Shown here piece by piece: positions 1 through 64,000 of a stretch of 64,000 nt of DNA. Position numbers and translations under genes: made by a program. The notes below the pieces were generated by a model. That model was not told where the DNA came from and made no database searches. It saw nothing but the letters and a program-made list of their open reading frames with translations. Origin of the DNA: Methanolobus chelungpuianus. Lineage in GTDB: Archaea; Halobacteriota; Methanosarcinia; Methanosarcinales; Methanosarcinaceae. Position 1 is the first letter of the stretch; each line of letters starts with the position of its first letter. The DNA lies in NCBI RefSeq assembly GCF_024500045.1, contig NZ_JTEO01000002.1, forward strand, positions 124,001 through 188,000, in the 5' to 3' direction.

Positions 1-151
1 GATGGGCAAGGTGCAGTCTCATGTAAGTGCTGCATCCCTGTGAACCATGGAGCATTACCATGGAGTTCTCTATTCCCTTGAATGCCATCACACTGCCTAT
101 CGGCTGGCACATGACACAGGGATTGACTGTTGCGTAGTTCCGCTCGGTCAT
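1..151 (-). CDS. nifN: NifN, nitrogenase FeMo-cofactor scaffold subunit (N-terminal fragment, cut by window start)
   Basis: Reading leftwards from an ATG at 151, about 50 codons are visible before the window ends. The start codon overlaps the nifE stop as ATGA, so translation is probably coupled. The visible protein has the NifK/NifN-type N-terminus, with CxxCQPIG near residues 12-18 and HGSQGC followed by a TYMR stretch, where NifK carries its P-cluster cysteine. NifN pairs with NifE as the scaffold on which the nitrogenase cofactor is finished. Position directly after nifE matches the usual methanogen order HI1I2DKEN. The rest of the gene lies outside the window. Confidence 0.9.
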   Translation of the reverse strand, partial: MTERNYATVNPCVMCQPIGSVMAFKGIENSMVMLHGSQGCSTYMRLHLAH

Positions 152-1656
152 GCTACCGACTCCTGCAGTGTGGCGGTGCTGAGATCATGCATGTTCTTTG
201 CCTCCCTGGCTGTCGCTTCAATTCCTGCTCCTTGCCGGGTTTTTAAGCCGGCTTCATTCTTCCTCGCTGCATCAACTGCCGGCTTAAGCCTGCTTCCATG
301 GAATTTCCATACGGGACTGTTCATGGAAGCGTCCAGTTCCCTTGCAAAATTGAGGAAGCCGTCATAGCCTTCAAATTCTATTACCCTGTCATGGTTGAAG
401 TCGCAGAAAGCCACTCCCAGCTTGTATGCGAGGAAGCGCTCCTTGACGCCTGCCACCATCAGGTCCGCCTTCTGCCTTACCAGCAGTTCGGCAAGCTCCA
501 GGGGATTGGCATCGTCAACTATTACCGTCCCGTCCTTTACCTGGTAGCTGATCTGCCTGTAGTCTTCCTGCTTGCCGGTCTGCGTGCCGATGATCACCAC
601 TTCCATTCCAAGCTCACGGAAACCCTTGATCAGAGTAAGCGCCTTGGCTGCACCGCCCATGTAGATGGCTGCGGTCTTTCCTCGGACACGGCTGCGGATG
701 CTCCGGATCTCGGGCATTATCCTCCGGGTCTCGCTCTCGATAATTTCCTCGGCGATTCTCTTCATTTCCCGGGAACCGAAGAACTCTGCTGTTTCCCTCA
801 GGGCGGTGGCAATATCCTCTATCCCGAAGTAGCTGACCTTCCTGAACGGGATATCGTACTCCTTCATCATCCACTTAGCAAGGTATGTCATGGAGCCTGA
901 GCACTGCACCAGGTTAAGCTGGGCACCGTGTGCCTTTGAGATACTGTCCGCTGTTGCATCTCCTGTCATGGATGTTATGACCTGTATACCCATCTTCTCA
1001 AAGAGGGGCTTGACAAGCCAGACATCCCCTGCCACATTGTAATCTCCCAGGATGTTGATCCTGTAAGGGGAACTTATCTCAGGTTCCCTTGTTCCGATAA
1101 GCTGCATCAGGGCATTGCAGGCTGCCTTATAGCCGTCGGACTTGGTACCTTTGAAGCCTTCAGACTGTACTGGTATTATGGGTATATCGTGCTGCAGGCT
1201 TGCTTCCCTGCATACTGCCTGAAGGTCGTCGCCGATTATACCGACAATACAGGTGGAATATACGAAAACCACTGGCGGCCTATAAAGTGCAATCAGCTCG
1301 TCAATGCACTTTGACAGTTTCTTCTCACCGCCAAACACCACGTCCAGCTCCTTCATATTACTGGAAAAGCTTGTACGGAAAGTTTCCTTCCCGCTGGACA
1401 GGCTGCCCCTGATATCCCATGTATAGCTTGCACACCCTATAGGTCCGTGGACAAGGTGCACTGCGTCGGTCACAGGATTTAAGGCAACACGTGCACCCGA
1501 GTACACACAGGCCCTCTGGCTCATGGAGCCTGCTATGGATGTATTGTCACAGGCAAGCGTCGTATCCTCTTTCTTTACCTGCTTGAGGGCTATGTATGGC
1601 TGTCTTTCATCCAGCGTGCTGATCACGTTTCTCACCACGCCTGTTATTTCCGGCAT
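148..1656 (-). CDS. nifE: NifE, nitrogenase FeMo-cofactor biosynthesis scaffold subunit
   Basis: A 502-residue member of the NifD/NifE oxidoreductase family. Cysteines in the contexts QRACVYSGA, HGPIGCASYTW and YSTCIVGIIGDD sit where NifD has its P-cluster ligands; in NifE they hold the scaffold's Fe-S cluster. It follows nifK by 31 nt and overlaps nifN by 4 nt. I call it NifE rather than NifD because a bona fide nifD lies upstream and because of its place after nifK. The last 50 or so residues are polar and Ala-rich and look disordered. It acts in the cytoplasm with NifN during cofactor maturation. Confidence 0.93.
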   Translation of the reverse strand: MPEITGVVRNVISTLDERQPYIALKQVKKEDTTLACDNTSIAGSMSQRACVYSGARVALNPVTDAVHLVHGPIGCASYTWDIRGSLSSGKETFRTSFSSNMKELDVVFGGEKKLSKCIDELIALYRPPVVFVYSTCIVGIIGDDLQAVCREASLQHDIPIIPVQSEGFKGTKSDGYKAACNALMQLIGTREPEISSPYRINILGDYNVAGDVWLVKPLFEKMGIQVITSMTGDATADSISKAHGAQLNLVQCSGSMTYLAKWMMKEYDIPFRKVSYFGIEDIATALRETAEFFGSREMKRIAEEIIESETRRIMPEIRSIRSRVRGKTAAIYMGGAAKALTLIKGFRELGMEVVIIGTQTGKQEDYRQISYQVKDGTVIVDDANPLELAELLVRQKADLMVAGVKERFLAYKLGVAFCDFNHDRVIEFEGYDGFLNFARELDASMNSPVWKFHGSRLKPAVDAARKNEAGLKTRQGAGIEATAREAKNMHDLSTATLQESVA

Positions 1657-1687
1657 ATTGATCCTCCATAGGTGGTTTATGAGGCCG

Positions 1688-3058
1688 TTACTGCACGACC
1701 TCCAGCTCTTCTTCGGGAATTGTCCTGTCCTTTATGTCAAGGAAAGTGTTGCCTATCCACTCGACCATCCGTGCTGCTCCCGCATAGCCCATCACAGGGA
1801 AATGGTGCAGGTTCGCCCTGTCCATTATCGGGAACCCTACCCTGATCAGTGGTATATCCTCGGCAAGAGCAATGTGCTTACCATAGGTGTTACCGATAAG
1901 CATATCCACCGGCTCGTTCTTGATTATCTGGTGGAGCGTGAACAGGTCCGCTCCTGTGAGTATGTCTGAATCAGGATAGAGAGGGTGTATAAGCTGTGAC
2001 GTCTCCTCCTCGAAAGCCTTGCCCGCGGTACCGGAAAGTACCACGGTCGGCTCCATTCCCATCTCAAGCACCAGGCTGGTCAGGCCCTGGATGATGTCAG
2101 GGTCACCGAAGATAGCGACCTTCTTCCCGTAATAGTGCGGATGGGCATCGGTCATCATGTCCACTACCCTGGCTCTCTCCTGTTCGAGCTCCGGGGGGAT
2201 AGGAACATTTGCAAGCTCGGCAGCCTTCATGATGAACCTGTCAGTGTAGCGCACCCCGATAGGCGCCGGGCCGGCCTGCACGGGCATCTTGAACTTGTTC
2301 CTGAACACCTGTGCCGCTGCGCCTCCTGCCATGCTGCATAATGCGATGGTTCCCACAGAGTTTGCGCTGTCCTCGATATCCCCGATGGGCGTGCCTCCCT
2401 TTGCATAAAGTGCCCCGTCTCCCGAGAGCCCTGAGTCGAACACGTTGGTCTGGTCAGGGAACACTATTGCAGGGATCTTCATTATGGAGAGTATCCTCTT
2501 GATCTCACGGATGTCTCCCGGGTCCACGAAGCCGGGTATGACGTTGAGCTTGCCGTTTGGCTTTGACTTCCCGGCAAAGGTAGTGACGAATGACTTTACC
2601 ATGTTGTCATAGCCAGTGACGTGGGATCCCACATAGCTCGGAGTGGACGCCGCACAGAGCTTGATGGAAGGGTCGATAAGCTCTTCCATCTTCACGTCCT
2701 CGATTATCTGGTTCACGTCATCTCCGATGGTCTCAGCCACACAGGTCGTATGTATGGCTACAACTTCCGGCTGGTAGACGGCCTCTATATTGGAAAGCGC
2801 CTGCTTGAGATTGGATGCGCCTCCGAACACTGCGGTCCCTTCGTAGAAGCTGCTGCTGGTCGCTGCAGTAGGCTCACGGTAATGCCTTGTCAGGCACATG
2901 CGCAGGTATGACAGACATCCCTGTGACCCATGACTATGGGGCATACAGTTATGTATTCCCATTGCGGCATATACGGCACCTATAGGCTGACAGATCTTGG
3001 CAGGGTTGACCACCAGCGCATCACGGTGCACCTTTTCCTTTGGTGTGTAATCTAGCAT
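1688..3058 (-). CDS. nifK: NifK, nitrogenase MoFe protein beta subunit
   Basis: 456 residues counted from the ATG at 3058. That start has GGAGGA 5 to 6 nt upstream, whereas the ATG at 3079 has no Shine-Dalgarno. The P-cluster cysteines are in the contexts HGSQGCLSYLR and HTTCVAETIGDD. It lacks the long N-terminal extension of proteobacterial NifK (about 520 residues), as is usual for methanogen and clostridial forms. It forms the alpha2-beta2 dinitrogenase with NifD and lies directly behind nifD in the operon. Confidence 0.95.
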   Translation of the reverse strand: MLDYTPKEKVHRDALVVNPAKICQPIGAVYAAMGIHNCMPHSHGSQGCLSYLRMCLTRHYREPTAATSSSFYEGTAVFGGASNLKQALSNIEAVYQPEVVAIHTTCVAETIGDDVNQIIEDVKMEELIDPSIKLCAASTPSYVGSHVTGYDNMVKSFVTTFAGKSKPNGKLNVIPGFVDPGDIREIKRILSIMKIPAIVFPDQTNVFDSGLSGDGALYAKGGTPIGDIEDSANSVGTIALCSMAGGAAAQVFRNKFKMPVQAGPAPIGVRYTDRFIMKAAELANVPIPPELEQERARVVDMMTDAHPHYYGKKVAIFGDPDIIQGLTSLVLEMGMEPTVVLSGTAGKAFEEETSQLIHPLYPDSDILTGADLFTLHQIIKNEPVDMLIGNTYGKHIALAEDIPLIRVGFPIMDRANLHHFPVMGYAGAARMVEWIGNTFLDIKDRTIPEEELEVVQ

Positions 3059-3083
3059 TCTTCTTCCTCCATTCTCCATATTG

Positions 3084-4658
3084 TTACGCCTTCCATGGTA
3101 CCTTCATCAGGCTCCATGTGGGGTTGTTCACCGCCATGTCCACATCCCTCGCGAAGTTCAGCACGCCGGAGAATCCTGTGTAGCGCCCGCTGTAGTCGTA
3201 GGAGTGTATCTGTCTTGAGGGAACTCCCATCTTCTGGGCCATATACTTGTCCTTGATACCCGAGCAGAACAGGTCCGGCTTGAGTTCCCTGATGAGGAAC
3301 TCGGTCTCATAGTGGTTCAGGTCATCCACAACGATGGATCCGTCCTTCATCTCGGGGAACATTCCCTCGTAATCCATGAGCCCGAGCTTCTCCTTGAGCT
3401 CCTTCATACGCTCGTCGCTGATTGCCGGCTTGTAGCCTTCCTCAAGTTCGTAGTGGAGATCCTCAAGTATGGAGCTGGAAGCCTTTTCCTTCATGCCTTC
3501 AAGGATCTTTCTACCCTCATAATCATCGCGGTGGGCGAACTGGTATCCCGCCACCAGCACCTTCATCCCCAGATCATCGAACAGGTTCTGGTAGTGGTGC
3601 GACCTGGAGCCGCCTGAGTATATGAAGACCTTCTTGCCTGCAAGCCTTCTCCTGTATTTTTCAAGTTCAGGCCGGATCTTTGCCATCTCCTCTTCGATCA
3701 CTTCCTCAGTCTTCCCTGTCAGTTCGGGGTCATCGAAGAATTGTGCCATCTTTCTCAGTGATTTCTTCGTACCCTCTATTCCCACATAGTTGACCTTGAG
3801 CCAGGGAACCCCGTACTTCTGCTCCATCATACGGTTAGTATAGTTGACCGACCTGTGGCAGAGCAGGATACTGAGCTTTGCCCGGTGGGCCTTTGCAAGA
3901 TTATGGTATGAACCGTCCCCTGTGAAACTTGAGACTATGCGGTATCCTATCTTCTCGAACAGGGGCCTTACTTCCCAGAGATCACCGCCGATGTTGTATT
4001 CTCCAAAGATATTGATGTCAAAGGGAGTCGGGTCCTCTAGCTCCTCGGTACCGACCACATGTTCCATGAGCACGTTGCTTGCAATGTGGTGTCCTGCAGA
4101 CTGGCTCACACCCCTGTAGCCCTCGCAACGAAGTGCCATGACCTTGACACCATGCTCCTTCTCTGCCTGTCTTGCCACTGACTCGATGTCATCACCGATG
4201 AGCCCCACCGGGCATGTTGCGCAGATGGAGATGGCACCCGGCTTGAAGATCCTTACAGCATCATCAATGGCTGCCTTGAGCTTTTTCTCGCCTCCGAATA
4301 CTATATCGGTTTCCTGCATGTCTGTACAGAAGCTGTACTGCATGTAGTTATCTCCGCCGTTCTCTGCCTTTGCCATATTGCGCCTGGTCCCCCATGTGTA
4401 ATATGCGCAGCCGATAGGCCCGTGGACGATGTGCACCATGTCCTTGATCGGCCCCATCACCACACCCTTGCCGCCTGCAAAGGCGCAGCCGCGGTTTGTC
4501 ATGATGCCGGGTACCACCTTGCTGTTGGCCTCGATATGCTGCTCGGCGGAACAGTTCCTTACGACCAGATGTTTTCTCCTGTCCCTTGCAACGTTCTCCG
4601 GATACCTCTTCATCATCTCATCGACGACGTTCTGTGTTGCCTCGATCTCAGAACTCAT
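3084..4658 (-). CDS. nifD: NifD, nitrogenase MoFe protein alpha subunit
   Basis: 524 residues. P-cluster cysteines are in [20 protein letters not shown] and [12 protein letters not shown]. The cofactor-binding cysteine is in [12 protein letters not shown] and the cofactor-binding histidine in QIHSYDYSG. An insertion of roughly 50 residues before the C-terminal domain, containing [19 protein letters not shown], is typical of clostridial/methanogen NifD and explains the length. After the histidine the sequence reads SGRYTG, where I remember SGPY in most NifD proteins. No vnfG/anfG-like gene lies between nifD and nifK, so this is the molybdenum type. The start codon overlaps the nifI2 stop as ATGA. 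Confidence 0.96.
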
Positions 4659-5035
4659 AATGATTCCCCCTCTACAGTAACTTCGCCTTCCTCTCCGGTG
4701 CGTATCCTGACCGACTCAGGTATGTCTGTCACGAACACCTTTCCGTCTCCAGCGTGTCCCGTACTGTTCACTTCTATTATCTTCCGGACAATCTCATCGG
4801 CTGCCCTGTCATCGACAACTATTGTGAACATCCTCTTGGGCACAAAGGGTATGCAGTTTTTAGAGGAAGCATTCTCAGGACTTGGGAGAGGAGGTTCGAA
4901 TTCATAGCACAGGCCCTTTTGCTTACCCCTGCCCATGACCACCTGGACAGTAAAAGAAGGATATCCGCAGTCCGATAGGGTCTCGATTGTCTTTTGGACC
5001 TTGTTCATACGGATTATCGCTGTTATCTCCTTCAT
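4655..5035 (-). CDS. nifI2: NifI2, PII-like regulator of nitrogenase activity
   Basis: 126 residues from the ATG at 5035. GAGG lies 7 nt before it, while the in-frame ATG at 5041 is only 1 nt from the same GAGG. The fold shows the PII start [11 protein letters not shown], the T-loop entry MGRGKQKG and the C-terminal GDGKVFV..VRIRTGE. The T-loop is longer than in GlnK and lacks the modified tyrosine, as in the NifI2 branch. With NifI1 it inhibits dinitrogenase directly after ammonium addition, and 2-oxoglutarate relieves this (known from Methanococcus maripaludis). It sits between nifI1 and nifD. Confidence 0.93.
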
Positions 5036-5055
5036 TTTCATACCTCTTCAGCTTC

Positions 5056-5373
5056 TTACAGTCCGCATTCGCCGGTACGTATGGTGTATGCGCTCTGTAC
5101 CGGATTCACGAATATCTTCCCGTCCCCGTACTTGCCTGTGTGGGCCGACTTCTTGATGATATCTATGACCCCGGATGTTTTCCCATCCTCGACGACCATC
5201 ATGAGCATGGTCTTTGGCAGCTCGTCAAAGTGGATATCTGCCGTGTGGACACCTCTTTGCTTACCTCTGCCGAAGACATCTATCTTGGTGAGGGAGACAA
5301 ATCCTCCCTTCTCAAGTTCTTCCACAACCTCTGTGACCTTGTTCGGCCTTATAATTGCACGGACCATCTGCAT
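5056..5373 (-). CDS. nifI1: NifI1, PII-like regulator of nitrogenase activity
   Basis: 105 residues from the ATG at 5373, preceded at good spacing by GAGGTGA that overlaps the nifH stop region. An upstream in-frame ATG at 5394 lies inside nifH and has no ribosome site. PII features are VRAIIRPNK at the start, VFGRGKQRG before a short T-loop, and GDGKIFV...YTIRTGE at the end. It works as a hetero-oligomer with NifI2 to switch nitrogenase off. Only 10 nt separate it from nifH, so the two are co-transcribed. Confidence 0.93.
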   Translation of the reverse strand: MQMVRAIIRPNKVTEVVEELEKGGFVSLTKIDVFGRGKQRGVHTADIHFDELPKTMLMMVVEDGKTSGVIDIIKKSAHTGKYGDGKIFVNPVQSAYTIRTGECGL

Positions 5374-5383
5374 TCCCATCACC

Positions 5384-6665
<1,282 letters not shown>

Positions 6666-6686
6666 TCAGAAGGGGGCCCCTTCTGA
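6666..6686 (-). terminator. Hairpin abutting the chemoreceptor stop codon
   Basis: A 21-nt palindrome with arms TCAGAAGGGG and CCCCTTCTGA around one base, directly after the stop codon of the chemoreceptor gene. As RNA it would form a very stable stem. Probable terminator or 3'-end stabiliser. Confidence 0.6.
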
Positions 6687-8738
6687 TCACTCCGAGAGAT
6701 ACTTGGCCACCATCTGCTGCATTTCGACGGCCATCTGTGAGAGTTCCTGTGAACTCTTTGCCAGCTCAAGCATGGATGCGTTCTGCTGTTCCATGGCGGC
6801 CGAAGTCTCCTCGGTTCCTGCTGCAGCTTCCTGGGATATGGATGCGACCTCGTCCACTGTTGCAGTGATCTCCTGTATGGAGGCGGACTGCTCTTCTGCA
6901 GCGGCTGCAATGTTCTGTGCCATGAGGGCTACCTTATTGCTTTCCTCGACTATCTTCTGCACTGCTTCAACAGTGTGATTCAGGGCCTGGACCCCGGAAG
7001 ATACTGTCTGCGTGCCTGTTTCCATTGAGGAGACTGCTGCATGGGTTCCATCCCTGATCCCGATGAGCAGGCCGGATATCTGTGCTGCAGCCTTTCTTGA
7101 GTCTTCAGCAAGCTTACGAACCTCATCGGCAACCACGGCAAAACCGCGCCCGTGCTCGCCAGCCCTTGCAGCCTCGATGGCAGCATTGAGGGCAAGCAGG
7201 TTGGTCTGGTCCGCAATGGTAGTAATAAGTTCTGCGATTTCTCCGATCTTCCTGGACTTGCCTTCAAGGTCTTTTATAACGCTGGCAGAATCGTTGGTTG
7301 CAGTCTGTATCTCTGACATCTGGATGAGCATGTCCTGTGACTGTTTTCCGACATTGCGGATAAACTCGCTTGCAGCCATTGCAGCTTCTGCAGCCTGCTG
7401 GGCATTGCTGGCAATATCCTGGACGCCTATGGTCATGTCGTTCATTGTATGTGCAACCTGGTCAGCCCTGCCGGACTGTTCCTGCGCTCCCTTTGCGATC
7501 TCTCCTACGGTTGTGGATATCTGTGTTGATGCAGAGGTCATTTCCTCAATGGATGCAGACATCTCTTCTGCTGTTGAGGCCACGGTGTTTGCGCTTTTGC
7601 TCACCAGGTTGATGACCTGCGTCATCGAGTCCAGTATTTCGTTCAGTCCTTTGGGGATTGCAGTGAAATCAATGTCCACGTCAGTTTCTGCCCTGGTATT
7701 GATCTTACCTTTCATCGCGTCATCTGATATCTTCTTGAAGTCTGAGACGATCTTCTGAATGCCTCCGGAAATGGACCTGCTGACCAGGAACGCAACTCCG
7801 CCTCCTATGACAACAAAGGCCAGGACCGCTGCTATTATACTGTTCCTGATGGCTGCCACAGGAGCCTCGAATTCGTCAATGTAAGTACCTGTCACTATAT
7901 ACCAGTCATTTGGCTCGTAGTAGGTATAGCTCATCATCTTGTCGCGGCCATTCCATTCGTAGACTATGTTCCCCTCTTTCCTGGCGATGATCTCTTTAGC
8001 AAAGTAGTTGGAGTAAATGCTATCTCCTTCGAGCTCAGGGTGGATTATCAGCTTGCCTTTTGAGTCCATGACGTACATGTACCCGGTTTCGCCGATCGTA
8101 ATGTCCGACATCTGCTCTTTAATGAGCTGTCTGTAATGTTCTTCCGGGAGGCCGATGAAAAGGACACCAATGGTCTTGCCGGAGTTGTCTTTTATCGGCT
8201 CGTAAACGGTCAGGTACCATTCGCCCAGTACATCAGCCCTTCCCCTGAAGGTCTGCCCCCTGTTCACAACAGCGTTGTATATCTCGTTTGGCAGGCTCGT
8301 GCCTATTATGCGGTTCCCTTTCTCGTTGGTAAGGGTCGTGGATATTCTGACCGCTGAACCGTCTTTGACCTGGAATATGGTTATATCCGCTCCCGTTTCG
8401 CCTTTGATCTTATCAACGATCGTGTAGTCGTTATTGACTATGTACTCCTCTCCAAGCATCATTTTCCCATCGGTGATCGTAGGGTTTCCACGGTCCTGTA
8501 ACTGGCTGTGCGCAATTTTTATGCCGATATCAAGGCTTTCCTGGGCGCCAGTGAATATGGCTTCAATATACTGTTCTTCAAGGAATGCCTGGTCATCAAG
8601 CCTCTCATTCAGTTGAATCCTTATGGCAGAGGCTGTTTGTTCGTATGCATAGAACCCTACTATTGCAACAGGTAGAATTGTCAGCAGTAGTGATACTGCA
8701 ATTATCTTCTTACTGATAGTGATGTTTGTAAGTTTCAT
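6687..8738 (-). CDS. Methyl-accepting chemotaxis protein with extracellular Cache domain
   Basis: 683 residues from the ATG at 8738 ([11 protein letters not shown]). A membrane segment at about residues 10-30 is followed by a Cache-type extracellular sensor of about 260 residues, with the features [11 protein letters not shown] and [18 protein letters not shown] second membrane segment lies at about 292-315, then a HAMP region. The cytoplasmic signalling coiled coil has the conserved hairpin tip [18 protein letters not shown] at about 510. No CheR-tethering pentapeptide is visible at the end. It would signal through CheA/CheW, none of which are in the window. It lies between the nif and amt-glnK operons on the same strand, but has its own TATA box at 8787-8796. 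Confidence 0.93.
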
Positions 8739-9353
8739 TTTAGTACGCCCGCATCTGTATATACATTTCAAGACTTGGCCCTAATATTTATATATAGTTA
8801 ATAATCATTCTTGTTTAACGGAAAGGCAATATATATTTAATTAATATATAAATATTACTTATTTTTTATTTTTCAGATAGCGACGAATCATTTGGGCATA
8901 CTATTGGTTTGCCAGTCCTTCTTGTTGATATCTCAGTAAATTGATTCAGTTTATTTCCGCGATTTCATCTTTTACACACCGCAGTCTTCTGCTCATGTTT
9001 TGTAAAAGTAGGATATTCCATGCCCTCAAAAGATCTTTTTTTGTATATATGAAATACAATCATGGAATTATGTATATCTGCATCTCAGGGCAGGCTGGCT
9101 TGCTTTGGCGTCTTGAAGGTCTCTTTTCAGCAGATGTTGCGGATGAGCAAGGTTATTCAGGTTTAGTAGTCAGTCGGTTCGTTTGTTCATCCTGTTGTTG
9201 CCATCGAGATCACAGTATAGATGGTCCGCAGGAGAGGAACCTGGATATCAACTGAGGCGTTGCCTGGGGTAATGCATGTTCCCTGCAGGTTTTAAAAACT
9301 GATGGGTTTTAATGGGAAAACAAAACAATGACTTTAAGAAGGAGGTATAGGAA
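8739..9353. other. About 600 bp without a recognised gene
   Basis: The left part is the chemoreceptor promoter (TATA at 8787-8796 on the minus strand) followed by very AT-rich DNA. The right part (about 9060-9300) is of more normal composition and downstream of glnK on the minus strand. The open frames here, such as a 104-codon one at 8941-9255 on the plus strand, have no ribosome site or familiar sequence. An RNA gene or long 3' untranslated region is possible but not shown. Confidence 0.4.
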
Positions 9354-9370
9354 ATGCGCTTAGAGCGCAT
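9354..9370 (-). terminator. Hairpin enclosing the glnK stop codon
   Basis: Perfect arms ATGCGC and GCGCAT with a 5-nt loop that contains the glnK TAA. On the minus strand it is followed by pyrimidine- and T-rich runs (GTTTTGTTTTCCC). Probable terminator or 3'-end stabiliser of the amt-glnK transcript. Confidence 0.55.
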
Positions 9371-9698
9371 CTCCGTCTGTTTCACCGGTGCGTATCCTCA
9401 CGATCTTTGCGATTGGGTATATGAAGATCTTACCGTCGCCGATGGACCCGGTAGCTGCTGTCCCTGTAATGATGTCGACGACCTTGTCCACATCATGATC
9501 ATTGACAACCATTTCCATCTTGATCTTTGGCAGCAGATCGACACAGTACTTGCGCCCTCTCCACTGCTGCATTACTCCCTTCTGCTTGCCGCGGCCTTTT
9601 ACATCGGTCACGGTCACGCTCTCAAATCCGGCTTCATCCAGTGCGTCCTTGACCTCGTGGATCTTTGTCGGCCTTATGATCGCTTCTATCTTCATCAT
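9360..9698 (-). CDS. glnK: GlnK, PII nitrogen-regulatory protein
   Basis: 112 residues. PII hallmarks are KIEAIIRPTK at the start, the T-loop VKGRGKQKG...WRGRKYCVDLLPK, and GDGKIFI...VRIRTGE. The tyrosine of the RGxxY position, uridylylated in bacteria, is present; the earlier T-loop tyrosine is Trp. It starts 6 nt after amt with GGAGTGA at good spacing. It reads 2-oxoglutarate and ATP/ADP and, when nitrogen is ample, plugs the Amt channel. The amt linkage and T-loop separate it from NifI1/NifI2. Confidence 0.95.
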   Translation of the reverse strand: MMKIEAIIRPTKIHEVKDALDEAGFESVTVTDVKGRGKQKGVMQQWRGRKYCVDLLPKIKMEMVVNDHDVDKVVDIITGTAATGSIGDGKIFIYPIAKIVRIRTGETDGDAL

Positions 9699-9704
9699 TT
9701 TACA

Positions 9705-11114
9705 TCACTCCTTCAGGATCATGAACTCTGGGTATGCACTGATACCATGTTCGACTATATCCAGTCCGGCAATCTCGTGTTCCTCTGATACGCGCAGTCC
9801 TACGGTCCAGTCAAGTATCTTGAAGATTATGAACGAGATACCGAAAGCCCATACTATGCTCAGTATAACGGCAACTACCTGGATAAGGAACTGCTGGTAT
9901 CCTCCGTAGATAAGGCCCACACCTTCAGCTGCATACACTGCATCTGCAAGTATGCCGTTACCCATGCCTACCGAGAATATGCCCACAGAGAGTAATCCCC
10001 AGCTTCCTGAGTATCCGTGTACTGCGATGGCACCTACCGGGTCGTCCAGCTTGAGCACGTTCTCGTTGAACATCACTCCTGCATATACTATGATACCGCC
10101 TACAATGCCTATGACTATTGCTGCCCAGTTCTCCACAGAGCCGCATGGTGCGGTTATTGCCACAAGGCCTGCAAGAAGTCCGTTTGCCGTAAGGGACGGG
10201 TCCGGCTTTCCTGTCTTCATCCAGGTGATCGCCATTACAACTATGGCCCCTGCAGCGCCTGCCAGAAAGGTGTTTGCGATCACGAGGTTGACATAGGGGT
10301 CGTTCCCGTCAAGGGTACTGCCTCCGTTGAATCCTACCCAGCCGAATGCCAGTATGAGCGTACCGAGGAATGCCAGCGGGAGGCTGTGACCCGGTATTGC
10401 CACGGGCTTGCCGTTCCTGAACTTACCTATCCTTGAGCCTACCAGGAGCACACCTGCAAGGGCCGAGTATCCTCCTATCGAGTGTACCACGCCGGAGCCT
10501 GCGAAATCATGGTGTGCAACACCGATAGCATCAACAAGGAATCCGCTGGTCAGTATTCCTGCACCGCTCCATACCCAGTGCCCGTATACGGGATAGATGA
10601 GTGCTACCATGAGTACTGTATAGATGAGGTATGCCTTGAAGTCCGTCCTTTCGGCCATTGCGCCTGAGACTATTGTGGCACCGGTCGCTGCGAATACCAT
10701 CTGGAACCACCAGCTGTTCCAGAGGGCGTTGTCAGCTCCCATGAGGAAGAACTGATCGATACCTATGAGGCCCGCATAGTCTGCACCGTACATGATACCC
10801 CAGCCCACTGCCCAGTACACTATTACGCCCAGACAGATGGTCATGAAGTTCTTCATGAGGATGTTGGCTGTGTTCTTGGTGCGGGTGAGCCCTATCTCTA
10901 CAAGTGAGAACCCTGCATGCATTAAGAACACTATGGCTCCTGCTATGATTAGCCACAGGAAGGTAAGTGCGGTCTGCAGGTTCTCTATAGACTCTGCGTT
11001 CTCTTCAACCGACTGTGCTGAAACAGGCACGACAATTGCCATAAATATGACACTGATAAGCAGCAGGAACTGCAATATCAGTCCGGGATTGATTTTTGGT
11101 AATGCTCTTAACAT
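9705..11114 (-). CDS. amt: Amt, ammonium transporter
   Basis: 469 residues: a cleavable-looking signal peptide ending near VSAQS (about residue 35), then eleven hydrophobic segments typical of Amt/MEP/Rh proteins. The pore twin histidines are in DFAGSGVVHSIGG and IAVHGYSGSWG. Family stretches GWFG-like (GWVGFNGGST) and NTFLAGAAGA are present. It moves ammonium into the cell and is gated by GlnK, encoded directly downstream. The promoter carries a GGTA-N6-TACC site, so expression should rise when nitrogen is scarce. Confidence 0.96.
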   Translation of the reverse strand: MLRALPKINPGLILQFLLLISVIFMAIVVPVSAQSVEENAESIENLQTALTFLWLIIAGAIVFLMHAGFSLVEIGLTRTKNTANILMKNFMTICLGVIVYWAVGWGIMYGADYAGLIGIDQFFLMGADNALWNSWWFQMVFAATGATIVSGAMAERTDFKAYLIYTVLMVALIYPVYGHWVWSGAGILTSGFLVDAIGVAHHDFAGSGVVHSIGGYSALAGVLLVGSRIGKFRNGKPVAIPGHSLPLAFLGTLILAFGWVGFNGGSTLDGNDPYVNLVIANTFLAGAAGAIVVMAITWMKTGKPDPSLTANGLLAGLVAITAPCGSVENWAAIVIGIVGGIIVYAGVMFNENVLKLDDPVGAIAVHGYSGSWGLLSVGIFSVGMGNGILADAVYAAEGVGLIYGGYQQFLIQVVAVILSIVWAFGISFIIFKILDWTVGLRVSEEHEIAGLDIVEHGISAYPEFMILKE

Positions 11115-11142
11115 GGAAATACACCTGACTTGCGCCTAACTA

Positions 11143-11182
11143 GGTAGACGGATACCCAGTGTAGAGTTAATAATATTTATAG
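11143..11182 (-). promoter_or_regulatory. amt-glnK promoter with NrpR-type operator
   Basis: A minus-strand TATA box (CTATAAATAT, 11173-11182) is followed at the expected start site by GGTATCCGTCTACC (11143-11156), a perfect GGTA-N6-TACC. This is the operator type I know for NrpR in Methanosarcina. Binding there would cover the transcription start. An NrpR gene lies 1.2 kb away. Confidence 0.8.
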
Positions 11183-11341
11183 CTTTTGGTAACTTTTGAT
11201 TTTACTTTTTCCTGACTGGTAACACATACTGGTGGCAAGGAAGATATTTTGTGCAGATCTTGGTGCTAAGCCCTGCATGATGCTGATTTTATTGGAACGG
11301 CACAATATCTGTTTAATAAAATATTATAAAAATATCAGGGG

Positions 11342-11350
11342 ATATATATA
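11342..11350 (+). promoter_or_regulatory. TATA box of the DNA methyltransferase gene
   Basis: ATATATATA lies about 25-30 nt before the ATG at 11374, with no Shine-Dalgarno in front of that ATG. The mRNA is therefore probably leaderless. Confidence 0.5.
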
Positions 11351-11373
11351 CTGCAAATGCATATTTTGCCCGG

Positions 11374-12351
11374 ATGAAAGATACTTACTACAACATGGAT
11401 TGTATTGCAGGTGCCAAGGCACACATTCCTGACGGGGTGGTTGACCTTGTGATCACAGACCCGCCTTTTGCCATAGAAGGTGACCAGTTGCATAGGCTCT
11501 ATAACAGGAAGGAGGAGCATGTTGTGGAAGGTTATGTAGAGGTTTCCCGGGAGAATTACAGGGATTTCTCCTTCAGGTGGATGGAACAGGCAAAAAGGGT
11601 CCTGAAAGATACAGGCTGCATGTACATCGTTTCCGGCTGGACCAACCTGCTGGATATCCTGCTTGCCATTGAACATAATGGCCTTGAGGTCATCAACCAT
11701 ATAATCTGGAAGTACAGTTTCGGTGTAAGCACGAAGAATAAGTTCGTAACCTCACATTATCATATCCTTTACTGTAAAAAGAGCGGCTGTGATGTCAAGT
11801 TCAATCCATATTGCCGCTTCGGTGCCGCTGAAAAGGACCAGGAAGGATCTTCAATGCTTTACTGTGACCTGGAAGACGTCTGGGTCATCGGCAGGGAGTA
11901 TAAGAAAGGAAGGATAAGGAACAAGAATGAGCTTCCGGTGGAGCTGCTCAAGAAGATGATACTCTATTCCTCGGAGGAGGGCGACCTTGTGTGCGATTTC
12001 TTCCTTGGCAGCTTCTCAAGCGCAAAGGTTGCCCGCTCGCTGGGCAGGTACTCCACGGGCTTCGAGATAAACGAGTCGGCATACCTGCAGCAGGTAGGGC
12101 ATATATCCAACATAGAGCGCGGATGGATGCTGGCAGGCCTGAGATCAAATGAAGGCAATCCTCATTTCAATCAGAGGAAGCGCTGGACAAAAGAGGAAAT
12201 GGGCAGCGTGGTGGAGAGATACCACAACATAAAGCGCACAGGTGTAACCGACAGGCAGGCCTATGCAATTCTCTCGCAGGAATTCGGAAGAGGCTATTTT
12301 TCGATGATGAACATTATAAAGAAAAGCAAGAGTGCGCGCTCTCCTTATTAG
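11374..12351 (+). CDS. DNA methyltransferase, N4-cytosine/N6-adenine type (orphan)
   Basis: 325 residues. The catalytic motif DPPF lies near residue 30, and the SAM-binding region FFLGSFSSAKVARSLGR near residue 210. This order (catalytic before SAM motif) is that of beta-class amino-methyltransferases. The last 60 or so residues form a separate basic helical module beginning KRWTKEE, resembling Myb/SANT-like DNA-binding helices. No restriction enzyme gene is adjacent; neighbours are amt and nrpR. The likely role is genome methylation or regulation rather than classical restriction-modification. The target sequence cannot be read from the protein. Confidence 0.88.
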   Translation: MKDTYYNMDCIAGAKAHIPDGVVDLVITDPPFAIEGDQLHRLYNRKEEHVVEGYVEVSRENYRDFSFRWMEQAKRVLKDTGCMYIVSGWTNLLDILLAIEHNGLEVINHIIWKYSFGVSTKNKFVTSHYHILYCKKSGCDVKFNPYCRFGAAEKDQEGSSMLYCDLEDVWVIGREYKKGRIRNKNELPVELLKKMILYSSEEGDLVCDFFLGSFSSAKVARSLGRYSTGFEINESAYLQQVGHISNIERGWMLAGLRSNEGNPHFNQRKRWTKEEMGSVVERYHNIKRTGVTDRQAYAILSQEFGRGYFSMMNIIKKSKSARSPY

Positions 12352-12372
12352 GGCGGGAGCATGTGGAAGAAT

Positions 12373-13350
12373 TCAGAACTCTTTCATCCGCCTGAATTCC
12401 ATGACCGTTGATACCGGCAGCGTCTCTGCGCGAATGCCGGCTTCCTCTACGGCGGCTACTGCATTGATTCCTGTCATTACGGGAATGCCTACCATCCCTC
12501 TTGAGACGGGCGCATAGAACACCTCTGCTCCGGGTTCTCCAATGCAGATATGTCCCTTTATATCCGCCTTCCCGGCAAGCTCAAGCATCTCCAGGGCCTT
12601 GGGAGCTGCAGCAGCCGGTATTTCCCTCACGTTAGCCAGCATCTTCCCGGTGCCGGTATCAAATGTCTGGAGGACGGAGGTGGCCTTTCTCCTCAAAAAC
12701 AGTTTGATGGGGTCAATTGAGGTGCCGTTATAGGATATGAGGTCGACAAAACCCTCAGGTTCATGGTTCTCCACCTGCATCAGGCCTCCGTAGAGCGGGG
12801 ACACAGGTATCCCGCTTTTGAGCAGCAGCCCGTCGAAAGTTATACTGCAGACTGTCGCCAGCGCCACCTGTCCCTCCGGCACATAGATATCGAACTCAGT
12901 GGAATCCTCTTCAAAGATGCTGGCCTTGGAACTGATCGTTGCCCCCTGGGACATAGCATAGCGTATGATGTCCGCAGCATTGTCGAAATCATCCTTGTCA
13001 ATATAGGTGATGTTCACAATGACGTTTCCCTTACCTGTGTTAAGGTCATAGTCTGTCCTGTAGATGAGTTCCTCGATCCGTGAAATGATAAAGCCGAGCC
13101 TGTCACTGATAAGTGCGTCGCTGAGCTCTTTTTTACCTCGTTCGGTGATAGTGCGTCCTATGTAACCGTGCTTTTTGGTGAAGCCCCTTTCATCAAGTAT
13201 CCTCAGATGGTATCTGACAGCCCTCTCTCCTATGGCATAGCCGCGGTTGTGAAGCTCGTCGGCAATAAGCCGTGCACCTACCGGTTTATCACTTTCGCTG
13301 ATGATGCGCATAATTTCGACAAGTTTTCTCTCAACATTAGGGTCTGTCAT
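12373..13350 (-). CDS. nrpR: NrpR, global nitrogen repressor (HTH plus one NrpR domain)
   Basis: 325 residues from the ATG at 13350, which has GGTGAG at good spacing; an in-frame ATG at 13383 is an alternative. Residues 1-75 form a winged helix (ARLIADELHNRGYAIGERAV). The rest is one NrpR regulatory domain with the features YIPEG-like (DIYVPEGQ), SPLYGGLMQVE and PGAEVFYAPVSRGM. HTH plus a single domain matches NrpRI of Methanosarcina, which works with a separate NrpRII. It represses nif, glnK-amt and glnA promoters until 2-oxoglutarate accumulates. TATA (TTAAATAA) is at about 13411-13420. Convergent with the methyltransferase gene. Confidence 0.92.
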   Translation of the reverse strand: MTDPNVERKLVEIMRIISESDKPVGARLIADELHNRGYAIGERAVRYHLRILDERGFTKKHGYIGRTITERGKKELSDALISDRLGFIISRIEELIYRTDYDLNTGKGNVIVNITYIDKDDFDNAADIIRYAMSQGATISSKASIFEEDSTEFDIYVPEGQVALATVCSITFDGLLLKSGIPVSPLYGGLMQVENHEPEGFVDLISYNGTSIDPIKLFLRRKATSVLQTFDTGTGKMLANVREIPAAAAPKALEMLELAGKADIKGHICIGEPGAEVFYAPVSRGMVGIPVMTGINAVAAVEEAGIRAETLPVSTVMEFRRMKEF

Positions 13351-13432
13351 TTTTCTCACCGTTACCGGCCTCAAGCCAGTCATGCTAATGATAACTAATA
13401 GACTGCGCCTCTTATTTAAGATGTCGTATCCC

Positions 13433-15112
13433 TCAGATGCGCCCTGTGCGAAGTATATACACCACAAGCCACATCCCCAGAAGGCCCGCCATTACAAACC
13501 CGATGACGCCCAGCATGGGCATACCCCATATATATGGTTCCAGTCCGGTCTGGATTATGAGGGACGAGCCAACTATGATGGCAGATATGATAAGGCTGAA
13601 TGCAAGGCGATTGCTTGCCGCATCAAGCTCCGCCACTATCCTGTCAAATCCGTGGGGATCGAACCTGAGCTTCAGGTATCCCTTTTCTGCCACGTCCAGT
13701 ATATGGGATATCTTCATGGGCGCCCGGCGCATCACCCTCGACCAGTTGTAAAGATCACTGTATGCCCCGCCTGCAATACTGCTCAGCTGGAAGCGCTTCT
13801 TCATGGCTTTTCTGGCGTAGGGTTCCGCGATCTCGGCAATGTTCATCTCAGGGTCCATGAGGGCTCCGAAGCCTTCCACGGTCATGGCACCCTTTGACAG
13901 CAGGGCGACATTGGATGGTACACGTACCTGATGCTTCCTGAGCAGCCCCACCATTTCCTGAAGTATGGCGGCGGTGTCCAGCTGCTTGACAGGCCTTCCG
14001 TAATACCTGTAGAGCAGGTGGTCAATATCGATCTTCAGTGAGTGGATGTCCACCTCCTCCCCTATGGAGCCCAGGTCCCGCAGGATTTCTATGTAGAGTT
14101 TAGTGTCGCTTTTTGTGATGGCTATCAATTCATCGATAAGCAGGTTCCTCATGTCGGGTGAAAGGAAGCCCGCCATCCCGAAATCCAGCAGGGCTATCCG
14201 GCCGTCCTTCATAATGAATACATTGCCTGAGTGCAGGTCCGCATGGAAGAACCCATCCTCATAGACCTGTTTCATGAAAGACTCAACAACGGCCCTGGCT
14301 ATGCTCTTCCTGTCAATACCGAGTTCTTCCGATCCCACGAACAGGCTGCTCTTCACCCCGTCTATGTATTCAAGGGTCAGGACCTTGGAACTGGTGTAAT
14401 CCCAGTAAACCTTCGGGATATAGGTAAGTGGGTCGTCCACGAGGTTGTTCGCAAAGCGCTGAGCGTTCCTGGCCTCCTGTGTATAGTCCATCTCGTTGAT
14501 GATGGTGCTCTCGAACTCCTCGATGGTCTCCCTCGGGCGGTACAGGCGCGCCTCCGGAATGTGCTCTTCCGCAAACTCTGCAAGGCTGTACATAATATCG
14601 AGGTCAGCATCAATGATCTTCCTTATGCCTGGGCGCTGGACCTTGACAGCTACCTCTTCGCCGTTCTTAAGTCTTGCATAATGGACCTGTCCCAGGGATG
14701 CTGCTGCGATCGGCGTTTCTTCAAAGTACTCGAAAACGTCTTTTATCTCAGAGCCCAGCTCTTCCCTTATGACCTTCCTCACGTCCTCGAACCCGAAGGC
14801 CTGCACATCGTCCTGCAGCCTGGAGAACTCCTCGGTATATTCCATTGGGATAAGGTCCTGTCTCATGCTAAGGATCTGGCCCAGCTTGATATATGTGGGT
14901 CCAAGTTCTTCCAGCACCATCCTTACCCTCCCTGGGCGCGACATGGTGCCTGCAGGAGTATGTTCCCTTTTCCGGAGCCTTGAGCGCAGAGGCCTGAATT
15001 CGCCTATCTTCAGTCGGTCCACAAGATACCCGAACTCATACTTTATCAGTGTGTCAATGATCTTTCCATATCTCCTGATCATCGAGTACCTGTTCAGCTT
15101 GCGGTTTAGCAT
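13433..15112 (-). CDS. ABC1/UbiB-family atypical kinase with C-terminal membrane anchor
   Basis: 559 residues. The signature KxGQ motif is in YIKLGQILSMRQD, the Ala-rich loop in AAASLGQVH, and the nucleotide-binding lysine in VAVKVQRPG. Kinase-like metal residues are in HADLHSGNVF and LLDFGMAG. Two hydrophobic segments close the protein (about 505-555). Bacterial and mitochondrial relatives support quinone synthesis through ATPase activity; in Methanosarcinales the plausible link is methanophenazine or lipids, which is inference. A TATA-like AATAATAAAA about 25 nt before the ATG and no ribosome site suggest a leaderless mRNA. Confidence 0.9.
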   Translation of the reverse strand: MLNRKLNRYSMIRRYGKIIDTLIKYEFGYLVDRLKIGEFRPLRSRLRKREHTPAGTMSRPGRVRMVLEELGPTYIKLGQILSMRQDLIPMEYTEEFSRLQDDVQAFGFEDVRKVIREELGSEIKDVFEYFEETPIAAASLGQVHYARLKNGEEVAVKVQRPGIRKIIDADLDIMYSLAEFAEEHIPEARLYRPRETIEEFESTIINEMDYTQEARNAQRFANNLVDDPLTYIPKVYWDYTSSKVLTLEYIDGVKSSLFVGSEELGIDRKSIARAVVESFMKQVYEDGFFHADLHSGNVFIMKDGRIALLDFGMAGFLSPDMRNLLIDELIAITKSDTKLYIEILRDLGSIGEEVDIHSLKIDIDHLLYRYYGRPVKQLDTAAILQEMVGLLRKHQVRVPSNVALLSKGAMTVEGFGALMDPEMNIAEIAEPYARKAMKKRFQLSSIAGGAYSDLYNWSRVMRRAPMKISHILDVAEKGYLKLRFDPHGFDRIVAELDAASNRLAFSLIISAIIVGSSLIIQTGLEPYIWGMPMLGVIGFVMAGLLGMWLVVYILRTGRI

Positions 15113-15265
15113 GTTTGTCTCAACTATGATTTTATTATTTGCTAGTTCTTTTTATGAACCGGATTCATATTAAATTATGGCCCACCACCACCACTCTTTG
15201 TGAACACGGGGAAATGGTTAAATAATCTTCCAATCCAATCTGTAATAAGTGGGGTAGGGTAGAGA

Positions 15266-15295
15266 ATGTCAGCTTCATGCTCTGCCTACAATTAA
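15266..15295 (+). other. Possible 9-codon leader peptide
   Basis: ATG to TAA encoding MSASCSAYN lies in the leader of the DUF3303-like gene and ends 16 nt before its start. A TATA-like element lies near 15218. It could be chance. Confidence 0.2.
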
Positions 15296-15311
15296 AATCA
15301 GGAGTGAGAAT

Positions 15312-15581
15312 ATGTTATTTTTAAGCACAAGCACGTGGCAACCAGAGAACAGCCAAGAGGTCATTGACCATTTCAAGAAACTGAGGCCGCCCGCAGGCGT
15401 GAATATCAAGAATCAGTGGGTAGATATCTCCGGCGGAAGATATTTCATATTGTACGAGACCGAGGATTCCAAGGCATTTGCGGAGTTCAACCTTCCGTGG
15501 TCTGACGTATGTTTTATAGACAGCTGCCCGGTCATGGAATCCACAGAATTTGTCAAGCTGATGAGCTCAAGGGAAGGATGA
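15312..15581 (+). CDS. Small DUF3303-like protein
   Basis: 89 residues, preceded by GGAGTGA at proper spacing. The sequence shows an alpha/beta pattern of the ferredoxin-like barrel type (LFLSTSTWQPENSQEV, then YILYETEDSKAFAEF). That resembles small DUF3303 proteins of methanogens, a family of unknown function. Stand-alone gene with its own promoter. The stop codon lies in the loop of a strong hairpin. Confidence 0.7.
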   Translation: MLFLSTSTWQPENSQEVIDHFKKLRPPAGVNIKNQWVDISGGRYFILYETEDSKAFAEFNLPWSDVCFIDSCPVMESTEFVKLMSSREG

Positions 15582-15588
15582 TTCCCTT
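15569..15588 (+). terminator. Hairpin enclosing a stop codon, followed by T-rich DNA
   Basis: Arms AAGGGAA and TTCCCTT with loop GGATGA, in which the TGA is the stop codon of the upstream gene. CTTGACTTTTTA follows. Probable terminator. Confidence 0.6.
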
Positions 15589-15602
15589 CTTGACTTTTTA
15601 CC

Positions 15603-16217
15603 TCAGCCAGCTGGTCCTAAACTGATATTCTTTTCTGAGCTTCCGAGGCGCACTGTGAAATCACCGGCCGCAAGTGCTTCTGTTCTATAGTTGAGGCTGA
15701 AATTGCCTTCGGTGTCAGAGCGGACGCTCTGCATGGCTGCAAAATCCAGCCTTACTTCCTTTTCACCTTCTTCTGCCTTCCCGTTAATGAGTATGTCGTA
15801 TGTTCCGTGCGGGACGTTGTCTTCTGCAAATTCGGCAACACCTTCCCTTGCATCAAAACTACGTTTAAGGTCAATGAACATCTTCACTATGAAATTCAGG
15901 TCCCTTACCTGCCGGGAAGTGACTGTAAAGCGGTTCCTGCCCTTTGGTATCTCTATTCCCTCAAAGACATACTCATAAAGGCCATCCCGGACAGGCACCA
16001 ATCTTGAGAATGAGACTTCGATGTCCAGTGTACTGTCCGGCTGTCCTGCCTTGCCCCTTATCGTAAGGGTGTCTCCCTTCCGGGGTTTCTCCGGCAGGAT
16101 ACTCCACTCTGTCACCTTGCTCCCAGTCTCTCCCCTCTTTTCCTCCGAAGGTTCCACCAGTGAATAAATGAACTTGGCAAAAAGAAGGAATAGATTCTCT
16201 CCCTTACTGAGGACCAC
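15603..16217 (-). CDS. Conserved hypothetical protein, probable beta-sandwich
   Basis: 204 residues from a GTG start at 16217 that has GGAGGGA a few bases upstream. After a hydrophobic N-terminal stretch (LFLLFAKFIYSLV) the protein shows Ig-like beta strands: PRKGDTLTIRGKAG, EGIEIPKGRNRFTV and SLNYRTEALAAGDFTV. The last pattern resembles domains found in archaeal surface proteins, but no signal peptide is evident. It sits 27 nt behind a phasin-like gene and probably shares its transcript. Function unknown. Confidence 0.7.
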   Translation of the reverse strand: MVLSKGENLFLLFAKFIYSLVEPSEEKRGETGSKVTEWSILPEKPRKGDTLTIRGKAGQPDSTLDIEVSFSRLVPVRDGLYEYVFEGIEIPKGRNRFTVTSRQVRDLNFIVKMFIDLKRSFDAREGVAEFAEDNVPHGTYDILINGKAEEGEKEVRLDFAAMQSVRSDTEGNFSLNYRTEALAAGDFTVRLGSSEKNISLGPAG

Positions 16218-16244
16218 ACTCCCTCCCCCGGGCCTCTGGTATCC

Positions 16245-16619
16245 TTAAAGATCGTCTTCTTCCTTGCTTACGGAGGCTGCGTCTGGTTCATGCACGGCTT
16301 TCTCCCTGTTGACCAGCATGTCTATCTTGCTTTCCAGCCCCCGGATGGTTTCTTTCAGGTCCTTTACCTCTTCCTTGCTTGCGTAATCCGCCCTTTTGAA
16401 GGTTTCCTGTACCCTGGCAGTGATCCTGCTCTCCATCTCTTCTTTCTGCTTTCTCTGCTCATCCATGAGCTCACGCACGAACTTCTTGCCCTCTTCCTTT
16501 TTCATCTCGCCATTCTCAATGAGCTCATCCGTGAAATCCTGTATCTTCTCTTCAGTGAGGGCCCACATACCAATACCGAACAGAGTCGCTTTTTTCCATA
16601 ATTCTGTCATGTCTCTCAA
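16245..16619 (-). CDS. Phasin-like coiled-coil protein
   Basis: 124 residues from a TTG at 16619, which has GGAGGT exactly 6 nt upstream; the ATG at 16610 is 15 nt from it. The protein is almost wholly helical and charged, with the N-terminal stretch TLFGIGMWALTEEKIQDFTDEL. That matches small proteins annotated as phasin-like or polyhydroxyalkanoate-granule associated. A coiled coil spans about 55-110. A true phasin role is unlikely without PHA synthesis. It has its own TATA-like element (CATATTTATC) upstream. Its partner is the following beta-sandwich protein. Confidence 0.7.
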   Translation of the reverse strand: MRDMTELWKKATLFGIGMWALTEEKIQDFTDELIENGEMKKEEGKKFVRELMDEQRKQKEEMESRITARVQETFKRADYASKEEVKDLKETIRGLESKIDMLVNREKAVHEPDAASVSKEEDDL

Positions 16620-16726
16620 TTCCAAACCTCCAATGATTAATTGGTAGGTGTTATGATAAATATGTTCTCATGCGCTGTTATGAGAGGCCTGCTTAAAAAT
16701 GAAGGAATGGAAAAGTAGGGGAGGTT

Positions 16727-18445
16727 TTACTCTGCAAGCTCTTTAAGGTCATGCTCTAGATACCTGGCATGGCTCATCCCAGCAAGGCGATTGCAGACCT
16801 CTTCAGGTTTCCCGTCCATTATTATCTCTGCATTGTCTACAAGTATGGCCCTGTGTGCCACTTCCCTGACAAAGTCCATGTGATGGCTCACCAGCACAAT
16901 GGTGGTGCCCATTCTTTTGTTTATCCTCTTGAGGGAATTGGTCACATCCCTGAGCGTGACAGGATCAAGGTCCCCGAAGGGCTCGTCCAGAATGAGTATC
17001 TCAGGATATGTGATAAGTGCAAGGGCTATGTACGCGCGCACATGTTCCCCGCCGCTTATCCGGCAGGGTGTCTTATCCAGTATCTCAAGGGGCAGGTCAA
17101 GGGCCTCGAATATGTCCTTTGCGTAATCGTCCACATCCTGCTTTGTGATGAGGGGAAAAAGCCTTGCATAGATGTCCGCCGTGATTTTCATCTGCCGCAT
17201 GAGCGCTTCTTTCTCGTCCTCTGTCATGTCGGGAAGGCTGTACAGTGTGTCCAGCACCTTGTCGGATATGCCGAGCTCAGCAGCCTTCTCCCTGGCATAC
17301 TCCAGCGACCTCTTGCCTTTGAGGCGGAGCCTGAATGCCAGCTGCTCCCGTATGCTCGAATGCGGAGAGAGGGTGAACTCCTGATGCATGATGCTGATCC
17401 TCTTACGAAGGTCAAGGCGCTGCCGTGTGAATTCCAGGATATTGAGCCACTGGCCATCATGCAGGTAGCATATATCCCCTTCCTTTGGCACCCTCAATCC
17501 CTCTATCATCTTGAGCAGGGTCGTCTTGCCTGCTCCCGACTGGCCTATGAGTGCAGTTATCTCTCCTGCATTGATGTCCATGGAGAGGTCCGTGAATTTG
17601 AGGACTTCGCCTACCCTTATGAGGGCAAAGCGGTGTGACAGGTTCCTTACCTTGATGACAGGCTCTTTTATTTCTAGGTCCGCGAGCTCTTCCTGTTCGC
17701 TGATGTCCTTAAGGAAATGCCTGAGCACCTTTTCAGGCTCTCCGGTTTCCAGGAGCTTTCCTTCCTCAAGGTATGCGATCCTGTCGCAGAGGTAGAGGTG
17801 GACTTCAGGAAGGTGTGATACCACAATGATAGGTATGTTGAGCTTTGCCTTGAGGTCCTTTATGACATCAAGCATCTCCTGCTTAGTGCCCGGCCCTGTC
17901 ATGGTGACGGGTTCGTCCAGAAGCAGAAGCCGGGGCTTCGCCGCAAGCTGGCGGGCAAGTATAAGTCTCTGCTTCTCTCCCCCGCTGAGCAGATTGGCAG
18001 AGTGCAGGGCTTTGTGTCCGAGGCCTACAAGTCTCATATACTCCATTGCTTCTTCCCTGAGCTCGTCATAATTGGGGGAGTCGGGCTCCGGAAGTCCCTC
18101 ATTTCCGGTTTCCAGGGCGTTGAGCCTGCGGACTATGTTCTCAAAGGCCGGCCCGTTCCACAGGCCGAAATTGCGCTGCAGGTGGATGGCACTGAGGGAC
18201 TGCAGGCATCTCATCCCCTCCTCCCCTGAATCAGAAGTGACCCTGTTTCCATCGAGTGTGATAGATCCCTGTTCAAAAGTCTCTATTCCCCTGAGGATCT
18301 TCAATAGGGTGGTCTTCCCGCTTCCGCTCTTTCCAGTTATCCCAAGTATCTCCCCATCTGCAACAGAGAAACCGATGCTGTCCAGAACACGCTTTTTTCC
18401 GCTGTCGGAGTCATATTCTTTTACGATGTCAGATACCTCAAGCAT
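16727..18445 (-). CDS. atwA: Methyl-coenzyme M reductase activation component A2 (double ABC ATPase)
   Basis: 572 residues from the ATG at 18445 with AGAGGTG upstream. Two ABC ATPase halves are fused: Walker A GKSGSGKTT near residue 40 and GQSGAGKTT near 305, with signatures LSGGEKQRL and ISGGEHVRA. There are no membrane segments. The second half carries the A2-specific stretch around FALIRVGEVLKF. A2 (AtwA) supplies ATP-driven reductive activation of the nickel cofactor F430 in methyl-CoM reductase. It is transcribed away from GGGP synthase with a 55-nt gap. Confidence 0.88.
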   Translation of the reverse strand: MLEVSDIVKEYDSDSGKKRVLDSIGFSVADGEILGITGKSGSGKTTLLKILRGIETFEQGSITLDGNRVTSDSGEEGMRCLQSLSAIHLQRNFGLWNGPAFENIVRRLNALETGNEGLPEPDSPNYDELREEAMEYMRLVGLGHKALHSANLLSGGEKQRLILARQLAAKPRLLLLDEPVTMTGPGTKQEMLDVIKDLKAKLNIPIIVVSHLPEVHLYLCDRIAYLEEGKLLETGEPEKVLRHFLKDISEQEELADLEIKEPVIKVRNLSHRFALIRVGEVLKFTDLSMDINAGEITALIGQSGAGKTTLLKMIEGLRVPKEGDICYLHDGQWLNILEFTRQRLDLRKRISIMHQEFTLSPHSSIREQLAFRLRLKGKRSLEYAREKAAELGISDKVLDTLYSLPDMTEDEKEALMRQMKITADIYARLFPLITKQDVDDYAKDIFEALDLPLEILDKTPCRISGGEHVRAYIALALITYPEILILDEPFGDLDPVTLRDVTNSLKRINKRMGTTIVLVSHHMDFVREVAHRAILVDNAEIIMDGKPEEVCNRLAGMSHARYLEHDLKELAE

Positions 18446-18509
18446 TGTCAACACCTCTGATTGGAATTAATTGAAATAGGAGTAAAAAAGGAAGATCGGG
18501 CCTGGCTCA

Positions 18510-19253
18510 TCAGTTCTTGATGGCTGATACCAGTTCTTCGATCTTTGCGGTGACATTGGAGCTCTTCTCAACCACCGTACCTGTGACGATCATATCCGCT
18601 CCGGCAAGCGCACAGCGCTTTGCAATGGCAGCATCGCGTATGCCTCCGCCGACAATGAGCTTGTTGTCTCCGAGGACATGCTTGACCGCAGCGATCATCT
18701 CAGGCCTTATGGGCTCGTCGGCTCCGGAGCCTGCCTCGAGGTAGGTGTAATGCATCCCCAGGAACTTCCCTGCAAGTGCATAGGCCACCGCGATCTCAGG
18801 CTTGTGTTTTGGAATGAGCTTCGCATCCCCCACCCAGCCTACGGTGCCTCCGGGCTCCACGATGATGTAGGCCATGGAGATGGGCTCGATGCCGCTCTTG
18901 TAAACAAGGGGAGCTCCCATTGCCTGGTTGGTGGTTATGAAACTGATGTCCCTGGAGTTCAGGAGGCTCATGAAGAATATCGCATCTGCGTGCCTGCTGA
19001 CGCCTGAGGCGTTTCCGGGGAAAAGGATGGTTGGCTTATCTGTCCGTTCTTTTATCTGGAGGAGCGTCTGGTCGAGCAGCACTCCTCCGGCTCCTGTGGA
19101 GCCTCCGACCATGATGGCGTCCGTTCCTCCTTGTGCCGCAGCAAAAGCTATTTCTGCTGCCTGCTCGGGAGTCTGGGATGCGGGGTCGATGAGTGTCAAG
19201 TGAACCGTACCCTCGCGCTCTGCGATGTCGTTCAGGTACTTTTCCACTTGCAT
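18510..19253 (-). CDS. Geranylgeranylglyceryl phosphate synthase (GGGPS)
   Basis: 247 residues from the ATG at 19253. TIM-barrel prenyltransferase with HLTLIDPA at strand 1, DAIMVGGSTG, ILFPGNASGVS, YLEAGSGADEPI and LIVGGGIRDAAIA for phosphate binding. It joins geranylgeranyl diphosphate to sn-glycerol 1-phosphate, the first committed step of archaeal membrane lipids. The second enzyme, DGGGPS, is encoded at 62,451. It starts 9 nt after the L40e gene, so the two form an operon. Confidence 0.93.
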   Translation of the reverse strand: MQVEKYLNDIAEREGTVHLTLIDPASQTPEQAAEIAFAAAQGGTDAIMVGGSTGAGGVLLDQTLLQIKERTDKPTILFPGNASGVSRHADAIFFMSLLNSRDISFITTNQAMGAPLVYKSGIEPISMAYIIVEPGGTVGWVGDAKLIPKHKPEIAVAYALAGKFLGMHYTYLEAGSGADEPIRPEMIAAVKHVLGDNKLIVGGGIRDAAIAKRCALAGADMIVTGTVVEKSSNVTAKIEELVSAIKN

Positions 19254-19262
19254 CAAGAGCGA

Positions 19263-19412
19263 TCAGCCACCCTTGGCTTCCTTGGATTTCGGGCGCAGGC
19301 TTTCACTGTTGCATTTTCTGCATCTGGTTGCACGGGACGCGTTGCGTGCGTTACATTTCATACAGATCTTCTTATTGAGGATCCTGTTTTCAGCTTCTGG
19401 GAATCTTGCCAT
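19263..19412 (-). CDS. rpl40e: Ribosomal protein L40e
   Basis: A 49-residue gene: [15 protein letters not shown], then a zinc ribbon CMKC (cysteines 17 and 20) and CRKC (31 and 34), then a basic tail ending KSKEAKGG. Size and cysteine spacing match archaeal large-subunit protein L40e. GGTGAAGATC lies just before the ATG. The gene immediately precedes GGGPS. Confidence 0.93.
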
Positions 19413-19631
19413 GATCTTCACCTTTATTATCGTGATCTTTTGTAATATGATTGATTAGAATAATGGTAGGCTGCTTACATGAAGGTCAAAACATATAACT
19501 GTTTTGCCAATAGGTACCTATAGTATCCGCTTGCACAGTACTTACTGCAAATCCGCTTTTTTGGATTTATTCTTTGTCCTTCCCAAGCAAAGACTATTTA
19601 ACATTATCATCATTAATAATGATTGATTGTT

Positions 19632-19982
19632 ATGGCTGACGAAGAACTCATGAAAAGAAGCGATGAATGGTACGAGAAGGCAAAGAAGGAAGGCAAGCTC
19701 AAGGCCAATCCCACCGAGGACCACAGGGCAGGACTCGAGGCTCTCCAGAACCCTCTGCGCAGGAATATCCTGAAAAGACTTAGCCTGGAGGGCAGGATGA
19801 GCTACGAGAAAATAAAGGAAGAGTTCAGGCTGGATGACGTACATGCAAAATTCGACATGGGGATGCTTGTAGACACTCTCTATGTAGAAAAAGAGGAAAA
19901 GGAAGGCAGGTCCGAATACTACCTGACCCCTCGCGGCGAAGCATTCCTTGCAAACGTGGAATCCAAGCACACGCTCAAATGA
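19632..19982 (+). CDS. Winged-helix (ArsR-like) DNA-binding protein
   Basis: 116 residues from the ATG at 19632. An acidic/basic helical N-terminus leads into a winged helix: EALQNPLRRNILKRLSLEG, then SYEKIKEEF as the second helix and YYLTPRGEAFL as the wing. No metal-binding cysteines are visible. A TATA-like CTATTTAAC at about 19594-19602 puts the transcript start a few bases before the ATG, so the mRNA is probably leaderless. Probable transcription regulator of unknown target. Confidence 0.82.
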   Translation: MADEELMKRSDEWYEKAKKEGKLKANPTEDHRAGLEALQNPLRRNILKRLSLEGRMSYEKIKEEFRLDDVHAKFDMGMLVDTLYVEKEEKEGRSEYYLTPRGEAFLANVESKHTLK

Positions 19983-20026
19983 AACTTCTTTTTTGAGATT
20001 TAGATGATTTTCTATTACAGGTAAAG

Positions 20027-20070
20027 CGGGGCAAATGCCCCGTCACACATCAGGGCCTATACGGGGCCCT
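20027..20070. terminator. Two tandem hairpins between convergent genes
   Basis: CGGGGC-AAAT-GCCCCG (20027-20042) and AGGGCC-N7-GGCCCT (20052-20070) lie between the ends of the winged-helix gene and gatB. They could end or protect transcripts from both sides. Confidence 0.55.
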
Positions 20071-20076
20071 TAGCAG

Positions 20077-21501
20077 TTATTTGCTAATCCTTGCAAGCAC
20101 TCTCTCCCTGGCCTCGCGGGCATCGGCGCGTCCTTTTGTCTTTTGCATGACCTTGCCCACGATGAAGTTGAGGGATTTTTCCTTGCCTGCGAGGTAATCC
20201 GCCACAGCTTCAGGACTCTCGGCAACTGCCTCTTCCACCGCCTTTGCGACAATATCGTCCTCGACCTTTAGCAGGCCCTTTGACACTACTATGTCCTGAG
20301 GTCTGCCGCCTTCGTCAAGGACCGTGCGGATGATCTGGACACCGCTCTGTTCTGTGATCTTATCCTCTTTGACCAGGCCGATGACTGTAACAATGTCCTC
20401 CACCGTGAACGCATCAATTCCAATATCACGGTAGTTGAGCTCTCCCTTGAGGATATCTGCGACCCACACTGCAGCAGTCTTCGGGTCTACCTGTGATGCA
20501 ACCTCCTCGTAGAAGTTGGCAACCCTGATCTCTGTGGTCAGCGCCCTGGCGTGCATGTCCGCAATCCCGTACTGGCTGATGAAGCGCTCACGCTTTGCAT
20601 CGGGAAGTTCCGGCAGCGCCTTGAGTATCCCGGGTACCCTGTCGGCAACCCTCATGGGCACGAGGTCAGGCTCGGGGAAGTAGCGGTAATCGTGCTCTTC
20701 TTCCTTGGTACGCATGGAAATGGTGACACCTCTCGCCTCATCGAAATGCCTGGTTTCCAGGACGATCTTCCCCCCACGGCGCACATGGTTCTTCTGTCTC
20801 ATTATCTCGTAGAGCAGGGCTCTCTCGGCACCTTTGAACGAGGATATGTTCTTGACCTCGACACGCTCGCCGTTGAAGACGGAAACGTTGGCATCCACCC
20901 TCATAGCACCTTCCAGGTCGCCGTTGAAGACATCCAGGTAATCCAGTATGCTCCTGAGCTTGTCCAGGTAACGCCTGGCCTCCTTCGGGCTTCTCATGTC
21001 AGGCTCGCTGACGATCTCGATAAGCGTCATACCCGAACGGTTGTAGTTGATGAGCGTACCCTTGGACTTCTCTATAGTACCGATATGCTGCAGCCTGCCG
21101 GGATCCTCTTCCATGTGGGCGCGGGTAACCCTGATGATGCGTTCCCCGTCCTCTCCCTCGATGACGATCTTTCCCCTGCTTGCTATGGGGTAATCGTACT
21201 GCGTGGTCTGGAAGCCCTTTGGCAGGTCAGGATAGTAATAATTCTTCCTGTGGAACTGTGTCTGCCCCACTATCTCACAGTTGAGAGCGAGTCCGATCTT
21301 GATGGCAAACTCGACTGCCCTTTCGTTGATCACGGGCAATGATCCCGGAAGTCCCAGGCATACGGGGCATACGTGGGTGTTGGGCTCGTCGTTGTGATAG
21401 TCTGTAGAGCAGCCGCAGAAGAGCTTTGTGTTGAGCCTGTTAAGCTGGACGTGCACCTCAAGTCCTATCTTTACTCCGTCGGGGTTCTCGTATACCATCA
21501 T
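20077..21501 (-). CDS. gatB: Aspartyl/glutamyl-tRNA amidotransferase subunit B
   Basis: 474 residues. GatB features are IGLEVHVQLN at the start, zinc cysteines in FCGCSTDY and CPVCLGLPG, HRKNYYYPDLPKG, and VNYNRSG-type INYNRSGMTLIEIV. The C-terminal helical YqeY-like domain runs to residue 474. GatCAB amidates Glu-tRNA(Gln) or Asp-tRNA(Asn). The start codon overlaps the gatA stop, with GGGAGGTG upstream. Last gene of gatC-gatA-gatB. Confidence 0.96.
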   Translation of the reverse strand: MMVYENPDGVKIGLEVHVQLNRLNTKLFCGCSTDYHNDEPNTHVCPVCLGLPGSLPVINERAVEFAIKIGLALNCEIVGQTQFHRKNYYYPDLPKGFQTTQYDYPIASRGKIVIEGEDGERIIRVTRAHMEEDPGRLQHIGTIEKSKGTLINYNRSGMTLIEIVSEPDMRSPKEARRYLDKLRSILDYLDVFNGDLEGAMRVDANVSVFNGERVEVKNISSFKGAERALLYEIMRQKNHVRRGGKIVLETRHFDEARGVTISMRTKEEEHDYRYFPEPDLVPMRVADRVPGILKALPELPDAKRERFISQYGIADMHARALTTEIRVANFYEEVASQVDPKTAAVWVADILKGELNYRDIGIDAFTVEDIVTVIGLVKEDKITEQSGVQIIRTVLDEGGRPQDIVVSKGLLKVEDDIVAKAVEEAVAESPEAVADYLAGKEKSLNFIVGKVMQKTKGRADAREARERVLARISK

Positions 21502-22928
21502 GCCACCTCCCCTGGTCTTACTTTGTGATGACCGGTGTTCTGCTCGAAACTGTATGCAGCGCGCAGAATGGTGTTCTCGTCAAAGGGCTTTCCCATTATC
21601 TGCAAACCCACGGGCATCCCGCCTGAGAATCCGCAGGGTACGGATATGGAAGGCACGCCTGCGAGGTTAATGGGGACCGTGTTCACGTCCGCAAGGTATA
21701 GTGAGAGCGGGTCGTCTATCTTCTCACCTATCTTAAAGGCCGGTGTGGGCATGGTGGGCGCCATGAGCACGTCCACATCAGTGAATGCCCGGTCGAAGTC
21801 CTGCTTGACAAGGGTCCTGACCTTGAGTGCCTTGAGGTAGTACTTGTCGTGGTATCCTGCTGACAGTGCATATGTACCAAGCAGTATCCTGCGCTTGACC
21901 TCGGCGCCGAATCCTTCTGCCCTGGTCTTTGAGGCCATTGTATGCCAGTTCTCTCCCTCTTCTGCCCTGAGACCGTATCTTGTGCCGTCAAAGCGCGCAA
22001 GGTTGGATGATGCTTCGCTCATGGCGATAATATAGTAGGAGGCCAGCGCATATCTGGTGTGGGGCATCGAGACTTTTTTCCAGGAAGCTCCCATCTCCTC
22101 ATACTTGCCTATGGCATCCCAAACGGCCTTCTCGACATTCTTATCGATACCCTCGCCGAAATATTCCTCGGGCACGCCTATCTTCAGGCCCTTCACATCA
22201 TCTTTCAGGGCATCACTGTAGGTGTTCTTCCTGTTGATGGATGTACTGTCACGTGAGTCATAGCCGCCGATTACATCCATGAGAGTGGCGATATCGGTGA
22301 CTGTGGTAGCCATCGGCCCTATCTGCTCAAGGGAATTGGCATAGGATATCAGCCCGAATCTTGAGACCACGCCGTATGTGGGTTTCAGCCCGACCACACC
22401 GCAGAAGGCTGCGGGACATCTGACAGATCCGCCGGTGTCAGAACCAAGGGACACGGGAGCCTCACCTGCCGCAACGACTGCAGCACTGCCTCCGGATGAT
22501 CCTCCGGGAACCCTTTCCGTATCCCAGGGATTGAGCGTGGGTCCGTAATGACTGGACTCGGTGGATGTGCCCATGGCAAACTCGTCCATATTGGTCTTTC
22601 CGAGGATGACGGCACCTGCCGCCTTGAGCTTCTCTATAACGTGCGCATCGTAGGGCGGCACGTAGCCCTGCAGTATCTTTGATGAGCAGGTTGTGGACAG
22701 TCCTTTGGTGGATATGTTGTCCTTGATGGCAACAGGTACTCCTGCCAGCGGTCCCTTGTGCCCGCCTGCATCTATCTCCCGGGCAGCCTTCAGCGCCTTG
22801 TCCCATATGGCCACAAAGCCGTTGATCCTGCTTTCTTCTATTGTTTCAAGGTATGAGGCGGTCACTTCCTCCGCAGAGCTTGCCGCTATCTGCTGCTTAA
22901 CGCCTGAAATGTCTTTCCATGATGCCAT
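21498..22928 (-). CDS. gatA: Aspartyl/glutamyl-tRNA amidotransferase subunit A
   Basis: 476 residues, an amidase-signature protein. The catalytic lysine is in PVAIKDNIS, and the cis-serine and nucleophilic serine in PGGSSGGSAAVVAAG and GSDTGGSVRCPAA. It releases ammonia from glutamine for transfer by GatB. GAGGT precedes the start. It follows gatC by 9 nt and overlaps gatB by 4 nt, fitting equal synthesis of the three subunits. Confidence 0.97.
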   Translation of the reverse strand: MASWKDISGVKQQIAASSAEEVTASYLETIEESRINGFVAIWDKALKAAREIDAGGHKGPLAGVPVAIKDNISTKGLSTTCSSKILQGYVPPYDAHVIEKLKAAGAVILGKTNMDEFAMGTSTESSHYGPTLNPWDTERVPGGSSGGSAAVVAAGEAPVSLGSDTGGSVRCPAAFCGVVGLKPTYGVVSRFGLISYANSLEQIGPMATTVTDIATLMDVIGGYDSRDSTSINRKNTYSDALKDDVKGLKIGVPEEYFGEGIDKNVEKAVWDAIGKYEEMGASWKKVSMPHTRYALASYYIIAMSEASSNLARFDGTRYGLRAEEGENWHTMASKTRAEGFGAEVKRRILLGTYALSAGYHDKYYLKALKVRTLVKQDFDRAFTDVDVLMAPTMPTPAFKIGEKIDDPLSLYLADVNTVPINLAGVPSISVPCGFSGGMPVGLQIMGKPFDENTILRAAYSFEQNTGHHKVRPGEVA

Positions 22929-22937
22929 GTGCGTACC

Positions 22938-23219
22938 TCACATTATCCTCGGCGCCTTGAAGTTACCTTCCTGCTTGTGCCCGGTGTTTGCGAGCACAAC
23001 GTCCTGTGGCATGGATTCCCGCACCTCGTCCTTCCTGAAGACGTTCACAATATCCATCACATGATATGTGGGGGCCACGCCCTGCGTATCGACTTCGTCA
23101 AGCTGCCCGAAATAGTCCAGCACAGAGTTAAGCTTCTCTGCGTATGCATCGGATTCCTTCTCTTCGATCTCGATACGTGCGAGCCAGCCTATATGTCCGA
23201 CCTTCTCTTTAGTGATCAT
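22938..23219 (-). CDS. gatC: Aspartyl/glutamyl-tRNA amidotransferase subunit C
   Basis: 93 residues, matching the usual GatC size. The opening helix ITKEKVGHIGWLARIEIEEKE and the middle LNSVLDYFGQLDEVDTQGV are the family hallmarks. It wraps between GatA and GatB as an assembly factor. GAGGAA stands before the ATG, and a minus-strand TATA (GGTTAAATAG) lies near 23260. First gene of the gat operon. Confidence 0.93.
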   Translation of the reverse strand: MITKEKVGHIGWLARIEIEEKESDAYAEKLNSVLDYFGQLDEVDTQGVAPTYHVMDIVNVFRKDEVRESMPQDVVLANTGHKQEGNFKAPRIM

Positions 23220-23435
23220 CGCAAGTTCCTCGTATATGAAAAGATAGTTTTATGTCTCTATTTAACCTTAGAAAAGCAAACGATTATATTAAAAATGTTG
23301 GTTTAAACAGTGACCATATTTTGTTTTATCCTTCCATGCCACTCCATGCATACTCTATTTTCTCCCTTTGATTACAGGCCTGTACGGATATAATGGTCAT
23401 AACACATTTATCCTGAAGGCACAACACTACAGTTT

Positions 23436-24746
23436 ATGTCCGATCCCAGTTACATCCGCACAACTCTTGATGAATGGGTTGCAAAAGAGGCAATACCGTT
23501 CTCTGTAGACTTGCCGGGCAGTTTCAGCACTGCCGTCGACAAGATGATCGCCTCTCTTGGAGAGAGGATGGAGCTGCTCGGCCTGGGAGAGGCGCTTCAT
23601 GGCGGGGAGGATATCCTGGAACTCCGCAACCGGTTATTCCAGTACCTGGCAGAGGCGCATGGTTACAGTGCCATTGCCATGGAAAGTAGTTTCCCCAGGG
23701 GTTTCATCGTGAACGAGTATATCGCCGGCCGCGGTCCTGCGTGTTACGATGAGGTACAGGAAGCCGGTTTCAGTCATGGTTTTGGCCGGCTGGAGGCCAA
23801 CCGGGAGCTTGTGGAGTGGATGCGGGGCTATAATGCTGATCCGTCTCACGCTGTCAAACTCCGGTTCTACGGCTTTGACAGCCCCACCGAAATGATGTAC
23901 GCGGACAGCCCGGGACATCTCCTGCGCTTTGTTCTCGATTACCTTGCTTCGGTTGACGTTGCAGGTGCAAATGAAAGCCGGGAGCGCATAGGCCAGTTGC
24001 TCGGTCCGGATGCCCGATGGGAGAATACTGCCGCGGCAATGGACCCCACGCAATCTGTGGGTCTGTCACCGGCCGCAACAGCGCTAAGGATCGAGACCGA
24101 GGATCTTATCTCGGAGCTGAGTGAACGGCGTCCCGAACTGATATCCAAAAGCGGGGAGAGCCGCTACACTGAGGTGGTGCAATACGCCACTATGGCCCGG
24201 AAATTGCTGAACTATCATGCAGTGATGGCCCGGGAGTCACCAGACAGGCTGCTCAGGCTTCTTGGAATCCGCGATGCGATGATGGCGGACACTCTGGAGT
24301 ATATAGTATCAAGGGAGCATGGCCGGGGAAAAGTGCTGGCCTTTGCCCACAACAGCCACCTGCAGCGCGGAAAGGCCCATATGCAGCTAGGACCTTACTC
24401 ACTGGCATGGTGGCCTGCAGGATCTCACCTGGATGTGATGTTCGGTCCGCGCTACGCCGTTATCGGCTCAGGGGTTGGCATATCTGCTGCCAACGGTATC
24501 GGCAGGCCCGAGGCCGGTACTCTGGAAGCACGTCTGACAGCTGCTCCCGGACCTGTGCGTTTCATTCCCACCCGCAGAGGACAGGGTCTTGCGGACCGGG
24601 AAACTGAGTCTCTTCCGATCCGCACAGGCAGTATGAAGAACCCAACCTACTTCGCACTGACTCCCGGGACCATCAAGGATTTTGACTGGCTCGCTGTCCT
24701 GGATTCAACGGCATACAGCCGTGGTGGACCACCGTTGCAATATTAA
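23436..24746 (+). CDS. Erythromycin-esterase family hydrolase homologue
   Basis: 436 residues. Family motifs are LLGLGEALHGGEDILELRN near residue 50, IAMESSFPRG near 80, and the late histidine motif FAHNSHLQRGK near 290. These supply the His/Glu residues of the EreA/EreB/ChaN-like fold. It could hydrolyse macrolide-like lactones, but distant homologues act on other esters, so the substrate is open. The coding strand looks GC-richer than its neighbours, which hints at lateral transfer. A TATA-like CATTTATCC about 30 nt before the ATG and no ribosome site suggest a leaderless mRNA. Confidence 0.8.
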   Translation: MSDPSYIRTTLDEWVAKEAIPFSVDLPGSFSTAVDKMIASLGERMELLGLGEALHGGEDILELRNRLFQYLAEAHGYSAIAMESSFPRGFIVNEYIAGRGPACYDEVQEAGFSHGFGRLEANRELVEWMRGYNADPSHAVKLRFYGFDSPTEMMYADSPGHLLRFVLDYLASVDVAGANESRERIGQLLGPDARWENTAAAMDPTQSVGLSPAATALRIETEDLISELSERRPELISKSGESRYTEVVQYATMARKLLNYHAVMARESPDRLLRLLGIRDAMMADTLEYIVSREHGRGKVLAFAHNSHLQRGKAHMQLGPYSLAWWPAGSHLDVMFGPRYAVIGSGVGISAANGIGRPEAGTLEARLTAAPGPVRFIPTRRGQGLADRETESLPIRTGSMKNPTYFALTPGTIKDFDWLAVLDSTAYSRGGPPLQY

Positions 24747-24849
24747 TTATATAATATCAGTCTTATTAGCATGATACAGACACAGACATCCGTTACATTG
24801 GACCTGCAGATGTAGAACAACTGCCTTTATAGTGACAAAAACAAAAACC

Positions 24850-24888
24850 ATGAGGAGATCAGTATTATCGATAAGGGCAGGTTTATGA
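24850..24888 (+). other. 12-codon leader ORF overlapping the next start (ATGA)
   Basis: MRRSVLSIRAGL, whose TGA overlaps the ATG of the following gene. A TATA-like CTTTATAGT at 24824-24832 would start transcription almost on this ATG, making it the first codon of a leaderless mRNA. Possible translational coupling. Confidence 0.3.
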
Positions 24889-25982
24889 GATTCATACATG
24901 AAAGGGACAATTACATCAAAGGCTTACCTGATGTTGAAAAGAAAGCATTTGTCGCATCAATAGAGAAGCTTAAAGACAGCAAGGACAAGGTTGAAAGGCT
25001 GTTGTTGAAGAAGGGATCTAGTAAAGGTGTCGATGAGATCCTTTTATCCTTCGAGGACCTTCCCCTTTTCGGAAAAGAGTACTGGTTCATGAAGTTCACG
25101 GCCAACGATGGCTCACGATCCCAGTTCTTCCTCATGTTCGGCAGGTCTGCGGGGGATATAGAGGTAAACGGCAGGTATGTGGAGACCAGCCGGGTGATCG
25201 ACAGCAGAACAGAAGGATACTGTGTCTGCTGGGGCTATGATGATGTTCAGAGAAAGTTTACCGATCATTTTGGGACCATAGAGATGAAAAATGACGGAGT
25301 GATATGTTCCACTGAAGACATCCAGGCAGATTTCCACGGCTCCTTCCCGGAATACACTCTGGACATATCAGACGGTGACAGGGATATTTGCAGCCTGCAC
25401 ATAACAGAGCCTTCAGATGATGAGAATTATAACACGGAGCTGACAGAGAACTTCAAGGGCCTGTTCGGGTACAGGCTGGCCAACCTTTATTTCGATTTCA
25501 GGGGTACCTTGCTTGAGAGGGACTTCTCAGGCAAGTGCTATGTCCAGAAAGTGATAGTCGTCGGTCCCCTGCTCCCCTGGAAGTGGTCGAGGATCATTTT
25601 CAGGAACGGGTCTGTCCTGACATACTATATCCCGAATATTGAGATAGCCGGACTGGAATACAATATACGCAACTTCATGAGCTTTTACGATGCCTCGACC
25701 GGAGAGATGCACTATTTCAGAAAGGCCAGGGTGCGCGAGTACCCTTCTGAGAGAGGGGATAAAAGGTGGGTTATCAGTTCCGAGGACAACAGGGTATTCG
25801 TAGTGACAAAAAGCTACTGCAGTGAGTCTTTCAATTTTACGAGGAACTTCAATTTCAGTTATATCGAGAATCTCGTGGATGTAATGGACCTGAAGATCGA
25901 AACCGACGACAAGGTCATAACACTGGAAGAGACCGGCAGCGGACTCGGGATGGTCGAGGATACGTCCGGATTTGTAATTTAA
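24885..25982 (+). CDS. Hypothetical protein of 365 residues
   Basis: I do not recognise this protein with confidence. The first 55 residues are helical and charged. The remainder is rich in beta strands with aromatic residues, such as GKEYWFMKFTANDGSRSQF, LFGYRLANLYFDFRG and PLLPWKWSRIIFRNGS. The W-x-W-x-x-I-x-F-x-x-G pattern faintly recalls the lipocalin-like CrtC/AttH hydratase fold, which is a guess. No signal peptide or membrane segment. GGCAGG stands a few bases before the ATG, and a short leader ORF overlaps it. A methyltransferase gene follows after 53 nt. Confidence 0.75.
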   Translation: MRFIHERDNYIKGLPDVEKKAFVASIEKLKDSKDKVERLLLKKGSSKGVDEILLSFEDLPLFGKEYWFMKFTANDGSRSQFFLMFGRSAGDIEVNGRYVETSRVIDSRTEGYCVCWGYDDVQRKFTDHFGTIEMKNDGVICSTEDIQADFHGSFPEYTLDISDGDRDICSLHITEPSDDENYNTELTENFKGLFGYRLANLYFDFRGTLLERDFSGKCYVQKVIVVGPLLPWKWSRIIFRNGSVLTYYIPNIEIAGLEYNIRNFMSFYDASTGEMHYFRKARVREYPSERGDKRWVISSEDNRVFVVTKSYCSESFNFTRNFNFSYIENLVDVMDLKIETDDKVITLEETGSGLGMVEDTSGFVI

Positions 25983-26035
25983 TATGTTAAGAGCCTGATA
26001 GATTCTATAATGATAAAAGGAGTTTCCAACAGAGG

Positions 26036-26725
26036 ATGAGCAGGCAAATAACCCCCTGGTCCTGCCTTAAGGGGAAGGATATCCCGGCAACCATTGAGCT
26101 GGACAGTGTCATTTACGGGTATGCTTATCCCGGCTGCCGCATCCTCGATATCGGGTGCGGTACAGGCAAGGCCAGCATTCCGATGGCATCACACGGCTTT
26201 TCAGTAACGGGCATTGATATTAATCAGGAGGCTCTGAGGATTGCCAGTTCATCTTCCAGATCTTCCTGTCCAGCCAGCATACCTTTATTTGTCCATGCTG
26301 ATGCCACAAGCATGCCTTTTCCGGATGGATCCTTCGATCTTGCCTTAATGCAGGCCTTCCTGACCACAATAAGCACAAGAGAAGACCGTGCCACCATTGT
26401 AAAGGAAACATGCAGGGTACTGAAACCAGGCGGCCACCTGTACCTTGCCGATTTCGGGCAGACCTGGCACTCAGGGATATATCGCGAGCGTTACATCCAT
26501 GACCTGCCGGTGACGAAGGAGGATGGGTCCATCATTGCCTATGATCCTGAGACCGGGGAAGTGGCTTACATCGCCCATCATTTCACTGAAAAGGAGCTGG
26601 TTTTCCTGCTGCTTGAGAACGGTTTTGAGATAGGTTTCTTCAGGAATGAAGAATTTATGACCAGAACCGGTAACAAAATCAACGGCTTTGTGTTAGTGGG
26701 AGTAAAGATTGGTGACCGCACCTGA
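26036..26725 (+). CDS. Class I SAM-dependent methyltransferase
   Basis: 229 residues. Motif I is [15 protein letters not shown] at about residue 37, motif II ends [11 protein letters not shown], and the later motifs [12 protein letters not shown] and [14 protein letters not shown] are clear. The C-terminal half has [19 protein letters not shown], typical of small-molecule methyltransferases. Substrate unknown. It follows the hypothetical 365-residue gene by 53 nt and may share its transcript. AAAGGAG and AGAGG lie upstream of the start. Confidence 0.88.
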
Positions 26726-26761
26726 AAATTATGCGTTTCGCAACATATCAGGTCCCCTGGA

Positions 26762-27367
26762 TCAAACGTCAGGCGGTAATCTCCACAGGTAGAGTGATGC
26801 CACCGACCCGTAAGGTGAATAGCGTTCCCTGTGCTCCTCGAACTGTTCCCTTGTTAATGTTTTCAGGCCGTAGAGCCTCATCATTCCCTGGCGTATGCCG
26901 TAATCTGTCCAGCTTACCACATCGGTGCGCTCCATGGAGAAAATGAGGAGCATCTCCGCAGTCCAGACCCCAATGCCGTTCATTGAGGACAGGCGCCTGA
27001 TGACTTCCCCGTCGGGGAGTTCGTGCAGTTCTGACAGGTTCAGCTCCCCATTTACCACGGCCCTGGCAATCTCCTTGATAGAGAGCGCTTTGCGCATGGA
27101 TAATCCGCATTTCCGGATATCTTCGGCACTGGCTGAGTGGATTATCCCGGGCGTGATATCCCCAAAGTATCCACGCATTTTCCTCCAGATGCTTGAAGCC
27201 GCTTTGGTGGATATCTGCTGGGTGATGATACTCTTCACAAGGCCTGCGAACAGGTCGGGTACTACCTCGAATTCCAGCATCCCCACCCTGTCTATGACTG
27301 CGCCAAGTGCCTCATCCCTTTTCTTAAGATAATCCAGCTCCTTTTTTCCATACCTGAAGACCCGCAT
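26762..27367 (-). CDS. AlkA-like DNA-3-methyladenine glycosylase (HhH-GPD)
   Basis: 201 residues from the ATG at 27367, which has a strong GGGGAGGG site 5 nt upstream; the frame extends 22 codons further without a good site. The helix-hairpin-helix SSMNGIGVWTAEMLLIF and the following catalytic Asp in SWTDYGIRQGM are those of the HhH-GPD superfamily. The start of the glycosylase core is in FAGLVKSIITQQIS. It removes alkylated bases in base-excision repair. No Fe-S cysteines, so it is not the Nth type. Convergent with the methyltransferase gene. Confidence 0.9.
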   Translation of the reverse strand: MRVFRYGKKELDYLKKRDEALGAVIDRVGMLEFEVVPDLFAGLVKSIITQQISTKAASSIWRKMRGYFGDITPGIIHSASAEDIRKCGLSMRKALSIKEIARAVVNGELNLSELHELPDGEVIRRLSSMNGIGVWTAEMLLIFSMERTDVVSWTDYGIRQGMMRLYGLKTLTREQFEEHRERYSPYGSVASLYLWRLPPDV

Positions 27368-27686
27368 ACTTTCCCTCCCCCTCAGAAGTATTGGTGTATC
27401 TGTATTATGACTGTTTGACTTGGTCATTATCACTTGATGATCATCTATAATTTCATTTGACCATTTCCGGATGCATCTGAAATCATGAAGCAGAGTATCA
27501 TGGGGCGTCTCGCGCTCGTTAAGTTGTACTTAATTAAATATTTAGTCTTATTTTGATGTATGTTCTTAATACGAAATACATTTAAGTTATGATGCGTTTT
27601 CATAAATTACGTTTCCTGAATATGCAGTATAATTAAAGTGGTCTCATCAGCGACGAGCCACTTCAGTCAAAAATGGAGAATATATA

Positions 27687-28490
27687 ATGAGGAAGATCAT
27701 AGCCACCGGCAAAGGAGGAGCCGGAAAGACCACCGTCGTAGCCACCCTTTCACGCCTGCTTGCCCGGGAGGGATTCCGGGTGATGGTCATAGACACCGAC
27801 CCGAGCATGAACCTGGCAATGTCCCTGGGAGTGCCTTTTTCTACTGTCAGGACACTTGCGGAGGACAAGAAGGAGATACGCGAGCAGCTCTACGAGGATG
27901 ACTTTGACGAGGAAGGGGAAGGACACACCCACAGCTCGAACATAAACATCGACGCATTCCTTGAGAAATATCAGGTGACTGCGAAGGATGACGTGAAGGT
28001 CGTTGTCATGGGCACAATCTCGGAGGGCGGCGGCGGATGCATCTGCTCCTACATCTCCATTGTGAAGAGGCTCATCGATTATCTTGCGCTGTGGTCCGAC
28101 CAGTACGATATCGTAATAGTTGACTCACAGGCAGGCTCGGAGATATTGGGCCGGGGCCTGGCTGTGAACTACGACCACAACCTTGTGATCACCGAGTCCT
28201 TCCCCAAGTCCATGGAAGTTGCAAGGCACGTGCTCAAGCTGGCAAGGGATCTGAAGATAAGAAGGCAGCTGGTCGTTGTTAACAAGGTGCGCCAGGGGAA
28301 GGAGCTGGACCTGGTGGCAGATGAGCTCAGCCTCAACGGAGAGAGCATCTATCCTGTCAGGTATGACGAAAAGGTCATCGAAGCCGACAGGATGGGCAGC
28401 CTTATACTTGACATGGCGCCTGACTCCCTGGTCCTTGAGGATATAGGGGACATAATGAGAACGATACTGACAGATTATGAGAAGACTTAA
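27687..28490 (+). CDS. cooC: CooC-like ATPase for carbon monoxide dehydrogenase nickel insertion
   Basis: 267 residues of the MinD/SIMIBI class. The deviant Walker A GKGGAGKTT is at residues 8-16, the Walker A' VIDTDPSMN near 35, and the CxC pair GGGCICSY near 113, which in CooC binds Ni or Zn at the dimer interface. An acidic insert with a HTH pair (DFDEEGEGHTHSS) near residue 75 could bind metal. CooC loads nickel into the C-cluster of CO dehydrogenase at the cost of ATP. The CooT-like gene follows by 14 nt. Confidence 0.9.
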   Translation: MRKIIATGKGGAGKTTVVATLSRLLAREGFRVMVIDTDPSMNLAMSLGVPFSTVRTLAEDKKEIREQLYEDDFDEEGEGHTHSSNINIDAFLEKYQVTAKDDVKVVVMGTISEGGGGCICSYISIVKRLIDYLALWSDQYDIVIVDSQAGSEILGRGLAVNYDHNLVITESFPKSMEVARHVLKLARDLKIRRQLVVVNKVRQGKELDLVADELSLNGESIYPVRYDEKVIEADRMGSLILDMAPDSLVLEDIGDIMRTILTDYEKT

Positions 28491-28504
28491 AAGAGGATGC
28501 TGAT

Positions 28505-28705
28505 ATGTGCGATTTTACTGTCTACCTGGAAGAGAACGGCGAAAGGACCATCGTGGCAACGGACGTGATCAAGGCAAAGAAAAAGGACGGTACCGTCTTC
28601 CTCATGGATGCCATGGGAGATACAACCAGAATAGAGGCGGTGACTATCGAAATTGCCGATGCGATGATGCAGGAAATGGTGCTTAAAAAGGTCGAGTGCA
28701 ATTAA
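28505..28705 (+). CDS. cooT: CooT-family nickel-binding protein
   Basis: 66 residues beginning MCDFTVYLEENGE. The cysteine at position 2 and the small beta-rich fold (VFLMDAMGDTTRIEAVTIEIAD) match CooT, which binds Ni(II) through Cys2 in CODH maturation. GAGGATGCTGAT precedes the ATG. It is in the same operon as cooC, which supports the role. Confidence 0.87.
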   Translation: MCDFTVYLEENGERTIVATDVIKAKKKDGTVFLMDAMGDTTRIEAVTIEIADAMMQEMVLKKVECN

Positions 28706-28856
28706 GGTCCATTTTTATACGCCGGATGCTTCTATCTACACTTTTAAATTATTCCCTTTTATTCCCGTTTAAGTGATGCATCCATCTCAATATTTCAACT
28801 TTCCGTGCAGCCTCAGCTTCTGCGGAAGTGCAGCGCATGAAGGAAGAAAGGGGCCT

Positions 28857-29552
28857 TCAGATGCCTGCCTGCCTGTCCATATCCAGTAGCCCGTCCTTTA
28901 CCCATATTATCCTGTCTGCCTTCTCGCCTTCATCTTTCTCATGTGTGACCATTACTATGGTCTGCCCGATCTCCTCATTGAATCTCCGGAACAGGTTTAT
29001 AACATCTTCTGAAGATGCAGAATCAAGATTAGCTGTTGGCTCATCTGCAAAAAGTATCTTTGGCTTATTGATCAGCGCCCTTGCAATGGAAACTCTCTGC
29101 TGCTGGCCTCCGGAAAGCTCTGAAGGGTAATGATGCATCCTTTCCTCAAGCCCAACTGCGGTAAGGATGTCCTCTGCCATTTTCTCGTACTCTTCTCTTT
29201 TAACATTGCGTGCCATTGCAGTGATATATACATTTTCCATGGCAGTAAGTTCGGGTATCAGATTGTATGACTGGAAAACATAGCCCAGTTCATTGAGTCT
29301 GAATATGGTCCTCTCTTTTTCAGAGATATTGATAACATCGCTTCCGTCTATGGTTATACTTCCCCTTGTAGGCTTATCCAGCAGTCCCAGCTGGTGCAGC
29401 AGAGTGCTTTTGCCACTGCCGCTTTTCCCCATGATGGCAACAAACTCACCCTGTTCTATCTCAATACTGATATCCCGAAGAGCATATGTCTTAACAGCTC
29501 CTGAGATATAGACCCTTTCAAGATGTTCCGTCCTGATTATCGTTCTTTCCAT
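28857..29552 (-). CDS. ABC transporter ATPase (LolD/MacB type)
   Basis: 231 residues from the ATG at 29552, with GGAGG 6 nt upstream; the alternative GTG two codons earlier sits on the site itself. Walker A GKSGSGKST, Q-loop LGYVFQSYNLIPEL, signature LSGGQQQRV and Walker B ILFADEPTANLD are complete. It powers the FtsX-like permease encoded directly upstream. Together with the CARDB-like protein it forms a three-gene export or surface-maintenance system. Confidence 0.93.
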   Translation of the reverse strand: MERTIIRTEHLERVYISGAVKTYALRDISIEIEQGEFVAIMGKSGSGKSTLLHQLGLLDKPTRGSITIDGSDVINISEKERTIFRLNELGYVFQSYNLIPELTAMENVYITAMARNVKREEYEKMAEDILTAVGLEERMHHYPSELSGGQQQRVSIARALINKPKILFADEPTANLDSASSEDVINLFRRFNEEIGQTIVMVTHEKDEGEKADRIIWVKDGLLDMDRQAGI

Positions 29553-29554
29553 GT

Positions 29555-30757
29555 TCACCCTCCGAAGATCGCATCCAGTATGTTCTCATCAGCTGCCTTC
29601 CTGGAAGGGAAGAACCCGGCTACCACCGATGCCAGTATAAGCGTGGCACTGGTTGTCATAAGCCTTTCTGTGGTCAGAATAGGGATAACCGGGCCGATCG
29701 GCATGTTCAGGGGGCGCATCGACAGAAGGACCAACAGAAGTTTCATAACAATGTTCCCTATTACCACTCCTGTAACGCCGTAGGCCAGTGACTGCAGGAC
29801 ATACGATCCCAGGATTATCTGTTTTTTTATGCCGACTGCTTTAAGTATCCCTATCTGCTTCCTTTTATTCGTGACGTTGATGAATATTATGATGTATATG
29901 GTCGCAAAAGCGGTCAGGAGTCCGATGGTGCCTGTGATCTGATTAGTGATCTGCAGGCTCCCCACAAACTGGTTGACAGCTCCCATCTTTGTCTGCCATT
30001 CATTTATCTGTTCACTGACTCCAAGATCGATGATTTGCTCTTTATACGAGTCTTCCATACCTCTCTGAGGGAGCGCTATCAGTATACTGGATGCAATATC
30101 ATCATCAGGGCCAAATATCAACTGGTACTGGTCAAAGTTGACTATTATCTTGTCATCCACAAGACGTGAGCCTGTTTTGTATATGCCCTTTACTCTATAT
30201 TCTTTTGTAAACCCGTTGCTGAAACCCAGTGTGATCCGGTCCCCTACATCTACATCAAACCTTTTTTGAGTGTCCCCCTCCTGAGCATAGGATTCAACAA
30301 GATTTGCTCCTATGATCAATTCGTCCGTATCTTTCTCCGAAAGATATTCCCCTGCAATAACACTGTTCCAGTAATCAGATACATCTTTCTCGTTCTCAGG
30401 TTCTATAAAGAGGACAGGATTCCCTATCTCTATATTCTTATATCTGGCCACTGCACTGGCATCGAGCCTCCGTGCGGCGCCTACGACCCCGAGGATTCTC
30501 CGGACGTCTTTAACAAGGTCTGCGGAATCTGAAATAAAAAGCTCGTTTTCCTGAGGCTCTATCATCAGATGTCCTGTCTGTCCTCTGATCATGCCCTCTT
30601 CAAATTCGTATCCGAGACCGTCAATGATAGAGGCAAAGAATGTAATGGAGAGAAAGCTCATAGCCATCACGGCAACAATGACCATGAAAGTAACTTTGCT
30701 TTTGGTGAGGTTTTTGTATGCCAGGAAAAACATCACTTTGAGGTCATTGCTTTCCAT
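29555..30757 (-). CDS. FtsX/MacB-like ABC transporter permease
   Basis: 400 residues: one membrane segment at about 18-42, an extracytoplasmic domain of about 230 residues (MacB periplasmic-core type), then three membrane segments containing GTIGLLTAFATIYIIIFINV, KQIGILKAVGIKKQI and the final stretch ASVVAGFFPSRKAA. The KQIGILKAxG motif is typical of LolC/LolE/MacB permeases. It overlaps the upstream CARDB gene by 14 nt and abuts the ATPase gene. Probable mechanotransmission-type exporter; substrate unknown. Confidence 0.92.
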   Translation of the reverse strand: MESNDLKVMFFLAYKNLTKSKVTFMVIVAVMAMSFLSITFFASIIDGLGYEFEEGMIRGQTGHLMIEPQENELFISDSADLVKDVRRILGVVGAARRLDASAVARYKNIEIGNPVLFIEPENEKDVSDYWNSVIAGEYLSEKDTDELIIGANLVESYAQEGDTQKRFDVDVGDRITLGFSNGFTKEYRVKGIYKTGSRLVDDKIIVNFDQYQLIFGPDDDIASSILIALPQRGMEDSYKEQIIDLGVSEQINEWQTKMGAVNQFVGSLQITNQITGTIGLLTAFATIYIIIFINVTNKRKQIGILKAVGIKKQIILGSYVLQSLAYGVTGVVIGNIVMKLLLVLLSMRPLNMPIGPVIPILTTERLMTTSATLILASVVAGFFPSRKAADENILDAIFGG

Positions 30758-31913
30758 CTTGACCCCGCCTTCTCCTGTATATCATGTAGGCTACGGGTAT
30801 GGCTATTATTATCAGGAGGGCAATAAGCATGAGCACGTTCGTCCTTGGCCTTTCTACTGTCATTGGCACTGTCCGCCAGATCTCATATGAACCAAAATCG
30901 TCGGTATAGTATATGGTCAGGTTAAGATCCTTTTCACCTGCAGAACCCGGATCAATGTAAAAGTAGAACGGGGAGTCATCGTCGCTTCTCAGTTGTCCGA
31001 TAAAGGACTTGTAAGTCCTGCCCTCGGCCTCCAGTTCCACAACAACTTCTTTTGCATCACCGTTACCTGTATTCTCTATAATGCCCGCAATGTTTACCTC
31101 ATCAAGAGGCGTGATCGCAGTTGGCGTCACCTTTATGCTTTGTATCCCAATGTCTGCCCTATTGAGTATATTAATCCCGATGTTATAGGTCAGTGTATAG
31201 TTCCCTCCCTGTTCATCACTGTATTTGAGCATTATGGGGAATTGATGCGCATCAGGATCAAGTTCGTTCTTTACAATGAACCTGCATTCTATCTGTTCAG
31301 CCTCTGATGGCATTATCTGCTTGATCAGTTCAACATTGGATCCAAGCATCAATATGCTTTCAGACTCGGAGATTACCTTCACGTTCTTTGCCATGCCTGT
31401 GCCAATATTGTTCACGGATATATTTAGCGGGAATACATCCCCGGGAGCAACATTGTTGCTATAGGCGGCTTTTATTGTAAGGTCGGGTTTCCCGGTAACC
31501 TGTACGTACACTTTATTATCGGGTGGATTAATGATCACATCATTGGCATAAATATCAAATTCGATTGGATATATGCCGGAAATGGCATCAGGGTCTACCG
31601 TCAGGTAATAGGTATTATCGACAGACGAACCCACGCTTAATGTTCTCTTATTTTCGAAGTTCCCACTTTCGCTTTTCAGGTGGAACGGATATCTTACATC
31701 GATCCTAACTGAAAAGTCCTCTATTTTCTCCACACCTTCATTTGTGACCCTTATCTTAAGGGTCAGGTCGCCTCCCGGCTCCGCTGGCTGTGGCGTTACC
31801 TCCATGGCAGTTATCCCTATCCCGTTCATTTCTGCAGGATCGGCGACCGGGATGCTGATAACCGTCAGCAGGATCAGTAGGAGTAAATCCATCTTTCGTA
31901 TACCTATCTTCAT
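30744..31913 (-). CDS. CARDB/COG1361-like surface protein with C-terminal anchor
   Basis: 389 residues from the ATG at 31913 with AAGGTG upstream. A signal peptide (MKIGIRKMDLLLLILLTV) is followed by three Ig-like repeats of COG1361/CARDB type: PGGDLTLKIRVTNEGVE, PGDVFPLNISVNNIGTG and PLDEVNIAGIIENTGNG. A membrane segment (LIALLIIIAIPVAYMIY) and an Arg-rich tail close it. It projects outside the cell, facing the permease's outer domain. First gene of the operon controlled by the palindromic promoter region. Confidence 0.88.
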   Translation of the reverse strand: MKIGIRKMDLLLLILLTVISIPVADPAEMNGIGITAMEVTPQPAEPGGDLTLKIRVTNEGVEKIEDFSVRIDVRYPFHLKSESGNFENKRTLSVGSSVDNTYYLTVDPDAISGIYPIEFDIYANDVIINPPDNKVYVQVTGKPDLTIKAAYSNNVAPGDVFPLNISVNNIGTGMAKNVKVISESESILMLGSNVELIKQIMPSEAEQIECRFIVKNELDPDAHQFPIMLKYSDEQGGNYTLTYNIGINILNRADIGIQSIKVTPTAITPLDEVNIAGIIENTGNGDAKEVVVELEAEGRTYKSFIGQLRSDDDSPFYFYIDPGSAGEKDLNLTIYYTDDFGSYEIWRTVPMTVERPRTNVLMLIALLIIIAIPVAYMIYRRRRGQDGKQ

Positions 31914-31975
31914 AAAGGGCACCTTGCCTTATGGCATTCATAAGTACGTTTTATGGCATGAGATATCACGCACAT

Positions 31976-32001
31976 TATAAACAACTGTGTGGTTGTTTAT
32001 A
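31976..32001. promoter_or_regulatory. 26-bp palindrome between divergent promoters (candidate TrmB-type operator)
   Basis: Perfect arms TATAAACAAC and GTTGTTTATA around TGTGTG. Each outer end is itself a TATA element: TTTATAATG for the leftward operon and TTTATATAG for the rightward regulator gene. A bound dimer would block TBP at both. It is the only strong dyad between the two genes. Confidence 0.75.
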
Positions 32002-32043
32002 TAGGGACTTTTACTCTATAGTAAACCTGAAAGTGGTTCTATT

Positions 32044-32883
32044 ATGGAAAATGAACAACTATTAAGGAATATAGGGCTTAATAAGTATGAATCTGTTGCC
32101 TATCTGACTATGCTGAGAGAAGGATTCACAGATGCAAGTGTGCTTTCCAGGAAATCGAAGATACCCATGGGCAAGATATATGCAGTTCTCGATAATCTGG
32201 AGAACATGGGATTTGTTGAAGCTCAGTATTCCAGGCCAAAAAAATACCGCGCGATAGAAGCAGATGTGGCATTTGAGAACTTTTTCACAAGAAAGGAATC
32301 TGAAATGCACAGAGAACTGAATATACTGAGAAAGACAATAGACGAAATTAAAAGATCTTTATTCTACTACGCTGTCCAGGAAGAAACAAAGCAATGCTTC
32401 TGGTCGGCTGCAATGGGAAACAAAGAGGTCATGAGGATGGTCAAGAGTGTTTACCACGAGGCTAAAAATGAGGTATGTGCTGTTGTTCCAAGGGACATAA
32501 GATCAATGGAATCCGAACAATTCAAGGATATGTTTGCTTTAATGTTCCGTGATACTCTTCTTCCCTTACTGAAAAGAGGGATAAGGATCAGAATGATCGA
32601 CCCAAACCCCGTATTGTCTAAAGTCCTGATTGAATGGCAGAGTTCTGCAAAAAGTGAAGATATAATACCTAACATCTCCGAATATCTAAAGATAAAATCG
32701 CTGGATACTCCTCACAGGTTTGTACTGATTGACAGGAATCTGGTCATATTGGAGATCAGTGATCCTCTTTCTGTAGGCAGGGTATTTGGTATGGTCAAAG
32801 TATATGACCGCGTACTGTCTGATGAACTGCACACTAAGTTCGAAGAATTGTGGCTAAACGGTAAGAGCCTGCCATATTTATAG
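32044..32883 (+). CDS. TrmB-family transcriptional regulator
   Basis: 279 residues. The N-terminal winged helix reads IGLNKYESVAYLTMLREGF...PMGKIYAVLDNLENMGFVE, the usual TrmB opening. A coiled-coil linker (MHRELNILRKTIDEIKRS) follows, then an alpha/beta sensor domain (VCAVVPRDIRSM, RFVLIDRNLVILE). It is divergent from the CARDB-permease-ATPase operon with a palindrome between, so it probably regulates that operon and itself. Effector unknown. There is no good ribosome site, and a second TATA-like CTCTATAGT near 32015 may give a near-leaderless mRNA. Confidence 0.9.
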   Translation: MENEQLLRNIGLNKYESVAYLTMLREGFTDASVLSRKSKIPMGKIYAVLDNLENMGFVEAQYSRPKKYRAIEADVAFENFFTRKESEMHRELNILRKTIDEIKRSLFYYAVQEETKQCFWSAAMGNKEVMRMVKSVYHEAKNEVCAVVPRDIRSMESEQFKDMFALMFRDTLLPLLKRGIRIRMIDPNPVLSKVLIEWQSSAKSEDIIPNISEYLKIKSLDTPHRFVLIDRNLVILEISDPLSVGRVFGMVKVYDRVLSDELHTKFEELWLNGKSLPYL

Positions 32884-32923
32884 GGGAGACCTTCAAAGAC
32901 TGTAAGCCAAATACAATCCTTCT

Positions 32924-33730
32924 TTATTTCCTCCCCACACCCTTGAAGAACATATAGTTGAATGTCCCTTCCTCCCCTGCAGTCCTGTACAGGTCCGCTA
33001 TTCCATGATCAAAAGTCGCCGCATCGATGATGCCCATCTCAATGGCGCTCTCCCTGACGCCTTCCACCATGGGGATGATGGTCCTTCTCACGAAGCCTTC
33101 CTCCATGTGCGGGCGGCTGGCATCGCTGTAGACCATGCGGGGGGAGACTGTGGCATTAGTGAAGCCTGCTCTTTTGAGGAGGGGATAGGTCTGCCTGCCA
33201 ATGAGTGAGTTGCCGCCGAGCTTTGCCTGCACTTCCACAAGGCTGTTCCAGGTCTTGACTGCCGCTTCGGTCTCTGGATGGAAGAAGCAGGAGCCGTGGT
33301 CGCCTTCGATTACGGTGATAGTGCCGCCGGTCCTGAGTACGCGGCGCAGGCTGGCGAGGGCCTTTACCGGTTCCTTGAGATGCTCCAGCACAAAACATAC
33401 GAACACATGGTCGAAGCTCTCATCCTCGAAGGGCAGGTCGAAAATATTCTCCACGCGGAACTCCGCGTTCTTTACTCCCTGGCCGGCGGCACGTTCTTTG
33501 GCTTTGTCCAGTGATTCCTCTGAGATGTCTATGGATGTTATCCGGGCCTGCGGGCTGTTCCTTGAGAGGATCACTGTCTGGGCGCCGATGCCGCATCCGG
33601 CCTCGAGTACCATGCTGCCTGCAGGGTACTTTGTATCGCTATGCAGGAGTTCTTCAAGCGTGTTTGCCTGGTCGCTGAGGCGGACAGATTCCCTTTCGGA
33701 GTAACCGTGGACGTAATAGTGGGAGGTCAT
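32924..33730 (-). CDS. Class I SAM-dependent methyltransferase
   Basis: 268 residues. Motif I VLEAGCGIGAQTVIL near residue 42, acidic end of strand 2 in ITSIDISEESL, and later motifs DESFDHVFVCFVLEHL and RVLRTGGTITVIEGDHGS are intact. HPETEAAVKTWNSLVEVQ matches the group of archaeal and bacterial methyltransferases acting on small molecules. A TATA-like element about 25 nt before the ATG suggests a leaderless mRNA. Substrate unknown. Confidence 0.88.
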   Translation of the reverse strand: MTSHYYVHGYSERESVRLSDQANTLEELLHSDTKYPAGSMVLEAGCGIGAQTVILSRNSPQARITSIDISEESLDKAKERAAGQGVKNAEFRVENIFDLPFEDESFDHVFVCFVLEHLKEPVKALASLRRVLRTGGTITVIEGDHGSCFFHPETEAAVKTWNSLVEVQAKLGGNSLIGRQTYPLLKRAGFTNATVSPRMVYSDASRPHMEEGFVRRTIIPMVEGVRESAIEMGIIDAATFDHGIADLYRTAGEEGTFNYMFFKGVGRK

Positions 33731-33776
33731 GCTGAAATATTATGCAACTTCAGTTAAAAATACAGAGGTTCCTATT

Positions 33777-34088
33777 TCAGGGCTTGCCTTTCAGGATGCC
33801 TGCAATAAATGCAACTGCAAGACAGACAAAAGTGGTTATAAGTGCCAGTCTTGTCCTGTTCTCGCCGTGCCTGCCCATCTCAGGAGGGCTCGAGTGAGAG
33901 AACAATAGTATGAATATGGGCAGGCTGATTGGCATGAGCCAGAAAAAATACCTTACTTCTTCATAAGTCACTATACCGATGGCTGAGGCTGCTATTAATA
34001 CGATCGTTGTCCATGCTATGATAAGAAAAAATCCGATGACTATCCCTTTTTTCAAAAAAGGGAGTTTCAAGGTCCTTACATCCGACAC
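33777..34088 (-). CDS. Small membrane protein, three predicted segments
   Basis: 103 residues from a GTG at 34088. Hydrophobic segments lie at about 17-40, 48-65 and 80-100 (VIGFFLIIAWTTIVLIAA, FWLMPISLPIFILLF, LALITTFVCLAVAFIAGIL), with a charged loop SSPPEMGRHGENR. No family recognised. No ribosome site is visible before the GTG, so the start is uncertain. Tandem with the YHS-FrhB gene on its right. Confidence 0.6.
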   Translation of the reverse strand: MSDVRTLKLPFLKKGIVIGFFLIIAWTTIVLIAASAIGIVTYEEVRYFFWLMPISLPIFILLFSHSSPPEMGRHGENRTRLALITTFVCLAVAFIAGILKGKP

Positions 34089-34151
34089 AACATATTATTT
34101 TCCACGCAATCTACAAAAATCTGCTGCATGTAGATGTGGCTACTACAGACT

Positions 34152-35312
34152 TCAGGCTTTCTTCCTGCGGCTGACCGAATATAGCTGGATCTTCTTCATC
34201 TTGGCAAGATTGAGCACGTTGTTCATCTCATTCGACTCAAGCAGGCGGGACTCGATGTATCCGTTATCCACGGCCTCGTTGAATATCTCATAGCCCAGGC
34301 CGGAGCGGGCGAGCACCGTGGTCCAGTTCCTGGGTGTCCCCACGCCGCCAAAGGAGAGATCGGCATTCTCTGCGGTAAGGTCGGTGCAGTACCTGCAGGA
34401 ACTGCTCCTGTAGGGGTCCAGTTCCGCCAGGTCGAAGACCTTCAGTTCCTCAGGGGTCTGCATCTCCATCCTTCCTTTGCGGATCTTCATGGCTTCGATA
34501 TCTTCCAGGCGCATGCCCTTGTTCAGGACGAACTCCCTGATGCCCTCATAGGAGAAGGTATCCATACAGAACAGCCCCATCTTCAGGATGTTGGCACGCA
34601 TGAACAGGTGCAGGAACCCGTAGGGGCTCTTCTGCATCTTATACACGGCATCTATGTTGCAGCTCGTGCCGACAAAGGCGATGCTCCTCATGCCCTGCTT
34701 CACGGCACTCATCAATGGCTCTATGGTCATGCTGTGGCTGTAAATGCTTCCTGCAGCCTCCACGACCTCGTCATAAGTCTTTGCGATGACCGGCACAGGC
34801 TTCCAGGGCTCCTCGTCGGATTTCACAGTCACTATGGCGCAGTCGATAAGGCCCTCCTCAAGGCCGTAGGCAAGCATGGAAGTGACCACTGCCCCGTCCT
34901 GCCCCTTAAGGCCGGGTATTGCTGTCCTCGCGCTGTAGGCATTGCGTATTTTCCCGATAAGCCCCTCTTCGGTGGTTATCGTCCTGGGACACTGGTTGTA
35001 ACATACGCCGCAGGCCGTGCATTTGCCTACCAGTCGTGGCTGTTCGTCTTCAATGGCGATAGATTCGCATGAAGCAGCGCAGGCTCCGCAGAGTGTGCAT
35101 ATGCCAGGCTTGATGATATCTCTCTTGAGATGCCCGAAAGAGATCTTGTCCTGCTCGGCAATGGACCTTTTAAGGCGTATGACGCTCTTTTCAAGGTGAT
35201 CGAACTTTCTCTTGCACTCCGGTGAGCAGAAACGATATTTTTTCCCCCCGTATTCTGTGAAATAAGGAGTATCTTCCGGGACTTTGATCTTACATATGGG
35301 ATCCATTGGCAT
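34152..35312 (-). CDS. FrhB-like F420 oxidoreductase with N-terminal YHS domain and two [4Fe-4S] clusters
   Basis: 386 residues. Residues 1-45 form a YHS/TRASH-type metal domain (DPICKIKV, then RFCSPECKRKFD). Two ferredoxin motifs follow, CTLCGACAASCE and CTACGVCYNQCP (about 73-115). The rest is the coenzyme F420 hydrogenase/dehydrogenase beta-subunit domain with GQDGAVVTSMLAYGL, FVGTSCNIDAVYKM, CRYCTDLTAENADLSFGG. The last part binds F420 and flavin in FrhB and FpoF. It probably passes electrons between F420 and an unknown partner. The YHS addition suggests a metal-linked role. Stand-alone gene. Confidence 0.88.
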   Translation of the reverse strand: MPMDPICKIKVPEDTPYFTEYGGKKYRFCSPECKRKFDHLEKSVIRLKRSIAEQDKISFGHLKRDIIKPGICTLCGACAASCESIAIEDEQPRLVGKCTACGVCYNQCPRTITTEEGLIGKIRNAYSARTAIPGLKGQDGAVVTSMLAYGLEEGLIDCAIVTVKSDEEPWKPVPVIAKTYDEVVEAAGSIYSHSMTIEPLMSAVKQGMRSIAFVGTSCNIDAVYKMQKSPYGFLHLFMRANILKMGLFCMDTFSYEGIREFVLNKGMRLEDIEAMKIRKGRMEMQTPEELKVFDLAELDPYRSSSCRYCTDLTAENADLSFGGVGTPRNWTTVLARSGLGYEIFNEAVDNGYIESRLLESNEMNNVLNLAKMKKIQLYSVSRRKKA

Positions 35313-35614
35313 ACTTTTCCTGTTTAAGTTGGTTATTATGCCAGATAAATATGCCCTTCATCTATTTAATAAAATTCGAACCGTATAATCATGAAGGTTC
35401 TCAGCATCATGATTATCTATTATATTTTCTCTCTGCATGTCCACAAAGTCCTAAGTATTCAGGCATATATTGCCTCAACAGAAAATGACATAACGGATCA
35501 GTGTGCATTTGCAGGAACATATGGATCGTTTCAGGAAAAGGATAAAGTATTCCATGCAAGGAAGATAATCCATATATTATCCAAAGATCTCATTCTTTTG
35601 GCATCGGAGAACTC
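35313..35614. other. Divergent promoter interval of about 300 bp
   Basis: No gene seen. A TATA-like CATATATTATC near 35570 probably serves the radical SAM gene. The left part would carry the promoter for the YHS-FrhB gene. The 75-codon plus-strand frame through here has no ribosome site. Confidence 0.45.
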
Positions 35615-36598
35615 ATGAAGCCAGAAACCAAAGCACAACTCATCTCGACAGGCTCCGTGAACATGGACCCTTCCCTCATCCACAGGCTGACCATCCCCAC
35701 TGCGGGCCCGGGAGCCGGGAATGTAGCCTTCTTCTTCAATTCGGGAGGACACCGTGTCCGCCTTGCCGTCAAGAAGGAGTCCCCGCTGAAAGCTGAAATG
35801 AACGGCAGCGAGCTTGTCATCAGCAGGGATGGCACTGAGATCGCGAGGGGCAGCATTGAACCTGAGCTTATCCATTGCCCTGACCAGGCCTTTATAACAA
35901 TGTGCGAGAAATGCATCTTCGACTGCAAGTTCTGCCCTGTCCCCAAGTTAGGCGGCAAGGTCAAGAGCATGGACCGGATGCTCAGGATGGTGGAAGAGTC
36001 CGGCAGTACCGGCAGGCTGCAGGCTATTTCCATAACCTCGGGTGTGGAGGAATCTGCGGAAGCTGAGGTCGACAGGGCTGAGGAGCTGATCCGCAGGCTC
36101 AGGGAAATATACTCAATACCTATCGGGGTTTCCGTGTATCCCACGAAAGACTCCACCCGCAGGCTTAAGGATGCAGGCGCCGATGAGCTGAAATACAATG
36201 TGGAGACCATGGACCGGGATCTGCATGCAAAGCTCTGCCCCGGGCAGGACCTTGGATCCCTGCTTGGTGCGCTCAGGCAGGGTGTAGAGATATTCGGCAG
36301 GAACAAGGTCTGTTCAAATTTCATAATCGGCCTTGGCGAGTCGGACGAATCTGCAAAGAAGGGTATCGAGGAACTGGTTTCCATGGGCGTGGTCCCCATA
36401 CTGAGGGCTGCGGCCAGGCATCCCCTGAGGGAAGGAGAGGTCTTCATCGAACGCCCGTCCGCAGAGCGCCTGCTCATGCTGAACCGCTTCCTGCGGGAAA
36501 AGCTGGATGAGTACGGCCTGCGTGCGGATACATTTAAGACAATGTGCCTGCCCTGTACGGGATGCGACTTAAACCCGCATTCGGACCTTGAGCCTTGA
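35615..36598 (+). CDS. Radical SAM protein
   Basis: 327 residues. The radical SAM cluster motif CIFDCKFC is near residue 100, preceded by another cysteine pair (CEKC). SITSGVEES, IPIGVSVYP, ELKYNVETMD and NFIIGLGE are the strands of the radical SAM barrel. An additional cysteine set CLPCTGCDLNP closes the protein and may hold an auxiliary cluster. It resembles a radical SAM group conserved in methanogens, sometimes labelled biotin-synthase-like. Function unknown. GGAG precedes the ATG. Confidence 0.88.
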   Translation: MKPETKAQLISTGSVNMDPSLIHRLTIPTAGPGAGNVAFFFNSGGHRVRLAVKKESPLKAEMNGSELVISRDGTEIARGSIEPELIHCPDQAFITMCEKCIFDCKFCPVPKLGGKVKSMDRMLRMVEESGSTGRLQAISITSGVEESAEAEVDRAEELIRRLREIYSIPIGVSVYPTKDSTRRLKDAGADELKYNVETMDRDLHAKLCPGQDLGSLLGALRQGVEIFGRNKVCSNFIIGLGESDESAKKGIEELVSMGVVPILRAAARHPLREGEVFIERPSAERLLMLNRFLREKLDEYGLRADTFKTMCLPCTGCDLNPHSDLEP

Positions 36599-36626
36599 TC
36601 CAGGTGCAGGATACAGCAACCGCTGT

Positions 36627-36869
36627 TTAACTGCCCTTCATCCTTTTCTCTATAACTGCAGGCCACACCGAGGCCGACACGATCATGCTGAGCACGAAGA
36701 CGAACACCATGCCTGCGATTATGTCGACCTGCGTATAAAGCGGCACTGACCTTGAACTGTTAACCGCTGCGGAGAGGACCGCAAAGAGGATCACCAGCAG
36801 GATGGATGTCACCAGGCTTGCTATAAGGGTGTATCTTCCTTTTTTCCGGCTCATGCTCTTATCGTTCAT
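36627..36869 (-). CDS. Small membrane protein, two predicted segments
   Basis: 80 residues with a basic start (MNDKSMSRKKGRYT) and two hydrophobic helices, LIASLVTSILLVILFAVLSA and IIAGMVFVFVLSMIVSASV. No family recognised. It lies 22 nt downstream of copA on the same strand and is probably co-transcribed. A GGAG-like site lies 9 nt before the ATG. Confidence 0.6.
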   Translation of the reverse strand: MNDKSMSRKKGRYTLIASLVTSILLVILFAVLSAAVNSSRSVPLYTQVDIIAGMVFVFVLSMIVSASVWPAVIEKRMKGS

Positions 36870-36891
36870 ATATCTGGTCTCCGGTCTTGTT

Positions 36892-39663
36892 CTATTTTAT
36901 TCTCTTTCTCTTCATCAGCATGGAGTTAGTGGTAACCGATACCGAGCTCATTGCCATGAAGGCGGCCGCAAGCTCCGGGCTGATGAGGATCGTCTTCACC
37001 ACCGGGTAAAGCAGGCCCGCTGCCAGTGGTATCCCCAGGGTATTATAGCCGAAGGCCCAGAAGAGGTTCTGCTTGATCTTGTTCATCGTGAGCCTGCTCA
37101 GCCTGATGGAGGCGATCACATCCCGCAGGTCGTTTTTGATAAGTACTATCTGAGCGGACTCCATGGCAACATCGGTACCTGCACCCATGGCTATGCCTAC
37201 ATCGGCCTGTGTAAGGGCGGGTGCGTCGTTGATGCCGTCGCCCACCATTGCAACCACGCGCCCCTCCTCCTGCAGCTTGCGTATTTCTGAGGCCTTGTCT
37301 TCTGGAAGCACCTCCGCCAGTACCCGCGTGATGCCAATGTTCGATGCAATGGCATCTGCTGTCCTGCGGTTGTCGCCGGTGATCATAACGACCTCGATAC
37401 CCATGTCGCGTATCTTCTCCACGGCTTCCTTCGAATTCTCCTTGAGGGTATCGGCAACTGCCACAAGACCCACGGCACGGTCGTCCTTTGCAGCTATCAT
37501 GGCTGTCCTGCCCTGCGCTTCAAGGCTCTCCATGGTGCTCTCAACGGAAGCGATATCAATGCCGCTATCATGCATCAGTTTACGGGTTCCGAGCAGTATC
37601 CTGCTGCCTTCGATGCCCGCCTCCACACCTTTACCTGCGATGGACCTGAAGCTTTCGACATCTTTTAACTGCAGATTACGCTGTTCAGCACCTCTCACTA
37701 TAGCTTCTCCGAGGGGATGCTCGGACCCTTTCTCGGCGCTGGCTGCCATAACAAGCACTTCATCGGAACTGAGATCCGCAACAGGCACTATGTCCGTGAG
37801 CTCGGGCTCTCCCTTTGTAAGCGTCCCGGTCTTGTCAAAGACGATTGTATCTATCTTGAGTGTTCTTTCAAGAGCTTCACCGCCCTTGATAAGTATGCCG
37901 TTCTCTGCTCCCTTGCCTGTGCCTACCATTATGGCTGCCGGGGTTGCAAGACCCACGGCGCAGGGGCAGGATATCACAAGCACCGTGATGGAGATGAGCA
38001 GTGCGAACAGGAAGGGACTTGCTATCCCTGAGTTCAGGGTCACGTCGTATCTCTCGAAGCCGATGAAGTACCAGAAGAAGAACGCCGCCAGTGCCAGTAC
38101 GTGGACTATGAGTATGAAATGGCCTGCTACGACATCCGCTATCCTCTGTATAGGGGCCTTGGAGTTCTGCGCGTTCTCCACCAGTTCTATTATACGCGCA
38201 AGTGCGGTATCAGCGCCCACATTGGTGGCGCGTAGCTTCATGGCCCCGCTGCGGTTCAATGTAGAGCCTATTACCACATCCCCCTTGCTCTTGTCAACGG
38301 GGATGCTCTCTCCCGTGATCATGGATTCGTCAACTGCTGATGTCCCCTCGATCACAACGCCGTCGACAGGTATCTTCTCCCCCGGCCTGACAAAAACAAT
38401 GTCATCGACCTCGACGCTCTCAACAGGCACCTCCTTCTCCTGCCCGTCTACGATTATGCGCGCAGTCTTTGCCTGGAGTCCTATGAGCTTCTTGATGGAT
38501 TCGGATGTCCTTCCCCTGGCGCGGGCCTCCATGTACCTCCCGAGCACAATGAACGCAATAAGCATGACGGCAGTATCGTAATAGAGATGATGGTATCCCG
38601 GCCCCAGGTCCAGGTAGCTTGAAGCGACACTTATAACGTAGGCTGCTCCGGTACCTGTGGCAATGAGCAGGTTCATGTCGGTTACGCCGTGTTTCAGTCC
38701 CCTGTAAGTTCCCTCGAAGAACTGCCTTCCCGGGAAGACCATGACGATAGTTGTCAGCAGGAACAGCACGTTCCTGTCTGCAAAGATATCCGGCACGAAT
38801 CCAAAGTAATCCGGAAAGACCGGCTTCAGGCTCCCCAACATGACCGGGATCGCGATCAGCACCGAAATTATCAGGTTGTTCCTCTGCCTGCGGATCTCAT
38901 CTTCCCTTTCCTTCCTTTCCCTGTCCTCGGCAAGCTGCCGGTCCACAGGCATTGAGGCTGAGTAACCGATATCTTCGATGGCCTTTCTCATATCGTCAAC
39001 AGAAACAACGGATGAATTGTATTCTATCCTGGCCTTGCCTGTTGAAACGTTGACATTAACGGAGCTGACCCCATTAAGCCTTTTAAGCACCTTTTCTACG
39101 TTCTGGGCACAGGAAGCGCACGTCATCCCTCCTACATCAAGGGTGATGCGGTCCCTCACCACATGATAACCCAGGGATTCGATCTCTCCTGCAAGTTCCC
39201 CAGGGCTGACCCTTGCAGGCTCGTACCTTACTGTGGCCCTTTCAAGGGGAAGGTTGACAGTGGCTGAGATAACTCCTTCGTGTTTGGTCAGGACGCCCTC
39301 GATGTTCTGTGCACACGAGGTGCACTTCATGCCGGATATCCTGAAAACGGCATCCTCTGTTGCGCCCGGCTCCGGCTGCTTCCTCACATCCTCGGCTTCA
39401 TCGGGAATTATCCTGCATCCCTGTTCAGGCCCGGATCCCTCAGGCAGCCTGCACTGCTCTTCGCCTGCTTCGTATCCAGCATCCGTGACAGCTTTTCGTA
39501 TGTCTTCAAGATTGGTCCTGGCAGGATCGAACTCTACAGTGGCACTCTCTTCCTCAAGGCTCACATCTACCGAGGAAACACCTTCAATGGCCATTATGGC
39601 ATCTGTCACACGCTTGTGGCAGTGCATGCAGGTCATGCCATGCACTTTTATTTTTGTATTCAT
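36892..39663 (-). CDS. copA: Copper-translocating P-type ATPase
   Basis: 923 residues, longer than most CopA because it carries three N-terminal metal-binding domains with GMTCMHC, GMKCTSC and GMTCASC. The transport motif [11 protein letters not shown] is near 570, the phosphorylated Asp in [14 protein letters not shown] near 605, and the hinge in [22 protein letters not shown] marks the nucleotide domain, and [14 protein letters not shown] the last membrane pair. It exports Cu(I) from the cytoplasm. A copper chaperone gene lies 41 nt upstream. Confidence 0.96.
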
Positions 39664-39704
39664 GTCTGATATCGAAAGATTGTCAATGTACCGACTGCCT
39701 GTTC

Positions 39705-39914
39705 TCAGTCCACGACCTTGTATCCGGCTTTTGTGACTGCGGATTGTATGGCTGCTGAGTCGGTGATGGCAGGATCATAGGATACTTCGGCCTGCTTGCT
39801 TCCAAGATTGACACTCACATCCTGTACTCCCTTTACATTCCGGATCGCTTTCTCCACTGTCATCTGGCAATGTCCGCACATCATTCCTTCGATCTTGATC
39901 GTCTCTTGCTTCAT
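39705..39914 (-). CDS. copZ: Copper chaperone (HMA domain)
   Basis: 69 residues from the ATG at 39914 with GGGAG upstream. The metal motif GMMCGHC near residue 10 and the ferredoxin-like fold ending [11 protein letters not shown] are those of CopZ/Atx1. It delivers Cu(I) to CopA, encoded next. A TATA-like GGTTATAAAG lies near 39950 on the minus strand. An imperfect dyad (TTAAC-N10-GTTAA, 39980-39999) lies upstream of it. Confidence 0.93.
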
Positions 39915-40010
39915 GGCATAGCTCCCGTTTGATATATTCTTCACATTAGTCTTTATAACCTCATGCTATTAAGGGTTTCTTAACAGTTAACAGCGTTAAA
40001 GGGTGTAATA

Positions 40011-41036
40011 TCAGATAACCTTCACTCTCTCCTGAATAGCGCTTCTCCATTGAGCGGCATCGTCCACTTCAAAAGAGTATTTCCTGACTCCGTCGGAGGA
40101 TGCGGAGACCAGTATCCTGTCCTTTTTGAAGAGTCCCCCTCCGGCTTCAACGGATATTATCTTCGTCAGGGGTATATCTTCCACCTGCCCCTTATCAATG
40201 TCTATCTGCGCCAGCCTCCTGTTGGTCAGGATAAACAGTGAGGAATTTTTCCGCGAGGACTTCAGGAGGTGTTCCCCGCGCACGTATTCAGGCCTGAGGC
40301 TATCAAGGAGTTCCAGTATCCTGTCCTTTCTCTTTACGGACAGAGGATATACTTTCAGGCGTTTCTGTCCGGCGATAAGGAACAGAAGCTGTTGCTCTGT
40401 ATGTACGCCTGTCAGGTCCTTCAGCTCGATACGCAGTTCCACATTCTCTTTTCTGGAAAGCAGGCCGGATTCCTTTTTAAAGAAAATGTTCCTGCTTGTG
40501 ATAAGCATGGACATCCTCTCCCGGCCAAAGCTCACGGATTCTTCAGCAAGCAGTTCCTCGCCTCGTCTCATGATAGTGGAAGTGTCCTGTCCGGCTGCAT
40601 CCTCACGGGTCCCGGCCCCGACGACCTGGGATTGCTTATTTTCCCCTGGCAGGTAATGGTTTAGCATCTCAGCCAGGAGGTTCCCGTCAACCAGCTTTAC
40701 GTTATGCTCGGCAGCCTCTTCCTGTCCCTCTTTTGTGAAACAGGAAGTTGTCACGATGATGACCCCATCCACCCGGTCCCTGTATCTAAGGCTGCTGTAC
40801 TCCCTGACAGCTTTGACGCCTACAGGCTCGTTGTATCTCTTTGCCTGCACTATCCATGAGTGAGATAGTCCGAAGTTCAGTATCCTTACTATGAGGTCAA
40901 TGCCCCTGTCATGGGAATACTGTGTCTCTTCCACCGCGTAGCCCATCCTCCTGAAAAGCTGTGCCAGGAGCTTTTCAAAATCATAGGGCTCGATCTGTTG
41001 TAACTGTGCAAGCGACCATCTGTCCAGTGTGCTCAT
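40011..41036 (-). CDS. Mrr-type restriction-endonuclease domain fused to PH-like domains
   Basis: 341 residues. Residues 15-130 form a PD-(D/E)xK nuclease of the Mrr type: FEKLLAQLFRRMGY, Asp47 in HDRGIDLIV, and the QxK of WIVQAKRYNEP (Gln64, Lys66). A short linker leads to two beta-rich repeats that look like bacterial PH/GRAM domains (SMLITSRNIFFKKE...LKDLTGVHTEQ and SSLFILTNRRLAQIDIDKG...IPLTKIISVEA). No helicase or methyltransferase is adjacent. The start overlaps the stop of the tiny zinc-ribbon gene. Possible role in defence or in DNA repair at membranes. Confidence 0.85.
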   Translation of the reverse strand: MSTLDRWSLAQLQQIEPYDFEKLLAQLFRRMGYAVEETQYSHDRGIDLIVRILNFGLSHSWIVQAKRYNEPVGVKAVREYSSLRYRDRVDGVIIVTTSCFTKEGQEEAAEHNVKLVDGNLLAEMLNHYLPGENKQSQVVGAGTREDAAGQDTSTIMRRGEELLAEESVSFGRERMSMLITSRNIFFKKESGLLSRKENVELRIELKDLTGVHTEQQLLFLIAGQKRLKVYPLSVKRKDRILELLDSLRPEYVRGEHLLKSSRKNSSLFILTNRRLAQIDIDKGQVEDIPLTKIISVEAGGGLFKKDRILVSASSDGVRKYSFEVDDAAQWRSAIQERVKVI

Positions 41037-41206
41037 TCATCCACCGTATATGATAAGCCGCATTCAGGGCAAAAATAAGTGAATGACCTCGCCCCGCTCC
41101 TTGCTATACTGACAGTTCTCCGCATCCATGTGCCGCAAGTGATACACTTCTGGTCAAAGATTGTCCTGTCATTATCAGGACTGTTTTTTGCCTTCCTGCC
41201 TGCCAT
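41033..41206 (-). CDS. Small zinc-ribbon protein coupled to the Mrr-PH gene
   Basis: 57 residues from the ATG at 41206. Two cysteine pairs, CITCGTW and CPECGLSY, form a zinc ribbon, with a basic Arg/Ser-rich segment between. The stop codon overlaps the next start as ATGA. A minus-strand TATA (TTTATATAAA) near 41240 places the transcript start about 20 nt before this ATG. The strict coupling suggests that it works with the nuclease, perhaps in nucleic-acid binding. Confidence 0.75.
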   Translation of the reverse strand: MAGRKAKNSPDNDRTIFDQKCITCGTWMRRTVSIARSGARSFTYFCPECGLSYTVDE

Positions 41207-41410
41207 TGTTATCAGCCACAGAGATCGATGGTTTGACATTTATATAAATTATCTATTACATATTATTATGGTTATGTGTGTTTATCGCACAACCATGCAA
41301 AACTTTAAGTTATCAAAGCATGTAACTACATACAGAAAAATATCAGCGCCTGGACAGCAGTGCTCTTACTTCCCGACCAGCCGTCCGGTTCTGTAGAGGC
41401 AGGTAAGCTA

Positions 41411-41803
41411 ATGGATGAGATTGATATGATAAGGCAGAGAAAAATGGAAGGTCTGAAGAAGGAGCTTGAGAAGCGCGAATATCCTGCAGAGCCTCTGGAG
41501 GTCACAGATGCTGCATTTGATGAGTTTACCGCCAGGCATACGCTGGTCGTCGTGGACTGCTGGGCCCAGTGGTGCGGTCCGTGTCGCATGCTTTCACCCG
41601 TTATCGATGAACTTGCAACGGAGCTCCGGGGAAAGGTTATCTTCGGCAAGCTGAACGTGGATCATAACAAGGGAACTGCCATGAGATTTGCCATAACAAG
41701 CATTCCTGCACTCCTTGTCTTCAGGGACGGCAAGCTTGCGGACCGGATAGTAGGGGCAGTACCTAAACAGAAGATAATCCAGAGATTGCAGCCTTTGATG
41801 TGA
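41411..41803 (+). CDS. Thioredoxin with N-terminal helical extension
   Basis: 130 residues from the ATG at 41411 (AGGTAAGCTA upstream). About 35 charged helical residues precede a standard thioredoxin domain with the active site [10 protein letters not shown] and the cis-proline in [10 protein letters not shown]. It reduces protein disulfides. It is 9 nt ahead of the methanogenesis marker 14 gene, so the two are co-transcribed. Confidence 0.93.
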
Positions 41804-41812
41804 GGAGTAAAA

Positions 41813-43243
41813 ATGGGATTCAAACCACGAATTGCAGAAAGTCCGTCCGTACGCCTTATAGACCTCAAATCCAAACCTTATTTCATAGTGGCATCTGTAG
41901 AAGTAGGCAACACCACCACAAAATGCATACTCACCGCCACAAATCTTGAAGACGGCAAGACACGCCTTGTGACCAAGACCGTGAGCATGACAAGGGATGT
42001 CCGCCCTCCCAAGCCTGGAGAGGAGATATTCGGGCGGACCTTGAACGGTGTGGAACTTACACGCCAGTCCGTTGCCGAACTTGTAAGGGACACTCTCATT
42101 GGAGCCGTGAAACAGGCAAATCTTGACATCAAGGAAGATATCCACTTTGTTGTAAGGTCCACAGGTGTGGTAGCAGGCTTCGATACTCCTGACGAGGTGG
42201 GGGAATTCATCAAGGCCCTGGCCGATGGCTGCCTGATGGCCGGAGTACCGCCAAACAGGATGACTCCTCCCATGGGCATGGGCAATGTGCCCGAAAAGTT
42301 CCGCAAGCACACCAAGCTCGAGCAGGTGGTGTTCGACGGGGCCGTGGCCAGTGTGACTCCTCCCACTGGAGCTACAGGCGTTGAGATCGTGGCAAACGAG
42401 ATGGAAGGCGAACTGGCAACCGCAGGGATCAAGGAAGGTGCCAAGTGGGTGGATGTGGACTTCCGTAACCCTTGCATTTCCATCGACTTCGGCACTACTC
42501 TTGACGGCAGGGTAATCAGCCCAGACCTTCCTTATGCAAAGACCATTGGAAACTTCTGCGGCTTCGCAGGTGCAATCCCGGATGCCATTATCAAAGGTAC
42601 GGGGCTTGTGGACTCTAAAAAGGGAACTGCCCTTGATGTTGCAGACAAGACCTCAATGGATGCGCTCACTCTTAAACTGAAGGGCAAAGCCATAAAGGAA
42701 TATGCAGAAAGGATACACGAATACATACAGATAGAGAGGGTTCCCAAAGGACGTAAGCGATACGGCAGCGTCCCGGTCAACTCTGAGGCCGCTGACGCCA
42801 TAGGTGTGGTGCTTATCGGTTGCGATGTCGGCAACAACGGCACGGATATGGATAAACTCTCGGAGATCGGGGCTGAGATCTACAAAAAGCACAACCTCAA
42901 GGTACTCTTTGCAGTCATAGATGAGGTAATGGCGAAGGTTGTACAGCGCCTTGTGAAAGTGGCAAAGGATGAAGGCCTGGTGTATGAGGATACTGCCATC
43001 GGAATTACCGGCAGGGCCGGAATAACCGGTAATAAGCCGCGGCTAGTCCTTAAGTATCTGCACGAGCTCGGCATAAACCACAACATCGAAGAGAATGTCG
43101 TTTTTGTGGATGATGGTCTTGCGCGCGGTGCAGCCGTCATGGCAAGATGCATGAACTCCATGGGCACCCCGTTCAATCCGCTTGGCGGCCACAGGGGCGG
43201 AAAATGCATTCTTTCACAGCGTATTAAAATGCAAAAGAAATAG
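41813..43243 (+). CDS. Methanogenesis marker protein 14
   Basis: 476 residues. The ASKHA-type nucleotide-binding start ASVEVGNTTTKCILTATN, SIDFGTTLDGRV and VIGCDVGNNG-like LIGCDVGNNGTDMD are visible, as are GITGRAGITGNKPRL and the ending LGGHRGGKCILSQR. These match the methanogen-specific marker 14 family as I know it. Exact function is unknown. The ATPase fold suggests an activation role in methanogenesis. The preceding gene is a thioredoxin, which may point to redox-linked activation. GGAG is 5 nt before the ATG, and a perfect hairpin with a T-run follows the stop. Confidence 0.78.
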   Translation: MGFKPRIAESPSVRLIDLKSKPYFIVASVEVGNTTTKCILTATNLEDGKTRLVTKTVSMTRDVRPPKPGEEIFGRTLNGVELTRQSVAELVRDTLIGAVKQANLDIKEDIHFVVRSTGVVAGFDTPDEVGEFIKALADGCLMAGVPPNRMTPPMGMGNVPEKFRKHTKLEQVVFDGAVASVTPPTGATGVEIVANEMEGELATAGIKEGAKWVDVDFRNPCISIDFGTTLDGRVISPDLPYAKTIGNFCGFAGAIPDAIIKGTGLVDSKKGTALDVADKTSMDALTLKLKGKAIKEYAERIHEYIQIERVPKGRKRYGSVPVNSEAADAIGVVLIGCDVGNNGTDMDKLSEIGAEIYKKHNLKVLFAVIDEVMAKVVQRLVKVAKDEGLVYEDTAIGITGRAGITGNKPRLVLKYLHELGINHNIEENVVFVDDGLARGAAVMARCMNSMGTPFNPLGGHRGGKCILSQRIKMQKK

Positions 43244-43252
43244 GATGGTCAG

Positions 43253-43285
43253 GTGGCAGGTCATTCCTGCCACATTGGGATTTTT
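43253..43285 (+). terminator. Stem-loop with T-run after methanogenesis marker 14
   Basis: GTGGCAGG-TCATT-CCTGCCAC, a perfect 8-bp stem starting 10 nt after the stop codon, followed by ATTGGGATTTTT. Looks like an intrinsic terminator. Confidence 0.65.
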
Positions 43286-43337
43286 ACATCAGAATCAGAA
43301 TTGCTATACCTACTGGAAATGAATCTGCATGAGGTCC

Positions 43338-43430
43338 TCAGAACCTGTTCCTCTTTTCCTGCCTTCTCATTTCTTTCTCGAACTCGATTTCGTGCTTCTT
43401 CGTTGCTCTATCATGCTTGTTAGCTTTCAT
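43338..43430 (-). CDS. Possible 30-residue highly charged small protein
   Basis: ATG to TGA encodes MKANKHDRATKKHEIEFEKE followed by ten more mostly basic residues. More than half the residues are charged, and the helical pattern looks protein-like. GAGGTG lies 14 nt upstream, a little far. A T-rich TATA-like TTTTTATC lies near 43490. It stands alone between the marker 14 gene and polX. Could be chance; no homologue recognised. Confidence 0.3.
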   Translation of the reverse strand: MKANKHDRATKKHEIEFEKEMRRQEKRNRF

Positions 43431-43646
43431 ATTTTTCAAGATTGCACCTCATGGGACATGAAATGGACAAATATTCAACTACTTACAGATAAAAAACAGT
43501 CAAGAAAATAACAAATGGTTCTTTCCGGTCTCAACCTCATTCAGTTTTACTGAAACATGTTGGATAAATGAAAATTTAAGCTTTTTGTCGTTAGAATCGA
43601 TATAAAGTATATACTTTTTAACATCAGTATATATTTTATCTGAAAC
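43431..43646. other. AT-rich interval upstream of the small ORF and downstream of polX
   Basis: No gene recognised. Repeated TATATACT / AGTATATA runs (about 43600-43635) are low complexity. The 60-codon plus-strand frame at 43329-43511 shows no ribosome site. Confidence 0.35.
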
Positions 43647-45407
43647 TTATACCCTTAATATGGAGCATATGTCCTTCAGGCTGAGCGTGTTCACAACATC
43701 TTGAGGTTCAAGCCAGGCCCGGCGGGCAACATCGATCCCATATCTGATGTTCTCGAAATGTGCAAGTGAATGAGTATCAGTATCGATGGCAACCTTTACT
43801 CCCATTTCCTTTGCCATCCTTGCATGCATATCGTTTAAATCAAGTCTTGACGGTGAGGAATTTATCTCAAGCACCTTCTCATTGTCAAAAGCAGTCTGCA
43901 TGACCTTATCCATATCGACCTCGTAACCTGTGCGCTTCCCGAACTTCCTGCCTGTGGGGTGTGCAAGTATATCCACATGTTCGTTCTCAAGTGCAGCAAC
44001 TATGCGCTGCGTCATCTTTTCCCTATCCTGTTCCAGTCCTGCATGTACCGCCACCACGACGATATCAAGGCTCTCCAGCAGTTCACTGCTGTAATCAAGC
44101 CTGCCATCGGATCTGATATCGCACTCAGTACCCGAAAGCAGCCTGATACCATCGATCCTTTCGTTGACATCCTCTATCTCACGTATATGCTCCAGCAGTC
44201 TTTCCTCTGAAAGGCCGTTTGCAATCCCTGTGGAAGGAGAATGGTCGGTGATGGCGATGTACTCATACCCAAGCACCATGGCATGCATGGCGAGCTCTTC
44301 GATGCTGTTCCTGCCGTCACTCCACCGGGAATGGACATGAAGGTCTCCTCTGATATCCTTGCGTTCGATAAGCCTGGGAACCCTGCCGTTAAGGCCGGCC
44401 TCTATCTCGCCCCTGTCTTCCCTGATCTCGGGAGGCAGCCAGCCAAGCCCAAGAACCCTGTAGAGCTCGTTCTCCTTTGCAAGATATCCGGCCCCGCCTC
44501 CTGCAGTTCCATTTTCCGGGATCCTGCCTGCACAGATCAGCCCGTGTTCACTGACACTGTATCCCCTGCCACGTGCCAGTTCCTGCAGGCGGATGTTATG
44601 TTCCTTTGAGCCTGTGAGATACTGCATGAGCGGACCGCAACGGGCTTCAGGGCTCACGTACAGGTCTACCCTGATATTGCCTTCATATACAATGGCTGCA
44701 TGTGAGTACTCTCCCAGATCGTCCACACCTTCCAGCTCCCTTTCAGCTTTTTGCAGGTGCACGAATGAATCAATGGCTTTTTCAGGCTCCTCTGAAAGAG
44801 CGACGAGGTCGATATTGCCAACTGTCTCCTTTCTTCTTCGCAGGCTCCCGGCAATTGCAATTCTCTGAATGGAGGGACTGTTGTCCAGTTCCTCGATGAT
44901 CTGCTGTGCGATAATGCCGGCAGCAGTCAGTGAACTTCTCCTGAAATCACTGCTTTCCACCCGGCTTTTAGCTGCCCTGAGAAGCCTTTCTTCCTGTTTA
45001 GGCCCCAAGCGTGGCAGGCGGCGGATGCGATGTTCTTCCGCAGCCCGGATAAGGTCTTCAACAGACTCCACTCCCAGTCGCTCATGCAGGCTTCTTGCGG
45101 TTTTCGGACCGACGCCTGAGATATTCATGATCTCATGGATTCCCGGGGGGATCTCTGCTAGGATCTGCTCATATTCTTCAAAGGTTCCGGTGGTCAGCAT
45201 TTCCTCTATCTTGTCCTTGATCGCTTTTCCCACGCCGGGCACTGCAGGGAGCCGGCCTCTGCGATATATGTCGCTTAGTTCCTTTTCATAGGCCTTGACA
45301 CTCCTTGAGGCTTTCTCGTAAGCTGCGATCTTGTAGGGATTCTCTCCCCTGAACTCCAGCAGCTTTGCCATGTGGCCGAGAATGCCAGCTATCCCGGCAT
45401 TGTCCAT
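43647..45407 (-). CDS. polX: PolX-type protein: family X polymerase domain plus PHP phosphoesterase
   Basis: 586 residues from the ATG at 45407, where the family N-terminus begins (AGILGHMAKLLEFRGENPYK); the ATG at 45437 is an alternative. Helix-hairpin-helix repeats are LPAVPGVGKAI and NISGVGPKTA. The nucleotidyltransferase site reads GSLRRRKETVGNIDLV, with Asn where family X has the first catalytic Asp. The C-terminal PHP domain keeps its metal residues: DLHVHSRWSDG, AITDHSP, VVAVHAGLEQD, ILAHPTG and IDTDTHS. Base-excision gap filling and 3'-5' nuclease activity are known for the family. Here polymerase activity may be weak. Confidence 0.9.
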   Translation of the reverse strand: MDNAGIAGILGHMAKLLEFRGENPYKIAAYEKASRSVKAYEKELSDIYRRGRLPAVPGVGKAIKDKIEEMLTTGTFEEYEQILAEIPPGIHEIMNISGVGPKTARSLHERLGVESVEDLIRAAEEHRIRRLPRLGPKQEERLLRAAKSRVESSDFRRSSLTAAGIIAQQIIEELDNSPSIQRIAIAGSLRRRKETVGNIDLVALSEEPEKAIDSFVHLQKAERELEGVDDLGEYSHAAIVYEGNIRVDLYVSPEARCGPLMQYLTGSKEHNIRLQELARGRGYSVSEHGLICAGRIPENGTAGGGAGYLAKENELYRVLGLGWLPPEIREDRGEIEAGLNGRVPRLIERKDIRGDLHVHSRWSDGRNSIEELAMHAMVLGYEYIAITDHSPSTGIANGLSEERLLEHIREIEDVNERIDGIRLLSGTECDIRSDGRLDYSSELLESLDIVVVAVHAGLEQDREKMTQRIVAALENEHVDILAHPTGRKFGKRTGYEVDMDKVMQTAFDNEKVLEINSSPSRLDLNDMHARMAKEMGVKVAIDTDTHSLAHFENIRYGIDVARRAWLEPQDVVNTLSLKDICSILRV

Positions 45408-45441
45408 CACAGCAGGCCTCTCTTGAGTTTGCTGCATATCC

Positions 45442-46113
45442 TCACGCCCTTTTCTCTTTTGAGCCCAGGGCTTTTTCAACGGCATTCTTATGTATCTCCG
45501 CAGACCGGTGTATGCCTCCGAGTGTTCCCCTCACGGCTCTGCACGGGTATTGCTGTATCAGCAGGCCTGCCCTGGCAGGAGCCTCTTCTGTTTTTGTACC
45601 CACAAGTTCCTCAGCCATCCTCCAGGTGCTTCCGCAGGGCGCACCGCAGAGCACCCTCACATCAGAGACCCTGCCATCCAAGGTATCGATCTCAAGCACG
45701 GGCCTGGACAGTCTTGAGGAGAACTCGCGTATTGCAGGATTATCGGAGAGCGTGCAGCAGATATCTTCAACTTCTATATATATCCCGTATTTCTGTGATA
45801 TCTGATCAAGCTCCCTTAGAGGTGCTTTTGAAGCCCCTCCCGGGATTATGAGTCCCTTCACACCCTTCAGCGCTGCCTTATGTGCTATTGCTGCGGTGAG
45901 GTCCGGGTGGAGGGAGTAACTTATCATGATGTCCGACTCGAACACTGTATTATCCAGGGCAAGTTCTTCCAGGAACTCTCCCGGCTCATCAATGAAAGAG
46001 GGAAGTTTTTCCGGCACTGGTGCACGGACAACCTTCAGGTCCGTTCTTGCCAGCAGAGTCTCAACGAGCCTCATGCCGTATTTTCCTCTGGTGATCACTC
46101 CTATGGTCGTCAT
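45442..46113 (-). CDS. DUF166 family protein
   Basis: 223 residues. Opening TTIGVITRGKYGMRLVETL, then IPGGASKAPLRELDQI, conserved cysteines in VEDICCTL and VLCGAPCGSTW, and the ending YPCRAVRG. This pattern belongs to the archaeal DUF166 group, once linked to thymidylate synthase in a Methanothermobacter annotation. The biochemical role is not settled. The conserved cysteines suggest metal or Fe-S binding. It precedes polX by about 34 nt on the same strand. A thymidylate kinase gene lies just to the right on the other strand. Confidence 0.8.
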   Translation of the reverse strand: MTTIGVITRGKYGMRLVETLLARTDLKVVRAPVPEKLPSFIDEPGEFLEELALDNTVFESDIMISYSLHPDLTAAIAHKAALKGVKGLIIPGGASKAPLRELDQISQKYGIYIEVEDICCTLSDNPAIREFSSRLSRPVLEIDTLDGRVSDVRVLCGAPCGSTWRMAEELVGTKTEEAPARAGLLIQQYPCRAVRGTLGGIHRSAEIHKNAVEKALGSKEKRA

Positions 46114-46208
46114 GTATCTGTCCTTTTCAGGAAATGTGTATCCTTTCTTTATATGCTTTGGCAGAGATTTTTATATTAATCCTCTATATGTATATGGGAG
46201 GTAAGCTT

Positions 46209-46337
46209 ATGGATGACTATAACTCTTCAACCGTATACTTCAGATGCAATATATGTGACTTCCTTTTCCAGGAAGACCCGGAACGTTTCCCTGTAAGATG
46301 TTTCCAGTGCGGTTCCGAGAACGTATCACGTGCATGA
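46209..46337 (+). CDS. Small rubredoxin-like zinc-ribbon protein
   Basis: 42 residues: MDDYNSSTVYFRCNICDFLF, then a second pair CFQCG. CxxC-x14-CxxC is the spacing of small zinc ribbons. GGGAGGT is 7 nt before the ATG, and TTTTTATATTAA near 46170 is a good TATA box, so the gene has complete signals. It ends 48 nt before thymidylate kinase. Function unknown, possibly a nucleic-acid or electron-transfer accessory. Confidence 0.75.
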   Translation: MDDYNSSTVYFRCNICDFLFQEDPERFPVRCFQCGSENVSRA

Positions 46338-46385
46338 CCACTGGATGCAAATAGGCTAAATATTATCCCCTCTTTTTCATAGCAC

Positions 46386-46991
46386 ATGCCAGCAAAGGGA
46401 AAGCTCATAACTCTTGAAGGGATCGATGGCTCGGGTAAGTCCACCATTGCAAGGTCACTTGCTTCAAATCCTGAATTCAGTGATTTCGTATTTACCCGGG
46501 AGCCCACAGGGAGCTGGATAGGCGAAGCTGTGAACCGGGCTATCCACTCGGATACGGATCATCTTGCAGAGCTGTTCCTTTTTGTTGCAGACCATGCAGA
46601 GCATGTCTCCAAACTGATCCTGCCATCCCTGGAAAGCGGCAGGAATGTCATCTCAGACAGGTATTCTGCCAGCCGTTATGCATACCAGGGGATGACACTG
46701 CAGGACAGGTTCGGGGACTCGCTGCGCTGGATACAGGATATCCATAAAGGATGGACCGTAGTACCGGACCTGACAATACTTTTTGATATCGACCCTGATA
46801 TCGCTGTTGCAAGATGCGGGTCCAGGGGCGACAAGACAAAGTTCGAGAAGGTTACTTTCCTTGAAGGGGTCAGGAGCAATTACCTGCGTCTGGCAGATGA
46901 GAGCCCCTCCTCCTTCGTTGTGATTGATGCAAATAGAAGTGTTGAAGAAATCGGGTCTGATGTGGTGGGGATAATCTCCTCATTAGTATAA
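46386..46991 (+). CDS. tmk: Thymidylate kinase
   Basis: 201 residues. P-loop GIDGSGKST at 12-20, substrate motif TREPTGSWIG near 37, DRYSASRYAYQG near 85, and the LID arginines in RCGSRGDKTKFEK. It phosphorylates dTMP to dTDP. A TATA-like CTAAATATTA about 27 nt before the ATG and absence of a ribosome site indicate a leaderless mRNA. Confidence 0.95.
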   Translation: MPAKGKLITLEGIDGSGKSTIARSLASNPEFSDFVFTREPTGSWIGEAVNRAIHSDTDHLAELFLFVADHAEHVSKLILPSLESGRNVISDRYSASRYAYQGMTLQDRFGDSLRWIQDIHKGWTVVPDLTILFDIDPDIAVARCGSRGDKTKFEKVTFLEGVRSNYLRLADESPSSFVVIDANRSVEEIGSDVVGIISSLV

Positions 46992-47144
46992 CCTTCAGTT
47001 CAAGGCTCCCGCTGAGCATATCATATCACTTTACTTATTTTATCATTTACCACTTATTAATATTTTATGTAATTGAGGAATGTATATATAGCATCTGAGT
47101 AAGATATCTATTCAAGTCCGTTTATCGTGAGAGTGGGTGAGCGA

Positions 47145-48662
47145 TTGGATAGCACAGAACCAAGATTCTATCCCATGATTCTGCAGGATGCACCTATAGG
47201 AATATGTATCCTGGATAAGGATGATAATCTTGTTTTCTCCAATGAGAGGATGGGATCCATTTCTGGCCTGTTATCAGAATATGTGATCGGAAAGAATGTT
47301 TTTGAATCAATGCCAGAGTACCTGCTTGACGGGAAAGCAGGCTTCAGGCAGTTTTTTCTGGATACAAAGAGATCACTTCAGAGGTCTTTTCATGCGGAAG
47401 TGCCTATACTCATCCCTATGAAGGGTCTCAGCTACCAGTCGATATCCCTCGTGCCATTATTTGACGGGAACGGTAGTTATGATGGAATGGCCTGCTATTT
47501 TCAGGAGGTAAGTGACTATTGCCTCCGGGAAAAGGGTTTGCTTGAAAAGCTTTCAAGCATCAGCAGGCTTGAGTCAATATACTGGGAAGTTCCTGTGATT
47601 GTTTTCCTGTGGTCGCCGGAAAAAGGGTGGCCTGTTCGCTTTGTCTCGGAGAATGTCTCTTTGCTTGGCTATAGCAGGGAGGAGTTTCAGTCAGGGAACA
47701 AGCTCTATATTGACATCGTCCATCCGGAGGATCGGGACAAGCTTACCGAGGATGTGGCCCGGCTTTCCTGGGAAGGCGAGGAGTGCTTTTCCCATGAGTA
47801 CCGGCTGTTGAAAAAGTCGGGTGAATCGCTCTGGGTCAGTGAGCTTTCCCTGCTCCAGAAAGATCACCAGGGCCGGCCTTATCGCTTTGAGGGAATCGTC
47901 ATGGACATTTCCGACAAAAAGAGATACCAGCAGGAACTTGAGAGACACACCGCAGAACTGGAGCAGTTGAATGCATTAAAGGATCTGTTTTCAGACATTA
48001 TCAGGCATGACCTGCTCACACCCGCAGGTACCATAAGGGGCTATGTCGAGCTCCTGCAGGAGATGGAAACCGATCCGGACAAGCTTGCCATGCTCGGGGT
48101 GGTAGAGGACAGCACCGGGAGACTCATAGATCTCATTGAGAGTGCTTCCAGATACGAGAAACTGAACAGCATTGAGGAGATCGACTACTACTGTACTGAC
48201 CTTGTGGGCATCTTCAGGGGCATTCTGCTGGAGTTTTCCTCTTACGCAGAGGAGAGGAATATAAGGCTGGAATTGTTCTCGGAAGGTCCATGCTATTCAC
48301 ATGTAAACCCCCTGGTAAGCGAGGTGTTTGCGAATCTCCTGTCAAATGCCATAAAGTACAGCCCGGAGAACGAAAGCATAACCATCTCTTTCCGGGATAT
48401 GGGCGATCGCTTCAGGGTCATGGTCACTGACCGTGGGGATGGCATACCTGACGAGAACAAAGTGCTGGTCTTCAACCGTTTCAAGCGCCTCAGCAAGAAA
48501 GGGGTCAAAGGGACAGGTCTTGGACTTGCGATAGTAAAGCGGATTATGGAACTGCACGGCGGGGGGTACGGGGTAGAGGATAATCCAGAGGGTAAAGGTA
48601 GTGTTTTCTGGGTCACGTTCAGCAAAGCTGCCTGTAACCCGGACAACCCTAGAGTTCGTTAG
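47145..48662 (+). CDS. PAS-domain sensor histidine kinase (soluble)
   Basis: 505 residues from a TTG at 47145 that has GGGTGAG just upstream; a GTG at 47127 is in frame but lacks a site. Two PAS domains lie at about 10-130 and 145-265 (PIGICILDKDDNLVFSNE; VRFVSENVSLLGYSREEF). The phospho-acceptor histidine is in IIRHDLLTPAG near 287, the N box in NLLSNAIKYSP, G1 in DRGDGIP and G2 in GTGLGLAIVKRI. There are no membrane segments, so the signal is intracellular. No response regulator is adjacent. Confidence 0.92.
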   Translation: MDSTEPRFYPMILQDAPIGICILDKDDNLVFSNERMGSISGLLSEYVIGKNVFESMPEYLLDGKAGFRQFFLDTKRSLQRSFHAEVPILIPMKGLSYQSISLVPLFDGNGSYDGMACYFQEVSDYCLREKGLLEKLSSISRLESIYWEVPVIVFLWSPEKGWPVRFVSENVSLLGYSREEFQSGNKLYIDIVHPEDRDKLTEDVARLSWEGEECFSHEYRLLKKSGESLWVSELSLLQKDHQGRPYRFEGIVMDISDKKRYQQELERHTAELEQLNALKDLFSDIIRHDLLTPAGTIRGYVELLQEMETDPDKLAMLGVVEDSTGRLIDLIESASRYEKLNSIEEIDYYCTDLVGIFRGILLEFSSYAEERNIRLELFSEGPCYSHVNPLVSEVFANLLSNAIKYSPENESITISFRDMGDRFRVMVTDRGDGIPDENKVLVFNRFKRLSKKGVKGTGLGLAIVKRIMELHGGGYGVEDNPEGKGSVFWVTFSKAACNPDNPRVR

Positions 48663-48882
48663 CGTCTGCGAATTTGATAAGTGCTTCACCAAGGGTGCGT
48701 GTGTATTTAGGATTCAGATTGAAGCGCCCCTTTTTCTGGCCACCTCTCTCTTTTGCGATCTCTACATACTCGTTCTCGTATTTCTCACTGGAGGCAAGGG
48801 TGATCGTCAGGAACCAGCCTGCTCCCATCTTGATCTCGGCGTATCCTTCGCCAACTTCAATTAATTCCTCATTCTCTGCCAT
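48649..48882 (-). CDS. Small conserved protein of unknown function
   Basis: 77 residues from the ATG at 48882 (MAENEELIEVGEGYAEI) with GGTG 5 nt upstream. The mix of beta strands (GAGWFLTITLASS) and a basic region (KERGGQKKGRFNLNP) looks like a compact single-domain protein. Its end overlaps the kinase gene's end by 14 nt. It follows the HisA-like gene by 38 nt on the same strand and may be co-transcribed. No family recognised. Confidence 0.65.
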   Translation of the reverse strand: MAENEELIEVGEGYAEIKMGAGWFLTITLASSEKYENEYVEIAKERGGQKKGRFNLNPKYTRTLGEALIKFADANEL

Positions 48883-48920
48883 ATTTACACCATGAACTGA
48901 TGAAACCGTTATAATCACTG

Positions 48921-49628
48921 TCACTGTACTTTTTCAATGGGGATAGAGCCGTTGTGCAAAGCTGTTGCCACAAGGGCACCTGCAAGGCCTGTTTCCTCGA
49001 GTGTTTCTATGTCCTCAAGGTTGCGGACTCCTCCACCAAGAAGCACATTATGCTCTGAGATTGATGCTATTTTACTTAAGAATTGTGAATCCACGCCGCT
49101 TGCCGTGCCTACCCTGTCAAGGTCGAGGACTATTATATCCTGCAGCTCGAACTCATTAAGCTTCCTTACTATCTCCAGGGGGTCATCAGGCATGGAAGGG
49201 TCACTGGAGAGTATTTTGCCATGCTTCTTGTCAATGCTTACTACCGCACGTCCCGGATAGGCAACTGCAACCTGCCCTATCGTATCAAGGGAGGCAGTCT
49301 CCGTGCCGAGCACGACGGTTGGAACGATCTCGAATATATCCTCTGTATCAGAAATAGACTTAATTCCGGCATCTACCATTGTCTTAGCCCTTTCTGCCAC
49401 TCCCTGGATGACCTCGAAGTTCTTTTCCCTCTTACCTATTCCCTGAAGTAGGTTAAGGTCGGCAATGTATACTTCCCTGGGTTTTACCGTATCAACTATC
49501 CTGATGGCGTCCGAACTTTCGCAGATCCGGCTCGAGAAATGGATAGGCTTGTACTCTTTCCTGTCTCCTCCCCGTGCATGGACCACTGTCCGGTTGAAAA
49601 CGTCAAGAACAAAAAGGATACGAAACAT
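48921..49628 (-). CDS. HisA/HisF-related TIM-barrel protein
   Basis: 235 residues from the ATG at 49628. HisA-like features: FVLDVFNRTVVHARGGDR at the start, VYIADLNLL, phosphate-binding LLGGGVRNLEDIE and GALVATALHNG. The internal symmetry of HisA/HisF is kept, but the catalytic start differs from true HisA, so this is the archaeal HisA-like group of unknown role. Divergent from mfnB with only 44 nt between ATGs. A minus-strand TTTTTTATAG at about 49651-49660 implies a leaderless mRNA from 49628. Confidence 0.83.
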   Translation of the reverse strand: MFRILFVLDVFNRTVVHARGGDRKEYKPIHFSSRICESSDAIRIVDTVKPREVYIADLNLLQGIGKREKNFEVIQGVAERAKTMVDAGIKSISDTEDIFEIVPTVVLGTETASLDTIGQVAVAYPGRAVVSIDKKHGKILSSDPSMPDDPLEIVRKLNEFELQDIIVLDLDRVGTASGVDSQFLSKIASISEHNVLLGGGVRNLEDIETLEETGLAGALVATALHNGSIPIEKVQ

Positions 49629-49673
49629 ATTTAATTCATACATCTGTCATGCTATAAAAAAGAGGTTATGCTA
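49626..49673. promoter_or_regulatory. Compact overlapping divergent promoters of the hisA-like gene and mfnB
   Basis: TATA for mfnB is best placed at ATATTTAA (49627-49634), inside the first codons of the leftward gene, with GAGGT at 49662-49666 as the ribosome site. TATA for the leftward gene is the TTTTTATAG complement at 49651-49660, inside the mfnB leader. Only one promoter could be occupied at a time. Confidence 0.5.
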
Positions 49674-50371
49674 TGAAGTTACTTGTCAGTCCCATTAGCC
49701 CTGAGGAGGCAATAGCAGCACACAAAGGTGGTGCTGACATAATCGATGTGAAGAATCCCAAGGAAGGTTCCCTTGGTGCTAATTTTCCCTGGGTCATAAG
49801 ATCTGTTAAAGAGGCCATAGGCTCACAGAAGCCCATAAGTGCGACCATCGGGGACTTCAATTATAAGCCGGGTACTGCGTCCCTTGCCGCTCTGGGTGCT
49901 GCAGTTGCGGGTGCTCACTATATCAAGGTAGGCCTGTACGACGTCCACACGGAAGAGCAGGCGCTGGACATGCTTACCAACATAACACGCTCCGTCAAGG
50001 ATCTTGACCCTTCCAAGAAGGTCGTTGCTTCGGGCTATTCCGATTACAGGAGAATCAATTCTATTTCCCCTCACCTGCTTCCTGCCATCGGTGCCCGGGC
50101 AGGTGTCGATGTGGTGATGGTGGATACCGGCATCAAGGACGGGCGCTCCACTTTCGAGTTCATGGACGAGGAGGAGCTGACGAGTTTCACAGACGCTATC
50201 AGGGACCAGGGTCTTGAGTCTGCACTTGCCGGCACTCTCAAGTTCGGTGACCTTCCAATGCTCAGGCGCATCAGGCCCGACATCATCGGCGTGCGTGGCA
50301 TGGTATGCGGTGGCGACCGCACTTCCGTTATAAGGGAAGAGCTGGTTTCCAGACTGAAGAGCGAGATGTGA
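49673..50371 (+). CDS. mfnB: (5-Formylfuran-3-yl)methyl phosphate synthase, methanofuran biosynthesis
   Basis: 232 residues. Family start MKLLVSPISPEEAIAAHKGG, Schiff-base region DIIDVKNPKEGSLGANFP, then ISATIGDF, YIKVGLYD, VVASGYSDY and GVRGMVCGGDR. MfnB condenses two glyceraldehyde 3-phosphate molecules into the furan precursor of methanofuran, the C1 carrier of the first or last step of methanogenesis. GAGGT lies 6 nt before the ATG. Divergent from the HisA-like gene. Confidence 0.93.
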   Translation: MKLLVSPISPEEAIAAHKGGADIIDVKNPKEGSLGANFPWVIRSVKEAIGSQKPISATIGDFNYKPGTASLAALGAAVAGAHYIKVGLYDVHTEEQALDMLTNITRSVKDLDPSKKVVASGYSDYRRINSISPHLLPAIGARAGVDVVMVDTGIKDGRSTFEFMDEEELTSFTDAIRDQGLESALAGTLKFGDLPMLRRIRPDIIGVRGMVCGGDRTSVIREELVSRLKSEM

Positions 50372-50471
50372 TTTCTCTTCAGGTATTTTATCTGCTGTCG
50401 GGAATCTTTTTAAATTGCATTTGACCAATTACATAGCTAGCAGATGCTGTATGAAATTATGGTGATAAGAG

Positions 50472-52712
50472 TTGACTGAGGAAATTACCGTTAGTGTGGG
50501 ACAAGCTTATCCCAGGGATGCGGGCCGGGGAATTGCAAGGCTTGACAAGGTCCTTATGGAATCTATCGGGGTTGTGAGCGGTGATATCGTTGAGATAAAG
50601 GGCAAGGAGAAATGCTATGCCATTGCCTGGCCGGGATATCCGGACGATGCGGGCAAGGAGATGATCCGCATAGACGGTAACCTCAGGAACAATGCAAAGG
50701 TCAGTATTGATGACAAGGTAACGGTCAGAAAGGTCACTGTCAGCGAGGCGGAGAAGATAAGCCTTGCTCCCACAAGGGAAACCAGGCTTGTGGGGGGCCC
50801 GCGCTTCATTCTCAGGATACTTGAAGGCCGCCCGGTGATAAAGGGACAGTCTGTCCGCGTGGAGGCTGTCAGCAATCCTGTTTCCTTCGTTGTGCTCTCA
50901 ACAAGCCCGGCAGGTCCCGTGGTGGTCACAAGGAACACCCAGATACACATAAGAGAAAGTGCTGTGGTGCAGGAGGGGGTTTCCGGACAGATAACCTACG
51001 AAGACATAGGAGGTCTCAAGCGGGAACTGGGACTCGTGAGGGAAATGATAGAGCTGCCCCTGAAGCATCCCGAGCTCTTCCGGAAACTTGCAGTGGACCC
51101 TCCCAAGGGTGTTCTTTTGTACGGACCCCCAGGTACGGGGAAAACTCTGATTGCAAGGGCAGTGGCAAGTGAGACGGATGCAAACTTCATCTCTGTGAGC
51201 GGGCCGGAGGTTGTCTCCAAATACTACGGTGAGAGCGAGCACAAGCTGCGCCAGATCTTCGAGGAGGCAGAGAAGAACGCCCCCACAATCATATTCATAG
51301 ACGAGATAGATTCCATTGCTCCCAAGCGTGACGAGGTATGGGGCGAAATGGAGCGCAGGATAGTGGCGCAACTGCTCTCCCTGATGGACGGTCTCGCATC
51401 AAGGGGTAAGGTCATAGTCATAGCTGCGACCAACCGCCCCAATTCCATTGACGAGGCCCTGCGCAGGGGAGGCAGGTTCGACCGCGAGATCGAGGTGGGG
51501 ATACCTGACAGTGCCGGACGCTTACAGATACTGTTCGTCCATACAAGGGGCATGCCGCTGGAAGAAGGGCTTAACCTTGAGGAGATCGCTGCCGTTACCC
51601 ACGGTTTTGTGGGTGCCGATCTCTCCTCCCTGTGCAAGGAGGCGGCTATGCACGCTCTCAGGCGCATGCTTCCTGACATGAGGATCGACGATGCGGAGGA
51701 TGAGATACCTCCCGAGTTCATGGAAAGCCTGCAGGTGACCAGGAAGGATTTTGACGACGCCCTCAGGAACATCGAACCTTCGGCCATGCGTGAGGTCTTT
51801 GTGGAGGTGCCTTCAGTGAGATGGGCTGATATCGGCGGCCTGGATGCTGCCAAGCAGGAACTGTCCGAAGCTGTGGAATGGCCGCTGAAATATCCGGAAC
51901 TCTTCGAGGCCGTCAATACAAGGCCTCCCCGCGGTATCATGCTCTTCGGCCCCCCGGGCACTGGAAAGACAATGCTGGCAAAGGCCGTGGCCACCGAGAG
52001 CGAGGCCAACTTCATCAGCATCAAGGGGCCTGAACTGCTGAGCCGCTATGTGGGCGAGTCCGAGCGTGCCGTACGAGAGACCTTCCGCAAGGCCAGGCAG
52101 GCTGCCCCTGCGGTGATATTCTTTGATGAGATCGATTCCATGGCATCAGAGCGTGGCTCCAGTATAGATGCCCATGCAAGCGAAAGAGTGGTGAGCCAGA
52201 TACTCACGGAGATAGACGGGGTTGAGGAACTGAGGGACGTGGTGATAATCGCTGCAACCAACAGGCCCGACATAGTGGATCCTGCCCTGCTGCGGCCGGG
52301 ACGCTTTGACCGGCTCATATACGTGCACCCTCCTGACATGGAAGGACGGCAGAAGATCTTCGGCATCCATCTTCAGGGGAAGCCCCTTGCGGATGATGTG
52401 AGTATCCGTGAGCTGGCGCACATGACCGAAGGCTATGTGGGTTCGGATATAGAGGCCATCTGCCGGGAAGCTTCCATGCTGGCCCTGCGTGAGGTCGTCA
52501 CACCGGGCATAAGCAGGGACGAAGCCAGAGCCAGGGTAATGGGAATTAAGATAACGTCCGTCCATTTTGTGAAAGCCATACGCCGTGTCAAGCCCACTAC
52601 TTCCCGCACTGCCATGAGTCTGTATGAGCAGGCTTCCGAGGCATTTGCAAGATATGCGGCCAACGAGGAGGAAAAGGTCCAGGACCTTGGCGGGGAGACC
52701 GGGTACCAGTAG
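50472..52712 (+). CDS. CDC48/VCP-type AAA ATPase
   Basis: 746 residues from a TTG start at 50472, supported by GGTGAT 6 nt upstream and by the family N-terminus ([19 protein letters not shown]). An N-domain (about 1-180) precedes two AAA modules: Walker A GPPGTGKT near 217 and 493, Walker [15 protein letters not shown] and [15 protein letters not shown], and arginine-finger regions [11 protein letters not shown] and RPGRFDRLI. The two-domain ring unfolds proteins for degradation or remodelling, in archaea with the proteasome. Convergent with the second chemoreceptor gene. Confidence 0.96.
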
Positions 52713-52741
52713 CACTATAAAAAAGATGGATAAAAAGTGGA

Positions 52742-52763
52742 AAGGGACTTACTTCAGTCCCTT
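52742..52763 (-). terminator. Hairpin enclosing the second chemoreceptor's stop codon
   Basis: Arms AAGGGACT and AGTCCCTT with a 6-nt loop; the TAA stop lies at the stem-loop junction. On the minus strand TCCACTTTTTATCC follows, a T-run expected of a terminator. Confidence 0.65.
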
Positions 52764-54896
52764 CCTGTTCTTCATGATATGGGGCGCATCAGCCTGTTCA
52801 GCAAGTTCCTCTCTGGCGAGAACGAACCTGTTTACCATTTCCTGCATTGCAACAGCCATGGCGGACAGCTCCTGTGAGCTGTGTGCGATCTCCTGCAGGG
52901 AGGCACTCTGTTGCTCTACGGCGGCAGATGTCTGTTCAGTTCCTGCGGCTGCTCCTTCTGAGATAGAGGTCACTTCCTCCACCGATGCAGTGATCTCTTC
53001 TATGGATGCGGATTGCTCCTGGGCTGCAGCGGCAATGTCCTGGACCATCTCGGCGGTCTTCATTGCTCCTTCTACTATCTCCTTCATAGCCCTGACAGTC
53101 TCGTTCAGAGCCTCAACACCGCTGGCTACAGTTACATTGCCCTTTTCAACAGATTGCACCACCACTCCCGTATCATGCTGTATCTGCTTGATAAGGCCGG
53201 ATATTTCCTTTGCCGCGTCCCCTGACTCTTCTGCAAGCTTGCGCACTTCGTCTGCTACCACGGCAAACCCGCGCCCGTGCTCGCCAGCCCTTGCCGCCTC
53301 AATTGCTGCATTCAGTGCAAGCAGGTTGGTCTGGTCTGCGATATTTGTGATAAGGCTGACTATCTCTCCTATCTGTTTGGACTTATTGTCGAGTTCCTTG
53401 ATCGCGGCTGCGGATTCCAGTGATGCTCTCTTGATCTCTTCCATCTGGGTCATCAGATTCTCTGACTTGTTCCCGACGGCCATGGTCTTTTTACTGGAGT
53501 CCGTGGATATCTCGGCAGACCTCTGGGCGTTGACGGCTATCTCCTGCACGCTTGAACTCATGTCGTCCATGGCACGTGAGATCTCCTGCGCTTTGGATGA
53601 CTGGTCCAGAGCACCCTTTGCAATGCTGTTTATAGTGTGTGAGACCTGGCTTGATGCCGCTGTTATCTCCTCGATGGATGCAGACATTTCCTCCGAGGTG
53701 CTTGCAACGATATTTGCGTTCTTGCTGATATTCACTATTATGTCTGTGAGGGACCTCAGTATATCGTTCAATCCTCTTGGTATTGCCTCAAAATCGATCC
53801 CTACCGCAGTGTTTGCTCTTCGGTCAAGCTTTCCTTCAAGTGCGTCAGTGGATATCTGTTCGAAATCACTGACGATCTCTCTGATCGGGCGGGTGATGGA
53901 ACGAGCTATGAGATATGCAATGCCTGCCATGGCAAGGATGGCCACTACCGATATGACAATGAGCTGGTTTCGCAGCTCCATCGCTCCTGCAAACATCTCT
54001 TCTTCGGGAATTGTCAGGACGAATGCGAAATCTGCCGTAGCCAGTGGCTCGTAGATCATGGCAACATTCTTACCGGTTGCCGGGTCGACCACCTGTATGT
54101 GCCCTCCAACTCCTCTCTTTATGTCTGAAGCCATCCTGTTTATTTCAGCATCATTGAAGTCTGAAAGGTACTTGGTGCCTATCCAGGATTTTTCAACAGG
54201 ATGTGACATGAACATGCCTGAATTGCTTACCATGAAAGCGTAACCGGTGTCGAACATGCTTACCTGGGAAACCTCTTCATCGATATAATCCAGAGAAACA
54301 TCCACGCCTGCTATACCTATGAATTTTCCGTTTTTCATAATGGGTGAGACATAGCTGACGATCATGGTACCATCGTACATATATGGTTCAAGTATGACGT
54401 CCTTTTTAAGGGACTTTGGCAGCAGGTAATAATCGGATGTGTCATAGTCTGCAAGCGGGGCGAGGGACGCACCACTGCCTGTTGCACTCCAGGTGGGAAT
54501 GAACCTGCCTGTTGCATCATGTCCCTGAGTATTTGCAAAAGCTGCATCATTATTATCAAAGGCGTTTGCTTCATATCCTGCATAGGTCGCCAGGAGGCCA
54601 GGATTCTCAATAAGGAGGCTCCTCAGGATATCATTGGCTTCATCCCTGTCTGCACTCCCGTAGTTTCCCAGAGTGTGTGCTATTGTCTGACCAATGAGCT
54701 GATTGGCGCGCATATCACTGTCATATTTATATGCGTAACCTGTGGAAACACTTTCAGCCTGCTCGTAAGCCTGTTCGATGTTCTGGCTGGTTACTTTATC
54801 AACGATCATATAGGTACTGATAGACATCAATATGGTGACACTGACCACAATATACAGGATCAGTCTGCTGTTGATTGTCATTCTTTCAAAATTCAT
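52749..54896 (-). CDS. Methyl-accepting chemotaxis protein with double Cache domain
   Basis: 715 residues. Membrane segment at 12-31, an extracellular dCache_1-type sensor at about 40-300 ([54 protein letters not shown]), second membrane segment near 312-335, HAMP, then the signalling coiled coil with tip [18 protein letters not shown] near 520. dCache receptors usually bind amino acids or similar small molecules. GAGG precedes the ATG. The two window chemoreceptors share the cytoplasmic part but not the sensor. Confidence 0.94.
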
Positions 54897-55306
54897 GATG
54901 GCCTCTTGCTTAATTTATATATTTTCAATGTATATGAATCAGAGAATTTACAGCTTAGGATATATATCTTTCTATTGTGCTTCTTTTCTCTCCGGTGTAT
55001 TCATACTGTTTTGTAGCATCTGAAGAGAAACCTATATATATGCGAACTTTCCCCCCGGATGGGAAACTGTAAATCAACATGTATATAAATATATTTATTT
55101 TTAGTACTGAATTTCCTATTTTCGATTCCGTACATAAAAAAGAACGTCTCTCTGAAGTCCATTGGGCTTTGGTTCAAACCTGCTTCTCTTTCTTTCATGC
55201 TTTACACACTTGTATCCAAAGGCAAAACTCGACAGGTATTTATCAGAGAGTTCCAGACTAGGATAATAGTACCTTTGTAAAAAGGCGATCTGGGAGTGAA
55301 ATATAA
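54897..55306. other. About 400 bp non-coding interval with a hairpin
   Basis: AT-rich, with TATA-like runs for the chemoreceptor (minus) and the ferredoxin (GTATTTATC near 55237, plus). A hairpin TTTCCC-CCCGGAT-GGGAAA (55048-55066) lies about 20 nt after CCTATATATA, which might mark a short RNA. No open frame here looks real. Confidence 0.4.
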
Positions 55307-55483
55307 ATGCCAGCTATTGTTGATAAAGAACTGTGTACAGGATGCGGGGTCTGTGTGGATTCCTGCCCGGTAGAAGCGATCTCAATGACCGATGAAGACC
55401 TCGCATTTGTTGATCCGGATACATGCGTTGACTGTGGGGATTGTGTGGAGATATGTCCTGTTGAAGCTATTTCCCTGAAATGA
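55307..55483 (+). CDS. Small 2[4Fe-4S] ferredoxin
   Basis: 58 residues with two classical cluster motifs, CTGCGVCVDSCPVEAI (cysteines 10, 13, 16, 20) and CVDCGDCVEICPVEAI (40, 43, 46, 50). Every ligand is present. This is the clostridial-type low-potential ferredoxin used in methanogens with CODH or hydrogenases. GGGAGTGA is 7 nt before the ATG. Single gene with its own promoter. The partner is not visible nearby; NifH reduction or CODH are possibilities. Confidence 0.95.
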   Translation: MPAIVDKELCTGCGVCVDSCPVEAISMTDEDLAFVDPDTCVDCGDCVEICPVEAISLK

Positions 55484-55607
55484 ACGCTTAGCATTTTCTA
55501 TTTTTGTTTTTGTGCACGCTCTGGTGATATGAATATTGCCGCTGCAACAAGAGTAGTTTCACTCAATGAGCATCACAGGGGTTTTTTCCAGATTAGGGGG
55601 AATGATT

Positions 55608-56135
55608 ATGGATGAAAGTAAAGCAAAGGACGGCATGAGAACAAAAGACATTGGTGAAGGGCTTGTCATCACCCGCACCTTCGATGTACCTCGGGCTCGT
55701 GTATGGAAAGCGTGGACAGAGCCTGAAGAAGTAAAGCAGTGGTGGGGACCAAAAGGTTTCACATCACCTTTTGACAGGATAGACCTTCGTGTTGGAGGCT
55801 CCTATCTCTTCGGCATGCGATCACCTGAAGGAGATGACTACTGGAGCACCGGTGTTTACCGTGAGATAGAGCCACCGGAGAGGATCGTAGCTACCGATTC
55901 CTTTGCTGACGAGAACGGGAAAGTGGTCCCGGCTTCTTACTACGGTATGAGTGAGCAGTGGCCTCTTGAAATGCAGGCGACGTTCATGTTCGAAGAGCAG
56001 GGTGGCAAGACTAAGCTTACCCTCAGTTACCTGGATATTGATAATATAAGTGACACTGACCGGGAAAATATGAAGCAAGGGTGGAACGAATCCCTTGACA
56101 AACTATCTCAGCATCTGGAAAAAACCAAGTGTTAA
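55608..56135 (+). CDS. SRPBCC (AHSA1-like) domain protein
   Basis: 175 residues from the ATG at 55608 with AGGGGG 8 nt upstream. The AHSA1 pattern is clear: VITRTFDVPRARVWKAWTEP, KQWWGPKGFTSP, RVGGSYLFGMRSPEG and the C-terminal helix GWNESLDKLSQHLEK. Such proteins bind hydrophobic ligands or act as stress co-chaperones. A paralogue follows after about 50 nt, giving a tandem pair. Ligand unknown. Confidence 0.9.
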   Translation: MDESKAKDGMRTKDIGEGLVITRTFDVPRARVWKAWTEPEEVKQWWGPKGFTSPFDRIDLRVGGSYLFGMRSPEGDDYWSTGVYREIEPPERIVATDSFADENGKVVPASYYGMSEQWPLEMQATFMFEEQGGKTKLTLSYLDIDNISDTDRENMKQGWNESLDKLSQHLEKTKC

Positions 56136-56186
56136 GATGCGTGGAGCAATTCCTAAAAGCTGGTCTATGGATGAGAGGGATTAAAG

Positions 56187-56669
56187 ATGACTAAAATCGA
56201 TTTTAGCGTTGACAAAGAGAAGCTTGAAGTCGTGATGACGCACGTCTTTAACGCGCCCCGTGACGTGGTATGGGAAGTCTACACAAATCCGGATATGATA
56301 CCCCAATGGTGGGGACCAGGAAATATGACCACAACTGTCGATAAAATGGAAGTCAAGGAAGGCGGTGTCTGGAGGTACATACAGAAGGATGAGCAAGGCA
56401 ATGTGAATGGGTTTCACGGAGTCTATAAGGAAGTAAGGGAACCTGAGTTCCTTTCTGATACATTCAACTATGAACCGGTTGGTCCCGGGCACGAGTTAAC
56501 GGAAACGCTAAGACTTGAAGAAATAGGAGAAGGAAAGACAAGAGCGGTTTCCACTTCTTATTTCAATTCAATTGAAGATATGGAAGGAGTGATGCAGCCC
56601 GGGATGGAAGAGGGAGCAGCCGAAACATACGACCGTTTCGATAAATTGCTGGAAAAGATACTAAAATAA
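56187..56669 (+). CDS. SRPBCC (AHSA1-like) domain protein, tandem paralogue
   Basis: 160 residues. VMTHVFNAPRDVVWEVYTNP, PQWWGPGNMTTTVDKMEV, GVWRYIQKDEQGN and the ending AETYDRFDKLLEKILK match the preceding protein's fold but with clear divergence, so the duplication is old. GAGGG is upstream of the ATG. It probably shares a transcript with the first copy. Function unknown. Confidence 0.9.
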   Translation: MTKIDFSVDKEKLEVVMTHVFNAPRDVVWEVYTNPDMIPQWWGPGNMTTTVDKMEVKEGGVWRYIQKDEQGNVNGFHGVYKEVREPEFLSDTFNYEPVGPGHELTETLRLEEIGEGKTRAVSTSYFNSIEDMEGVMQPGMEEGAAETYDRFDKLLEKILK

Positions 56670-56762
56670 AGCCCTGGATCAACTTTCATTTGCTGTTTGC
56701 AGCAACGGGTCACAAAGTCTTGCATGGCAGAATGCAAACCCCATCCATGCAGATGATACTGT

Positions 56763-57210
56763 ATGACAGACGGTTCTCTCACTAAACTACTTCAGGATAC
56801 GGCTTCTGAAATGAATGCATATCTCTTTGGTATTGCAACACCTGTCCTGTTCTCTGGACCCCGGGTATACCGGAAACAAATCTCAGGATGTGATGTAGGA
56901 TGTGCGATCAGTCATTATTCCTGGAGTAGCCGTGCCTTGCGGGGCTTTCGAGTCACTTCCGGCAGGAAGGGCCGAATACACCAACACGCTCATGGCAGCC
57001 ACTGCAACCCTCCGGCTGATTGCATTCCAGCTGGCCGGGCTCATTGAGACGAACAGTTACAGTGTAATGATAGTGCCTGCAGAGGGTGCGAGTTAGATAC
57101 TGGTATGCAGATCGGGAAACGCTCAAGGCGGATATGCCCATTAAGCGCGCAGCCTGTCATGCAGGACTAGGTGACCTGTGCTGCGGACTGAAGGTATGTC
57201 CGCATGAATA
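56763..57210 (+). pseudogene. Decayed Fe-S protein gene (QueG/epoxyqueuosine-reductase-like), frameshifted and truncated
   Basis: Three fragments in different frames read as one family protein. Frame 1 from the ATG at 56763 gives LLQDTASEMNAYLFGIATP. Frame 2 from about 56902 gives RSVIIPGVAVPCGAFESLP then TLMAATATLRLIAFQLAGL and ends at a stop near 57094. Frame 3 from about 57090 gives RYWYADRETLKADMPIKRAA and HAGLGDL. The order matches methanogen proteins related to epoxyqueuosine reductase. The C-terminal ferredoxin part is missing, cut near the end of the kinase gene. At least two frameshifts are needed. Confidence 0.7.
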
Positions 57211-57217
57211 TGCCTTT

Positions 57218-59872
57218 CTATGTGCGCTGTTCAGCTGTTGCCTTCACAGTCTTCCCGGTGCGCGTGTCTGAAACATCCTTTCTGATCCTTTCAAGTGTGG
57301 CAATGAGGGCCTCTTTTGGCACAGGCTTGATGAAATAATCCACTGTCCCCCACACTTTACCCATTTCCTTCTCGTCAAGCATGGAAGTGATGATCACAGG
57401 TATGTCCTTTGTCTGTTCCTCATCTTTCAGATGCTTCAGGACATCCCATCCATCCATGCCAGGCATCATGAGGTCGAGGGTGATGGCAAACGGTTTCAGT
57501 TTGCCGGCAAGCAGTAGTGCTTCTTTTCCGCAGCAAGCGGATGCTACCCGGTAGCCTTCCCTTTCCAGGGTGGCTTCGATGAGCTCTCTTGAATTATCAT
57601 CGTCCTCCACCACGAGGATCAGTGGTTCGGCACCAATTATAGCTGCTGAATTGCCTGTGCCGTGAGCAGGCCGACCCTCCAAGCCATCAACCTCGTGTGT
57701 CTCTTCCGGGATCGCTTCCTCATTCATGCTTTTGATCAGGGGCAGTTCGAATGTAAAGGTTGTACCCTCTCCTGGTTTACTCTCAACCCATATGCGCCCG
57801 TTCTGGATCTCCACGAACTTCTTTACGAGGGAAAGCCCAAGCCCGGTTCCCTCGTACTGCCTGTTGATAGCAGAATCCAGTTGTGTGAATGGCTGGAAAA
57901 GCTTGCTGATGTCTTCATCGGATATCCCTATTCCCGTATCCCTGACCACAAAGACAGCCATGTCTCCCTTCTGGCTTGCATGCACACTCACGCTCCCGTC
58001 CTTGGGTGTGAACTTTATAGCATTGCTGATCAGGTTGAAGAGTATCTGCTTGAACCTGGTCTTATCGGCATAGATCGTCTCGAGCCTGTCATCTTTGAAA
58101 AACTCAACCCTGAGCTGCTTTTTCACAGCCATGGGCGAGATGAGCTGCCTTACTTCAATGAATACTTCTGCGACAGAGAACAGCTGGTTATCAAGTTCCA
58201 TCTTGTTTGCTTCTATCTTGGAGATATCCAGCACATTATTTATGATCGACAGCAAATGTTTGCCGCTTGCTGCTATATTCATGATGAACCGCTTCTGGGT
58301 GTCGGATATTTCTCCGGTGCCTCCGCTTGTTATCAGCTCAGAGAAGCCGATAATGGAGTTGAGCGGTGTTCTCAGTTCGTGGCTCATGGTTGTAAGGAAA
58401 TCACTCTTGGCACGGTTTGCAGCTTCTGCTGTGATCCTGGCCTGGATGAGTTTCTCCTCTGCGTCCTTCATTTTTGTAAGGTCGACAAAGCTCTCTATGA
58501 AATAGTCCTTACCCTGGAGGGTCACGGGCACTACTGATTTGAGAACCCAGACTTTCTGACCCTGGGCATTGATGATCATGCGTTCGGACCTGTTCACGCT
58601 CATTCCAAGGTCGCTTATCGGGCATTTACCTTTCTCGGCGGGGCATATGAAATCATGACACTCCCTGCCCACTATCTTTTCCTTCGGCAGGCCGATGATC
58701 TCTTCGGCAGCAGGGTTCACATCGACTATCACATGTGTGTGAGAATCCAGAATTATAGCTCCGCTGATTATGTTTGTAAGTACTGCTTCCATCTTCTGCT
58801 GGTTCTCACGCTCTACAGCCTGTATCTTCTCCTTATTCTGCTCCAGCGATTGCAGCATGTAATTGATATTGTCTGCAAGCATGTACAGTTCGTCGTCCCC
58901 GTCCATCCTCACACGGGAAGAGAGCGATCCGCTCTCGGTAATAGCGCTAAGGTTACTGCTCAGGAGCGTCAGGCGTGACAGCACGGATTTTTCTATCATT
59001 AACATGAGAACTATCCCATAGATAGCTCCTATAACGATTATAGCATACAACACGTAATGTACGGCAGACTGTCCCTGCCGGTACACATCCCTTGGCATTT
59101 CCACATCCAGGGCCAGTGAAGGAACACCGTTGATGTCTTTCAATATTGCAGTGCCGATGACAGTGCTTTCATCCATATAATCGATTCTTATGGGGTCACT
59201 GCCCTGGGCCCGGGTTGAGCCTTGAAATGCAGCTGGGGCCTCAGGCTCCAGATCGCTGACACTGATGGACAGCTGGGTAATGCCCCCCATTTCTTCAACA
59301 AATTCAGGATCAAGGAACCTTGCAATGACGATAGTACCTGCAACCGTCGGGTCCGTCGTACTTGGAGTTATAGCACTTGTCCCGACTATCATGGGACCTT
59401 CAGGAGTGCTTATGATGCCTGAGACATATTTTCCGAGGGAGGGTTCTGAATATAGCATTTCTTCTTTGCTTATATAATCCCTGAAAATATCTGTTATTTG
59501 CCTTTCTTCATAGGCATGATGATCCACTCCTGCAATGTAGTACAGTTCGCCTGAGGCATCAAAGAACATCATCATGTCTATCTCCAGATTAGACAGGGAT
59601 CCTACGTCAAGGTTATTTTCAATATAAGCATCGTCCCCATGCATAAAATAGAACGTGTCACTCCACTGGCCCCAGTCCTTTGCTGTGGCTGTAAGGCGCT
59701 TTGTCTGGGAGTCAACAGCTTCAGTAGCCCTGAGAACATTCTTTGTGACCTCTCTTTCCTCAAGCTGTGAAAAGCTGTCATGCATTATCGACCCGGTGAT
59801 CACTGCAAGCAGGACGAACAGACAGATGAAGGTCACGGTAAGGAATATGAGAGTCCTGTTGCGTATCTTCAG
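57218..59872 (-). CDS. Membrane hybrid sensor kinase: CHASE4, HAMP, PAS, kinase, receiver
   Basis: 884 residues if read from a CTG at 59872, which has GGAGG 8 nt upstream and gives a complete signal anchor (KIRNRTLIFLTVTFICLFVL). The first ordinary start is a GTG at 59836 with no site and a shortened membrane helix. An extracellular CHASE4-like domain (WGQWSDTFYFM) lies at about 35-240, second membrane helix near 272-294, HAMP, PAS (VIVDVNPAAEEIIGLP), phospho-His in TMSHELRTPLNS near 496, ATP domain with DTGIGISDED and GTGLGLSLVKKF, and a receiver with Asp in LDLMMPGMDGWD near 797. Paired with the response regulator just upstream. Confidence 0.9.
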   Translation of the reverse strand: MKIRNRTLIFLTVTFICLFVLLAVITGSIMHDSFSQLEEREVTKNVLRATEAVDSQTKRLTATAKDWGQWSDTFYFMHGDDAYIENNLDVGSLSNLEIDMMMFFDASGELYYIAGVDHHAYEERQITDIFRDYISKEEMLYSEPSLGKYVSGIISTPEGPMIVGTSAITPSTTDPTVAGTIVIARFLDPEFVEEMGGITQLSISVSDLEPEAPAAFQGSTRAQGSDPIRIDYMDESTVIGTAILKDINGVPSLALDVEMPRDVYRQGQSAVHYVLYAIIVIGAIYGIVLMLMIEKSVLSRLTLLSSNLSAITESGSLSSRVRMDGDDELYMLADNINYMLQSLEQNKEKIQAVERENQQKMEAVLTNIISGAIILDSHTHVIVDVNPAAEEIIGLPKEKIVGRECHDFICPAEKGKCPISDLGMSVNRSERMIINAQGQKVWVLKSVVPVTLQGKDYFIESFVDLTKMKDAEEKLIQARITAEAANRAKSDFLTTMSHELRTPLNSIIGFSELITSGGTGEISDTQKRFIMNIAASGKHLLSIINNVLDISKIEANKMELDNQLFSVAEVFIEVRQLISPMAVKKQLRVEFFKDDRLETIYADKTRFKQILFNLISNAIKFTPKDGSVSVHASQKGDMAVFVVRDTGIGISDEDISKLFQPFTQLDSAINRQYEGTGLGLSLVKKFVEIQNGRIWVESKPGEGTTFTFELPLIKSMNEEAIPEETHEVDGLEGRPAHGTGNSAAIIGAEPLILVVEDDDNSRELIEATLEREGYRVASACCGKEALLLAGKLKPFAITLDLMMPGMDGWDVLKHLKDEEQTKDIPVIITSMLDEKEMGKVWGTVDYFIKPVPKEALIATLERIRKDVSDTRTGKTVKATAEQRT

Positions 59873-59873
59873 G

Positions 59874-60245
59874 TTATTTTCCTCCAGCTGACACGTATGA
59901 CAGAACCTTGCCTACAAAGGTAGGAACATCGATCGGCTTTGAGATATACCCTGAGCAGCCTGCACTGATGAACTTCTGTTCGTCTCCCTGCATAGCATGG
60001 GCTGTCAGTGCGATTATAGGAGCGCCCATGGATTCAATATTATTTATATTCCTGATCACTTCGATGCCGTCCATCCCCGGTAGCTGGATATCGAGCAGTA
60101 TAAGGTCAAAACAATTGTTCCTTATTTTGTCAAGTGCCTCCGGTCCATCAAAGGCCTGCATGACCTCGATACCTCCGGCCGTGAGAATAAAGGTGACAAG
60201 CTCCATGTTCATGGGGTTGTCCTCTACAACAAGTACTCTGGTCAT
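59874..60245 (-). CDS. Single-domain response regulator
   Basis: 123 residues, only a receiver domain. Acidic pocket VLVVEDNPMN, phospho-acceptor Asp in LILLDIQLPGMDG near 52, Thr/Lys switch residues in ALTAHAM and YISKPID. No output domain, so it relays phosphate or acts by protein contact, like CheY or DivK. Its stop codon is one base from the kinase gene's likely CTG start, so the two are translated together. Confidence 0.94.
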   Translation of the reverse strand: MTRVLVVEDNPMNMELVTFILTAGGIEVMQAFDGPEALDKIRNNCFDLILLDIQLPGMDGIEVIRNINNIESMGAPIIALTAHAMQGDEQKFISAGCSGYISKPIDVPTFVGKVLSYVSAGGK

Positions 60246-60423
60246 ATTATCCTGATCTGTGATATGATAGTTTAAATTATAGGGTATATATATTTATTTT
60301 GATGTACTTCGATTTGTATTTCCCGCAGGTTCCGGGACTAGCAAAAATACTTAACCTTGCGGCTCCCTTTATTAATTGGAAGGCCCCTCTTAGAGGAAGC
60401 CTGTGCTTAACTCAGGGAGTAAT

Positions 60424-61134
60424 ATGTTAAGGCAGCGTTTTGTTCTGGATACTACTGCGCTTACCGACCTGCAGGCCCGCGAGAAGCTGGATGTCGCAGG
60501 CATGTGTGACGGAATGAGAAAAGTGCTGGAACTGATAGCTTCTGCACGCCTGCAGCTTGGCATCAGTTGCTATGTACCTTTCCCTTCAGTGTATAACGAG
60601 CTGCGTGAGTTCGCACAGAACAACGGCTGCGATGCCGATGTGATAGCAAAGATAGACACGTGGCTTGTGAAAAAGGCTCCTGACAGGTATAATGTGCAGA
60701 TCCCGTCCAAGGTGTTCCATGAGTATGTCTCTCACATGAGGGAACGCATAAACAAGGGAATGGTGATTGCTGAGGAGACGATATGGGAATCGTCCACGGA
60801 CTGCCTGCTCATCCAGACCAAAGCAGATAACAAGAAGGATATTGAGGCCGAGATAGAGCGTGGCGTCATCGGTGTCCATATCGGCAAGTTCAGGAATAAG
60901 TACCGCAGCGCCCTGCGTTACGGCATTCTTGACAGTGCTCCTGATATTGACGTGCTTATCCTTGCCAGGGAGCTCGAGGCAGCGGTTGTCGCGAGTGACT
61001 TCGGTATACAGAAATGGGCCGAGGAACTTGGGGTAAGGTTCGTTCCTGCAAGTACATTTCCCATGATATTGCAGGAGTACCTGGAACATGCACCCTTAGC
61101 CACTCTTCCCCTGGACAGGGAATCAGATATCTGA
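60424..61134 (+). CDS. HARP-type protein-only RNase P homologue (RNA ligase partner family)
   Basis: 236 residues from the ATG at 60424 with GGGAG upstream. The PIN-like metal site begins [11 protein letters not shown] (Asp9) and continues with acidic residues in [16 protein letters not shown] and [17 protein letters not shown]. The middle is helical ([23 protein letters not shown]). The family was first named RNA ligase partner and later shown in Aquifex to be a minimal protein RNase P (HARP) that trims tRNA 5' ends. Most archaea that carry it also have the RNA-based enzyme. It lies in front of the SAM synthetase gene. Confidence 0.87.
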
Positions 61135-61178
61135 TCAACTTTAAGGCACCCCGGCACGGCTACCAGCCATGTGTCGGG
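61122..61178 (+). other. Two dyads between the HARP and SAM synthetase genes
   Basis: ATCAGAT-ATCTGAT (61122-61135) contains the HARP stop codon. A longer stem, CCCGGCAC (from 61150) with GTGTCGGG (to 61178), encloses an inner hairpin GGCT-ACC-AGCC. A TATA-like CTATATCT starts at 61180, so the stem is upstream of the SAM synthetase's own start and could be a 3' end structure or an operator. Confidence 0.5.
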
Positions 61179-61228
61179 ACTATATCTAAATGACAGGAGC
61201 ACATGTAGGGGCACATGGGGGTTAATGA

Positions 61229-62443
61229 ATGAGGAACATTTCAGTAGAGGAATTCAGGGCGTCCTGCGCTGCTGCGCAGAACCTTGAAATAGTGGAAAGG
61301 AAAGGAAAAGGACATCCTGACAGTATATGCGATGCTGTGATGGACCGGATATCCGTGAATCTGTCCGGGGAGTATCTGCAGCGTTTTGGCACCATACTCC
61401 ATCATAATACGGACAAGTGCCTGCTCGTTGCCGGGGAGACGGCAGGTATCTTTGGCGGTGGTATGGTGGTAAACCCCATGTTACTGGTTATCGGTGACCG
61501 CGCTACCTTCGAAGTGGAGGGAGAGGAGATAGACGTATGCGGTATAGCCATCGACACGGCCACCGGCTGGTTCGACGAGAACCTGCGTTTTGTCAAGCCA
61601 GAGCATGTTGACTACCAGGTGGAGCTCAAGCCCGGCTCCTCGGAACTGACAGACATCTTCAGGAGGGGAGGTGAACTCCTGGGGGCAAATGATACATCTG
61701 CAGCTGTGGGTTATGCGCCTCTGTCCTTTACGGAGAGGATGGTAATGGACACTGAGAAGTATCTAAACTCTGCCGGTTTCAAGGAGAAGTATCCTGAATC
61801 GGGTGAAGATATCAAGGTGATGGGTGTCAGGAGGGGCAAGAACTTCGATATGACTGTGGCAATGCCTCTTATAGACACTTTTGTTGAGTCCGAGGAACAC
61901 TACTTCCGGATGAAGGATGACCTGCTGGACGCCATGCAGGTCTATATGGCCGACTACCTGGAGGAAAAGGAGGTTTCCGTTAACACTTCTCTCAAACTGA
62001 ACAATCTTGATGTTCCCGGACGCGGCCTGGAAGGTATCTATACCAGTGTCACAGGTACCTCGGCCGAGGACGCGGACTGTGGTCAGGTGGGTCGCGGCAA
62101 TCGTGTCAATGGCATCATATCTCTCACGCGGCCTGCAAGCAGTGAGGCAGCGGCCGGCAAGAATCCTGTAAGCCATGTGGGCAAGATATACAATATACTC
62201 TCTCACCGGATAGCCGACAGGATACACACTAACGTGCCGGATGTGGAAGAGGCCTATGTGTGGCTGTTGAGCGATATAGGCGTCCCCATAGACCAGCCAA
62301 AGGTCGCAGCAGCGCAGCTTGTAATGAAAAAGGGTGCTGTGGAATCTGTGAGGGAGGAGGTCACGGAGGTAATTGATACAGAACTGGAGAATATCCGGCA
62401 GTTCACCATGGAGCTCGCAAGGGGAATGATATCGCTCTATTAG
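61229..62443 (+). CDS. mat: Archaeal S-adenosylmethionine synthetase
   Basis: 404 residues, the archaeal MAT length. Features: VERKGKGHPDSICDAVMDRIS, GRGNRVNGIISLTRPASSEAA, GKNPVSHVGKIYNILSHRIA. It makes SAM from methionine and ATP, supplying the methyltransferases and radical SAM enzymes in this window. A run of five G's precedes the start. Own promoter at about 61180. It ends in a hairpin shared with the convergent DGGGP synthase gene. Confidence 0.96.
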   Translation: MRNISVEEFRASCAAAQNLEIVERKGKGHPDSICDAVMDRISVNLSGEYLQRFGTILHHNTDKCLLVAGETAGIFGGGMVVNPMLLVIGDRATFEVEGEEIDVCGIAIDTATGWFDENLRFVKPEHVDYQVELKPGSSELTDIFRRGGELLGANDTSAAVGYAPLSFTERMVMDTEKYLNSAGFKEKYPESGEDIKVMGVRRGKNFDMTVAMPLIDTFVESEEHYFRMKDDLLDAMQVYMADYLEEKEVSVNTSLKLNNLDVPGRGLEGIYTSVTGTSAEDADCGQVGRGNRVNGIISLTRPASSEAAAGKNPVSHVGKIYNILSHRIADRIHTNVPDVEEAYVWLLSDIGVPIDQPKVAAAQLVMKKGAVESVREEVTEVIDTELENIRQFTMELARGMISLY

Positions 62444-62457
62444 GCCTGCCTCAGGCC
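62443..62457. terminator. Short hairpin shared by two convergent stop codons
   Basis: GGCCTG-CCT-CAGGCC. The last base of the SAM synthetase TAG is the first base of the stem, and the DGGGP synthase stop (62451-62453 on the minus strand) lies in loop and stem. Possible bidirectional 3'-end structure. Confidence 0.5.
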
Positions 62458-63302
62458 CCGGCAAGGAAGGATACCAGTGCAAAGGCCATTGCCATCTTGA
62501 ACATGCGGGATGACCCGGCAGGATCTCCTTTTCCCAGTATCCTGTAGACAGCGGCCGCAAACAGCAGATCGGCCACAGCTACCAGGAAGAGGTACCTCAC
62601 ACTCATGAGGGACTGCAGGTAGGGCAGCGGACTGGCCAGTACAGCCACAAGGCCTATGGAAGCTGCAAGATATGCCGAACTCCTGGCCCCGATGACTATG
62701 GGCAGGGTGCGTGCGCCGTCTTTCATATCTCCGTCCATGTCCTCGATATCCTTGACTATCTCCCTGGCAACCGTTGCAAGAGTTGCGAGCAGGAAAAGCA
62801 CGAACACGCTTTCAAGCCCTCCTCTCTCAAAGAAGACTGCGCCTCCGAACAGGAATGTCGATCCGGTGAGATAACCCACTGTAAGGTTCCCGAGGAGTGC
62901 CGTGCGTTTGAGCGTGCTTGCGTAGTATATCAATAGCAGGGAGTTGAAGAGTGCTATGAGTCCGCAGGGGACGTTGATAAGAAAAGCGGATGCTGTCCCC
63001 AAGCCAAACAGTGCAAGCGAGAAATATAAGGCTGCAGGGATGCTGATCCTTCCGGAGGGAATTGGCCTGTTCGGCTTGTTGATCCGGTCTATCTCAACAT
63101 CATAATAGTCATTAATAGCATTCCCGGCTCCTGTCACCAGGAAAACGGTGAGGAAGACCAGCGCAGACCCGCAGAAGGGGAAGAGCACGGTATCCGGGGC
63201 ATTAGCTGCCAGTATATTGTATGCAATGAACACTCCAATGGTGGCTGCTATTGCAGCCATGATGCAATTGCCATAGCGCATCAGTTCCAGGTATGCTTTC
63301 AT
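62451..63302 (-). CDS. Digeranylgeranylglyceryl phosphate synthase (UbiA family)
   Basis: 283 residues with about eight membrane segments. The first Asp-rich motif [19 protein letters not shown] and the second, [17 protein letters not shown], are those of UbiA prenyltransferases; the opening [19 protein letters not shown] is that of archaeal DGGGPS. It adds the second geranylgeranyl chain to GGGP, the step after the enzyme at 18,510. GGGAG precedes the ATG. It lies 17 nt behind nadA, so the two are co-transcribed. Confidence 0.93.
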
Positions 63303-63319
63303 TTTTGCGGCTCCCGTAC

Positions 63320-64000
63320 CTATCTGTTCCTTTTGACAGCAAGCATGCGGTCAAGTGCGCGCCTCGCCTTGACCCTTATATCCTCAGGGACCGATATGAC
63401 ATGCTGCCTCCTCTCAAGACTGAACATAAGAGCTTCGATGTCTATTGCTTTCATCTCGGGGCAAACGGCAAATTCTGATGCAAAATAGAACCTCTTGCCG
63501 GGATTATCCTGCTCCAGCTTATGCAGGATGCCTTTTTCAGTTGCAATGATGAACTCTTCGGCAGGCGACCTGCTGACATGATCAAGCATGCCGGTGGTGC
63601 TGAATACCCTGTCGGAGAGTTCAAGGACCTCTCTGCGGCACTCCGGGTGGGAAAGCACCTCTGCACCCGGGTGTTCCTCTTTTGCCCCGATGATGTCGCT
63701 CACAAGTATCTGGTTGTGTGTGGGGCAGTAGCCGCTCCACGGAATTATTCTCTTGCTGGTGTTGCAGGCTACGTAATCTGCAAGGTTCCTGTCGGGTACG
63801 AAGAGTACTTCTTCCTCTTCAAGGGAGTTGACAACCTCGACAGCATTTGCCGAGGTGCAGCATATGTCACTTTCTGCCTTGACCTCCGCAGTCGAGTTCA
63901 CATAACATACGACCGCAGCATGGGGGTGTTTCTTCTTCTCTTTGCGCAGGGCTGAGGCCGTGACCATGGAGGCCATGGGGCATCCCGCATACAGCTCCGG
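63320..64000 (-). CDS. nadA: Quinolinate synthase NadA (N-terminus cut by window end)
   Basis: 226 residues are visible. The frame runs through the window edge and the first residues seen are [12 protein letters not shown], well inside the family. Cluster cysteines are in AGCPMA, GYCPTH and [32 protein letters not shown] and [13 protein letters not shown] support the call. NadA condenses iminoaspartate and dihydroxyacetone phosphate to quinolinate in NAD synthesis, using a [4Fe-4S] cluster. About the first 80 residues are outside the window. Confidence 0.95.

What the first reader, a model, noticed from the sequence alone, without database searches (positions are those of the whole stretch)
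56763..57210. Frameshifted, C-terminally truncated QueG-like Fe-S gene
Three consecutive fragments in different frames together spell a recognisable protein, so the gene has at least two frameshifts and lost its ferredoxin end. The fragments are still readable, so the decay appears recent.
Basis: seen in the sequence. Interest (0 to 1): 0.5.

Follow-up and report, generated by a model that had tools for sequence, protein, structure and literature searches.

The report
Dead iron-sulfur gene in a methanogen
A methane-making archaeon carries the broken remains of a small iron-sulfur gene that a close relative still has whole at the same spot; it is an ordinary gene relic, though the family it belongs to is little understood.

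Summary
The window lies in a Methanolobus genome. Positions 56763 to about 57203 are a pseudogene of a 228-residue Fe-S protein that is intact at the same place in a sister Methanolobus MAG (L012). The C-terminal codons probably survive at 57175-57203, so the "truncation" is an internal deletion. On this branch 19 of 25 assigned changes are nonsynonymous, the neutral share, and 10 of 59 invariant residues are altered. Sequencing error does not explain that; the neighbouring genes, the AHSA1 pair apart, align openly with the sister's at 79-99% identity. "QueG" is only a superfamily resemblance: intact relatives score far below the QueG cut-off, lack its DYH motif and are predicted to be a compact QueG/reductive-dehalogenase-type fold. 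Of 27 Methanolobus genomes, ten have an open copy, two a broken one, fifteen none at orthologue level. Three congeners have the same neighbourhood without the gene. Verdict: an ordinary decayed accessory gene.

The parts
56763..56836 (+). Pseudogene, first piece: N-terminal codons 1-25 of the 228-codon family, in frame from the ATG
   Evidence: alignment to L012
56837..56837 (+). One-base frameshift relative to the intact sister gene (placement uncertain by a few bases)
56838..57086 (+). Pseudogene, second piece in another frame, about codons 25-108
   Evidence: 83% amino-acid identity to L002 (the same gene as L012) over 65 residues
56896..56898 (+). In-frame amber TAG at a position that is lysine 45 in the sister gene; the genome encodes PylS, so amber need not stop translation
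57087..57093 (+). Second frame change: two one-base losses
57093..57174 (+). Pseudogene, third piece, about codons 111-138
57166..57175 (+). Junction of the internal deletion of about 234 bases (78 codons, with the first Fe-S motif); the intact gene has CTGGG at both borders, 234 bases apart
57175..57203 (+). Probable C-terminal remnant (reads ..CCGLKVCP; intact sister ..RCGLCVKVCPL), with a further 6-base loss and no stop codon in place
   Evidence: 0 of 2000 shuffles reach its score against the C-terminal region; 142 of 2000 for the alternative placement
55614..56135 (+). Flanking AHSA1-family gene a (context)
   Evidence: PF08327 E=3.6e-35
56187..56669 (+). Flanking AHSA1-family gene b (context); not found at the sister MAG's locus, and the three gene-free congener loci have a single AHSA1 gene, closest to gene a
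   Evidence: PF08327 E=1.2e-23
57218..59836 (-). Flanking hybrid histidine kinase (context), converging on the pseudogene
   Evidence: shared with L012

Best explanation
It is a non-functional relic (pseudogene) of a stand-alone accessory gene for a compact cobalamin-reductase-type Fe-S protein. Shown: the sister lineage keeps an intact copy at the same place; this copy has several disabling lesions and an excess of nonsynonymous change at the neutral share; no other copy of the orthologue was found in the genome. Inferred: the gene entered the gap between an AHSA1 gene and a histidine kinase in the common ancestor of the two lineages, was dispensable in this one, took up frameshifts, an amber codon and missense changes, and lost its middle, probably by slippage or recombination between two short CTGGG repeats 234 bases apart. 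The order of the lesions is not known. The intact protein probably binds base-off cobalamin and two [4Fe-4S] clusters and carries out or supports a reduction (inference from predicted fold and Cys motifs).
For: Intact orthologue in the same neighbourhood. Neighbouring genes there: six at 95.6-98.8% identity, kinase 79%, regulator 82%, ferredoxin 98%. Lesions placed by alignment. On 135 codons dN is 0.105 and dS 0.343; the six neighbours have dN 0.005-0.023 at dS 0.11-0.38. Polarised with four congeners: window branch 19 nonsynonymous (the amber change counted as one if assigned) and 6 synonymous, sister branch 2 and 8, 22 differences unassigned; Fisher p = 0.0056. Without frameshift-adjacent codons 15/5 against 1/7, 21 unassigned, p = 0.0042. 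10 of 59 residues invariant in 11 intact copies are changed, two of them beside the second frameshift. The own genome otherwise has only a distant paralogue, G000:C11:44607-45293, an open 254-residue frame, and weak matches that mostly cover the Fe-S motifs. Neighbourhood without the gene in G015, G040 and G021.
Against: No reads or expression data. With a wider outgroup (seven genomes, five agreeing, frameshift-adjacent codons left out) the contrast weakens: 14 nonsynonymous and 4 synonymous on the window branch against 3 and 3 on the sister branch, 25 unassigned. The C-terminal remnant is short; two of eight other intact copies scored better with the other placement. Gain rather than loss at this site rests on three gene-free loci and on the lack of widely shared neighbours; a resident gene lost in those three is not excluded. 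The sister genome is a MAG.
Confidence: 0.94

Rival explanations
1. Sequencing or assembly errors in an intact gene.
For: Three of the lesions are single-base indels; the genome is a 71-contig assembly and no reads were available.
Against: Single-base indels, an amber codon and a 234-base deletion sit in about 440 bases, while eight neighbouring window genes are open and align with the sister's, six over the whole gene (or all but five residues) and two cut only by the ends of L012 (the AHSA1 pair has no full counterpart there). Changes hit 10 of 59 invariant residues and follow the neutral share; errors would not give that.
Confidence: 0.03
2. A working gene read with recoding: amber read as pyrrolysine plus programmed frameshifts.
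For: PylS is encoded, and the only in-frame stop in the aligned codons is TAG. The Methanolobus halotolerans copy also has one TAG (G012; identified with L029 by its contig length).
Against: The ten intact copies of the genus are open without frame changes or stops. The internal deletion removes the first Fe-S motif and the 6-base loss probably takes a terminal cysteine. The M. halotolerans copy also has a frame break, at another place. The nonsynonymous share is neutral.
Confidence: 0.02
3. A damaged copy that arrived by transfer and never worked in this lineage.
For: No neighbour is shared by more than 6 of the 33 public loci of the family, and the position was shared only with the sister among the loci examined.
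Against: The sister has an intact copy at the same position with 83% identity in the middle piece and synonymous divergence like the neighbours (0.34 against 0.11-0.38), so the common ancestor most simply had an intact gene there.
Confidence: 0.05

Closest known systems
QueG, tRNA epoxyqueuosine reductase (TIGR00276)
   Same: Predicted fold of the intact relative aligns with B. subtilis QueG 5d0a over 205 residues, Z 18.1, rmsd 3.1; two Cys motifs for [4Fe-4S] clusters in 25 of 27 aligned relatives (L041 and L042, cut by contig ends, would be the two without)
   Different: 46.3-52.2 bits against a cut-off of 200; PF08331 not matched; the QueG-specific DYH motif described in PMC4646009 (passages read) is in 0 of 27; 228 residues, aligned to QueG residues 2-249 only, so without its C-terminal part
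Reductive dehalogenase RdhA (TIGR02486; PceA 4UQU, NpRdhA 4RAS)
   Same: Fold matches Z 14.7-15.9 over 192-203 residues; sequence match of the Fe-S half, E=7.3e-14 to 8q4h
   Different: 51.1-52.7 bits against a cut-off of 160.35; about half the length of PceA (464 residues in 4uqu)
CblC/MMACHC B12-processing proteins
   Same: Nitroreductase-type core, Z 7.9-10.3
   Different: No Fe-S clusters in CblC (recalled); 7-8% identity in the alignments
Broken copies of other members of the same family, e.g. Methanolobus halotolerans SY-01 (L029), Methanosarcina sp. DH2 (L040)
   Same: Broken frames in the same gene family
   Different: Breaks elsewhere in the gene, so probably independent losses

Membership tests
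Pseudogene of the compact methanogen class-III-type Fe-S protein | Reading frame interrupted relative to an intact orthologue | tested here: met
Pseudogene of the compact methanogen class-III-type Fe-S protein | Loss of purifying selection on this branch | tested here: met
   19 nonsynonymous, 6 synonymous against 2 and 8; weaker with a wider outgroup, 14/4 against 3/3
Pseudogene of the compact methanogen class-III-type Fe-S protein | No transcript or protein made | not testable with these tools
   no expression data
QueG (tRNA epoxyqueuosine reductase) | Score over the curated TIGR00276 cut-off | tested here: not met
   46.3-52.2 bits against 200 in four intact relatives; own genome has no match over the cut-off
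QueG (tRNA epoxyqueuosine reductase) | QueG_DUF1730 domain (PF08331) | tested here: not met
   no match in own genome, in the three fragments or in the six relatives scanned
QueG (tRNA epoxyqueuosine reductase) | DYH catalytic motif | tested here: not met
   0 of 27 relatives; all 27 have EYT at residues 71-73
QueG (tRNA epoxyqueuosine reductase) | Nitroreductase-type cobalamin module with two [4Fe-4S] sites | tested here: met
   by predicted fold and Cys motifs of the relatives only; cofactors not tested
Reductive dehalogenase RdhA | Score over the TIGR02486 cut-off | tested here: not met
   51.1-52.7 bits against 160.35
Reductive dehalogenase RdhA | Reductive dehalogenation activity | not testable with these tools
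   needs biochemistry

The most novel reading that the evidence does not exclude
The dead gene belongs to a distinct, minimal branch of class-III cobalamin reductases found in methanogens: 228 residues, no C-terminal extension like QueG's, unknown substrate. It moves between genomes as a single gene (patchy presence, no widely shared neighbours, two Methanolobus copies grouping with Methanococcoides and Methanohalophilus ones) and is repeatedly gained and lost, this locus being a caught case of gain followed by decay.
Probability: 0.45. Interest if true: 0.35.

Novelty: new member of a known kind. Interest (0 to 1): 0.14.

Why it matters
As a pseudogene it matters little: it shows that the gene is dispensable in this species and warns against annotating it as queuosine machinery. 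The side result is worth more. Ten congeners keep the frame open, others lack or have lost the gene, and the intact protein is predicted to be a compact relative of QueG and reductive dehalogenases without a known substrate. Species with and without it make a natural comparison for finding its role.

Tried and rejected
Pfam and NCBIfam scans of the three fragments found nothing; only full-length relatives identified the family. Aligning the tail of the pseudogene to the first Fe-S motif (the placement chosen by the low-gap-cost global alignment) was rejected because simple shuffles of the tail score as well in 142 of 2000 cases, against 0 of 2000 for the C-terminal placement. Among eight other intact copies the C-terminal placement scored higher in six and lower in two (L016, L017). 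A search for conserved neighbours (frames of 80 residues or more; many loci have short flanks) found no cluster in more than 6 of 33 loci. Whether the gene was transferred from another genus could not be settled: L012 and the window piece form a supported pair, but its place among Methanolobus and Methanosarcina copies is unresolved. Row dropped: the ferredoxin was entered one base out of frame; its values were not used, and the gene was compared. NadA had no hit because it lies beyond the end of L012. Literature: five searches of the paper library showed 15 of 30, 7 of 7, 12 of 51, 10 of 321 and 7 of 7 papers; none of the shown titles or abstract starts is about this protein family in methanogens. 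Only passages of PMC4646009 were read; the other papers were seen as listings.

Full report
What is there. The window is 124001-188000 of contig C2 of a 2.6 Mb, 71-contig genome. Its genus is Methanolobus by inference: contigs of congeners match named Methanolobus contigs in length, for example G023:C46 (70,032 bases) and JASKKT010000002.1, Methanolobus sp. DJKA59_ANT-F21_bin.26 (L012), whose gene is identical to that of G023. The middle piece of the reported gene (56899-57093) matches an open frame in 10 of 39 relatives, best 1.5e-28 with 84% identity in G023 (the tally of 11 of 40 counts the own genome; one of the ten, G012, is open only over part of the gene).

Anatomy of the decay. In L012 the intact 228-codon gene lies in the same order of genes: ferredoxin, AHSA1 gene (cut down), Fe-S gene, histidine kinase, response regulator. 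Against it the window copy has a one-base frameshift near 56837, an amber codon at 56896-56898, and two one-base losses at about 57087 and 57093. Then about 234 bases are missing, and a probable remnant of the C-terminal end follows at 57175-57203. The remnant fits the C-terminal codons (0 of 2000 shuffles as good) better than the first Fe-S motif (142 of 2000 as good). Two of eight other intact copies preferred the other placement, so this step is likely rather than certain. In L012 the borders of the missing stretch both carry CTGGG, 234 bases apart, which fits a deletion between short direct repeats (inference).

Selection. Over 135 aligned codons dN is 0.105 and dS 0.343. Six neighbouring genes have dN 0.005-0.023 and dS 0.11-0.38; the kinase and regulator have dN 0.114 and 0.106 at dS 0.74 and 0.80. 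With four congeners as outgroup, 19 nonsynonymous and 6 synonymous changes fall on the window branch and 2 and 8 on the sister branch, with 22 unassigned. The window's share, 19 of 25, equals the 76% expected without selection; Fisher p = 0.0056. Leaving out codons next to the frameshifts gives 15/5 against 1/7 with 21 unassigned. On that reduced set, seven outgroups with five agreeing give 14/4 against 3/3 with 25 unassigned, so the contrast with the sister is weaker there. Ten of 59 residues invariant in 11 intact copies are altered, two of them next to the second frameshift where the alignment is less sure. Sequencing errors would not produce this pattern.

Amber codon. The genome encodes PylS, so TAG alone need not end translation. 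The frameshifts and the internal deletion still disable the gene.

Distribution. The own genome also has a distant paralogue, an open 254-residue frame on C11. In the 33 public loci, judged by eye on single-frame translations, frames are broken in L029, L034 (at the very end), L035, L040 and, by one stop, L038; four more (L036, L039, L041, L042) run off contig ends. No neighbour is shared by more than 6 of the 33. In the tree two Methanolobus copies group with Methanococcoides and Methanohalophilus ones. G015, G040 and G021 share the chemoreceptor-ferredoxin-AHSA1-kinase neighbourhood, partly with damaged or diverged genes (CDC48 seen in two of the three, the third stretch ending before it), and have a single AHSA1 gene and no Fe-S gene there. 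I read this as gain in the ancestor of the window genome and G023 followed by decay here; loss in those three is the alternative.

What the intact protein is. Pfam finds only Fe-S binding domains in the six relatives scanned. NCBIfam gives the reductive dehalogenase and QueG models at 46-53 bits against cut-offs of 160 and 200 in the four scanned. AlphaFold2 on 27 relatives gave pLDDT 81.6 and pTM 0.83, with residues 63-68 and 109-119 under 50. The model aligns with QueG (Z 18.1, 205 residues), PceA (15.9) and NpRdhA (15.1), and more weakly with CblC (up to 10.3). QueG's DYH motif (PMC4646009, passages) is absent in 27 of 27. The QueG model rings in 9 of 14 control genomes, over its cut-off in 7; the list does not mark which two lie below, but seven of the nine, all bacteria, are those that also have PF08331, so the two are presumably the methanogens Methanocaldococcus jannaschii and Methanosarcina acetivorans. 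In the own genome it matches only the C11 paralogue, at 68.6 bits, under the cut-off. The same paper describes archaeosine as the archaeal modification and queuosine as that of bacteria and eukaryotes. The gene is best called a compact class-III-cobalamin-reductase-like Fe-S protein of unknown substrate.

Verdict. An ordinary pseudogene, well supported, of a poorly characterised accessory family.

Noticed in passing
window 57218-60245: The histidine kinase and response regulator next to the pseudogene are far more diverged from the sister MAG (dS 0.74 and 0.80) than six other genes nearby (0.11-0.38), suggesting allele replacement or faster change.
   Followed up: no
L012:5671-5895: In the sister MAG the AHSA1 gene is cut down and the second AHSA1 gene is not found at the locus: this small region decays in both lineages.
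   Followed up: partly
L088, L089: In G040 and G021 the corresponding histidine kinase is itself split between frames with stop codons, and the neighbouring chemoreceptor is diverged.
   Followed up: no
L029:6001-6649; L040:1920-2604: Broken copies of the same Fe-S gene, with breaks at other places, in Methanolobus halotolerans SY-01 and Methanosarcina sp. DH2.
   Followed up: partly
L038:3438-4091: A Methanomassiliicoccaceae MAG copy is open except for one in-frame stop codon; which stop it is was not checked, nor whether it is read as pyrrolysine.
   Followed up: no
window 55307-55483: A small intact two-cluster ferredoxin gene (58 residues), 98% identical in the sister MAG, stands upstream.
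   Followed up: partly
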